Position numbers and translations under genes: made by a program
Origin: Streptosporangium minutum
GTDB taxonomy: Bacteria; Actinomycetota; Actinomycetes; Streptosporangiales; Streptosporangiaceae
Reading direction: 5' to 3'
NCBI RefSeq assembly: GCF_002149035.1
Contig: NZ_NGFP01000008.1
Location: 25,510 to 61,995 of the forward strand
Length of the DNA stretch: 36,486 bases
The notes under the pieces: model-generated
Databases searched by the model: none
What the model was told of the DNA's origin: nothing
The model's input: the letters and a program-made list of their open reading frames with translations, nothing else
Part shown: piece after piece, positions 1 through 36,486 of the stretch
Layout of the letters: every line of letters begins with the position of its first letter
How positions within the stretch are numbered: position 1 is the first letter of the stretch

Positions 1-172
1 GGCGGGTCTCAGGGACGGCGGGTCTCAGGGACGGCGGGTCTTCGGGGGGCGGTCAGGCTTCAGAGACGGCGGGTCCGACCGGCTTCAGGGATGGCGGGGC
101 TTCAGGGACGGTCGGGCTTCAGGGATGGCGGGTCTTCAGGAACGGTCGGCCTTCGGTGATCGGTCTTCAGGG
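1..172. repeat. Degenerate short tandem repeats
   Basis: The first 170 bases consist of imperfect copies of a unit of about 16-21 bp built around GGCGGGTCTTCAGGGAC, with interruptions. The copies differ by substitutions and small length changes. I see no convincing gene in it. It lies upstream of panD and continues off the left edge, so its full extent is unknown. Confidence 0.6.
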
Positions 173-277
173 AGCCCGGAGGGACGGAAGCACTGCGGCG
201 TTTCCGGGGTGTCGGATATATTCCGCGCAGGCGTGCACGCCACCAGGCGGCGCGACCGAGTGAGAGGTGATCGACAC

Positions 278-706
278 ATGCTCCGCACCATGCTCACGTC
301 CAAGATCCATCGTGCCACCGTCACCCAGGCCGACCTGCACTACGTGGGATCGCTGACCGTCGACGAGGATCTGCTGGACGCGGCGGGCCTGCTCCCCGGT
401 GAACAGGTCCACGTGGTGGACATCGACAACGGCGCCCGGCTGGTGACCTACACGATCGCGGGCCCCCGCGGTTCCGGGATCATCGGCATCAACGGCGCGG
501 CCGCCCGCCTCGTCCACCAGGGCGACCTGGTGATCATCATCGCGTACGGCCAGCTCGACGACGCCGAGGCGCGGACCTTCCGGCCCAGGGTCGTCCACGT
601 CGACGGTGGCAACCGGATCGTCGATCTCGGCCACGACCCCGCCTCGGCTCCGGAGCCCGCCACCGGTCTCCTGCGCGGTGACAGGCTCCACCGGCCGGCG
701 GACTGA
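278..706 (+). CDS. panD: Aspartate 1-decarboxylase precursor
   Basis: Makes beta-alanine from L-aspartate for pantothenate and CoA synthesis, in the cytosol. The 142-residue length fits the family. PanD is a pyruvoyl enzyme that cleaves itself between Gly24 and Ser25, and the sequence has exactly Y22-V-G24-S25. Lys9 (in TSKIHRA) is the conserved catalytic-region lysine. The GINGAAARL segment at about 70-78 is also typical. I chose ATG 278 because GAGAGGTGA lies just upstream and because it puts the cleavage site at the canonical number; longer in-frame starts would add unrelated repeat-derived residues. CoA-pathway coaX lies downstream at 4805 but is separated by a convergent gene, so they are not one operon. 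Confidence 0.95.
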
Positions 707-788
707 GAGCCCCTCACGGGGAAATGCTCCGGCGGAGTCGGATGTCGGCGCCGGTAGGACGGCGGCCCGTCCGGCTCCCCTTACCCAA

Positions 789-811
789 CCCGCCGCACGT
801 ATGCGGGCGGG
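789..811. terminator. Hairpin between convergent genes
   Basis: CCCGCCGCA and TGCGGGCGGG can pair with one bulge around a CGTA loop. It sits between the ends of panD (plus) and the convergent unknown gene (minus), so it could serve both. The stem is short, so confidence is limited. Confidence 0.4.
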
Positions 812-816
812 CTCTG

Positions 817-1893
817 TCAGGGCTCATCCTCGCCGCTGCCCACGAGCGTGGAATCCCAGTAGTCCTTCACGCCCTTGGACAGGTCGGGGTAGACGAGGCT
901 GCTGGGGGCACCGGGGATGAGGGTCTCGATCTCCGCGGGAAGCGCGTCGTAGGCGGCTTTCACGTATTGGTTGAGGTCGCGCAGGTAGTCGCGGGCGCGG
1001 TCGTGCGCGCCGCCGCCCGACGGGAGCAGCCAGTCCGGCAGGTCGTCGTCGAACTCCCAGTCGCCCAGCTTGACCACGGATTCGAAGTTCACCTGATATC
1101 GGTGGATCACGTTGGCCAGCCAGATGATCGTTTCACCGGTCGTGCCGATGGAGTGGGCCAGCGCTCTGACGCTGGCGTGCACCTTGCGGAAGGCCTCCAG
1201 GGCGAGTTCGGACGGCTCGCCCGACCAGACGTCGGCCAGCTGCCTGGCGCGCTCCTCGATGAGGGACTGCAGACTGATCAACCACGCGGCCAGCTCGGCG
1301 CACTCGCCGCCCTTACGCAGCATGGTCGCCACATCAAAGCTGAACAGCATGGCCTTGATCTTGGGGGCGTCATAGTCCGAGATGTTGTCCGCCTCCCACC
1401 CGGCCTTCATGAGCATGGTGGTGTGGTGGACGCCTTTGCCGTTGACGATGTATCGCAGCTGGGAGATCTTCTTGTCGAAAACACTGTCGGCCATGGCATA
1501 GTTCGCCGAAGTTGCGATGATCATGTTGCCGAACTGGCCGTAAGTTAGCAGGACGAAATCGGTTTCCGTCACGATGCGGTCGCCGATGAACGACACCGTC
1601 CCCCAGAATCTGTCGAACGCAATCCAACGCGGCCACAGGCCGTAGGCAGTCATATCGAACTCGAGTTGGCTGACGGCGACGGCCGTGTCCTTCCAGGACC
1701 TCAGGCCGGAGGATGTAGGGCCGTCCGGTTCATGGCTGTCCGCGGCAGCCAGTTCCGTGGTGATCGTCTCGCCGACCTTCCTGAGACCGGCGGTGTCGAC
1801 GTCGATGTCCGCGTGGGGGGAGGGCCACGAGCGGGAGAGATCAAGCCCGCCGTCCCACTCTCGCCACTGTTGCGGGTCTGGTTCAGGCGCCAC
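817..1893 (-). CDS. Hypothetical protein, alpha-helical, WXG-like segment
   Basis: I do not recognise a defined family. The 358-residue product is predicted mostly helical and has no signal peptide or membrane segment. One stretch, W223-S-G225 inside a long helix-rich region (about 205-255), resembles the W-x-G helical hairpins of type VII secretion (ESX) substrates; the region at about 30-80 looks like another helical hairpin. This is suggestive only. GTG at 1893 is chosen because GGAGG lies 7 nt upstream; the longer in-frame ATG at 1944 lacks a site and falls in the promoter palindromes. It stands alone, convergent with panD and divergent from nadBC. Its upstream region has a consensus -35 and palindromes, so it is probably tightly regulated. 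Confidence 0.6.
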   Translation of the reverse strand: MAPEPDPQQWREWDGGLDLSRSWPSPHADIDVDTAGLRKVGETITTELAAADSHEPDGPTSSGLRSWKDTAVAVSQLEFDMTAYGLWPRWIAFDRFWGTVSFIGDRIVTETDFVLLTYGQFGNMIIATSANYAMADSVFDKKISQLRYIVNGKGVHHTTMLMKAGWEADNISDYDAPKIKAMLFSFDVATMLRKGGECAELAAWLISLQSLIEERARQLADVWSGEPSELALEAFRKVHASVRALAHSIGTTGETIIWLANVIHRYQVNFESVVKLGDWEFDDDLPDWLLPSGGGAHDRARDYLRDLNQYVKAAYDALPAEIETLIPGAPSSLVYPDLSKGVKDYWDSTLVGSGEDEP

Positions 1894-1934
1894 GGCGATG
1901 CCTCCGCTGCGATGGTTTGGGGGATGATCATCGG

Positions 1935-1973
1935 CTACATGCATGTTATGTAGGGCGGTTACATGTATGTCAA
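1935..1973 (-). promoter_or_regulatory. Palindrome-rich promoter of the unknown gene
   Basis: On the minus strand there is a perfect TTGACA (1968-1973). Possible -10 elements downstream are TAACAT (19 bp spacing) or CATAAC (17 bp). The inverted repeat CTACAT-N7-ATGTAG (1935-1953) overlaps the -10 area, with the perfect palindrome ACATGCATGT nested in it (1937-1946) and a near copy, ACATGTATGT, at 1961-1970. This arrangement looks like repressor sites over a promoter. The regulator is not known. Confidence 0.5.
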
Positions 1974-2195
1974 CGACAGTTGAATAAAGATCAAGAAAGT
2001 CGCGGGTCCTGGAAGTGGCCGGCCCGACGTCGCAGATCTTCGAACATGCGTCTCGGGGAGTCCCGGTGGCCGCGGCGGGCCCTCGGCCCGCGCCCCCGTG
2101 ACCCGCCGGCGTGCGAGGCCGCCGCCCGCCGGCCTCGCCGCGGGACGGACCCGACGGGGCACCCCCGGGGAAGAAGCACGATGATGCGCACGTTA

Positions 2196-2210
2196 TCGTC
2201 ACGTTGACGA
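2196..2210 (+). promoter_or_regulatory. Inverted repeat upstream of nadBC
   Basis: TCGTCA-CGT-TGACGA is a perfect 6-3-6 inverted repeat. It overlaps TATCGT (2194-2199), which fits a -10 element, and lies 37 bp before the nadBC start. A repressor bound here would block transcription. NAD synthesis genes are often repressed by NAD-responsive regulators, but I cannot say which regulator uses this site. Confidence 0.4.
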
Positions 2211-2246
2211 AATGAAGTGCCTCTCAACCCCCGCGAGGAGACGGCC

Positions 2247-4804
<2,558 letters not shown>

Positions 4805-4805
<1 letters not shown>

Positions 4806-5587
4806 TGCTGCTCGCCATCGACGTCGGTAACACGCACACCGTTCTCGGCCTGTTCGAGGGCGACGAGGTCATCGAGCACTGGCGGATTGCCACCGACGCC
4901 CGGCGCACGGCCGACGAGATAGCCGTCGTGCTGCAGGGGCTGCTCGGGCAGTCACCACTGCTGAAAGGCGCCGACGTCAACGGCATAGCGCTCTGCTCCA
5001 CGGTGCCGTCGGTGCTCAACGAGATGCGTGAGATGTGCCGCCGCTACTACGGCGACGTCACCGCGGTGATCGTCGAGCCCGGCATCCGGACCGGGGTGCC
5101 GGTCAGGATGGACAACCCGAAGGAGGTCGGCAGCGACCGGATCGTCAACGCGCTGGCGGCCATCCAGCTGTACGGCGGGCCGTGCATCATCGTCGACTTC
5201 GGCACCGCCACCTCCTTCGACGCGGTCTCCGCCAAGGGGGAGTACATCGGCGCCGTGACGGCCCCCGGCATCGAGATCTCGGTGGACGCGCTGGCCGCGG
5301 CCGGGGCGCAGTTGCACAAGGTGGAGCTGATCCGGCCCCGGTCGGTGATCGCCAAGAACACGGTCGAGGCACTCCAGTCGGGCATCATCTACGGCTTCGC
5401 CGGCCAGGTGGACGGGATCGTCGAGCGCATGGCGGCCGAGCTGGCCGACGACCCGGACGACGTCACCGTCGTCGCGACCGGCAGCGCGGCGCCGCTCGTG
5501 GTCAGCGAGGCGCGCTCGATCGACGTGCACGAGCCGTGGCTCACACTGATCGGTCTCCGGCTGATCTATCACCGCAACACCGCTTAG
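4805..5587 (+). CDS. coaX: Type III pantothenate kinase
   Basis: Phosphorylates pantothenate, the first step of CoA synthesis. At 260 residues it is typical of CoaX. The N-terminal phosphate loop DVGNTHTVLGL (about 5-15) marks the ASKHA-fold family; GSDRIVNALAA, DFGTATSFDAV and GAVTAPGIEIS are further family segments. ATG 4805 overlaps the nadBC stop as TGATG, and a G-rich stretch (4795-4799) provides the ribosome site, so the two are translationally coupled. An alternative TTG start one codon earlier is less likely. Pairing with NAD synthesis genes is a recurring actinobacterial arrangement. Family members are insensitive to CoA feedback, unlike type I CoaA. Confidence 0.95.
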
Positions 5588-5599
5588 CACGGACGTCGG

Positions 5600-5614
5600 T
5601 AACCTTGCCCTGTG
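5600..5614 (+). promoter_or_regulatory. Possible leaderless promoter of lysS
   Basis: TAACCT (5600-5605) matches a TANNNT -10 element and ends 6 nt before the GTG at 5612, with no Shine-Dalgarno in between. A transcript starting at or near the GTG is therefore likely. I see no clear -35. Confidence 0.4.
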
Positions 5615-7114
5615 ACCGATGAAGTGACGAACCCCGCTGAGGATCTGCCCGAGCAGATGCGCGTGCGCCGGGAGAAGCTCGACCGCCTCCGTTCCGAGGG
5701 CGTCGACCCCTACCCGGTGAATTTCCCGCGCACCGCGACCAACGGCGAGATCCGTGAGAAATACGCCGATCTCACCGCTGACACCGCGACCGGCGACAGG
5801 GTCGGCGTCACCGGACGGGTCATGCTCTCCAGGACCGGAGGCAAGCTCTGCTTCGCCACGATCCGGGACGGCTCCGCCGACCTCCAGGTCATGATCTCCC
5901 TGGACAAGGTGGGCGAGGAGTCCCTGGCGGCGTGGAAGCGCGACGTCGACCTCGGCGACCACGTCGGCATCGAGGGCGAGGTCATCACCTCCCGCCGGGG
6001 CGAGCTGTCCATCCTCGCCGACCGCTGGGCGATCACCTCCAAGTGCCTGCGCCCGCTGCCGGAGAAGCACGCCGGGCTCACCGACCCGGAGGCGCGGGTC
6101 CGCCAGCGCTACCTGGACCTCGTCGTCAACGACGAGGCGCGGAAGATGGCCTACACCCGTAGCGCCGTCGTGCGGGCGATCCGCGACTTCTGGCACGGAG
6201 AGGGCTACCTCGAGGTCGAGACGCCGATGCTCCAGCCGATCCACGGCGGCGCGACGGCCCGGCCGTTCAAGACCCACATCAACGCCTACAGCATGGAGCT
6301 CTACCTCCGCATCGCGATCGAGCTCTACCTCAAGCGGCTCGTGGTGGGCGGCATCGAGAAGGTCTTCGAGATCAACCGCAACTTCCGCAACGAGGGCGCG
6401 GACGCCACCCACAACCCCGAGTTCACCATGCTCGAGGCCTACGGCACGTATCTCGACTACAACGACATGGCCGACCTGACCCAGCGGATGATCCAGAGCG
6501 CGGTCGTGGCCGCGCTCGGCCACTCCGTGGTGACCCACGAGGGTCAGGAGATCGACCTGGGCCTGCCCGAGTGGCCGAGGATCACCCTCTACGGGGCGGT
6601 CTCGGAGGCGCTGGGCGAGGAGATCACCACCGAGACGCCGCTGGAGCACGTCCGCAAGCACGCCGACGCGCACGAGATCCACTGGGACCCGAAGTGGGGT
6701 CAGGGCAAGCTCGTCCAGGAGATCTTCGAGGAGCTCGTCGAGCACACCCTCATCCAGCCCACGTTCGTCATGGACTACCCGCTGGAGACCTCCCCGCTGA
6801 CCCGCCAGCACCGGGACAACCCGCTCCTCACCGAGAAGTGGGACCTGATCGGCTTCGGCACCGAGCTCGGCACCGCCTACTCGGAGCTGGTCGACCCCGT
6901 CGAGCAGCGCCGCCGCCTCACCGAGCAGTCCCTGCTCGCTGCGGGCGGCGATCCCGAGGCCATGCAGCTTGACGAGGACTTCCTGACCGCCCTGGAATAC
7001 GCGATGCCGCCCACCGGTGGCATGGGGCTCGGCGTGGACCGCCTCGTCATGGCCTTCACCGGCAAGAACATCCGCGAGACCATCCTGTTCCCGCTGGTCA
7101 AGCCGGCGGGCTGA
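5612..7114 (+). CDS. lysS: Lysyl-tRNA synthetase, class II
   Basis: Charges tRNA-Lys with lysine in the cytosol. The 500-residue length is normal. An N-terminal OB-fold anticodon-binding domain (about 55-155) precedes the class II catalytic core. Motif 2 is FRNEGAD from residue 258, followed by HNPEFTMLE; motif 3 is GMGLGVDRL from about residue 470. The GTG start is the first that gives a full N-terminus. It lies 24 bp after coaX with no ribosome site, but with a -10-like hexamer right in front, so lysS probably has its own leaderless start besides any readthrough. A very strong hairpin follows the gene. Confidence 0.96.
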   Translation: MTDEVTNPAEDLPEQMRVRREKLDRLRSEGVDPYPVNFPRTATNGEIREKYADLTADTATGDRVGVTGRVMLSRTGGKLCFATIRDGSADLQVMISLDKVGEESLAAWKRDVDLGDHVGIEGEVITSRRGELSILADRWAITSKCLRPLPEKHAGLTDPEARVRQRYLDLVVNDEARKMAYTRSAVVRAIRDFWHGEGYLEVETPMLQPIHGGATARPFKTHINAYSMELYLRIAIELYLKRLVVGGIEKVFEINRNFRNEGADATHNPEFTMLEAYGTYLDYNDMADLTQRMIQSAVVAALGHSVVTHEGQEIDLGLPEWPRITLYGAVSEALGEEITTETPLEHVRKHADAHEIHWDPKWGQGKLVQEIFEELVEHTLIQPTFVMDYPLETSPLTRQHRDNPLLTEKWDLIGFGTELGTAYSELVDPVEQRRRLTEQSLLAAGGDPEAMQLDEDFLTALEYAMPPTGGMGLGVDRLVMAFTGKNIRETILFPLVKPAG

Positions 7115-7126
7115 GCCCGACGGCAA

Positions 7127-7175
7127 CCGGTGCCGCCCGGCGGGAGGCTCAGCTCTCCCCGCCGGGCGGCACCGG
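7127..7175 (+). terminator. Strong terminator hairpin after lysS
   Basis: A perfect 18-bp stem: arm 7127-7144 pairs with 7158-7175 around a 13-nt loop. It starts 12 nt after the lysS stop. There is no U-tract, as is common for actinobacterial terminators. Confidence 0.85.
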
Positions 7176-7183
7176 CTCCCCGC

Positions 7184-7440
7184 ACCGTGATCCCGTACGG
7201 GCACCGTGATCCCGTACGGCGGTGCCGTCAGGGGCCGGGCCCGGTACCGCCGTCGGAGGGCGGCGGCACGATCGAGCCCGCATGGCATGTGCCCGCGCCT
7301 CCATGGAGCCCGCGTGGCATGTGCCCGCGCTTCCACGGGCTTTCACGGCATGCGCGCGCCTCCACGGGCTTTCACGGCATGCGCGCGCCTCCACGGAGCC
7401 CGCGCAGCGGGTGGCTGCGCTCCCACGGAGCCCGTAGGGC
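7184..7440. repeat. Direct repeats in the gene-free stretch after lysS
   Basis: The region 7176-7628 carries no supportable gene. Its first part has CACCGTGATCCCGTACGG twice in direct succession (about 7186-7220). It then has several diverged copies of a unit of about 30 bp containing TCCACGGGCTTTCACGGC and GCATGCGCGCGCC; two near-identical copies lie at 7331-7360 and 7361-7389. Related copies with GGAGCCCG flank them. Confidence 0.65.
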
Positions 7441-7498
7441 GCGCGTGCGGAGCCTGGGCGGGACGGAACGCCCCCGGAGGCCGACGGCCCTTCAGGTG

Positions 7499-7680
7499 CC
7501 TCACGGCCGGTCTCCCGGCACGTTCGGTGACTCGGCCGGTCTCCCGGCATGTTCACCACGATCCCCCGGCGTGCTCCTGACGGGTCTCCTGGCACGTTCG
7601 GTGACTCACGGCCGGTCTCCCGGCATGTTCACGAGGTCCTCCCGGCGTGCTTACGGCCGGTCTCCCGGTATGCCGGCCGC
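7499..7680. repeat. Degenerate repeats running into the TetR gene
   Basis: Several copies of GGCCGGTCTCCCGGCA with variable spacers (CGTTCGGTGACTC or TGTTCAC types) recur every 25-50 bp. The array overlaps the last 50 bases of the TetR reading frame, so the end of that protein is repeat-derived. Confidence 0.6.
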
Positions 7681-8309
7681 GGGGGCCGCGGTGTGTTCGC
7701 GGCCGCCGGTCCGGAAGAGTGGGCGAGTCCGGTCGTCAGCCAGCGCAGCGCCTCGGCGAACAGCTCGGACGGCACCGCGGCGCGGTCGACGCGGCGCTGC
7801 GTGACGAGCCCTTCGAAGAGCCCGATGATCGCGGTCGAGACGGCGACCGGGTCGTGCGTGGCGCAGTGCGGGGCCACCAGGCGGGCGACGGCCGTACGGG
7901 GAGCCCACCAGCGGGCGGCCAGACGGTCGAGCAATTCCGGCCGGGTCAGCGCGTAGCGCAGAAACTCCATTTCCAGTGTGCTCCATACCGTGTGGTGATC
8001 GGCGATCTCGGCCAGATACTCACCGAGCGCGACGAAAACGGTCTGGTCCTCCTCCCATTGGGAGGCGATTTCCTCGACGCCGTCAAGGCGGTGGGCGGCG
8101 TGCTCGTCGAAGAGAGTGAGGAACAGCTCATCTTTCCCGGTGAAATGGGAGTAGAGGGCGCCGACCGTGTGGCCCGCTCTGGAGGCGATCTCGTCGACGG
8201 AGGCTCCGGCGAAACCTTGTTCTGCGAAGACTTCGGCGGCCGCGGCCAGCAGGCGGTTGCGGGTGCGTGCCTTGGCTTGGCCGCGACTTAACCGCAAAGG
8301 CACCGACAT
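7629..8309 (-). CDS. TetR-family transcriptional regulator
   Basis: The 226-residue protein has the TetR N-terminal DNA-binding domain: about residues 14-60, with the helix-turn-helix in ASVDEIASRAGHTVGALYSHF. A helical ligand-binding domain follows. The ligand is unknown. The last 25 or so residues (AAANTPRPPRP onward) are proline- and arginine-rich and are encoded inside the flanking repeats, so the native protein may have been shorter. The ATG at 8309 lacks a clear ribosome site; GTG two codons later is an alternative. A perfect TTGACA and an imperfect palindrome just upstream suggest autorepression. The divergent neighbour is a small HTH protein, which may be a target. Confidence 0.8.
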   Translation of the reverse strand: MSVPLRLSRGQAKARTRNRLLAAAAEVFAEQGFAGASVDEIASRAGHTVGALYSHFTGKDELFLTLFDEHAAHRLDGVEEIASQWEEDQTVFVALGEYLAEIADHHTVWSTLEMEFLRYALTRPELLDRLAARWWAPRTAVARLVAPHCATHDPVAVSTAIIGLFEGLVTQRRVDRAAVPSELFAEALRWLTTGLAHSSGPAAANTPRPPRPAYRETGRKHAGRTS

Positions 8310-8323
8310 ATCATGAGTACTTC

Positions 8324-8345
8324 ACGTAGCGCCCGCTATGTCAAT
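8324..8345 (-). promoter_or_regulatory. Candidate TetR operator with -35 element
   Basis: ACGTAGCG-CC-CGCTATGT (8324-8341) is a palindrome with one mismatch per arm pair. It lies directly downstream of a minus-strand TTGACA (8340-8345), so it falls between the -35 and the start of the TetR gene. That position fits autoregulation. Confidence 0.45.
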
Positions 8346-8375
8346 GGCGCTCGTCGCCTCTATGAAGAGGGGAAC

Positions 8376-8405
8376 TTGACGACCTTTGAACAAGGCGTTT
8401 ACCGT
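8376..8405 (+). promoter_or_regulatory. Promoter of the small LuxR-type HTH gene
   Basis: TTGACG (8376-8381), an 18-bp spacer and TACCGT (8400-8405) fit a housekeeping-sigma promoter. Transcription would begin near 8412, leaving a leader of about 60 nt before the ATG at 8474. Confidence 0.55.
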
Positions 8406-8473
8406 TCCTGACGGGCGACATTGATATCCAACATACTCGCGCCCGAGTTCCAGTGCGGGGGGAGCGACTCTAG

Positions 8474-8722
8474 ATGGCATATCCAGAAGTGGATTCCCGT
8501 CGTGGCGACAGCCTCCTGGGCATGGGCGAGATCGGTCTCAGTGACGAAGATCTCGTGCTCCTGGCAGAGCTTGCCAAGGGCGTCACCGTGGACCGGGTGG
8601 GTCGTCGCCTCGACATCAGCGGCCGGACCGTCCGGCGCAGGCTCCGTGGGATCTGCGACCGCATCGGTGTCGCCACGGCGATCGAAGCCGTGGCCTGGGC
8701 GGCTCGCCGCCGGCTGATCTAG
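8474..8722 (+). CDS. Small stand-alone LuxR-type HTH protein
   Basis: The 82-residue product is essentially one GerE/LuxR-type helix-turn-helix: an LSDEDLVLLAELAKGVTVD helix, then VGRRLDISGRTVRRRLRGIC as the recognition part. There is no receiver or ligand domain, so it may bind DNA constitutively or act with a partner. ATG 8474 is preceded by GGGGGGAG (8457-8464). It is divergent from the TetR gene across a 164-bp region with a promoter for each direction, so TetR may control it. Confidence 0.7.
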   Translation: MAYPEVDSRRGDSLLGMGEIGLSDEDLVLLAELAKGVTVDRVGRRLDISGRTVRRRLRGICDRIGVATAIEAVAWAARRRLI

Positions 8723-8801
8723 CCGCGCGGTCCGTCACCCGGTCTGATCCGGCCGGGCGGTCCGCCGTCCTGCCGGATCAGGTGGTCCTTCGCCGCCCGC
8801 T

Positions 8802-9854
8802 TCAGTCCGCGACCCGCACGCCGCCGGCGAAGGGCCGGTTGTCGATCGAGGCGATGTGGATGACGTCGCCGGTCTGGGGCGCGTGGACCATCAGTCCGGC
8901 GCCGATGTAGATGCCGACGTGGTGCAGGTCGTTGTAGAAGAAGACCAGATCACCCGGGCGCAGTTCGTCCCTGGAGATGTGGGTGCCCGCGGTCCACTGG
9001 TCACCGGTGTAGTGCGGCAGGCTGATGCCGACCTTCTGGTAGGCCCACATGACCAGGCCGGAGCAGTCGAAGGAGTTGGGGCCCTCGGCGCCCCAGACAT
9101 ACGGCTTGAGCTGCTGGGTGAGTGCCCAGCGGGCGGCCTCGGCGGCCTTGCCGCTGCCGACGATCGGCACGCTGATCTTCACCCGGCTGCCCCGGCTGTT
9201 GGACTTGGCCCGGCTGCGCACCTCGCTGAACAGGTTGCTCTCGACCTTGTCGACGAGCCGCTCGATCTTGGTGCGCTTGGTGCCGATCTCCGACAGGAGG
9301 TCCTTGACCTCGGCGGTCCGGGCCTTGGCGCTGGCCTGTGCCCGCTCGGCGGCCTCGATCGCCCGTGCGACCTGGGCGACCTCCTCGCTCTGCTGCTGCT
9401 GGAGGGCGTAGTTCGTGGTGGCCTGGTCGAGGAAGGTGTCGGGATCGGTCGGCTGGCTGAAGAGCATGGCGGAGCCCAGACCTCCCGACATGTAGGAGCT
9501 CTGCGCGAGGAGGCTGGCCTTGGTGCGCCGGGACGCCAGCTCGGACTCGCTGACGGCGAGGGTCTTCTTGGCGCTCGCGGCGGCGCGCTGCGCCTGCTTG
9601 AGCTTGACGCGCTCGCCGTTGTACTGCTCGGTGAGCGTCTCGATGTCGGTGTGCAGCTTCTCGACCTGCTTGGCGAGCTCCGGGAGGCTGGGCTCCGGGT
9701 CGGCGGTGGCCGCGACGAGAGGGGTGCCGAGGGTCAGGGTGGCGAAGGCCAGTCCGATGAACGCCATCCGGCGGGCGAGTCCACGCGGGGCGTGTTCTCG
9801 ATAGCGGGCATGTCTGCCCGCGTTCTTCCCTCCACGGTCACGCGTGCGCTTCAC
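8802..9854 (-). CDS. Secreted NlpC/P60 peptidoglycan hydrolase, RipA-like
   Basis: Probably cleaves peptide stems of peptidoglycan outside the cell. The 350-residue protein has a basic start, a signal segment at about 30-51 ending near AATA-DPEP, two long coiled-coil stretches (about 57-120 and 145-215), and a C-terminal NlpC/P60 domain. The catalytic set is visible as Cys264 (DCSGLV), His312 (LHHVGIYIG) and His324 (VHAPQTG). Coiled coil plus NlpC/P60 is the RipA-type design, in which the coil regulates the enzyme. GTG 9854 is chosen because GAGGAG lies 7 nt before it; TTG 9857 is one codon earlier. The leader holds a c-di-AMP riboswitch, so expression should follow that signal. Confidence 0.9.
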   Translation of the reverse strand: MKRTRDRGGKNAGRHARYREHAPRGLARRMAFIGLAFATLTLGTPLVAATADPEPSLPELAKQVEKLHTDIETLTEQYNGERVKLKQAQRAAASAKKTLAVSESELASRRTKASLLAQSSYMSGGLGSAMLFSQPTDPDTFLDQATTNYALQQQQSEEVAQVARAIEAAERAQASAKARTAEVKDLLSEIGTKRTKIERLVDKVESNLFSEVRSRAKSNSRGSRVKISVPIVGSGKAAEAARWALTQQLKPYVWGAEGPNSFDCSGLVMWAYQKVGISLPHYTGDQWTAGTHISRDELRPGDLVFFYNDLHHVGIYIGAGLMVHAPQTGDVIHIASIDNRPFAGGVRVAD

Positions 9855-9871
9855 CAACAGGCTCCTCTCTC

Positions 9872-10008
9872 GGCCGCCTACCGGGTTAGCTGACGGGTTC
9901 GGGCCGGAGGCAGCCCTACCGAGGGTGCTGGTGGCACCTCGGATTCACCCCAGGGGACTAAAGGGTGGGTCCCCGGTTCCCCGGGTCCGGGGATTCGGCG
10001 GTTCAGCG
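9872..10008 (-). promoter_or_regulatory. c-di-AMP riboswitch (ydaO-yuaA class)
   Basis: Read on the minus strand, the leader has the hallmark blocks of the ydaO-yuaA riboswitch in order: GCCGAATCC, GGGGACCCACCC, GGGGTGAATCC, GGTAGGGCTGCC, then CCCGAACCCGTCAGCTAACC and GGTAGGCGG. These blocks and their spacing match the class as I remember it. The class binds cyclic di-AMP and in actinobacteria commonly precedes cell-wall hydrolase genes; binding usually turns expression off. The element ends about 17 nt before the hydrolase start, so it could act on ribosome access or on termination. Confidence 0.88.
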
Positions 10009-10035
10009 CTTTAACGTCGCTGACATCGAGCACGG

Positions 10036-10065
10036 ACATTAGTGCAATTGGAGGTTCATGCTCAA
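10036..10065 (-). promoter_or_regulatory. Promoter of the riboswitch-hydrolase transcript
   Basis: Minus strand: TTGAGC (10060-10065), an 18-bp spacer and TAATGT (10036-10041). Transcription would start near 10029, about 20 nt before the riboswitch core, which is the right position. Confidence 0.55.
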
Positions 10066-10348
10066 CCAGAACTACAAACTCGGTAGAGCTTTCACAACCG
10101 GAATGTCACAGGAAGATCACGCATTTTCATGATCAACATGGGCATTAAGCTGGTTTTATGCGCCCTCGGCCTGCGGGAGGTGGAGGTCTTCGCAGCTCCG
10201 GGACCATGTGAAAGGCGAGATTTGCCCCGTTGTCGGCGCCCGCAGCCCAGTGTCAGGACTCGACTACCATCTGTCACCTGTTGGCCGTGGGGCACGAGTT
10301 AAGGGTGAGCCGTAATTCGCACGTCCCGAGGACGTACGCTGATCGGTT
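10066..10348. other. Intergenic stretch between riboswitch promoter and argA-like gene
   Basis: About 280 bp, somewhat less GC-rich than the genes. It holds the upstream edge of the minus-strand promoter and, at its right end, a possible leaderless promoter (TACGCT, 10335-10340) for the acetyltransferase. I see no gene or clear RNA structure in the middle. Confidence 0.4.
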
Positions 10349-10993
10349 ATGGAGCAGGTTGCGGAGCACTCCCCCACCCCGGCCGTTCGCGACACCGAGA
10401 TCGCGGGACGACGCGCCGTGGCCGGGGATGGGGGCGCGGACGTGGAACGGGATCCGCGGGACCGCCCGGCGGACGCGGCGGAGATCACGGTACGGCGGGC
10501 CCGCACCCCGGACGTGCGCGCCATCCGGCGGCTCGTCGACACCTACGGGGGAGCCGGCCCGCGCCTTCTGGAGAAGGCCACGGTCACCCTGTACGAGGAC
10601 ATCCAGGAATTCTGGGTGGCCGAGCGGGCGGGCGCCGTCGTGGGCTGCGGAGCGCTCCACGTGCTCTGGGAGGACCTCGCCGAGATCCGTACCGTCGCCG
10701 TCGACCCCGCCTGCCGGGGGCTGGGCATCGGCCACCGGATCGTCTCGGAGCTCATCCGCACCGCCGGCGGGCTCGGGCTCCGCCGGGTCTTCTGCCTCAC
10801 CTTCGAGGTCGATTTCTTCACCCGGCACGGCTTCCGTGAGATCCAGGGAACGCCCGTCTCACCGGAGGTCTACGCCGAACTTCTCGCCTCCTACGACGAG
10901 GGCGTCGCGGAGTTCCTCGACCTGGAGCACGTCAAGCCGAACACCTTGGGAAACACCCGGATGCTGCTCCACCTGACACGGGATCGCGACTGA
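10349..10993 (+). CDS. argA: Amino-acid N-acetyltransferase (GNAT), ArgA-like
   Basis: Likely acetylates L-glutamate with acetyl-CoA, the first step of arginine synthesis. The 214-residue protein is a single GNAT domain. RTVAVDPACRGLGIGHRIV holds the acetyl-CoA pyrophosphate loop (RGLGIG). LLEKATVTLYEDIQEFWVAE and FFTRHGF resemble the short actinobacterial N-acetylglutamate synthases typified by M. tuberculosis Rv2747. About 45 extra residues at the N-terminus look disordered, so the true start could be further in. ATG 10349 has no ribosome site but has TACGCT ending 8 nt before it, consistent with a leaderless message. No other arginine genes lie nearby. Another GNAT substrate cannot be excluded. 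Confidence 0.75.
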   Translation: MEQVAEHSPTPAVRDTEIAGRRAVAGDGGADVERDPRDRPADAAEITVRRARTPDVRAIRRLVDTYGGAGPRLLEKATVTLYEDIQEFWVAERAGAVVGCGALHVLWEDLAEIRTVAVDPACRGLGIGHRIVSELIRTAGGLGLRRVFCLTFEVDFFTRHGFREIQGTPVSPEVYAELLASYDEGVAEFLDLEHVKPNTLGNTRMLLHLTRDRD

Positions 10994-11065
10994 CGTGACC
11001 TTGACGGTTACCGATCAGAAAGATGACTGTTGATACCTATGTCGATACCTTGTGCTGCAGCAAGC

Positions 11066-11080
11066 ATGTGAGTCTCACAT
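11066..11080 (+). promoter_or_regulatory. 15-bp palindrome upstream of the RDD gene
   Basis: ATGTGAG-T-CTCACAT is a perfect 7-1-7 palindrome 36 bp before the GTG of the RDD gene. Just upstream, GATACCT occurs twice (11032-11038 and 11044-11050), 12 bp apart. Both could be regulator sites; the half-sites resemble TGTGA/TCACA but with a 3-nt centre, too short for a CRP site. Confidence 0.4.
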
Positions 11081-11116
11081 ATGCCACATGCGCCGTCGAA
11101 GTAGTGAGGTGACGCG

Positions 11117-12538
11117 GTGAGCACCGGACAGCCGCCGTATCAGGATGATCCCGACCGCGATCGCACACCGTCGGGGCAGCCGGAGTACGGACAGCACAAT
11201 GCGGGTCGAGCCCCTGGCGAACATGACCCCGACATGACAATTGTGGGATATCGATCGGAGGCCTCACAGCCGCACACCGGTCCGGGCCAGACCCAGCCGG
11301 GTTACGGTCAGCAGCCGGGCTACGGCCAGCAGCAGGGGTACGGCCAGCAGGGGACCGGCGCCTACGGGCAGCAGCCGGCCTACGGCCAGCAGCCTTCCCA
11401 GGAGCAGTCCCCTTACGGTCAGCAGGCCTCTCAGGAGCAGTCGCCCTACGGCCAGCAGGCCTCCCAGCCGGGTTACGGTCAGCAGCCGGGCTACGGCCAG
11501 CAGCAGGGGTACGGGCAGCAGGGGACCGGTTCCTACGGGCAGCAGCCGGCCTACGGCCAGCAGCCTTCCCAGGAGCAGTCCCCCTACGGCCAGCAGGCCT
11601 CTCAGCCGGGCTATGGCCAGCAGCAGGGGTACGGCCAGCAGGGGACCGGTTCCTACAGCCAGCAGCCGGCCTACGGCCAGCAGCCTTCCCAGGAGCAGTC
11701 CCCTTACGGCCAGCAGGCCTCTCAGGAGCAGTCGCCCTACGGTCAGCAGTCCTCCCAGCCGGGTTACGGCCAGCAGCCCGGCTACGGTCAGCAGCAGGGG
11801 TACGGGCAGCAGGGGACCGGCGCCTACGGGCAGCAGCCGGCCTACGGCCAGCAGCCCTCCCAGGAGCAGTCCCCCTACGGCCAGCAGGCCTCTCAGCCGG
11901 GCTACGGCCAGCAGCAGGCGTACGGGCAGCAGCAGGCGTACGGCCAGCAGCAGGCGTACGGCCAGCAGGCCCCCGCCTACGGTCAGGGATACGCGCCGCA
12001 GGGCGCGATGCCCCCCGGTGTGCCTGCTCCGCTCGCGGAGTGGTGGCAGCGTCTGGTGGCCCGCATCCTCGACCTCCTGATCGTCGGCATCCCCGCGGGC
12101 ATCATCGGCTTCCTGGTCTCGCTGCCGTTCGTGCCGTCGTTCGATCCGGCCACCTACGCCGTCAGCGGCAACCTCTTCCTCTCGACGGCGGTGAACACGC
12201 TCATCGTCGGACTGGCCCTCATCGGCTACGAGATCTTCATGCTGGGGCGCAACGGCACCACGCTCGGCAAGCAGATCATGGGCATCAGGGTCGTCCGGCT
12301 GGGCGGCCAGCTCGCCGGCGGCGTCGACACGGTCAGCGCGGCCAAGCGGGCCCTCGTGCTGTTCGGCTCCTACATCATCAACGCGTTCGCCGGCTTCCTG
12401 GGTTTCCTCGGCCTGGTGGTGAATTTCGTGGTGGGAGTTTTCCTGCTGGTGGACGTGCTGTGGCCGTTGTGGGACAAGCCCCTGCAGCAGGCTCTGCACG
12501 ACAAGGTCGCCGGGACGGTCGTCGTCAAGACCAAGTAG
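11117..12538 (+). CDS. RDD-family membrane protein with long GYGQQ-repeat tail
   Basis: The 473-residue protein has two parts. Residues 1 to about 300 are low complexity; from residue 62 to about 292 they are almost entirely tandem GYGQQ/AYGQQ/SPYGQQ motifs with PSQEQ spacers. The last 170 residues are an RDD domain with hydrophobic segments near 318-340, 358-378, 415-435 and 436-455, and the family's basic-acidic motifs ([36 protein letters not shown]). RDD proteins are membrane proteins of mostly unknown role, some linked to ion transport. The tail should lie on one face of the membrane as a disordered, tyrosine- and glutamine-rich chain. GTG 11117 has GAGGTGA upstream. A strong terminator follows. 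Confidence 0.85.
11300..11990 (+). repeat. Nested in-frame tandem repeats coding GYGQQ motifs
   Basis: The basic unit is 15-18 bp (TACGGCCAGCAG core). It is arranged in four higher-order blocks of 57, 46, 51 and 46 codons that share the order GYGQQ, GTG(A/S)[19 protein letters not shown]. The blocks differ by loss of single units, the mark of slippage and unequal exchange. Copy number is likely to vary between strains. Confidence 0.9.
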
Positions 12539-12548
12539 TTCCGTGAAT

Positions 12549-12582
12549 ATCGGGGTCGGCGGGATGAACCGCCGGCCCCGAT
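12549..12582 (+). terminator. Terminator after the RDD gene
   Basis: ATCGGGGTCGGCGG (12549-12562) pairs with CCGCCGGCCCCGAT (12569-12582), 14 bp with one G-T pair and a 6-nt loop, followed by TTC. It starts 11 nt after the stop. Confidence 0.85.
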
Positions 12583-12674
12583 TTCATGCGCGGGTGAGAA
12601 AAGCGGCGTCGTAACGGCGTCCGGCCGCAGTGCGATGGAAGCGCAAACCCGTACGCGCCGCCGGGAGGAACGTT

Positions 12675-13316
12675 ATGGCAGCCTCCCCGGGGCCCGTCGC
12701 CGACATTCCCGGTCAACCCGCGACCCCGTCGCCCGTGAGGGGCTATGAGGGGTCAATGGGCGGCCAGTCGCCGCCGGGAGTTCCCGGACCGGCGGCCGAA
12801 TGGCGGGAGCGCCCGCCCGCCGGCATCACCGGTGTCTCCGTCTCCGTGACGCTCTACCGGATTCTCTCCTTCTCCTTCTACGCGCGCCTTCCGCACCCGT
12901 CTTCCGGGCCTGCCTTCTACTCTTCCGGGCCTGCCTTCTACGCCGCCTTCCGGGTCTTCCGGCCGGTGGGTGAAGGTCTTCTCGTCGATCCGGGGCCGGG
13001 CTCCGCGGTGTCGCCGGGCTTGTCGGCACACCTGATCGCGTTTGGTGGTTATACGGGCTACGACTATGTCCCGCATGGCGGAGGCGGACGTACTCTTGGT
13101 AAGAAAGCGATGAAGATCCGCCTTGTTCCCTACGATGGCGTTGCGCCGCGAGCCGCCGGCCCGATGAAGCGGGCAGCTCTCCGACCGGGTGTTCTCATCA
13201 CTGCGGGCATTCCGTGGTGAAGCTCGCGGAACCGGTCCCCGGCTCCGCGGTAAGTCCGTCCGTCCTTGCCCACGGGCTGTTTGAGCAGGGGTTTCGCGAC
13301 CGGATGGTGGGTAGTC
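12675..13316 (+). pseudogene. Decayed RDD-domain paralogue
   Basis: The frame from ATG 12675 (GGGAGGAA site upstream) to the stop at 13220 looks like a damaged copy of the neighbouring RDD gene. SPPGVPGPAAEWRERPPAGI matches the entry to the intact domain ([19 protein letters not shown]). GYTGYDYVPHGGGGRTLGKK, followed by AMKIRLV, matches its [15 protein letters not shown] region. The hydrophobic helices between are degraded, with an exact 21-bp tandem duplication at 12900-12941. A possible C-terminal remnant, LFEQGFRDRMVG (to about 13316), lies in another frame and resembles [12 protein letters not shown], implying a frameshift near 13200. Alternatively it is a fast-evolving small protein that is still made. 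Confidence 0.55.
12900..12941 (+). repeat. Exact 21-bp tandem duplication
   Basis: TCTTCCGGGCCTGCCTTCTA plus C occurs twice head to tail without a mismatch, coding SSGPAFY twice inside the decayed RDD paralogue. Perfect identity suggests a recent event. Confidence 0.9.
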
Positions 13317-13617
13317 CAGGGGGTCGGGACCCGGATCGGCATTGGTTTTCCGGCAAAGTTGATCATCACCTGATCGCTCTGTCGGTTTTTTCCACACAGC
13401 TTTACGGAGTGCAACCGGTAAGACGGCTGGAGAGAAGCATTAAGGTAGTGAACGGGCGACATGGCCGCCCCGGTGACGTGCGCTGCTCGATGGTGACGCT
13501 ATGGTCATGTGTGGGTGGATCCAGAGTGATCGAGCGAGTCCCCGGCGCGGCCGGGGATGCCGCCGCCAAAAATTCCATGGTCCCCAAAATGTCATCCCCG
13601 GTACGGAGCGAGGACGA
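13317..13617. other. Gene-free stretch before the small membrane protein
   Basis: About 300 bp with no convincing gene. It holds a perfect inverted repeat GATCA-TCACC-TGATC (13361-13375), and a locally AT-richer part near 13340-13450 that may contain the promoter of the next gene. Confidence 0.4.
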
Positions 13618-13761
13618 ATGAGCGACGTATTGTCCGCGTTGATACCTCCAGTGGTCGTCGGCGGGGCCTTCATCTACGGAGTGGTCAAGCTTCTTCGCAG
13701 TGAAGCCGCCGGCCGCCGTCCGGCAAAACGGCGGGATCAGGCTGAGTCGCAGAACAGCTGA
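13618..13761 (+). CDS. Small single-pass membrane protein upstream of lsr2
   Basis: A 47-residue product. Residues 4-24 (VLSALIPPVVVGGAFIYGVVK) form one hydrophobic helix; the tail is basic and polar (RRPAKRRDQAES). ATG 13618 has GAGCGAGGA in front. The frame is open further upstream, but that part is unlike a protein. Function is unknown. It lies 118 bp before lsr2 with a terminator between, so it is probably a separate unit. Confidence 0.6.
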   Translation: MSDVLSALIPPVVVGGAFIYGVVKLLRSEAAGRRPAKRRDQAESQNS

Positions 13762-13780
13762 TCCACTCGCCGTCTGGGTT

Positions 13781-13799
13781 CCCGGCGAGAATCGCCGGG
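13781..13799 (+). terminator. Hairpin between small membrane gene and lsr2
   Basis: CCCGGCGA-GAA-TCGCCGGG is a perfect 8-bp stem with a 3-nt loop, 20 nt after the stop of the small membrane gene. Confidence 0.65.
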
Positions 13800-13879
13800 C
13801 TCCCGGAATTGCCGCTCTCCGATTGCGGGTATATGTTTAGCTAGCGAATGAAACAATACTCCGCGAAAGGATTGCGTAG

Positions 13880-14212
13880 ATGGCCAAGCAGATCCAGGAG
13901 ATTCTCATCGACGACCTCGATGGGGGCGAGGCCAATGAGACTGTCGCCTTCGCGATTGACGGCACCAGCTATGAGATTGATCTGAGTGACGTAAACGCGA
14001 AGAAGCTCCGCGACTCCCTGTCGCCTTTCGTGCAGAGCGCTCGCCGTTCCGGCGCGCTGGCCCCTCGTCGCCGCCGTGCAGGTGGCGCTCGGGCACTGAC
14101 GCGGGAGAAGAGCGCTGACATCCGGGCGTGGGCGAAGTCGCACGGCCTTAATGTCAGCGAGCGCGGTCGAATCGCCTCCAAGATCGTCGAGCAGTACGAA
14201 GCGGCTCACTAG
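13880..14212 (+). CDS. lsr2: Lsr2 nucleoid-associated protein
   Basis: An H-NS-like protein that coats and bridges AT-rich DNA and silences acquired genes. The 110-residue length is typical. The N-terminal beta-strand/helix oligomerisation part (1-60) starts MAKQIQEILIDDLDGGEA. A basic linker (about 62-70, APRRRRAGG) leads to the C-terminal DNA-binding domain, with the AT-hook-like RGR in SERGRIASKI near residue 95. ATG 13880 has AAAGGA upstream. The gene sits between a small membrane gene and clpC, the position known from Streptomyces. Confidence 0.96.
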   Translation: MAKQIQEILIDDLDGGEANETVAFAIDGTSYEIDLSDVNAKKLRDSLSPFVQSARRSGALAPRRRRAGGARALTREKSADIRAWAKSHGLNVSERGRIASKIVEQYEAAH

Positions 14213-14220
14213 ATCGTTGA

Positions 14221-14275
14221 ATCATGCGGTTATGGCGGCCACGGTGGGGTCCGGTGGCGGCCATGACCGCATGAC
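14221..14275 (+). terminator. Terminator after lsr2
   Basis: ATCATGCGGTTATGGCGGCC (14221-14240) and the following AC pair with GTGGCGGCCATGACCGCATG (14254-14273) and AC, with a few mismatches and an 11-nt loop. It begins 8 nt after the lsr2 stop. Confidence 0.7.
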
Positions 14276-14302
14276 GCGTTTGAGTGGCCGATAAACGTCG
14301 TT

Positions 14303-14313
14303 CGCTTGCGGCG
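14303..14313 (+). promoter_or_regulatory. ClgR-like box upstream of clpC
   Basis: CGC-TTGCG-GCG fits the CGC-N5-GCG core of ClgR sites as I recall it; ClgR activates clp genes in actinobacteria. It lies just upstream of the candidate stress promoter. One core position deviates from the fuller consensus. Confidence 0.4.
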
Positions 14314-14317
14314 TATC

Positions 14318-14346
14318 GGGAACATCCCACCCCCTGTAAGTAGTTG
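14318..14346 (+). promoter_or_regulatory. Sigma-R/SigH-type promoter of clpC
   Basis: GGGAAC (14318-14323), a 19-bp spacer and GTTG (14343-14346) fit the GGAAY-N18/19-GTT pattern of thiol-oxidative-stress sigma factors (SigR, SigH). Transcription would start near 14353, giving a leader of about 125 nt. Confidence 0.5.
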
Positions 14347-14477
14347 GATGGAGGGTGAACGCCCTGCTCTCGGGGAACGTCTTCTGCATAGAGCGGTCGC
14401 CGGGTCGGGGCTACCATGCGGGATGACAGGGCCCGGACATCCCGGACCTGCCTGACCGCTCTGTGAGGAGCGACGAG

Positions 14478-16985
14478 ATGTTCGAGAGGTTCACCGACCG
14501 CGCACGGCGGGTTGTCGTCCTGGCTCAAGAAGAGGCCCGGATGCTCAACCACAACTACATCGGTACGGAGCACATCCTTCTTGGTCTGATCCACGAAGGT
14601 GAAGGCGTTGCCGCCAAGGCTCTGGAGAGCCTCGGCATCAGTCTTGAAGGTGTGCGTCAGCAGGTCGAGGAGATCATCGGCCAGGGACAGTCTGCGCCGT
14701 CGGGGCACATTCCCTTCACCCCGCGCGCGAAGAAGGTCCTTGAGCTGTCGCTCCGCGAGGCCTTGCAGCTGGGACACAACTACATCGGCACCGAGCACAT
14801 CCTGCTCGGCCTCATCCGTGAGGGCGAGGGCGTCGCCGCCCAGGTGCTGGTGAAGCTGGGCGCGGATCTCAACCGCGTGCGGCAGCAGGTCATCCAGTTG
14901 CTCCACGGCTACCAGGGCAAGGAGCCGGCCGCCGCGGGCGGTCCGCAGGAGGCCGCGCCGTCGACCTCCCTTGTGCTGGACCAGTTCGGCCGCAACCTGA
15001 CACAGGCCGCCCGCGAGGGCAAGCTCGACCCGGTCATCGGCCGGGAGAAGGAGATCGAGCGGGTCATGCAGGTCCTCTCCAGGAGGACCAAGAACAACCC
15101 TGTTCTGGTGGGTGAGCCCGGCGTCGGCAAGACCGCCGTCGTCGAAGGCCTGTCCCAGAAGATCGTCAAGGGCGAGGTCCCGGAGACGCTCAAGGACAAG
15201 CAGCTCTACACCCTGGACCTGGGCGCGCTGGTGGCGGGCTCCCGCTACCGCGGTGACTTCGAGGAGCGCCTGAAGAAGGTGCTCAAGGAGATCCGCACCC
15301 GCGGTGACATCATCCTGTTCATCGACGAGCTCCACACGCTCGTCGGCGCGGGTGCCGCCGAGGGCGCGATCGACGCCGCCAGCATCCTCAAGCCGATGCT
15401 GGCCCGCGGTGAGCTGCAGACCATCGGGGCGACCACCCTCGACGAGTACCGCAAGCACCTGGAGAAGGACGCCGCGCTCGAGCGCCGCTTCCAGCCGATC
15501 CAGGTGGCCGAGCCCAGCCTCAGCCACACGATCGAGATCCTCAAGGGCCTGCGCGACCGTTACGAGGCGCACCACCGGGTCTCCATCACCGACGGCGCTC
15601 TCGTGGCCGCCGCGCAGCTCGCCGACCGCTACATCAGCGACCGGTTCCTGCCCGACAAGGCGATCGACCTCATCGACGAGGCCGGCTCGCGCATGCGCAT
15701 CCGTCGCATGACCGCGCCGCCGGACCTGCGCGAGTACGACGAGAAGATCGCCAACGTGCGGCGCGACAAGGAGTCCGCGATCGACGCGCAGGACTTCGAG
15801 AAGGCCGCCGCGCTGCGCGACCAGGAGAAGCAGCTCCAGCTCAAGCGCGAGCGCCGTGAGAAGGAGTGGAAGGCCGGCGACATGGACGTCGTCGCCGAGG
15901 TCACCGAGGAGCTCATCGCCGAGGTCCTCGCCACGGCCACCGGCATCCCGGTCTTCAAGCTCACCGAGGAGGAGTCCCAGCGACTGCTCCGCATGGAGGA
16001 CGAGCTGCACAAGCGGATCATCGGCCAGGACGACGCCATCAAGGGTCTGTCCCGCTCGATCCGCCGTACGCGCGCCGGTCTGAAGGACCCGCGCCGTCCG
16101 GGTGGCTCGTTCATCTTCGCCGGTCCGTCCGGTGTCGGTAAGACCGAGCTCTCCAAGGCGCTGGCCGAGTTCCTGTTCGGGGACGAGGACGCGCTGATCA
16201 TGCTGGACATGTCCGAGTTCATGGAGAAGCACACCGTCTCCCGGCTCTTCGGCTCTCCTCCCGGCTACGTCGGATACGAGGAGGGCGGCCAGCTCACCGA
16301 GAAGGTGCGGCGCAAGCCGTTCTCCGTGGTCCTCTTCGACGAGATCGAGAAGGCCCACCCGGACATCTTCAACTCGCTGCTGCAGATCCTGGAGGACGGT
16401 CGCCTGACCGACGCCCAGGGCCGCGTGGTGGACTTCAAGAACACCGTCATCATCATGACGACCAACCTCGGCACCCGGGACATCTCCAAGGGGCAGGGCG
16501 TCGGGTTCGCGAAGTCCAACGACACCGAGTCGAACTACGACCGGATGAAGTCCAAGGTCCAGGAGGAGCTCAAGCAGCACTTCCGGCCCGAGTTCCTCAA
16601 CCGTGTCGACGACATCGTGGTCTTCCACCAGCTCACGCCGAAGGAGATCATCAAGATCGTGGACCTGATGCTCGCGCAGGTGGGCGAGCGTCTGAAGGAC
16701 CGCGACATGGGTCTGGAGGTCACGCAGGAGGCCAAGCAGCTGCTGGCCGACCGCGGCTACGACCCGGTGATGGGCGCCCGTCCGCTCCGCCGCACCATCC
16801 AGCGCGAGCTGGAGGACTCGCTGTCGGAGAAGATCCTGTACGGCGAGCTCCGTCCCGGTCAGATCGTCAAGATCAGCATCGAGGGCGAGGGCGACAACGC
16901 GAAGTTCGTCTTCGTGGGTGAGTCCGCGCCGGCCGACCAGGTTCCGGACTCGGCGGCCGCCATCGCGGAGCCGATCCAGAACTAG
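14478..16985 (+). CDS. clpC: ATP-dependent Clp protease ATP-binding subunit ClpC
   Basis: A hexameric AAA+ unfoldase that feeds proteins into ClpP. The 835 residues show the full ClpC layout: double Clp-N repeat (1-145, each with [14 protein letters not shown] or its counterpart), first AAA+ module with Walker A GEPGVGKT at 212-219 and Walker [10 protein letters not shown], a UVR/middle coiled coil (about 415-455), and a second AAA+ module with Walker A GPSGVGKT at 549-556 and [13 protein letters not shown] 14478 has TGAGGAG 7 nt upstream; a GTG five codons earlier overlaps that site and is rejected. In actinobacteria ClpC is usually essential. The upstream stress promoter and ClgR-like box suggest induction by proteotoxic or thiol stress. 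Confidence 0.97.
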
Positions 16986-17003
16986 TCCCACCAGGTAAAG
17001 AGA

Positions 17004-17035
17004 GACCCCGCCGTGAGGAGATTCACGGCGGGGTC
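17004..17035 (+). terminator. Terminator after clpC
   Basis: GACCCCGCCGTGA (17004-17016) pairs perfectly with TCACGGCGGGGTC (17023-17035) around a 6-nt loop, 18 nt after the stop. Confidence 0.9.
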
Positions 17036-17343
17036 TACTCATTTGTTATGCAATAAGGTATGCCGCCACCATAGGTAGTACTACACTCCGTAGAGTGAAT
17101 CCGGCTCATCTCACCGAAGTGATCCACAGATCGTACTGATTGCGGTGAGGGCGCCCCCGAGGTCAGCCCAGCGACGTACCGAGGAATCAACTCCGGGAGT
17201 GACGCGGAGATCGGTGCCCGTGCGGGATGCTCGGCGGGCCGGGCCGAGTTCCCGGCAGGGAAGGCCTGTTGACCCATGACGCCACAACCGCCGGCGTGGG
17301 GCAATCGAGGTCGCTTACACGGAGCACGCCTGGGAGGCATCGG
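17036..17343. other. Intergenic region before the EboE-like gene
   Basis: About 300 bp. The left 70 bp are AT-richer than the surroundings and carry two adjoining palindromes, listed separately. The rest is GC-rich; I see no gene, although the EboE frame is open into it from 17227. Confidence 0.4.
17075..17097 (+). promoter_or_regulatory. Adjoining palindromes, possible operator
   Basis: GTAGTACTAC (17075-17084) is a perfect palindrome; it abuts CACTC-CGTA-GAGTG (17084-17097), a perfect inverted repeat. They lie in an AT-richer patch about 250 bp upstream of the EboE-like gene. Tandem palindromes of this kind often bind TetR- or MarR-type regulators; none is adjacent. Confidence 0.4.
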
Positions 17344-18294
17344 ATGCGTTTGCGGCACGAGGACGGGACGCTCGTTCACCTGTCCTACAACGCGGGCGTA
17401 CATCCCGCTGAGGACCTGGAGAACCTGATAGCGCACCTGACCCGATACGCGGTCCCGGTGCGCAAGCGGCTCGGCGTGGAGCGGATGGGCGTGGGCCTCT
17501 GGCTCTCCCCGAGCGTCGCCGACCATCTCACCGCCGACCGGATCGAGCTGGTGCGCCTGCGCCGTTCCCTTGAGGAGCGAGGCCTGGAGGTCGTCAGCCT
17601 CAACGGCACCGGCGGGCGCAACCAGGACGCCCCCGGCCCCGACTGGGCGAAGCCCGAGCGTTACCGCTACACGATGGCGCTGGCCAAGATCCTTGCCTTC
17701 CTGCTGCCGGAGGACGTCCGGTTCGGAAGCATCTCCACCATCCCCATCGGCTGGCGCCGCGACTGGCCGGCCGACCTGCACACGATCGCCTCGCGACGCC
17801 TGGAGCGCCTCTCCCGCGAGCTGCGCGGCCTCTACAGCGTCACCGGAAAGACGATCAGGGTCGGCTTCGAGCCGTGGCCCGGCTGCGTGCTGGAGACCAC
17901 CAAGCAGGCGCTGGAGCGGGTCGGCGACATCGACTCCGACCACCTCGGGGTCTGCCTGGACGCCTGCCACCTCGCCGGCGGCTCGGAGGAGCCCGGAGCC
18001 GCCCTGCGCGGCCTCGCGGCCGCCGGTGCCCCCGTGGTGAAGCTCGGCCACGTCCACAACCATGTGAGCGAGGCCCGCCATGAGCTGCCGAGCACCCGTT
18101 CGGTCCTGGAGGACACCCTCACCGCCATGCTCTCCGGCGCGGTGAACGGCACCGCCCACATCGAGGTCGAGACCCACGACCTGGCCGTGCCGCTGCGGAC
18201 CAGGGGGCCCGGCGCCCTGGTCGACATGCTCGCCGAGGAGCTCGACTGGGCCCGCACCAACCTCACCGCACTCGGCCTGCGCCTGGCCGCCTGA
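17344..18294 (+). CDS. EboE-like TIM-barrel protein (solitary)
   Basis: The 316-residue protein resembles EboE, a xylose-isomerase-like TIM barrel of the ebo clusters implicated in moving metabolites to the cell surface. Matching segments are LSYNAGVHPAEDLENLIAHL at the start, GVGLWLS, RYRYTMALAKILAFLLP, GSISTIPIGW, VGFEPWPGCVLETTKQAL, GVCLDACHLA and HIEVETHDL. The last three carry the acidic and histidine residues expected of a metal site. It is somewhat shorter than the EboE proteins I recall. ATG 17344 has GGGAGG 6 nt upstream. No other ebo gene is present nearby, which is unusual. The family assignment is from memory of its motifs; a generic sugar-phosphate isomerase is the alternative. 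Confidence 0.65.
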   Translation: MRLRHEDGTLVHLSYNAGVHPAEDLENLIAHLTRYAVPVRKRLGVERMGVGLWLSPSVADHLTADRIELVRLRRSLEERGLEVVSLNGTGGRNQDAPGPDWAKPERYRYTMALAKILAFLLPEDVRFGSISTIPIGWRRDWPADLHTIASRRLERLSRELRGLYSVTGKTIRVGFEPWPGCVLETTKQALERVGDIDSDHLGVCLDACHLAGGSEEPGAALRGLAAAGAPVVKLGHVHNHVSEARHELPSTRSVLEDTLTAMLSGAVNGTAHIEVETHDLAVPLRTRGPGALVDMLAEELDWARTNLTALGLRLAA

Positions 18295-18313
18295 GCGCCT
18301 CCGGGCGGGCCGC

Positions 18314-19279
18314 TCACCCCGGAAGGCGGTAGGTGCCGTCGTCGAGGACCTCGGCCAGGCCGTCGGCGATCAGTCCGTCGAGGGCGCGCTCCCGCTGCGG
18401 GGCGATGTCCCAGACCACGTCGAGGGCGTCTTTGGGGACGGGGCCGTGGGCCTGGCGCAGGACGGACAGGAGGCGGCCGCGGCACTGGCGGTCGGTGCCG
18501 GCGTAGGTCTGGCCCTTGCGGGCGGGGCCGTCGTAGGCCGGCTTGCCGGCCAGGCGCCAGGCGCACAGGTCGCCGATCGGGCAGTCGGCGCACCGGGGGG
18601 CGCGTGCCGTGCAGACCAGGGCGCCCAGTTCCATGACGGCGACCGCCCAGACGGGGGCGTCGTCGGCGCCGGGGAGCAGCGACTCGGCGAGCCGGCGCTC
18701 GGCGGACGTGGTGGCCTTCGGGGGATACTCCTCGCCCCGTACGGCCCGCGCCAGGACCCGGCGGACGTTGGTGTCGAGAACGGCATGGCGGCCCTTGAAG
18801 GCGAAACTGGCCACCGCGGCCGCGGTGTATTCGCCGATGCCGGGGAGTGTCAGCAGGGTGGCGTGGTCGGAGGGGACCTCGCCGCCGTGGTGGTCGGTGA
18901 TCGCCCGTGCGCAGGCGTGCAGGTTGAGGGCGCGGCGCGGGTAGCCCAGACGCCCCCAGTGGCGTACGGCCTCACCGGGGGGCTCCTCGGCGAGCGCGGC
19001 GGCCGTGGGCCAGCGTTCCATCCACTCGGTCCAGACGGGCAGCACCCGGATCACCGGTGTCTGCTGCAGCATGATCTCGCTGACCAGGATCGACCAGGGG
19101 GAGGCGCCGGGGGCGCGCCAGGGGAGATCGCGGGCGCTCTCGGCATACCAGTCGAGAACGGGTTCCAACAGGAGGTTCGACTCGGGCACCTCTCGACGAT
19201 AGTGCCGGTCCGGAGCCCTTCCCTCCTCTTCGGCGGCCGAAACGGCGGGGGTAGCGGCGGGTCGTCCCTCATCACTCAT
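18314..19279 (-). CDS. mutY: A/G-specific adenine glycosylase
   Basis: Removes adenine mispaired with 8-oxoguanine, preventing G-to-T changes. The 321-residue protein has the glycosylase core: SEIMLQQT with catalytic Glu68, helix-hairpin-helix LPGIGEYTAAAVASFAF (145-161) and catalytic Asp169 (VLDTNVRRVL). The 4Fe-4S cluster cysteines are C223, C230, C233 and C239 (C-x6-C-x2-C-x5-C). The C-terminal Nudix-like 8-oxoG recognition domain of E. coli MutY appears shortened. The first 30 residues look disordered, and ATG 19279 lacks a ribosome site; a GTG at residue 31 is an alternative. It faces the next gene across only 22 bp, so the promoters must overlap. Confidence 0.93.
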   Translation of the reverse strand: MSDEGRPAATPAVSAAEEEGRAPDRHYRREVPESNLLLEPVLDWYAESARDLPWRAPGASPWSILVSEIMLQQTPVIRVLPVWTEWMERWPTAAALAEEPPGEAVRHWGRLGYPRRALNLHACARAITDHHGGEVPSDHATLLTLPGIGEYTAAAVASFAFKGRHAVLDTNVRRVLARAVRGEEYPPKATTSAERRLAESLLPGADDAPVWAVAVMELGALVCTARAPRCADCPIGDLCAWRLAGKPAYDGPARKGQTYAGTDRQCRGRLLSVLRQAHGPVPKDALDVVWDIAPQRERALDGLIADGLAEVLDDGTYRLPG

Positions 19280-19301
19280 GAGGAATCTTCATACTGTGTG
19301 T

Positions 19302-19967
19302 ATGGACCCGGACACTTTCCGTAGCGATATAGGGGTGGACGTCTACTGGCGGCGTCGGATGGCCGCGCTCGTCGGTGTGCTCGTGGTGGTCGCCGTCGTG
19401 GCCTGGGCCTGCTCGTCGAGTGGGCCGGAGGACACGTCGAAGGTGCAGGCCCAGCTCGGCGGGTCGCCCACGCCGGATCCGATGGTGACCGTGCTGCCCA
19501 CGGTGACGGTCACTCCCTCGCCGAGCCCGACGACGACTCCCGGGGCGGCCAAGGCGGCCGCCGGGACCAAGCGGCCCGGCGACGCCTGCGAGTCTCCTGA
19601 CCTCGTGCTGAACATGCAGGGCCAGGGCGACGTCTACGCGCCGGGAAACCGGCCCCGGTTCATCCTGACGCTGGTGAACATCGGCAAGGTGATGTGCACG
19701 GCCGACGTCGGACCCCGGGCGATGGAGGTCCGCATCACCTCCGGCAGCGACCGGGTCTGGTCGTCGGCCGACTGCGTCAGCGGCGAGACCGACGACATCC
19801 GCAAGCTCGACCGCGGCATCCCGTACGTCCGGGAGATCGAGTGGGACCGCCGCCGGTCCGGCGGCGACTGCGCGGCAGAGCCTGACGCCGCCCTGGCGGG
19901 CACCTACGTGGCAGTGGTCCGCGGTCCCGGCCTGAAGAGCCGCAGGACCGTCTTCCATCTCCGCTAG
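19302..19967 (+). CDS. Membrane-anchored exported protein of unknown function
   Basis: A 221-residue protein. A short cytosolic start is followed by one hydrophobic helix (about 20-37, AALVGVLVVVAVVAWAC). A Thr/Pro/Ser-rich linker (about 50-85) comes next, then a domain of about 125 residues with beta-strand pattern and several cysteines (ACESP, VMCTA, ADCVS, GDCAA) that could form disulfides outside the cell. The helix is not a proper lipobox. I do not recognise the family. ATG 19302 has CATACT ending 6 nt before it and no Shine-Dalgarno, so a leaderless message is likely. It is divergent from mutY at very short distance. The last codons are part of a 32-bp tandem duplication. Confidence 0.7.
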   Translation: MDPDTFRSDIGVDVYWRRRMAALVGVLVVVAVVAWACSSSGPEDTSKVQAQLGGSPTPDPMVTVLPTVTVTPSPSPTTTPGAAKAAAGTKRPGDACESPDLVLNMQGQGDVYAPGNRPRFILTLVNIGKVMCTADVGPRAMEVRITSGSDRVWSSADCVSGETDDIRKLDRGIPYVREIEWDRRRSGGDCAAEPDAALAGTYVAVVRGPGLKSRRTVFHLR

Positions 19968-20007
19968 TCCCGGCCAGGACCGTCTTCCACCTCCGCTGGT
20001 CCCGGCG
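19944..20007 (+). repeat. 32-bp tandem duplication over a stop codon
   Basis: The last 24 bases of the preceding gene plus 8 following bases (19944-19975) are repeated immediately (19976-20007) with three differences. Copy 1 has the stop TAG; copy 2 has TGG there. Confidence 0.85.
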
Positions 20008-20392
20008 GGGCGCCTGGACGGCTGCGGCGATCCTCGGGGTCCGGCGCCACGCGTCCGGGTGCGAAGGCCCGGTAGCCCGACCGTCACCATTTCTCCGACA
20101 TCCGACATCCGATATTCACTCACGGGGCCGATCGGTCGCCGAACCGGTGAGGCGTGTTCCGCGGTGGATGAAACGGCGAGCTGACCATGTCAAATGCAGA
20201 AAACTACCGGGTAAACCCTTCCGGCTGATTCGCCGCCCATCCATTTCCGGTTATTCGGGCACTCTCGACCGGCTCTTCTGATCATGTAAGGGTGAAGTTG
20301 ATCAGTGGGGCGCTCCGGATGTCCGGAGCTGTCGCCCGTCGGAGGTGTGAGGTCCGGCGGTATGGATTTCGGCCAACGCGAAGGAGAGTGAC
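19968..20392. other. Gene-free stretch before the AraC gene
   Basis: About 425 bp. It holds the second copy of the 32-bp duplication, the short direct repeat CGACATC-CGACATC (about 20096-20110), a relatively AT-rich block at 20150-20300, and a perfect palindrome near the AraC start. No gene is supportable. Confidence 0.45.
20312..20329 (+). promoter_or_regulatory. Palindrome upstream of the AraC-family gene
   Basis: GCTCCGGA-TG-TCCGGAGC is a perfect 8-2-8 inverted repeat 63 bp before the AraC start. It could be an operator or a leader hairpin. Confidence 0.45.
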
Positions 20393-21454
20393 ATGCTGTC
20401 CGAGACGGTGTTCCGGAGTGATGACGTGCCTGCGGCGGATCGGTTCGAGCAGTGGCGTGATCTCATCAATCAGGCGCACGCGCCCATGGAGATGTCCAGC
20501 GATTACCGGGAGGATTTCCGGGCCTCCCAGCATCTGCTGGATCTCGGCCCCGTTTCCGTATGGCGGACGGCCTTCCAGCCCCTGTGCTGTCGCCGGACCC
20601 CGAAGCTGATCCGGCAGTCCGATCCCGAAGGGGTGCACTTGTCGCTGCCCACGAACGGTCCTCTCGTGACCGTCCGTGAAGATCACGAGATCGTGTACGG
20701 GCCATATGACCTGTGTGTTCACGACACCTCGCAGCCTACCGATTTACACGCGGGTGACTTCTCCGACCTGCATACGGGCGTGGCGCTTGAGATTCCCAAG
20801 GCGTTGCTGCACCTGCCCGGGAACACGCTCGAGAAGCTGACCACGCGCCAGCTGCCGGTGCGGGAGGGCTTCGGCGCCCTGCTGGCCCATTTCCTCACCC
20901 ATTTGACGGAAGGAGCCGGCTCGTACCAGCCGTCCGACGGGCTGCGGCTGGGGACGGTCGCGGTCGACCTCGTGTCCGCGTTGTTCGCCCGCACCCTGGA
21001 GGCCGACGACATCCTCCCGCCGGAAACCCACCGACGGACCCTGATCCTGCGCATTCACGCCTTCATCGAGCTCAACCTCGCCGACCGCGCTCTGACGCCG
21101 GCCGTTATCGCGACCCATCACCACATATCCGTCCGCTACCTGCAGCTCCTCTTCCAGCAGCAGGACAAGACCGTGATGGGCTGGATCCGCCGGCGACGCC
21201 TCGAACGGTGCCGCGAGGACCTCGCCGACCCCTCCCTGCGCGGTCACTCGATCCGTGCCGTCGCCCTGCGGAGGGGCTTCGCCACCTCCGCCGACTTCAG
21301 CCGCGCGTTCCGTTCCGCGTACGGCATGTCTCCTTCGGAATACCGCCATGCGGCACGCGCCGGTGATCGGAGTGCGATCCCGCCGGCGAACGCCTTGGAC
21401 ACCACGCCGCCGACGGTCCTGAACAACGGCGGACACCTCTCTCCGGATATGTGA
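20393..21454 (+). CDS. AraC-family transcriptional regulator
   Basis: The 353-residue protein has an N-terminal sensor-like domain (about 1-200) that begins with the FRSDDVPAADRFEQWRDLI pattern of AraC-binding-like regulators. The C-terminal AraC/XylS DNA-binding domain (about 225-318) has two helix-turn-helices: one around HHISVRYLQLLFQQQ and one in SIRAVALRRGFATSADFSRA, ending FRSAYGMSPSEYR. A polar tail of about 35 residues follows. The ligand is unknown. ATG 20393 has an excellent AAGGAG site. The next gene, 206 bp downstream in the same direction, codes a small secreted protein and is a plausible target. Confidence 0.88.
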   Translation: MLSETVFRSDDVPAADRFEQWRDLINQAHAPMEMSSDYREDFRASQHLLDLGPVSVWRTAFQPLCCRRTPKLIRQSDPEGVHLSLPTNGPLVTVREDHEIVYGPYDLCVHDTSQPTDLHAGDFSDLHTGVALEIPKALLHLPGNTLEKLTTRQLPVREGFGALLAHFLTHLTEGAGSYQPSDGLRLGTVAVDLVSALFARTLEADDILPPETHRRTLILRIHAFIELNLADRALTPAVIATHHHISVRYLQLLFQQQDKTVMGWIRRRRLERCREDLADPSLRGHSIRAVALRRGFATSADFSRAFRSAYGMSPSEYRHAARAGDRSAIPPANALDTTPPTVLNNGGHLSPDM

Positions 21455-21660
21455 GGAGGAAAGTCAAGGCGGCGGCGCCGCACTCCTCCCGAGCGGATGA
21501 CGGCCGGCGCCGGACCCCCGTGTGCGCTCATCGCCAAGGAACACTGCGCGCCGTGGTAAAGACTTCCGTGATCGGTCACCGGAATACTGAACCGGTCGGA
21601 TCGCAATGGGTGGATTTGACACCGCACGTTTCCGTGAACTTCTTAGCAAAGGGGAAAGAA

Positions 21661-21993
21661 ATGAAGCGGACCCTCAAACAATGGGGCGCCCTCGGCGCCG
21701 CGGCCGTATCGCTGGCAGGGGTCATGGTCGTCGCAGGCGGGACGACGTCGGCGCATGCGGACACCCGGTGCACCTGGGGATGGATCAAGATCAACGACAG
21801 TGCCGGCGGAGATCCCATCAGCGATGCCCGCGGTCACTCCCACAGCAGCGGCAACCATTACGTCCGCGATTACGGGCGGGATGCCAACTCGGGGATGTAC
21901 ATATGGAACTGGTGGGCGGACAACGACGGCGGGTCGGACGGTGACACGTCGGACACCTACTTCGGGTCGCGCTGGTGCAGTAACGCCCCCTGA
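21661..21993 (+). CDS. Small secreted protein of unknown function
   Basis: The 110-residue precursor has a classical Sec signal: basic start MKRTLKQW, hydrophobic core GAAAVSLAGVMVVAGG, and cleavage after AHA near residue 33. The mature part of about 77 residues is rich in Gly, Asp, Asn, Trp and Ser and has just two cysteines, one near each end (CTWGWIK and WCSNAP), which probably form one disulfide. I do not recognise a family. ATG 21661 follows AAAGGGGAAAGAA. The AraC regulator upstream may control it. Confidence 0.75.
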   Translation: MKRTLKQWGALGAAAVSLAGVMVVAGGTTSAHADTRCTWGWIKINDSAGGDPISDARGHSHSSGNHYVRDYGRDANSGMYIWNWWADNDGGSDGDTSDTYFGSRWCSNAP

Positions 21994-22150
21994 CAGTGAC
22001 GCCCGGTGAACGAGCGACATCTCCGTCCGCGAAGGCGTCGGGACGCATGACACCTCTGACGCCGCATACCGGTCGTCGATCGATCGCCGAGTGACGCATC
22101 GAGGGCGCTGGCCGGCGGGCGGGCAGCTCGGAACAGAGCCGCCGCGAGGT

Positions 22151-22190
22151 GGGAGACCCTGTTCGCCCAGCCGGGTGATCAGGGTCTCCC
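22151..22190. terminator. Inverted repeat between convergent genes
   Basis: GGGAGACCCTG (22151-22161) pairs perfectly with CAGGGTCTCCC (22180-22190), 11 bp, with an 18-nt loop. It could end transcription from either side, but lies more than 110 bp from both stops. Confidence 0.45.
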
Positions 22191-22288
22191 GGGTTACGGC
22201 CGGCCCGGCGAACGGCACGCGGAGGTAGGCATCGAGTGTTCGGGACCCGGCCGGCTCGATGCCGTTCTCCCGCCCGCCAGGGCCCGTC

Positions 22289-22304
22289 CCGCGGATCTCC
22301 GCGG
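22289..22304 (-). terminator. Short hairpin right after disA
   Basis: CCGCGGA-TC-TCCGCGG, 7-bp arms with a 2-nt centre, starts 3 nt past the disA stop on the minus strand. Confidence 0.5.
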
Positions 22305-22306
22305 TC

Positions 22307-23392
22307 TCAGACGTAGCGCTCCAGGATGGAGGACTCGGCCAGCCGGGAGAGGCCCTCACGGATGTGGCGGGCCCTGGCCTCGCCGACCCCGCCCACCTCC
22401 TGCAGGTCGCCGATGCTGGCGGCCAGGAGTTTCTGCAGGCTGCCGAACTGGTCGACCAGCCGGTCGACCACCGTGCCCGGGAGGCGGGGGACCTTGGCCA
22501 GCAGGCGGTAGCCCCGGGGGCTCACCGGGCTGTCCAGGGCGTCGTTGCCCGAGTGGCCGAGGACCTGGGCGACGACGGAGAGGTCGAGCAGGTCGCTGGA
22601 GGACAGCTCGTCGAGATCGTGCAGGGCCTCGGCGAACTTGCGGGGACGACGGCCCGCCATCGGCAGGTAGTCGCGCACGATCAGCTCGCGGTCGGTCTCG
22701 GTCCCGGCCACCAGCTCGTCGAACTGCAGGGACAGCAGACGGCCGTCGGTGCCGAGCTCGACGACGTAGCCGGCGATCTCCTCGGAGATGCGCCGGACCA
22801 TCTCCAGGCGCTGGGCGACCACCGCGATGTCGCGGACCGTGACCAGGTCCTCGATCTCCAGCGCCGACAGCGTGCCGGAGACCTCGTCCAGGCGGAGCTT
22901 GTAGCGCTCAAGGGTGGCCAGGGCCTGGTTGGCCCTGGAGAGGATCGCCGCCGACTCCTCCAGCACGTAGCGGAAGCCGTCCAGGTAGAGGGCGATGATC
23001 CGCATGGACTTGCTGAGGGAGATGACGGGCACGGACGTCTGCACGGCCACTCGCTGGGCGGTGCGGTGCCGGGTGCCCGACTCGTCGGTGGGGATGGACG
23101 GGTCGGGCATCAGGTGCACGGCCGCGCGCACGATCCTGAGGTCGCCCGCGTTCAACACGATGGCACCGTCCATCTTGGCGAGCTCACGCAGCCGCGTCGC
23201 GGAGAACTCGACGTCCAGCTCGAAGCCGCCGCTGCAGATCTCCTCGACCGTGCTGTCGTGGCCGAGGACGATCAGACCGCCTGTGTGGCCGCGAAGGATG
23301 CGTTCCAGGCCGTCGCGGAGCGCGGTGCCCGGAGCGACCGCGGCGAGGACGGCCCTGCGGCGCTCGTCGAGCCCTTTGTAGTTTGCTGGCAC
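22307..23392 (-). CDS. disA: DNA integrity scanning diadenylate cyclase
   Basis: Makes cyclic di-AMP from two ATP and lowers activity when bound to branched DNA. The 361-residue length is typical. The N-terminal DAC domain carries the active-site motifs DGA (75-77) and RHR (108-110, in GTRHRTAQ). A helical spine follows, and the C-terminal helix-hairpin-helix DNA-binding part ends with [22 protein letters not shown] 23392 has GGGGG just upstream; an ATG four bases earlier is out of frame. It lies 79 bp downstream of radA in the same direction, the classic radA-disA pair, in which RadA can modulate DisA. It should supply the ligand of the riboswitch at 9872-10008. Confidence 0.96.
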
Positions 23393-23471
23393 ATGACCCC
23401 CGTGGTCCGCGTATCACGCTCAGCTTACCGGCGGCCGCCCCGCGGAGGCCCGAATCGCCGGATGGTCACCT

Positions 23472-24872
23472 CTAGGTGACGTGAGTGAGGGCGTCCCAGA
23501 CGTTGTCCGCCTCGACGACGTCGAACCCCGGCAGGAAGCTCGCGCTCCGGCCGCCGACCGGGACCAGGGAGCGTTCGCCGTTCTTTCGCTTGCCCGCGTC
23601 GAGGGAGCCGGCCGGGACCAGGGCGCGGGTGAAGCCCAGCCGTGCCGCCTCCGACAGGCGGCGGCGCACGTCGCGCACCGGGCGCAGCTCGCCGGCCAGG
23701 CCCACCTCGCCCATCACGATCAGCCCGGGTGGCAGTGCCTTGTCTCCGGCGGCGCTGGCCACCGCGAGCATCACCGACAGGTCCACCGCCGGATCGCTGA
23801 GCTTGATGCCGCCCACGGTCGCAGTGAACACGTCGCAGCCGCCGAGCTTGGCGTTGAGCCGCCGCTCCAGCACGGCCAGCACCATCGTCACCCGGTAGGT
23901 GTCGAGCCCGGAGGAGGAGCGGCGCGGCTGCTGCGCCTCGGTCCGCGCGACCAGGGCCTGGACCTCCGCGGGCAGCGGCCGGGTGCCCTCCAGGGTGACC
24001 GTGACGCACGTGCCGGGCACCGGTTCGGCGCGGTGGGAGACGAACAGGCCGCTGGCGTCGGCGATCCCCTCGATGCCGCCCTCGTGCAGGTCGAAGCAGC
24101 CGACCTCGTCGACGGGGCCGTACCGGTTCTTGATGGCGCGGACCATGCGGAGCCGGGAGTGCCGGTCGCCCTCGAAGTGGAGCACGACGTCGACCAGGTG
24201 CTCAAGCGTCCGGGGGCCCGCGATCGAGCCCTCCTTGGTGACGTGGCCGACCAGCACCGTGGACATGCCCCGCTCCTTGGCCAGCCGGACCAGGTTGCCG
24301 GCGACCTCCCTGACCTGGGTGACCCCGCCGGGCACCCCGGTCGCCTGGGCCGAGCCGATCGTCTGCACCGAGTCGACGATGAGCAGGTCCGGCTGGACCT
24401 TCTCCACGTGGGTCACCAGCGCGCTCAGGTCGGTCTCGGCCGCGAGGTAGAGCTGGTCCTGGATCGCGCCGATCCGGTCGGCCCTGACCCGCACCTGGGC
24501 GGCCGACTCCTCGCCCGTGATGTAGAGGACGGTCTGCTGCCGGGCGATCTTGGCCGCCGCCTCCAGCAGGAGCGTGGACTTGCCGATGCCCGGCTCCCCG
24601 GCCAGCAGCACGACGGCGCCCGGCACGAGGCCGCCGCCGAGCACCCGGTCGAGCTCGGGCACGCCGGTGCCGCGCGCGTGCGCCACCTCGGCCTTGACCT
24701 GTCCGATCGGGACGGCGGGGGCCGACACCGCCCCGGCGGAGGCGACGTTCACGCCACCGCGGGCGGTCTCCTCCTCGACCGTGCCCCAGGCCTGGCACTC
24801 GCCGCAGCGACCCACCCATTTGGCGGTCTGCCAACCGCACTCACCACAGCGATAGCCGACCTTCTTAGCCAT
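23472..24872 (-). CDS. radA: DNA repair protein RadA
   Basis: A RecA-like ATPase that aids branch migration in recombination. The 466-residue protein has a zinc finger (C9, C12, C23, C26), Walker A GEPGIGKST at 92-100, Walker B LLIVDSVQT near 163-171, the RadA-specific KNRYG at 248-252, and a C-terminal Lon-like domain. ATG 24872 has no Shine-Dalgarno, but TAACGT ends 6 nt before it, suggesting a leaderless message. A 9-bp hairpin lies further upstream. It probably forms an operon with disA. Confidence 0.96.
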   Translation of the reverse strand: MAKKVGYRCGECGWQTAKWVGRCGECQAWGTVEEETARGGVNVASAGAVSAPAVPIGQVKAEVAHARGTGVPELDRVLGGGLVPGAVVLLAGEPGIGKSTLLLEAAAKIARQQTVLYITGEESAAQVRVRADRIGAIQDQLYLAAETDLSALVTHVEKVQPDLLIVDSVQTIGSAQATGVPGGVTQVREVAGNLVRLAKERGMSTVLVGHVTKEGSIAGPRTLEHLVDVVLHFEGDRHSRLRMVRAIKNRYGPVDEVGCFDLHEGGIEGIADASGLFVSHRAEPVPGTCVTVTLEGTRPLPAEVQALVARTEAQQPRRSSSGLDTYRVTMVLAVLERRLNAKLGGCDVFTATVGGIKLSDPAVDLSVMLAVASAAGDKALPPGLIVMGEVGLAGELRPVRDVRRRLSEAARLGFTRALVPAGSLDAGKRKNGERSLVPVGGRSASFLPGFDVVEADNVWDALTHVT

Positions 24873-24884
24873 GGCCGCACGTTA
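24873..24884 (-). promoter_or_regulatory. Possible leaderless -10 of radA
   Basis: Minus strand TAACGT (24879-24884), then 6 nt, then the ATG. No ribosome site fits in between. Confidence 0.4.
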
Positions 24885-24908
24885 CCGGTCCCGACCGACA
24901 ACTTTCAC

Positions 24909-24932
24909 CCGGTACGGCTCACGCCGTACCGG
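24909..24932. promoter_or_regulatory. Perfect hairpin or operator upstream of radA
   Basis: CCGGTACGG-CTCACG-CCGTACCGG has perfect 9-bp arms and a 6-nt centre. It lies 37 bp upstream of the radA start and about 185 bp past the trxA stop. As DNA it could be an operator; as RNA it could end the trxA transcript. Confidence 0.45.
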
Positions 24933-25118
24933 GGAGGGCGGAAAGGCGTCACACGGCCCGGCGGCGGTCCGGCCCTTCCTCGGCCGGGTCCTCGGCCGCG
25001 GGCCGTACCGTGGGGGCTCAGGAGCGGCTGGGCCGGGGCGGCCTGCTCCCCGATGTCCACGGCCGGTGGGACGGGGAGCCCCGAGCGGCGCCGCGGGTCC
25101 TGCGGGAGCCGGGGGCGC

Positions 25119-25433
25119 CTAGATGTGGTCTTCGAGGTTGGCGAGGAGCAGGCGCTTGGGCTTGGCGCCGATGATCTGCTGGACCACCTCGCCGCCCTTG
25201 TAGAGGTTGAGCGTCGGCAGGCCCATGACGCCGTAGCGGGCCGCGATCTCCTGGTGCTCGTCGTAGTTGAGCTTGGCGATCGTGACGCGGTCGCCGTACT
25301 CGGCCTCGATCTGCTCCAGAACCGGCGCGATCATCCGGCACGGCCCGCACCACTCGGCCCAGAAGTCGACCAGGACGGGCTTGTCGCTCTGGAGCACCTG
25401 CTCGGCGAAGTTCTCGGCGGTCAAAGTGATCAT
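25119..25433 (-). CDS. trxA: Thioredoxin
   Basis: A cytosolic dithiol reductant for proteins. At 104 residues it is standard size; the active site W28-C-G-P-C32 and the cis-proline segment GVMGLPTLNLYKGG are present. ATG 25433 follows AGGGAGAG closely and overlaps the merR stop as ATGA, so translation is coupled to the regulator. Longer in-frame starts would run through merR and are rejected. No thioredoxin reductase gene lies nearby. Confidence 0.95.
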   Translation of the reverse strand: MITLTAENFAEQVLQSDKPVLVDFWAEWCGPCRMIAPVLEQIEAEYGDRVTIAKLNYDEHQEIAARYGVMGLPTLNLYKGGEVVQQIIGAKPKRLLLANLEDHI

Positions 25434-25810
25434 GACTCTCCCTGCTTTCTCAGTACGCATCCGGGACAGGCCTCGGTCAGCTGTCCGGCGACCTCGGCCC
25501 GCCGGGCGAGCAGCGTGCGGATCTCGTCGTCGATCTCGGCCAGCTTGCGCTGGTAGACCGCCACCGACTCCGGGCAGGACCCGCCCGACTCGTGGCCGGC
25601 CCGCAGGCACGCCACGAACGGCCGGGCGTCATCCAGGGTGAAGCCGACGCCGAGCAGCGACCTGATCTCGGTGACGAGCTTGAGGTCCGCCTCGCCGTAC
25701 TCCCGGTAGCCGTTGGCCGCCCGCCGTGCCGTGATCAGCCCCTGCTGCTCGTAGTAGCGCAGCGCGCGGGTGCTGACCCCGGCCCGTCTCGCGAGCTCCC
25801 CGATCCGCAT
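25430..25810 (-). CDS. MerR-family regulator coupled to trxA
   Basis: The 126-residue protein starts with the MerR winged helix (MRIGELARRAGVSTRALRYYEQQGLI) and has a dimerisation coiled coil near 80-112. It has four cysteines: C68, C79, C115 and C118 (ACPGC). The C-terminal C-x2-C pair resembles redox- or metal-sensing members. The short C-terminus argues against a large drug-binding domain. ATG 25810 has TAAGGAGG in front. The stop overlaps trxA by four bases. The promoter upstream has the long spacer typical of MerR control, so it probably regulates itself and trxA in response to thiol stress or a metal; this is inference. Confidence 0.85.
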   Translation of the reverse strand: MRIGELARRAGVSTRALRYYEQQGLITARRAANGYREYGEADLKLVTEIRSLLGVGFTLDDARPFVACLRAGHESGGSCPESVAVYQRKLAEIDDEIRTLLARRAEVAGQLTEACPGCVLRKQGES

Positions 25811-25829
25811 CCGTCCTCCTTACGGCCTC

Positions 25830-25861
25830 ACGCTAAACGTTGACATCAACGACAAGGTCAA
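25830..25861 (-). promoter_or_regulatory. MerR-type promoter with long spacer and operator
   Basis: Minus strand: TTGACC (25856-25861) and TTAGCG (25831-25836) are 19 bp apart; choosing TAGCGT (25830-25835) makes it 20. Between them is the perfect inverted repeat CGTTGA-TG-TCAACG (25838-25851). A spacer of 19-20 bp with a central dyad is the signature of promoters that MerR proteins activate by DNA distortion. Confidence 0.7.
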
Positions 25862-25916
25862 GCGGTTTCGGAGGACTTTTCATCCCGGCCGTCCGGCAGG
25901 CGGCCTCCCGGAGCGG

Positions 25917-26615
25917 TCAGAACAGCTTCCAGCGCAGGACGTTGGGGTAGGCGAGCTCCAGCCCGGGGGTCTCGGCGATGGCCCGGTCGGCGATCGCGGG
26001 GGTGAACTCGATGCGGAGCACCGCCTCCAGGTCGGCGCGGCGCTCGAAGGACATGCGCAGGTCGAGGGGGCGGCTTTGCCAGCCCTGGCGGCTCCAGAAG
26101 TCCTCGACGGACCTGGCCGAGTGGGTGGGGACGGTCTGGCTGAACCAGCGGCCGAAGGCGCCGCGGGTGGCGTCGAGGTCGATCACGAAGGCCGCGCCGC
26201 CCCGCCGTACCACCCGGGAGAGCTCGGCCAGGCCCGGCTCGCAGCTGGGGCCGAAGAAGTAGGCCCAGCGGGCGACGGCCACGTCCACCGAGGCGTCGGG
26301 CAGCGGGAGGGCCTGGGCGACGGCCGCGTGGACCTCGACGTTGGGCAGCGGGCGGCAGCGGCGCCTGGCCAGCTCGACGAGGTCGCCGTGCGGCTCGACA
26401 CCGATCACCCGGGCGGCGGCGGCCGACAGGGAGGGCAGGTGGTAGCCGCTGCCGCAGCCGATGTCGAGGACCGTCGCGCCGTCCCACGGCCGGATGGCGG
26501 CCATCGCCGCATCGGCCTGCCCGTCGGGGTCGACCGCCCGGTTCTCCAGCTCGTAGACGTGCGGGGTGTTCCAGATGTTCGGGCTGGGGATGGCGCCCTG
26601 CATGAACCGCGGCAT
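25917..26615 (-). CDS. SAM-dependent methyltransferase, class I
   Basis: The 232-residue protein has the Rossmann-type methyltransferase fold: motif I VLDIGCGSGYHLPSL near 50-64, acidic end of strand 2 in VIGVEPHGD, and motif IV-like ALPLPDASVDVAVARWAYFF. The substrate is unknown. ATG 26615 is chosen because TACGGT, a -10-like hexamer, ends 6 nt before it, fitting a leaderless start; the ATG eleven codons earlier has no ribosome site and would overlap this promoter. It is convergent-side neighbour to merR and divergent from the isomerase-like gene. Confidence 0.82.
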   Translation of the reverse strand: MPRFMQGAIPSPNIWNTPHVYELENRAVDPDGQADAAMAAIRPWDGATVLDIGCGSGYHLPSLSAAAARVIGVEPHGDLVELARRRCRPLPNVEVHAAVAQALPLPDASVDVAVARWAYFFGPSCEPGLAELSRVVRRGGAAFVIDLDATRGAFGRWFSQTVPTHSARSVEDFWSRQGWQSRPLDLRMSFERRADLEAVLRIEFTPAIADRAIAETPGLELAYPNVLRWKLF

Positions 26616-26776
26616 GTCCCCACCGTAGCGATGTGATCTCCGCTGCATCAGCGAGGCCGGACTCCACTCGTCCGCCGTCCCGCTTAGGCTGGCATCGTGA
26701 GTGAGCGGAGCGAGCGGGGCCTGCGGGCACGGCGGCGCCCGCTCACGCGAACTCCAGCCGGAGGCGAGGAAGCCGT

Positions 26777-27589
26777 ATGAGCGTTATCCGAGTACCTAGT
26801 GCGAAGATCGCGCTGTCCACCGCGTCCGTCTACCCGGAGCGCACGCCGGACGCCTTCGAGCTGGCCGCGAGGCTGGGCTACGACGGCGTCGAGATCATGG
26901 TGGGCGCCGACCCCGTGAGCCAGGACGTCGACGTCCTGGAGCGGCTGTCGGACCACTACGGGCTGCCCATCCTGGCCATCCACGCGCCGTGCCTGCTGGT
27001 GACCCAGCGGGTGTGGGGCAAGGACCCGTGGGCCAAGCTCCAGCGGGCGCAGCGGGCCGCCGAGCGGGTGGGCGCCAGGACGGTCGTGGTGCATCCGCCG
27101 TTCCGCTGGCAGCGCGACTACGCGCGCGACTTCGAGGTCGGCCTGGCCCGGATGCGGGAGGAGACCGACGTGGTCTTCGCCGTGGAGAACATGTTCCCGC
27201 TGAAGGCCCGGGGCAACGAGGTCGTGCCCTACTCGCCGGACTGGAACCCGGTCGACTACGACTTCCCGCAGGTGACGCTGGACCTGTCGCACACGGCGGT
27301 GTCCGGGGTCGACGCGATGGAGATGTTCACCAAGCTCGGCGACCGGCTCGCCCACCTGCACCTGGCCGACGGCGTCGGGACGGCCAACAAGGACGAGCAC
27401 CTGGTCCCCGGCCGGGGCGGCCAGCCGTGCGCGCCGATCCTGGAGCGCCTGGCGGGCAACGGCTACGACGGCCTGGTCGTGCTGGAGATCAACACGCGCA
27501 AGGCGGCCAGCCGTACGGAGCGGATCGACGACCTCGCCGAGGCGCTGGCCTTCGCGCGCCTGCACCTCGCCACGCCCTCCAGCGTGTGA
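26777..27589 (+). CDS. Sugar phosphate isomerase/epimerase-like TIM barrel
   Basis: The 270-residue protein matches the xylose-isomerase-like / AP-endonuclease-2 TIM-barrel group: [57 protein letters not shown] and VVLEIN. The Glu, Asp and His residues at these strand ends are the usual divalent metal ligands. The substrate cannot be told from sequence. ATG 26777 has GGAGGCGAGGAAG upstream. A TetR gene follows in the same direction. Confidence 0.8.
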
Positions 27590-27637
27590 GCGGGGGACCG
27601 GCGATGAGCGTACGACCTCCGGACGGACGGCCCGTAG

Positions 27638-28357
27638 GTGACACGGCAGAACACATCGGTGAGTGAACGACCTGTGAGCGAACGATCCGCGGACGACGCG
27701 GGAGAACGGCCGGTGAGCGGGCGGCCCACGGGCGAGCAGCCCGTAAGCGAGCGGCCCGAGAGCGAGCGGCCCGAGAGCGGCAGGAGGCGTCCCGGGCGCC
27801 GGCCCGGGTCGGCGGACACGCGCGGGCAGATCCTCGCGGCCGCCCGCGAGACCTTCTCGGAGAAGGGGTTCGACAAGGCGACCATCCGGGGCATCGCCCG
27901 CCAGTCGGGGGTGGACCCGGCGCTGGTCCATCACTACTTCGCCAGCAAGGAGGGGATGTTCGTCGCGGCCATGGAGCTGCCGGTCAACCCCGACGAGGTC
28001 ATTCCGACGATCATGAACGGGCCGCGCGAGGAGATCGGCGAGCGGCTGACCCGGTTCGTCCTGACGATGACCTCGGAGGCCGAAGCCCGCCAGCCCGTGC
28101 TGGCGCTGGTCCGCACCGCGATGACCAACGACCGGGTGGTCTCGATGGTCCGCGAGTTCCTCACGCACGCGCTCGTGAACCGGGTCGCGGAGGGGCTGGG
28201 GATCCCGCCGATCCGGATGGAGGCGGCCTTCGCCCAGCTCTTCGGGGTGGTCCTGATGCGCTACGTCGTCAAGCTGGAGCCGCTCGCCTCGGCCGAGATC
28301 GAGGAGCTGGTGGAGCTGCTCGCCCCCACGGTCCAGCGCTATCTCGATGGATCCTGA
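27638..28357 (+). CDS. TetR-family transcriptional regulator with repetitive N-terminus
   Basis: Up to 239 residues. The TetR DNA-binding domain spans about 60-108 (TRGQILAAARETFSEKGFDKATIRGIARQSGVDPALVHHYF). A helical ligand domain of the common actinobacterial type follows. The first 55 residues are a low-complexity run of SERP-type repeats (VSERPVSER, SERPESERPES). Several in-frame GTGs (27638, 27659, 27674) are possible and none has a good ribosome site, so the start is uncertain. The ligand is unknown. Neighbours are the isomerase-like gene upstream and a divergence-free gap before the Fe-S protein. Confidence 0.8.
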   Translation: MTRQNTSVSERPVSERSADDAGERPVSGRPTGEQPVSERPESERPESGRRRPGRRPGSADTRGQILAAARETFSEKGFDKATIRGIARQSGVDPALVHHYFASKEGMFVAAMELPVNPDEVIPTIMNGPREEIGERLTRFVLTMTSEAEARQPVLALVRTAMTNDRVVSMVREFLTHALVNRVAEGLGIPPIRMEAAFAQLFGVVLMRYVVKLEPLASAEIEELVELLAPTVQRYLDGS

Positions 28358-28359
28358 CA

Positions 28360-28430
28360 GCGCCGGCGGGCGGAACTCGGGAGGCGCCGGCGGGCGGCAT
28401 CACGAGGGCGCCGGCGGGCGGAACCCGGCG
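28360..28430 (+). repeat. Three 24-bp tandem repeats
   Basis: GCGCCGGCGGGCGG starts each unit at 28360, 28384 and 28408; the remaining 10 bases vary (AACTCGGGAG, CATCACGAGG, AACCCGGCG). The array begins 2 nt after the TetR stop. Confidence 0.85.
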
Positions 28431-28476
28431 GCGACATGTGTACAGAGCATTGTTCTGGGCATCGAAGTGGCCATAT

Positions 28477-28492
28477 GGTGACCACGTTCACC
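28477..28492 (+). promoter_or_regulatory. Inverted repeat upstream of the Fe-S gene
   Basis: GGTGA-CCACGT-TCACC is a perfect 5-6-5 inverted repeat, 116 bp before the Fe-S protein start and within an AT-richer patch. It is a possible operator; TetR from the preceding gene is one candidate. Confidence 0.35.
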
Positions 28493-28607
28493 ACGGGTCG
28501 CGACCGGAGAACATGTTACCCATCGGTAGGATTTGTGGCGACCCGTCGTCACCGTGGATGACCGGCGGTCGTACGCTGGCAGCCAACGCCGTCTGTGGGA
28601 GGACCCC

Positions 28608-30758
28608 GTGCTCTGGGTAGCGATCATCGGGCTGGTCATGACAGCCGTCGCGGTCGCGCTTGCCGCGCGCCGTGTGCTGTTCCTCTACCAGCTCGCCACC
28701 GTCGGGCCACCCGCGCCCGAGCGGGTCGAATACGCCAAGAACAATGTAGGCGACGAGATCAAGGCCCAGCTCGTCGAGGTCTTCGGGCAGAAGAAGCTGC
28801 TCAAGTGGACGGCCTCGGGCACCGCGCACTTCTTCGTCATGTGGGCTTTCTTCATCCTGGCGACCGTCTACCTGGAGGCCTACGGCTCGCTGATCCAGGG
28901 CGCGATCACCGGTACGCCCGACTTCCACATCCCGCTCATCGGGACCTGGGCCGTCCTGGGCTTCCTGCAGGACTTCATCGCGGTCGCGGCCCTGATCGGC
29001 CTGATCGCCTTCGCGGTCATCAGGATCAAGAACTCGCCCAAGAAGCTCGGTCGCAGGTCCCGCTTCTCCGGCTCGCATCTCGGCGGCGCCTGGCTCGTCC
29101 TCTTCATGATCTTCAATGTGATCTGGACGATGTTCCTCTTCCGCGGCGCGGCGTTCAACACCGGCAATCTCCCCTACGCCTCGGGGGCGTTCGCCTCCGA
29201 GGCCACCGCCGCCCTGCTGCGGCCGATGGGCGCCTCCGCCAACGAGGTGCTGGAACACGTCGGGCTGCTCCTGCACATCGGCGTCATGCTGGTGTTCCTG
29301 GTCATCGTGGTGAACTCCAAGCACCTGCACATCTTCACCGCGCCGCTGAACGTGATGTTCTCCCGCCGCCCGGACGGCAACGGTCCGGCCCAGCCGATGC
29401 GGATCGACGGCAAGGTCGTCGACTTCGAGGACGAGGACCTCGACGGTGACAGGCTGGGGCGCGGCAAGATCGAGGACACCACCTGGAAGGGCTTCCTCGA
29501 CTTCTACACCTGCACCGAGTGCGGTCGCTGCCAGTCGCAGTGCCCGGCCTGGAACACCGACAAGCCGCTGTCGCCGAAGATGCTCATCCTCGACCAGCGC
29601 GACCACGCCTTCAAGGTCGCCCCGTACCTGACGGCCGCCCAGGACCAGCGCGCCGACCTGCACGAGGACGTGCTGGCCCTGCTGGACAAGCCCCTGGTCG
29701 GCGAGGACGGCGTCATCCACCCGGACGTGCTGTGGTCCTGCACCAACTGCGGCGCCTGCGTCGAGCAGTGCCCGGTGGACATCGAGCACATCGACCACAT
29801 CCTCGACATGCGCCGCTACCAGGTGATGGTGGAGTCGAACTTCCCGTCCGAGGCCGGCGTCATGGTCAAGAACCTTGAGAACAAGGGCAACCCGTGGGGG
29901 ATGTCCGAGATGAAGCGGGCCGACTGGATCGAGGAGCTCGCCGGCCGCGAGGTCGACCCGATCGAGGTCCAGCTCATCGACGAGAAGATGCCCGAGGACA
30001 CCGAATACCTGTTCTGGGTCGGCTGCGCCGGAGCCCTGGAGGACCGGGCCAAGAAGACCACCAAGGCGGTCGCGGAGCTGCTGCACGTGGCGGGGGTGAA
30101 GTTCGCGGTGCTCGGCCCGATGGAGGCCTGCACCGGCGACCCGGCCCGCCGCCTGGGTATGGAGTTCCTCTTCGACATGCTGGCCAAGCAGAACATCGAG
30201 ACGCTGAACGAGGCCGGGGTCAAGAAGATCGTCGCCACCTGCCCGCACTGCTTCAACACCCTCGCCAACGAGTATCCGCAGCTCGGCGGGACCTACGAGG
30301 TCGTCCATCACACCCAGCTCCTGGCCAAGCTGGTGGACGAGGGCAAGCTGGTCCCGGTCACGCCGATCGAGGAGAAGATCACCTACCACGACCCGTGCTT
30401 CCTCGGCCGCCACAACAAGGTGTACTCCCAGCCCCGCGACATCATGGCCAAGGTCCCGGGCGTGCAGGCCCAGGAGATGCACCGCCACAAGGAGCGCGGC
30501 TTCTGCTGCGGCGCCGGCGGCGCGCGGATGTGGATGGAGGAGCGGATCGGCAAGCGCATCAACACCGAGCGCGTGGACGAGGCGCTGACCACCGACCCCG
30601 ACACCATCTCCACCGCCTGCCCGTTCTGCCTGGTCATGCTGGGCGACTCGATCAACGAGAAGAAGAACGCGGGCGAGGCGAAGGAGACGCTGGAGGTCGT
30701 GGACGTCTCCCAGCTTCTGATCAAGTCCATCAAGGGACAGCCCGTCAAGACGTCCTGA
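28608..30758 (+). CDS. Membrane Fe-S oxidoreductase, heterodisulfide-reductase-like
   Basis: The 716-residue protein is probably a membrane electron-transfer enzyme. Five or so helices lie in the first 250 residues, NarI-like, with possible haem histidines. Two 4Fe-4S sites follow: C302, C305, C308, C312 (CTECGRCQSQCP) and C378, C381, C384, C388 (CTNCGACVEQCP). Two cysteine-rich HdrB/GlpC-type domains come last: the first ends CPHCFNT and has CTGDPARR in place of CCG; the second has YHDPC, FCCGAGG (C633-C634) and CPFC. This layout resembles M. tuberculosis Rv0338c. In related proteins electrons often come from an electron-transfer flavoprotein to quinone; no such partner is present here. GTG 28608 has GGGAGG 5 nt upstream. 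Confidence 0.85.
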   Translation: MLWVAIIGLVMTAVAVALAARRVLFLYQLATVGPPAPERVEYAKNNVGDEIKAQLVEVFGQKKLLKWTASGTAHFFVMWAFFILATVYLEAYGSLIQGAITGTPDFHIPLIGTWAVLGFLQDFIAVAALIGLIAFAVIRIKNSPKKLGRRSRFSGSHLGGAWLVLFMIFNVIWTMFLFRGAAFNTGNLPYASGAFASEATAALLRPMGASANEVLEHVGLLLHIGVMLVFLVIVVNSKHLHIFTAPLNVMFSRRPDGNGPAQPMRIDGKVVDFEDEDLDGDRLGRGKIEDTTWKGFLDFYTCTECGRCQSQCPAWNTDKPLSPKMLILDQRDHAFKVAPYLTAAQDQRADLHEDVLALLDKPLVGEDGVIHPDVLWSCTNCGACVEQCPVDIEHIDHILDMRRYQVMVESNFPSEAGVMVKNLENKGNPWGMSEMKRADWIEELAGREVDPIEVQLIDEKMPEDTEYLFWVGCAGALEDRAKKTTKAVAELLHVAGVKFAVLGPMEACTGDPARRLGMEFLFDMLAKQNIETLNEAGVKKIVATCPHCFNTLANEYPQLGGTYEVVHHTQLLAKLVDEGKLVPVTPIEEKITYHDPCFLGRHNKVYSQPRDIMAKVPGVQAQEMHRHKERGFCCGAGGARMWMEERIGKRINTERVDEALTTDPDTISTACPFCLVMLGDSINEKKNAGEAKETLEVVDVSQLLIKSIKGQPVKTS

Positions 30759-30764
30759 ATCCCG

Positions 30765-30799
30765 GTCAGGCACGGCCCGCTTTGCGGACCGTGCCTGAC
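30765..30799 (+). terminator. Terminator after the Fe-S gene
   Basis: GTCAGGCACGGCCCGC (30765-30780) pairs with GCGGACCGTGCCTGAC (30784-30799), 16 bp with one mismatch and a TTT loop, 6 nt after the stop. Confidence 0.9.
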
Positions 30800-30913
30800 A
30801 ATCGGTAAAGATGTTGAGAAAAGGACGCTAGGTCCGAAACTCTTCCTGTCGATTACGGAAAAATCACGGTAACCTCAACGTCGCGTAGCTCATTGACGGG
30901 GAGGGAGCTGACG

Positions 30914-31708
30914 ATGCGTGTCGTCGTCACGGATGCCGAGGTCACTCTGGCCGACGTCCTCTCGCTCCGCCTGTCCCTCCGCGAGCCGCTCGCGGGCGAC
31001 GCCGAACTGATCCTGCGTCACCGGGTCACCGCCGTCGAGCACACGGTGGCGCTGGGCGCCTCCGGAGCGGAGGCGCGCGACGCGACGCTCGCGATCTCGC
31101 TGGCGCCGCTGGCCCTCACTCCCGGCCGCTGGGACGTCCACCTGCGGCAGGAGGGGACGCGCACCCGGCTGCGGAGCATCGATCCCGGCTTCTCCCTCGA
31201 CCATCTCGACGCCTACGCGCTGAGCCGCCGGGCCCTGGCCTACCGGGCCTACCGGACGCGCAACGGCTTCCTGGCCCTGAAGGTCGACGAGGCCGAGCCC
31301 GCCGCGGAGGTCCGCGCGGTCTGGTTCCGGGAGGGCCGTTTCGAGGTCACCGGGCTGCTGGCCTTCACCGGCCTCGACGACGACGAGTCCCGGCACGAGG
31401 CGCGGCTCGCGCTCCGCCGTAACCACCCCGACGCCGAGCTGACCGCCGTCGCGACGGTCCAGGGGGTCCGCTTCCACGCCGCGCTCTCCCTGTGCGACGT
31501 GCTGGCCGCCGCGCCCGAGCAGTCCGGCACCTGGGAACCCTCCCTGGAGGTGGACGGCCTGGCCGCGCCGCTCCGCCTGGCTTCCCGGCTGGACGACGTC
31601 GACGGCAAGCACCGCCGCCTGCACTACCCGGCCGAGGAGATCGACGGAGTGCCGATCCGGCCCCGCTACACAGCGGACGACGAGCTCAGGATCGAGGTCG
31701 GCGGTTGA
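30914..31708 (+). CDS. Hypothetical beta-rich protein coupled to a glycosyltransferase
   Basis: I do not recognise a family. The 264-residue protein has no signal or membrane segment. Its alternating pattern (VVVTDAEVTLADVLSLRLSL, RFEVTGLLAF) suggests two or more beta-sandwich modules; RWDVHLRQEG and LRLASRLDD look like immunoglobulin-like strands. ATG 30914 has GGGAGGGAG upstream. Its stop overlaps the next gene by four bases (TTGA), so the two are made together. A role in building or recognising a cell-surface glycan is inferred from the neighbour only. Confidence 0.7.
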   Translation: MRVVVTDAEVTLADVLSLRLSLREPLAGDAELILRHRVTAVEHTVALGASGAEARDATLAISLAPLALTPGRWDVHLRQEGTRTRLRSIDPGFSLDHLDAYALSRRALAYRAYRTRNGFLALKVDEAEPAAEVRAVWFREGRFEVTGLLAFTGLDDDESRHEARLALRRNHPDAELTAVATVQGVRFHAALSLCDVLAAAPEQSGTWEPSLEVDGLAAPLRLASRLDDVDGKHRRLHYPAEEIDGVPIRPRYTADDELRIEVGG

Positions 31709-32775
31709 GGATCTGCCTGCTTCTCCCCTCCGTCTACGGCATGCGGGGTGATGTCCGATCGGTCGTCAACCTCGCGGGGGAGCTGGCCGAGCGCCACCAG
31801 GTCGAGATCATCAGCGTCCGGCGCCACAGGGAGAGGCCGTTCTTCCCGGTGGAGCCGGGGGTGACACTGTCCTGGCTGGTCGACGCCCAGCCCGGTGTGC
31901 GGCACCTGCTGCCGCGGGGGCAGATGCGCGCCGAGGTCGCGCTGTGGCGGCGGCTGCGCGCGCTCAAGGCCGATGTGATCATCAGCACCAGGCCGGGGCT
32001 GAGCGTCCAGGTGGCCAGGCACGCGCCCCGCGACGTCGTGCGGATCGCCCGGGAGTGGGGCCGGCCGCCGGTGCCCGGACCGATCAAGAAGTTCTACCCC
32101 CGCCTGGACGCGGTCGCCACGGCCACCGAGAAGAGCCGTCAGGAGTGGGACGACCTGCTGGCGGCCGGCATCGAGGTCCGGCTGATCCCGGACGCGCTCC
32201 CCGCCGGTCCCTGGCCGCGCTCGCGGATGGACAACCGCATCGTCGCGGCGGGCGGGCGGTTGGTGCCGGTGAAGGCCTACGACCGGCTGATCCGCGCGTT
32301 CGCCACCATCGCCGGCCGGCGTCCCGACTGGCGGCTGCGCCTGTACGGCGGCGGCCCGGAGGACAGGCGCCTGCGAGGCCTGGTCCAGGACCTGAACCTG
32401 CACAACCACGTCTACTTCATGGGCACGACCTCCGATCTGACCGGCGAGTTCGCCAAGGCGTCGATCGTGGCGACGACCTCCCGGACCGAGGTGCTCGGGA
32501 TGACCGTGATCGAGGCGATGGCCAGCGGGGTGCCGGTGATCGGCTTCGACAGCCCGAGGGGGCCGGGCGAGTTCGTGACCGACGGCCGCAGCGGGGTCCT
32601 GGTCCCCGAGGGCGGCGACGAGATCGAGGCGTACGCCTCGGCGCTGCTCGCGCTCATCGACGACGAGCGCCGCCGCCGGGAGCTCGCGGCCGGCGCGCTG
32701 GGGGCCGCGGCCGCCTATTCGGCGCCTTCGGTGGCCGAGCAGTGGGAGAAACTGATCGCGTCCACCTCCCGCTGA
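31705..32775 (+). CDS. Glycosyltransferase family 4 (GT-B)
   Basis: Transfers a sugar from an activated donor to an unknown acceptor, probably for a surface polymer. The 356-residue protein has the GT-B fold: N-terminal Rossmann part starting RICLLLPSVYG, and C-terminal part with AAGGRLVPVKAYDRLIRAFA and LRLYGGGPEDRRL. The donor-site E-x7-E is EVLGMTVIE, followed by AMASGVPVIGFD. The start is taken as TTG 31705 in a TTGA overlap with the previous stop; the first ATG (31741) would remove the first beta strand. Longer in-frame extensions would run through the preceding gene. No clear signal or membrane segment is present. Confidence 0.88.
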   Translation: MRICLLLPSVYGMRGDVRSVVNLAGELAERHQVEIISVRRHRERPFFPVEPGVTLSWLVDAQPGVRHLLPRGQMRAEVALWRRLRALKADVIISTRPGLSVQVARHAPRDVVRIAREWGRPPVPGPIKKFYPRLDAVATATEKSRQEWDDLLAAGIEVRLIPDALPAGPWPRSRMDNRIVAAGGRLVPVKAYDRLIRAFATIAGRRPDWRLRLYGGGPEDRRLRGLVQDLNLHNHVYFMGTTSDLTGEFAKASIVATTSRTEVLGMTVIEAMASGVPVIGFDSPRGPGEFVTDGRSGVLVPEGGDEIEAYASALLALIDDERRRRELAAGALGAAAAYSAPSVAEQWEKLIASTSR

Positions 32776-32787
32776 GCCCGGCCCGGG

Positions 32788-32802
32788 TACCGTTGGGGCA
32801 TG
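32788..32802 (+). promoter_or_regulatory. Possible leaderless -10 of the CsoR-type gene
   Basis: TACCGT (32788-32793) is followed by 6 nt and ATG 32800, with no room for a ribosome site. Confidence 0.4.
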
Positions 32803-33081
32803 CATGGGTACAGCGGAGACAAGCAGGCCTATCTGACCCGGCTGCGGCGGATCGAGGGACAGATCAGGGGCCTGCAGCGGATGGTCGAAGAGGACGCCTA
32901 CTGCATCGACGTGCTGACACAGGTGTCAGCCGCCACGCGGGCGCTCCAGGCGGTGGCGCTCGACCTGCTGGAGGATCACATCGGGCACTGCGTCGCCGAC
33001 GCGATCAGCACCGGCGGCCCGGAGGCGGAGGAGAAGGTCAAGGAGGCCTCGGCGGCGATCGCCCGCCTCGTCCGTTCGTGA
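32800..33081 (+). CDS. csoR: CsoR-family metal-sensing repressor
   Basis: A helical tetrameric repressor that releases DNA on binding Cu(I) or a related ligand. The 93-residue protein has the DUF156/CsoR pattern RLRRIEGQIRGLQRMVEEDAYC. The copper-binding triad Cys35, His60, Cys64 is intact (C-x24-H-x3-C), with Tyr34 beside it as in copper-sensing CsoR. This favours copper over formaldehyde- or sulfide-sensing relatives. The usual targets, a copper ATPase or chaperone, are not adjacent, and no CsoR operator is obvious in front. It follows the glycosyltransferase by 24 bp but probably has its own leaderless start. Confidence 0.88.
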   Translation: MHGYSGDKQAYLTRLRRIEGQIRGLQRMVEEDAYCIDVLTQVSAATRALQAVALDLLEDHIGHCVADAISTGGPEAEEKVKEASAAIARLVRS

Positions 33082-33110
33082 CTAGTCACCGGACCATCTT
33101 TCCGAACCAC

Positions 33111-33140
33111 GTCCCGGACCCCTGTCGAGGAGTCCGGGAC
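33111..33140. terminator. Terminator between csoR and the small minus-strand gene
   Basis: GTCCCGGAC (33111-33119) pairs perfectly with GTCCGGGAC (33132-33140); CCT and AGG inside extend the stem. The convergent position allows it to serve both genes. Confidence 0.75.
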
Positions 33141-33170
33141 TAGGTCGTCTGGACGGTTCTCTCATCGGCT

Positions 33171-33332
33171 TCAGCAGATCGCCGAAGCACTCAATCCGAG
33201 CGCGTTGTCGAGCTCCGCCAAGGTGAGTGGCCGTTCGCTGATGGCGACGGCGGTAAGCACCTCGGCATAGAGCGCGATCTCGTCCAACGCGACACGGTCG
33301 TGGACCCTAGAGTCCAGGTCGTCGTGCCCCAC
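33171..33332 (-). CDS. Small protein, possibly conserved, function unknown
   Basis: A 53-residue acidic helical protein: DRVALDEIALYAEVLTAVAIS, then ERPLTLAELDNALGL. The pattern of two helices ending in a LAELD-type turn looks like a real small actinobacterial protein, but I cannot name a family. GTG 33332 is chosen because AAGGA lies 7 nt upstream; a longer start would add unrelated residues. It lies alone between csoR and an unknown gene. Confidence 0.55.
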   Translation of the reverse strand: MGHDDLDSRVHDRVALDEIALYAEVLTAVAISERPLTLAELDNALGLSASAIC

Positions 33333-33565
33333 CGCGTCGTCCTTCCTTCCGCAGCCCACACCCACTTCGAGGTTACGGCGGGCGGTCTTTCGTGCCCATG
33401 GCCCATCGGGACCATTCCTTCCGGCACGCTCACGCCCTCAGAAGGATCATTTCCCGATTGCGAGATCACGATTCAGGCAATCGGCCGATGCGTGGGGGGA
33501 TACAGGGATATAAGGAGAGTAAGGAGAAAATAACTCCATTTGTGGTTTAAGTATGCTGACGCTTG

Positions 33566-34918
33566 TCAGAAGTGGCGGGGGAAGGTCCCCGATATGCCCG
33601 GGATCGGATCGTCCCGCTCGTGCGTCAGGCGATGCACGAGCGCCGAGGCCGTGACGAACCCGCGGTCCGGCACCGTGGTCCCGCTCAGACGGCACCACGC
33701 GAGCCCGGTGGCGTAGGCGGCGCCCAGCAGGGCCGCCGCCGAGGCCCGGTCCGGCGGGTGGAGCGCGGAGTGCAGCTCGCCCGAGCGCGGCCAGCATCCC
33801 CGCAGCGGATGCGACGGGTCGGTGAGCACCACATGGAGGATGTGACGCAGCTCCGGATCCAGCCACGGGTAGAGCACGTCGGCCGCCCTGGGCGCGGACG
33901 CCGCCAGGTCGGCCGCGAGGAGCGAGACCGCCACCGCCCGAGGGTCGGCGCCCTTGGGGACGAGGAACCCCAGGGCCTGGACCAGGTCGTAGAGCGCGTG
34001 CTGGAAGTGCTCCCCCGGGGAGGAGTCCGGCAGCGTCACGTGGGGCGGGCAGCGCGACAGCCATGCCTGCCGTACGGCGTCGTCGCCGTAGTGGGCCACG
34101 GAGGGGTCGGGGCCGGTACGGCGGAGCACCGGCTCGATCATGGTCAGCAGGGACTCGGCCCGGGGGCGGAAGCGCCGGTCGCCGCGGACCGCGTCGGCGG
34201 TGTCGGCCATCAGCGCGACCAGCCGGAGACCGGCCTCGGGGTGACCCGCCCGGACCCGCTCGCCGTACAGCGCCACCAGGTCGTCCAGCGAGGCGGCGGG
34301 CAGCCAGCGGACCCACTCGTCGCCGGGGAGCGGGCGGGCCAGGAACTCCCCGAACATCGACAGCAGCACCTCGTTGCCGTCGAACGCCGGGGCGTAGGCG
34401 CACCACATGAGCGTGCCCCAGACCGCCGCGACCGGGCTGGCGACCTCCCTGGCGAAGAGGTCGGCGAACGGCCCGGTGAGCGGGAAGTCCTCCCTGCGCC
34501 TGCCACGCTGGGCGATGACCAGCTCGCGGACCCGCTCGGTGATCTCGGGGGGCACGTCCGGGCCGACGAAACCCTGGACCGATCCCCGGTCCGCGGTGAA
34601 GTCGGGGCCGCCCGGGACCAGGTGGGGCGAGATCATCGAGGTGACCTGGACCACCTGTGCCGCCGCCCGGAAGCCCGGGTCGGCCGGTGGTGCGGCCAGG
34701 TGCCAGCGACCGTCCGCGGGATCCTGCCGGTACCACCGGGCGTGCGCGCCGAACAGCCAGCGTCCGCCGTCCGGGGCGGCCAGGGTGCGCAGCGCGACGG
34801 CCTGGGCGCGCGCGGGCAGCGGGAGCGCCGCCCACCGGTGGTCGGCGACCATGGCGCGCACATCGCTCTCGATGGCGTCGAAACAGTCCCACTGCCGCAC
34901 GGCGGTCATGTTACCCAT
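33566..34918 (-). CDS. Hypothetical protein, 450 residues
   Basis: I do not recognise the family. The protein is about 450 residues, soluble, and probably alpha-helical (many Ala/Leu-rich helices such as LLTMIEPVLRR and LYDLVQALGFLVP). It has scattered tryptophans and no visible catalytic motif, signal or membrane helix. Codon use is like its neighbours, which supports a real gene. Two ATGs are possible (34918 and 34909); GGGAGAG sits close to the first and 9-12 nt from the second. It lies 12 bp downstream of the carbonic-anhydrase-like gene in the same direction, so the two are likely co-transcribed. Confidence 0.7.
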   Translation of the reverse strand: MGNMTAVRQWDCFDAIESDVRAMVADHRWAALPLPARAQAVALRTLAAPDGGRWLFGAHARWYRQDPADGRWHLAAPPADPGFRAAAQVVQVTSMISPHLVPGGPDFTADRGSVQGFVGPDVPPEITERVRELVIAQRGRRREDFPLTGPFADLFAREVASPVAAVWGTLMWCAYAPAFDGNEVLLSMFGEFLARPLPGDEWVRWLPAASLDDLVALYGERVRAGHPEAGLRLVALMADTADAVRGDRRFRPRAESLLTMIEPVLRRTGPDPSVAHYGDDAVRQAWLSRCPPHVTLPDSSPGEHFQHALYDLVQALGFLVPKGADPRAVAVSLLAADLAASAPRAADVLYPWLDPELRHILHVVLTDPSHPLRGCWPRSGELHSALHPPDRASAAALLGAAYATGLAWCRLSGTTVPDRGFVTASALVHRLTHERDDPIPGISGTFPRHF

Positions 34919-34930
34919 GCTCTCCCGGCG

Positions 34931-35488
34931 TCAGCGATCAGCACCCGTGTCGCCCGTGACGGGGACGGCCGCCCGATGCCGCGCCGCCTTGGCCATGTAG
35001 TTGTCGGGGGTGCGGGCGAAGGAGTCGCGGTCGTCGTCGGTGAGCTCGCGGATGATCTTTCCGGGCACGCCCGCGACGAGCACCCCGGCCGGGATCCTCT
35101 TGCCCGGCCCCACCAGGGCGCCGGCCGCGACGAGCGAGCCCGCGCCGATCCGGGCCCCGCCGAGCACGATCGCGCCGATGCCGACGAGCGCGCCGGTCTC
35201 CACGTGGGCGCCGTGCACCATGGCCTTGTGGCCGAGGCTGACCCGGGGTTCCAGCACGGCGGGCTCGCGGGGGTCGGCGTGCAGGCAGCACAGGTCCTGG
35301 ATGTTGCACTCCTCGCCGACCTCGATGAGCTCGTCGTCGCCGCGGAGGACCGAGCCGTACCAGACGTTCGCGGCACGGCCGAGGCGTACCCGGCCGACGA
35401 CCACCGCGCCGGGGGCGATGTAGGCCTCTGGGTGGATCTGGGGGGTCGCGTCACCGTCGAGGGCGGCGATGTAGGGGCTGGTGTCCAT
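34931..35488 (-). CDS. Gamma-carbonic-anhydrase-like protein
   Basis: The 185-residue protein is a left-handed beta-helix of hexapeptide repeats (residues about 20-155; VVVGRVRLGRAANVWYGSVL, ALVGIGAIVLGGARIGAGSL). It has the family's conserved RGDD segment and the metal histidines in CCLHAD, LGHKAMVHGAH. Members of this YrdA/PaaY-like group bind Zn or Fe; some hydrate CO2, others have unclear roles. ATG 35488 starts the canonical N-terminus; TAACAT ends 7 nt before it with no ribosome site, suggesting a leaderless message. It is probably co-transcribed with the unknown 450-residue gene and divergent from the DivIVA-like gene. Confidence 0.88.
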   Translation of the reverse strand: MDTSPYIAALDGDATPQIHPEAYIAPGAVVVGRVRLGRAANVWYGSVLRGDDELIEVGEECNIQDLCCLHADPREPAVLEPRVSLGHKAMVHGAHVETGALVGIGAIVLGGARIGAGSLVAAGALVGPGKRIPAGVLVAGVPGKIIRELTDDDRDSFARTPDNYMAKAARHRAAVPVTGDTGADR

Positions 35489-35628
35489 GGGATTGATGTT
35501 ACGGTGAGTGAGCTTGTCCGATATTTCCGCACGCAGGTCGGGCGTTCCGGTTGCGGACTTGGACAGTAAGCAGGAAAGTCGTCTCCTGACGTCTCCTTTC
35601 CCGCCACACAACCTCTACGGGCAGCGCT

Positions 35629-36486
35629 ATGACAAATCAGCACGAGAGCTTTCCCGATCTGATGCATGAGGACTCGTTCGAGGTCGTCATGCGCGGCTAC
35701 AACCGTCGCCAGGTTCACGACTACATGAACCGCAACCGCCACCAGATCCGTGATCTGGAGGAACGGCTCGCACGGGCGATCGAGCAGGCCGAGCGGGGCC
35801 GCATCGAGCTTTCCGAGGCCCGGCGGAGACTCTCCGACGCCCCGCAAGACTACGACGAACTCGGCCAGCGTCTCAGCCAGATCCTGAAGCTGGGCGAGGA
35901 GGAGGCGGCCTCCAAGAAGCAGGTCGCCGACGCCGAGGCCAGCAAACTGCGCGAGGACGCCGCCGAAGAGGCCCACCGGCTGGTCAACTCGGCCCTGGAA
36001 CGGGCCGAGGGCATAATGAACGCCGCCCAGCAGGAGGCCGAGCGCCGGGTCGCCGAGGCCACCGCCGCCGCCGAGCACATGCTCGCCCAGGCCGGCGGCG
36101 ACGCCGAGGAGACCCTCAACGCGGCGCGCACGGAGTCCGAGGAGACCCTGCGCGGCGCCCGCGCCGAGGCCGACCGGATGGTCACCTCGGCCAGGAGCGA
36201 GGCGGAGCGGACGATCGAGAGCGCCCGGGCCGAGGCGGAGTCCACCCTGGGCAGCGCTCGGGCCGAGGCGGAGTCCACCGTGTCCTCCGCCGCCGCCGAG
36301 GCCCACGCCATGCTGACGGCGGCCCAGCAGCGTTCCACGGTCCTGGACGAGACCACCGGCCGCCGGGTCTCCTACCTCACCGACACCCACCGCGAGGTCA
36401 TGCGCCGCCTCAACGAGATGGGCGCCGTGCTGGGGGACCTGATCCACCGCGAGAACGCCGCCGGAGCCCTGATCGACGAGAGCTCC
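35629..36486 (+). CDS. DivIVA/Scy-like coiled-coil protein (3' end cut)
   Basis: At least 286 residues, running off the right edge. The N-terminus (EDSFEVVMRGYNRRQVHDYM, about 15-34) matches the DivIVA membrane-targeting motif. The rest is one long Ala/Glu/Arg-rich coiled coil. Residues 166-231 are six consecutive 11-residue units (for example ARAEAESTLGS, ARAEAESTVSS), a hendecad pattern known from the Streptomyces polarity proteins Scy and FilP. It probably organises polar growth or the cytoskeleton. ATG 35629 gives the complete motif; a ribosome site is weak (GGGCAG). Frequent misannotation of this group as cellulose-binding protein should be noted. Confidence 0.82.
   Translation, partial: MTNQHESFPDLMHEDSFEVVMRGYNRRQVHDYMNRNRHQIRDLEERLARAIEQAERGRIELSEARRRLSDAPQDYDELGQRLSQILKLGEEEAASKKQVADAEASKLREDAAEEAHRLVNSALERAEGIMNAAQQEAERRVAEATAAAEHMLAQAGGDAEETLNAARTESEETLRGARAEADRMVTSARSEAERTIESARAEAESTLGSARAEAESTVSSAAAEAHAMLTAAQQRSTVLDETTGRRVSYLTDTHREVMRRLNEMGAVLGDLIHRENAAGALIDESS

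What the first reader, a model, noticed from the sequence alone, without database searches (positions are those of the whole stretch)
8802..10065. c-di-AMP riboswitch on a RipA-like hydrolase, with disA in the same window
The leader of the NlpC/P60 gene carries the ordered sequence blocks of the ydaO-yuaA riboswitch and its own promoter (10036-10065). DisA, which makes the ligand, is encoded at 22307-23392. This gives a short loop from DNA-integrity sensing to peptidoglycan cleavage. The riboswitch class is known; the link to this hydrolase here is read from sequence.
Basis: partly seen in the sequence, partly recalled or inferred. Interest (0 to 1): 0.6.

Follow-up and report, generated by a model that had tools for sequence, protein, structure and literature searches.

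The report
c-di-AMP riboswitch on wall hydrolase gene
A soil bacterium carries a known kind of RNA sensor for the signal molecule c-di-AMP directly in front of a gene for a cell-wall-cutting enzyme; this arrangement is already described in related bacteria, but relatives of this gene suggest how the sensor covers the ribosome's docking site and that it can decay when the signal-making enzyme is lost.

Summary
The leader 10010-9860 (minus strand) is a full-length RF00379 c-di-AMP (ydaO/yuaA) riboswitch (90.7 bits, cutoff 38, E 3.3e-20), followed by an SD and a GTG start (9854) of an NlpC/P60 hydrolase, nearer to RipC than to RipA. The promoter block 10065-10036 is conserved (57 of 58 orthologues at fixed spacing). 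disA lies 12.5 kb away and holds the only DAC-domain match in this Streptosporangium genome, which has six such switches. Switch-plus-hydrolase pairs are published for Streptomyces and Corynebacterium, so this is a new member of a known kind. Added here: the aptamer's loop-to-tail pairing covaries across 126 actinomycete leaders, and its 3' strand overlaps or abuts the SD, favouring translational OFF control. Switches track disA in 80 family genomes (47 of 47 with disA; 3 of 33 without). One relative without disA keeps the hydrolase with a decayed aptamer. Closeness to disA is conserved gene order, not evidence of a dedicated circuit. A DNA-integrity input is untested; published Streptomyces work ties c-di-AMP to osmotic stress.

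The parts
10036..10065 (-). promoter: -35-like TTGAGC (10065-10060), 18-nt spacer, -10-like TAATGT (10041-10036)
   Evidence: sequence; conserved block in alignment A2; both boxes at <=3 mismatches in 58 of 58 orthologue upstream regions, at fixed spacing in 57 of 58; not found by the strict sigma-70 scan
9860..10010 (-). c-di-AMP (ydaO/yuaA) riboswitch aptamer, RF00379
   Evidence: cmscan 90.7 bits, E 3.3e-20; conserved in 51 of 58 orthologue leaders by a two-block motif test
9906..9910 (-). hairpin-loop block CCTCC, 5' strand of the proposed pseudoknot
   Evidence: loop-tail complementarity covaries over 126 leaders; register here is ambiguous and only 4 Watson-Crick pairs (CCTC with GAGG, or CTCC with GGAG)
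9862..9869 (-). GAGAGGAG: Shine-Dalgarno (GAGGAG 9867-9862) and 3' strand of the proposed pseudoknot (GAGG 9867-9864 or GGAG 9865-9862)
8802..9854 (-). NlpC/P60 peptidoglycan hydrolase, RipC-like (350 aa, GTG start): N-terminal part that aligns weakly with the N-terminal half of 8idc_E, plus C-terminal NlpC/P60 domain
22307..23392 (-). disA, diadenylate cyclase (DAC, DisA-linker, HhH), likely ligand source
   Evidence: only DAC-domain match in the genome
23472..24872 (-). radA-like gene next to disA
   Evidence: LapB zinc ribbon, RecA/KaiC-like ATPase and ChlI-type matches; the name radA is by domain make-up and position

Best explanation
A c-di-AMP OFF riboswitch that controls translation of a RipC-like peptidoglycan hydrolase. 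Shown: the aptamer, promoter, SD and gene anatomy; that the pairing between the aptamer's hairpin loop and its 3' tail is under constraint across actinomycetes; that the tail strand overlaps or abuts the SD. Inferred: with enough c-di-AMP the aptamer folds, the pseudoknot forms and covers GAGAGGAG, so ribosomes cannot start; when c-di-AMP falls, the SD is freed and more hydrolase is made. DisA is the likely sole ligand source and serves six switches in this genome, so the signal is global (cell-wall and osmotic state at least), not a private link between two neighbouring genes.
For: Aptamer. No terminator-like site in 9700-10200, and the start codon begins 6 nt beyond the last aptamer base. 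Pairing: over 126 leaders (120 from the class sample, 6 own) mean loop-tail duplex energy -9.45 against -7.90+-0.16 when tails are permuted, 0 of 5000; 111 distinct leaders -9.33 against -7.88+-0.18, 0 of 10000; tails permuted only within a genome (26 genomes, 76 leaders) -9.19 against -8.62+-0.18, 5 of 10000. The printed sequence of the crystallised ydaO RNA has a complementary loop and tail (CUCCUUCG/CGAAGGAG, my reading), and the paper describes a pseudoknot (PMC5393176, passages). SD: 104 of 126 leaders have an SD-like 4-mer, a start codon and an open frame within 45 nt of P1, against 281 of 4000 random places; in 112 leaders with start, SD and a run of 4+ pairs, the paired strand overlaps the SD by 2+ nt in 48 and ends within 5 nt 5' of it in 54, leaving 10. 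A hairpin inserted between P1 and SD in ten leaders leaves GGAGAGGAG in place. disA link: in the family sample 47 of 47 DisA+ genomes have a switch, 3 of 33 DisA- (my tally). Decayed aptamer in a genome without a DAC-domain match. Precedent: C. glutamicum nlpC switch acts on translation (PMC9960051, passages).
Against: Folding does not show the ON state: the unconstrained leader (-93.0) is more stable than the aptamer-constrained one (-81.4, without pseudoknot or ligand), and it also pairs much of the SD. The window's own pairing is short (4 Watson-Crick pairs against a mean longest run of 5.37). For Streptomyces rpfA, c-di-AMP-dependent transcription termination was reported (PMC10117811), and in C. 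glutamicum the switch sequence lowered transcript whatever the c-di-AMP level (PMC9960051). Five of 58 orthologues lack a complete aptamer (L032, L035, L042, L044, L045), although sampled genomes of this kind (G121, G183, G144, G192) have DisA, so the control is dispensable. The switch/disA association has exceptions: G127, G153, G187 (family sample) and G047, G067, G098 (class sample) have switches but no DisA found, and 7 genomes of family f19 have DisA but no switch found. Searches of over 40 genomes use stricter Infernal filters that lose weak matches.
Confidence: 0.72

Rival explanations
1. Same OFF riboswitch, but acting on transcription: c-di-AMP binding causes early termination (intrinsic-like or Rho-assisted) in or just after the aptamer, as reported for Streptomyces rpfA.
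For: Published for rpfA: c-di-AMP-dependent premature termination, and five-fold more rpfA transcript in a S. venezuelae disA mutant (review PMC10117811, passages).
Against: No terminator-like site in 9700-10200; the start codon begins 6 nt beyond the aptamer; 104 of 126 leaders have SD and start close behind P1; c-di-AMP changed protein but not transcript for the C. glutamicum nlpC switch (PMC9960051).
Confidence: 0.2
2. A relic or non-responsive aptamer: the sequence is kept by recent descent but does not regulate.
For: Five of 58 orthologues lack a complete aptamer and keep the promoter boxes (two of them aligned), so the gene can live without it.
Against: Full-length 90.7-bit match; 51 of 58 orthologues keep both core blocks at 57-99% protein identity; in a genome without disA the same element has visibly decayed, which suggests that it erodes when not used.
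Confidence: 0.05
3. A dedicated disA-hydrolase circuit: the two genes are neighbours because they form one DNA-damage-to-wall module.
For: All 26 family genomes with both genes on one contig have them 8.8-19 kb apart.
Against: 18 further hydrolase rows (16 genomes) have disA on another contig and say nothing. radA, mutY, clpC, GNAT and other neighbours keep the same order in G156, which has no disA, so the whole neighbourhood is conserved. Five other switches lie elsewhere in the genome. The genes lie 12.5 kb apart with several genes on the other strand between them, such as 10349-10993, 11117-12538 and 14463-16985.
Confidence: 0.05

Closest known systems
C. glutamicum nlpC (cg2402) ydaO/kimA-type riboswitch (PMC9960051, passages read)
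   Same: ydaO-type switch before an NlpC/P60 peptidase gene; no canonical terminator; OFF switch, likely translational; authors propose a CTCC block pairing with the RBS GGAG
   Different: There the gene leads a seven-gene operon; here the next minus-strand gene with a family match (TetR type, 7629-8309) starts about 490 bp further on. Orthology of the two hydrolases was not tested.
Streptomyces rpfA and the other riboswitch-linked hydrolases of S. coelicolor, S. venezuelae and S. lividans (PMC10117811, PMC11481543, PMC8079986, passages read)
   Same: Several such switches per genome, on genes for secreted or wall hydrolases; OFF sign for rpfA; published hypothesis that low c-di-AMP raises these hydrolases
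   Different: rpfA control was reported as transcription termination. The nine Streptomyces and one Kitasatospora homologues found here (33-39% identity, L065-L074) show no strict core motif within 500 nt upstream of the match, though L065 has aptamer-like pieces.
Crystallised ydaO aptamer (RNA-Puzzle 12, 4QLM/4QLN; PMC5393176, passages read)
   Same: Same core blocks and a loop/3'-tail pairing
   Different: In the actinomycete leaders the 3' strand of this pairing overlaps or abuts the SD
8idc_E, 'Probable endopeptidase MT2245' (RipC, name recalled)
   Same: N-terminal half (i-E 0.0021) and NlpC/P60 domain (93.6 bits) both align
   Different: Scores far under the NCBIfam RipC cutoff (145 against 425)

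Membership tests
RF00379 c-di-AMP riboswitch | covariance-model score at or above gathering over the full model | tested here: met
   90.7 bits against 38, positions 1-134
RF00379 c-di-AMP riboswitch | loop to 3'-tail pseudoknot of the aptamer | tested here: inconclusive
   pairing covaries over 126 leaders as a set; in this leader only 4 Watson-Crick pairs, register ambiguous
RF00379 c-di-AMP riboswitch | binds c-di-AMP | not testable with these tools
   needs in-line probing or ITC
RF00379 c-di-AMP riboswitch | changes expression of the downstream gene | not testable with these tools
   needs reporter or mRNA/protein data
NlpC/P60 hydrolase | PF00877 domain with Cys-His-His catalytic residues | tested here: met
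   98.9 bits; FDCSGL, HHVGIY and VHAP segments visible in the alignment; which residues are catalytic is recalled
RipC (NF038345) | score above the NCBIfam cutoff | tested here: not met
   145.3 against 425: RipC-like, not filed as RipC
RipA (NF033741) | score above the NCBIfam cutoff | tested here: not met
   84.3 against 625
DisA | DAC domain, DisA linker and HhH domain | tested here: met
   single DAC match in the genome

The most novel reading that the evidence does not exclude
Across actinomycetes the c-di-AMP riboswitch needs no separate expression platform: the conserved pseudoknot of the ligand domain is itself the repressing helix, because its 3' strand is, or directly adjoins, the Shine-Dalgarno. 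Lineages can even insert a hairpin between P1 and that strand without breaking the arrangement, and the element decays when disA is lost while the hydrolase gene stays.
Probability: 0.5. Interest if true: 0.5.

Novelty: new member of a known kind. Interest (0 to 1): 0.32.

Why it matters
It extends the c-di-AMP/hydrolase link from Streptomyces and Corynebacterium to Streptosporangium and relatives, and gives comparative support for a translational mechanism that had been proposed for single genes. It also offers natural experiments: a relative without disA and with a decayed switch, and Acrocarpospora species with the aptamer missing but promoter and SD kept. These make it testable what the control is for.

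Tried and rejected
RNA folding as proof of the switch: inconclusive, since the unconstrained fold also occludes part of the SD. Strict sigma-70 promoter scan: no site; conservation was used in its place. Paper search for 'c-di-AMP riboswitch' with translation, Shine-Dalgarno and Actinobacteria: 0 papers; c-di-AMP, riboswitch and Streptosporangium: 0. Whether the pseudoknot-SD overlap, or switch decay after disA loss, is in print was searched only through and 61 of the open-licence library (listings seen, a few papers read in passages). For the overlap I saw the C. glutamicum proposal and a statement that the S. coelicolor switch seems to block the RBS, cited to Haiser 2009 and Block 2010 (PMC8079986). 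Haiser 2009, Nelson 2013 and Block 2010 are not held and were not read. A dedicated disA-hydrolase module was considered and dropped. Pfam named one of the four other switch-linked proteins of this genome that were tested.

Limits of the counts. The start-codon picker put the start more than 100 nt away in 25 of 126 leaders; searches use a rule limited to the 45 nt behind P1. With CTG allowed that rule finds a start in 122 of 126; the four without are L117, L122, L169 and L002. The motif test is not a covariance model; two of its seven 'NO' rows (L025, L058) keep a CAGCTGAC core. The 58 orthologues are those of the 72 loci at 57% identity or more over most of the protein; 14 loci were left out (L061, L062, L065-L074, L076, L077; L077 matches 57% over 96 residues only). 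The ten hairpin-insertion leaders were picked by eye. Class tally: RF+DisA+ 87, RF+DisA- 4, RF-DisA+ 7, RF-DisA- 20 of 118 (my tally). Genomes are related and no tree was built, so the Fisher values (3.5e-13 for the class, 6e-19 for the family sample) overstate the independent evidence.

Full report
WHAT WAS CHECKED. A cmscan of the whole window with Rfam 15 gives one match at gathering score: RF00379, c-di-AMP riboswitch, 10010-9860 on the minus strand, full model, 90.7 bits against a cutoff of 38, E 3.3e-20. The match ends at 9860; the SD GAGGAG is 9867-9862 and GTG starts at 9854. The gene (8802-9854) has an NlpC/P60 domain at its C terminus. Both its N-terminal part (weakly, i-E 0.0021) and its catalytic domain align with chain 8idc_E, named 'Probable endopeptidase MT2245' (that this is RipC of M. 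tuberculosis is recalled). NCBIfam ranks RipC over RipA, both under their cutoffs, so 'RipC-like' fits better than 'RipA-like'. DisA at 22307-23392 is confirmed.

WHERE IT IS. The hydrolase is 99% identical to one in Streptosporangium canum. The genome (9.58 Mb, 548 contigs) holds six RF00379 matches, this one third by score, and one DAC-domain match, DisA. So DisA is the likely only source of c-di-AMP and serves several switches. Of the other five switches, L005 precedes an NlpC/P60 protein. L004 precedes a 324-aa protein without a Pfam match, whose start looks like a coiled coil by eye. L001 and L006 are cut by contig ends. L002 precedes a short ORF and then a secreted-looking protein without a Pfam match.

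CONSERVATION OF THE LEADER. I took as orthologues the 58 of the 72 loci that have 57-99% identity over most of the protein. Both promoter boxes are found upstream in 58 of 58 at up to 3 mismatches per 13 bases, and at one spacing (18 or 19 bases start to start) in 57 of 58; both boxes, at any spacing, occur in 48 of 2000 random stretches of the same length from these loci, the true sites included. Two core blocks of the aptamer at proper spacing are found in 51 of 58. Of the seven others, L025 and L058 keep a CAGCTGAC core. Five show no complete aptamer: L032 and L045 (Sinosporangium) and L035, L042, L044 (Acrocarpospora); L032 and L035 keep pieces of it. In L042 and L044 the promoter runs almost directly into the SD. 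Genomes with such leaders (G121, G183, G144, G192) have DisA. So the control is usual but dispensable.

HOW IT PROBABLY WORKS. I used 126 leaders: 120 of the listed RF00379 places of a 118-genome class sample (301 matches in all; fetched, from 63 genomes) and the six of this genome. The CAGCT[ACG]AC core occurs in 126 of 126. The hairpin loop and the 3' tail after P1 are complementary: mean duplex energy -9.45 against -7.90+-0.16 for permuted tails (0 of 5000 permutations as low), mean longest Watson-Crick run 5.37 against 4.54+-0.08 (0 of 5000). The result holds for 111 distinct leaders (0 of 10000) and, more weakly, when tails are exchanged only within a genome (-9.19 against -8.62+-0.18, 5 of 10000). 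The printed sequence of the crystallised ydaO RNA shows the same kind of pairing, by my reading, and the paper describes a pseudoknot (PMC5393176, passages). The tail is where translation starts: 104 of 126 leaders have an SD-like 4-mer, a start codon and an open frame within 45 nt of P1, against 281 of 4000 random places. In the 112 leaders with start, SD and at least 4 pairs, the paired tail strand overlaps the SD by 2 nt or more in 48, ends within 5 nt 5' of it in 54, and does neither in 10. In the window the strand is inside the SD (GAGG 9867-9864 with CCTC 9910-9907, or GGAG 9865-9862 with CTCC 9909-9906). Against this simple picture, nested folding alone prefers a different fold that also hides part of the SD, so folding does not show which state is ON.

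WHAT THE SWITCHES CONTROL. Of 120 proteins read behind 126 switches, 71 match the window's NlpC/P60 domain by blastp at E <= 1e-3 and 30 match both its halves; 114 of 120 have a hydrophobic run in the first 70 residues. The rest were not scanned as a set against Pfam; M23-, LysM- and Rpf-like endings are visible in some (by eye, recalled motifs).

A TELLING VARIANT. In ten leaders picked by eye (nine with the core intact, one decayed) a hairpin of about 60 nt lies between P1 and the SD, while GGAGAGGAG stays 3' of it. Four of its nine consensus pairs show standard pairs that differ on both sides (columns 13-69, 14-68, 16-66, 17-65), but 14-68 has three non-pairing cells, 10-72 two and 17-65 one. 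This fits a tail strand that must be held near the aptamer by a helix; a neutral stable insertion would look much the same.

LINK TO disA. In 80 genomes of the family, 47 have DisA at E <= 1e-70 and all 47 have at least one RF00379 match; of 33 without DisA, 3 have one (G127 with 4, G153 with 2, G187 with 1; my tally). A DisA search at E <= 0.001 (which had no positive control) and a DAC search (with positives) found nothing in these three. In the class sample the counts are 87 with both, 4 switch only, 7 DisA only (all family f19) and 20 neither (my tally). One of the four, G084, has a DAC fragment. Five DisA-negative family genomes keep the hydrolase: G127, with a switch at its start, and G156, G157, G162, G146, with no RF00379 match in the genome. 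G146's leader is cut by the contig end. G157 (459 nt held) and G162 show no aptamer core in their leaders. G156 is a single contig, 99% complete, without a DAC-domain match. There radA is followed directly by the homologue of window 19278-19967, then mutY, clpC and the rest in order; disA and the window ORFs at 20393-21993 find no match in that stretch. Its hydrolase leader still aligns with the aptamers of relatives, but the core CAGCTAACCC reads CGCGAACC with two bases missing, GTGAATCC reads GTGGATCG and TAGGG reads TGCGG. RF00379 does not match it at E <= 1. This is the pattern expected if the switch is kept only while c-di-AMP is made; it is one case, and relatedness among genomes was not corrected for.

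THE NEIGHBOURHOOD. The hydrolase and disA lie 8.8-19 kb apart in all 26 family genomes that have both on one contig; 18 further hydrolase rows have disA on another contig and say nothing. G156 shows that the other genes keep order without disA, so closeness is not evidence for a circuit.

WHAT IS KNOWN. S. coelicolor and S. venezuelae have seven and six hydrolases with such switches, with rpfA the only one tested and turned down by c-di-AMP (PMC10117811, passages). S. lividans has six predicted (PMC8079986, passages). The idea that low c-di-AMP raises these hydrolases and weakens the wall is published (PMC11481543, passages). C. glutamicum nlpC has a likely translational OFF switch, and its authors propose CTCC-GGAG pairing at the RBS (PMC9960051, passages). 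So the class, the target type and the outline of the mechanism are known. New here, as far as my few searches reach, are this set of orthologues, the covariation and SD statistics, the hairpin-insertion variant and the decayed switch in a genome without disA.

VERDICT. Observation confirmed; interpretation partly supported; a new member of a known kind. Steps shown: anatomy, conservation, pairing constraint, co-occurrence. Steps inferred: ligand binding here, OFF sign here, translational level, physiological input.

Noticed in passing
L005, L163, L180, L184, L198, L147 (downstream of the riboswitch): Six switch-linked ORFs with NlpC/P60 similarity (194-214 aa, four genomes incl. the window's own) have no ATG, GTG or TTG at the start; a CTG after the SD is the best candidate. 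L006 looks alike but is cut by the contig end and has an upstream ATG.
   Followed up: partly
L002 (own genome C11), just after the riboswitch: An 18-codon ATG ORF with its SD in the switch tail precedes a secreted-looking ORF about 220 nt further on; a possible leader peptide or frame error.
   Followed up: no
window 2217-4805 (+): One 862-aa ORF joins FAD-binding/succinate-dehydrogenase-type domains (NadB-like) and both quinolinate phosphoribosyltransferase domains (NadC-like): it looks like a nadB-nadC fusion.
   Followed up: no
window 10085-10120 (-), upstream of the promoter: Conserved GTGATC..GTGAC..GTTGTGAA-like block in the alignment of 16 leaders, also in the two without the aptamer; a possible regulator site.
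   Followed up: no
class sample, family f19 (G019, G041, G059, G075, G090, G102, G113): Seven genomes with DisA but no RF00379 match found: lost or divergent switches, or matches lost to the stricter filters.
   Followed up: no
G127:C101 and G047, G098: Genomes with riboswitches but no DisA or DAC domain found; assembly gap, recent loss or another ligand source.
   Followed up: partly
G163: Thirteen RF00379 matches in one genome, the most in the family sample of 80.
   Followed up: no
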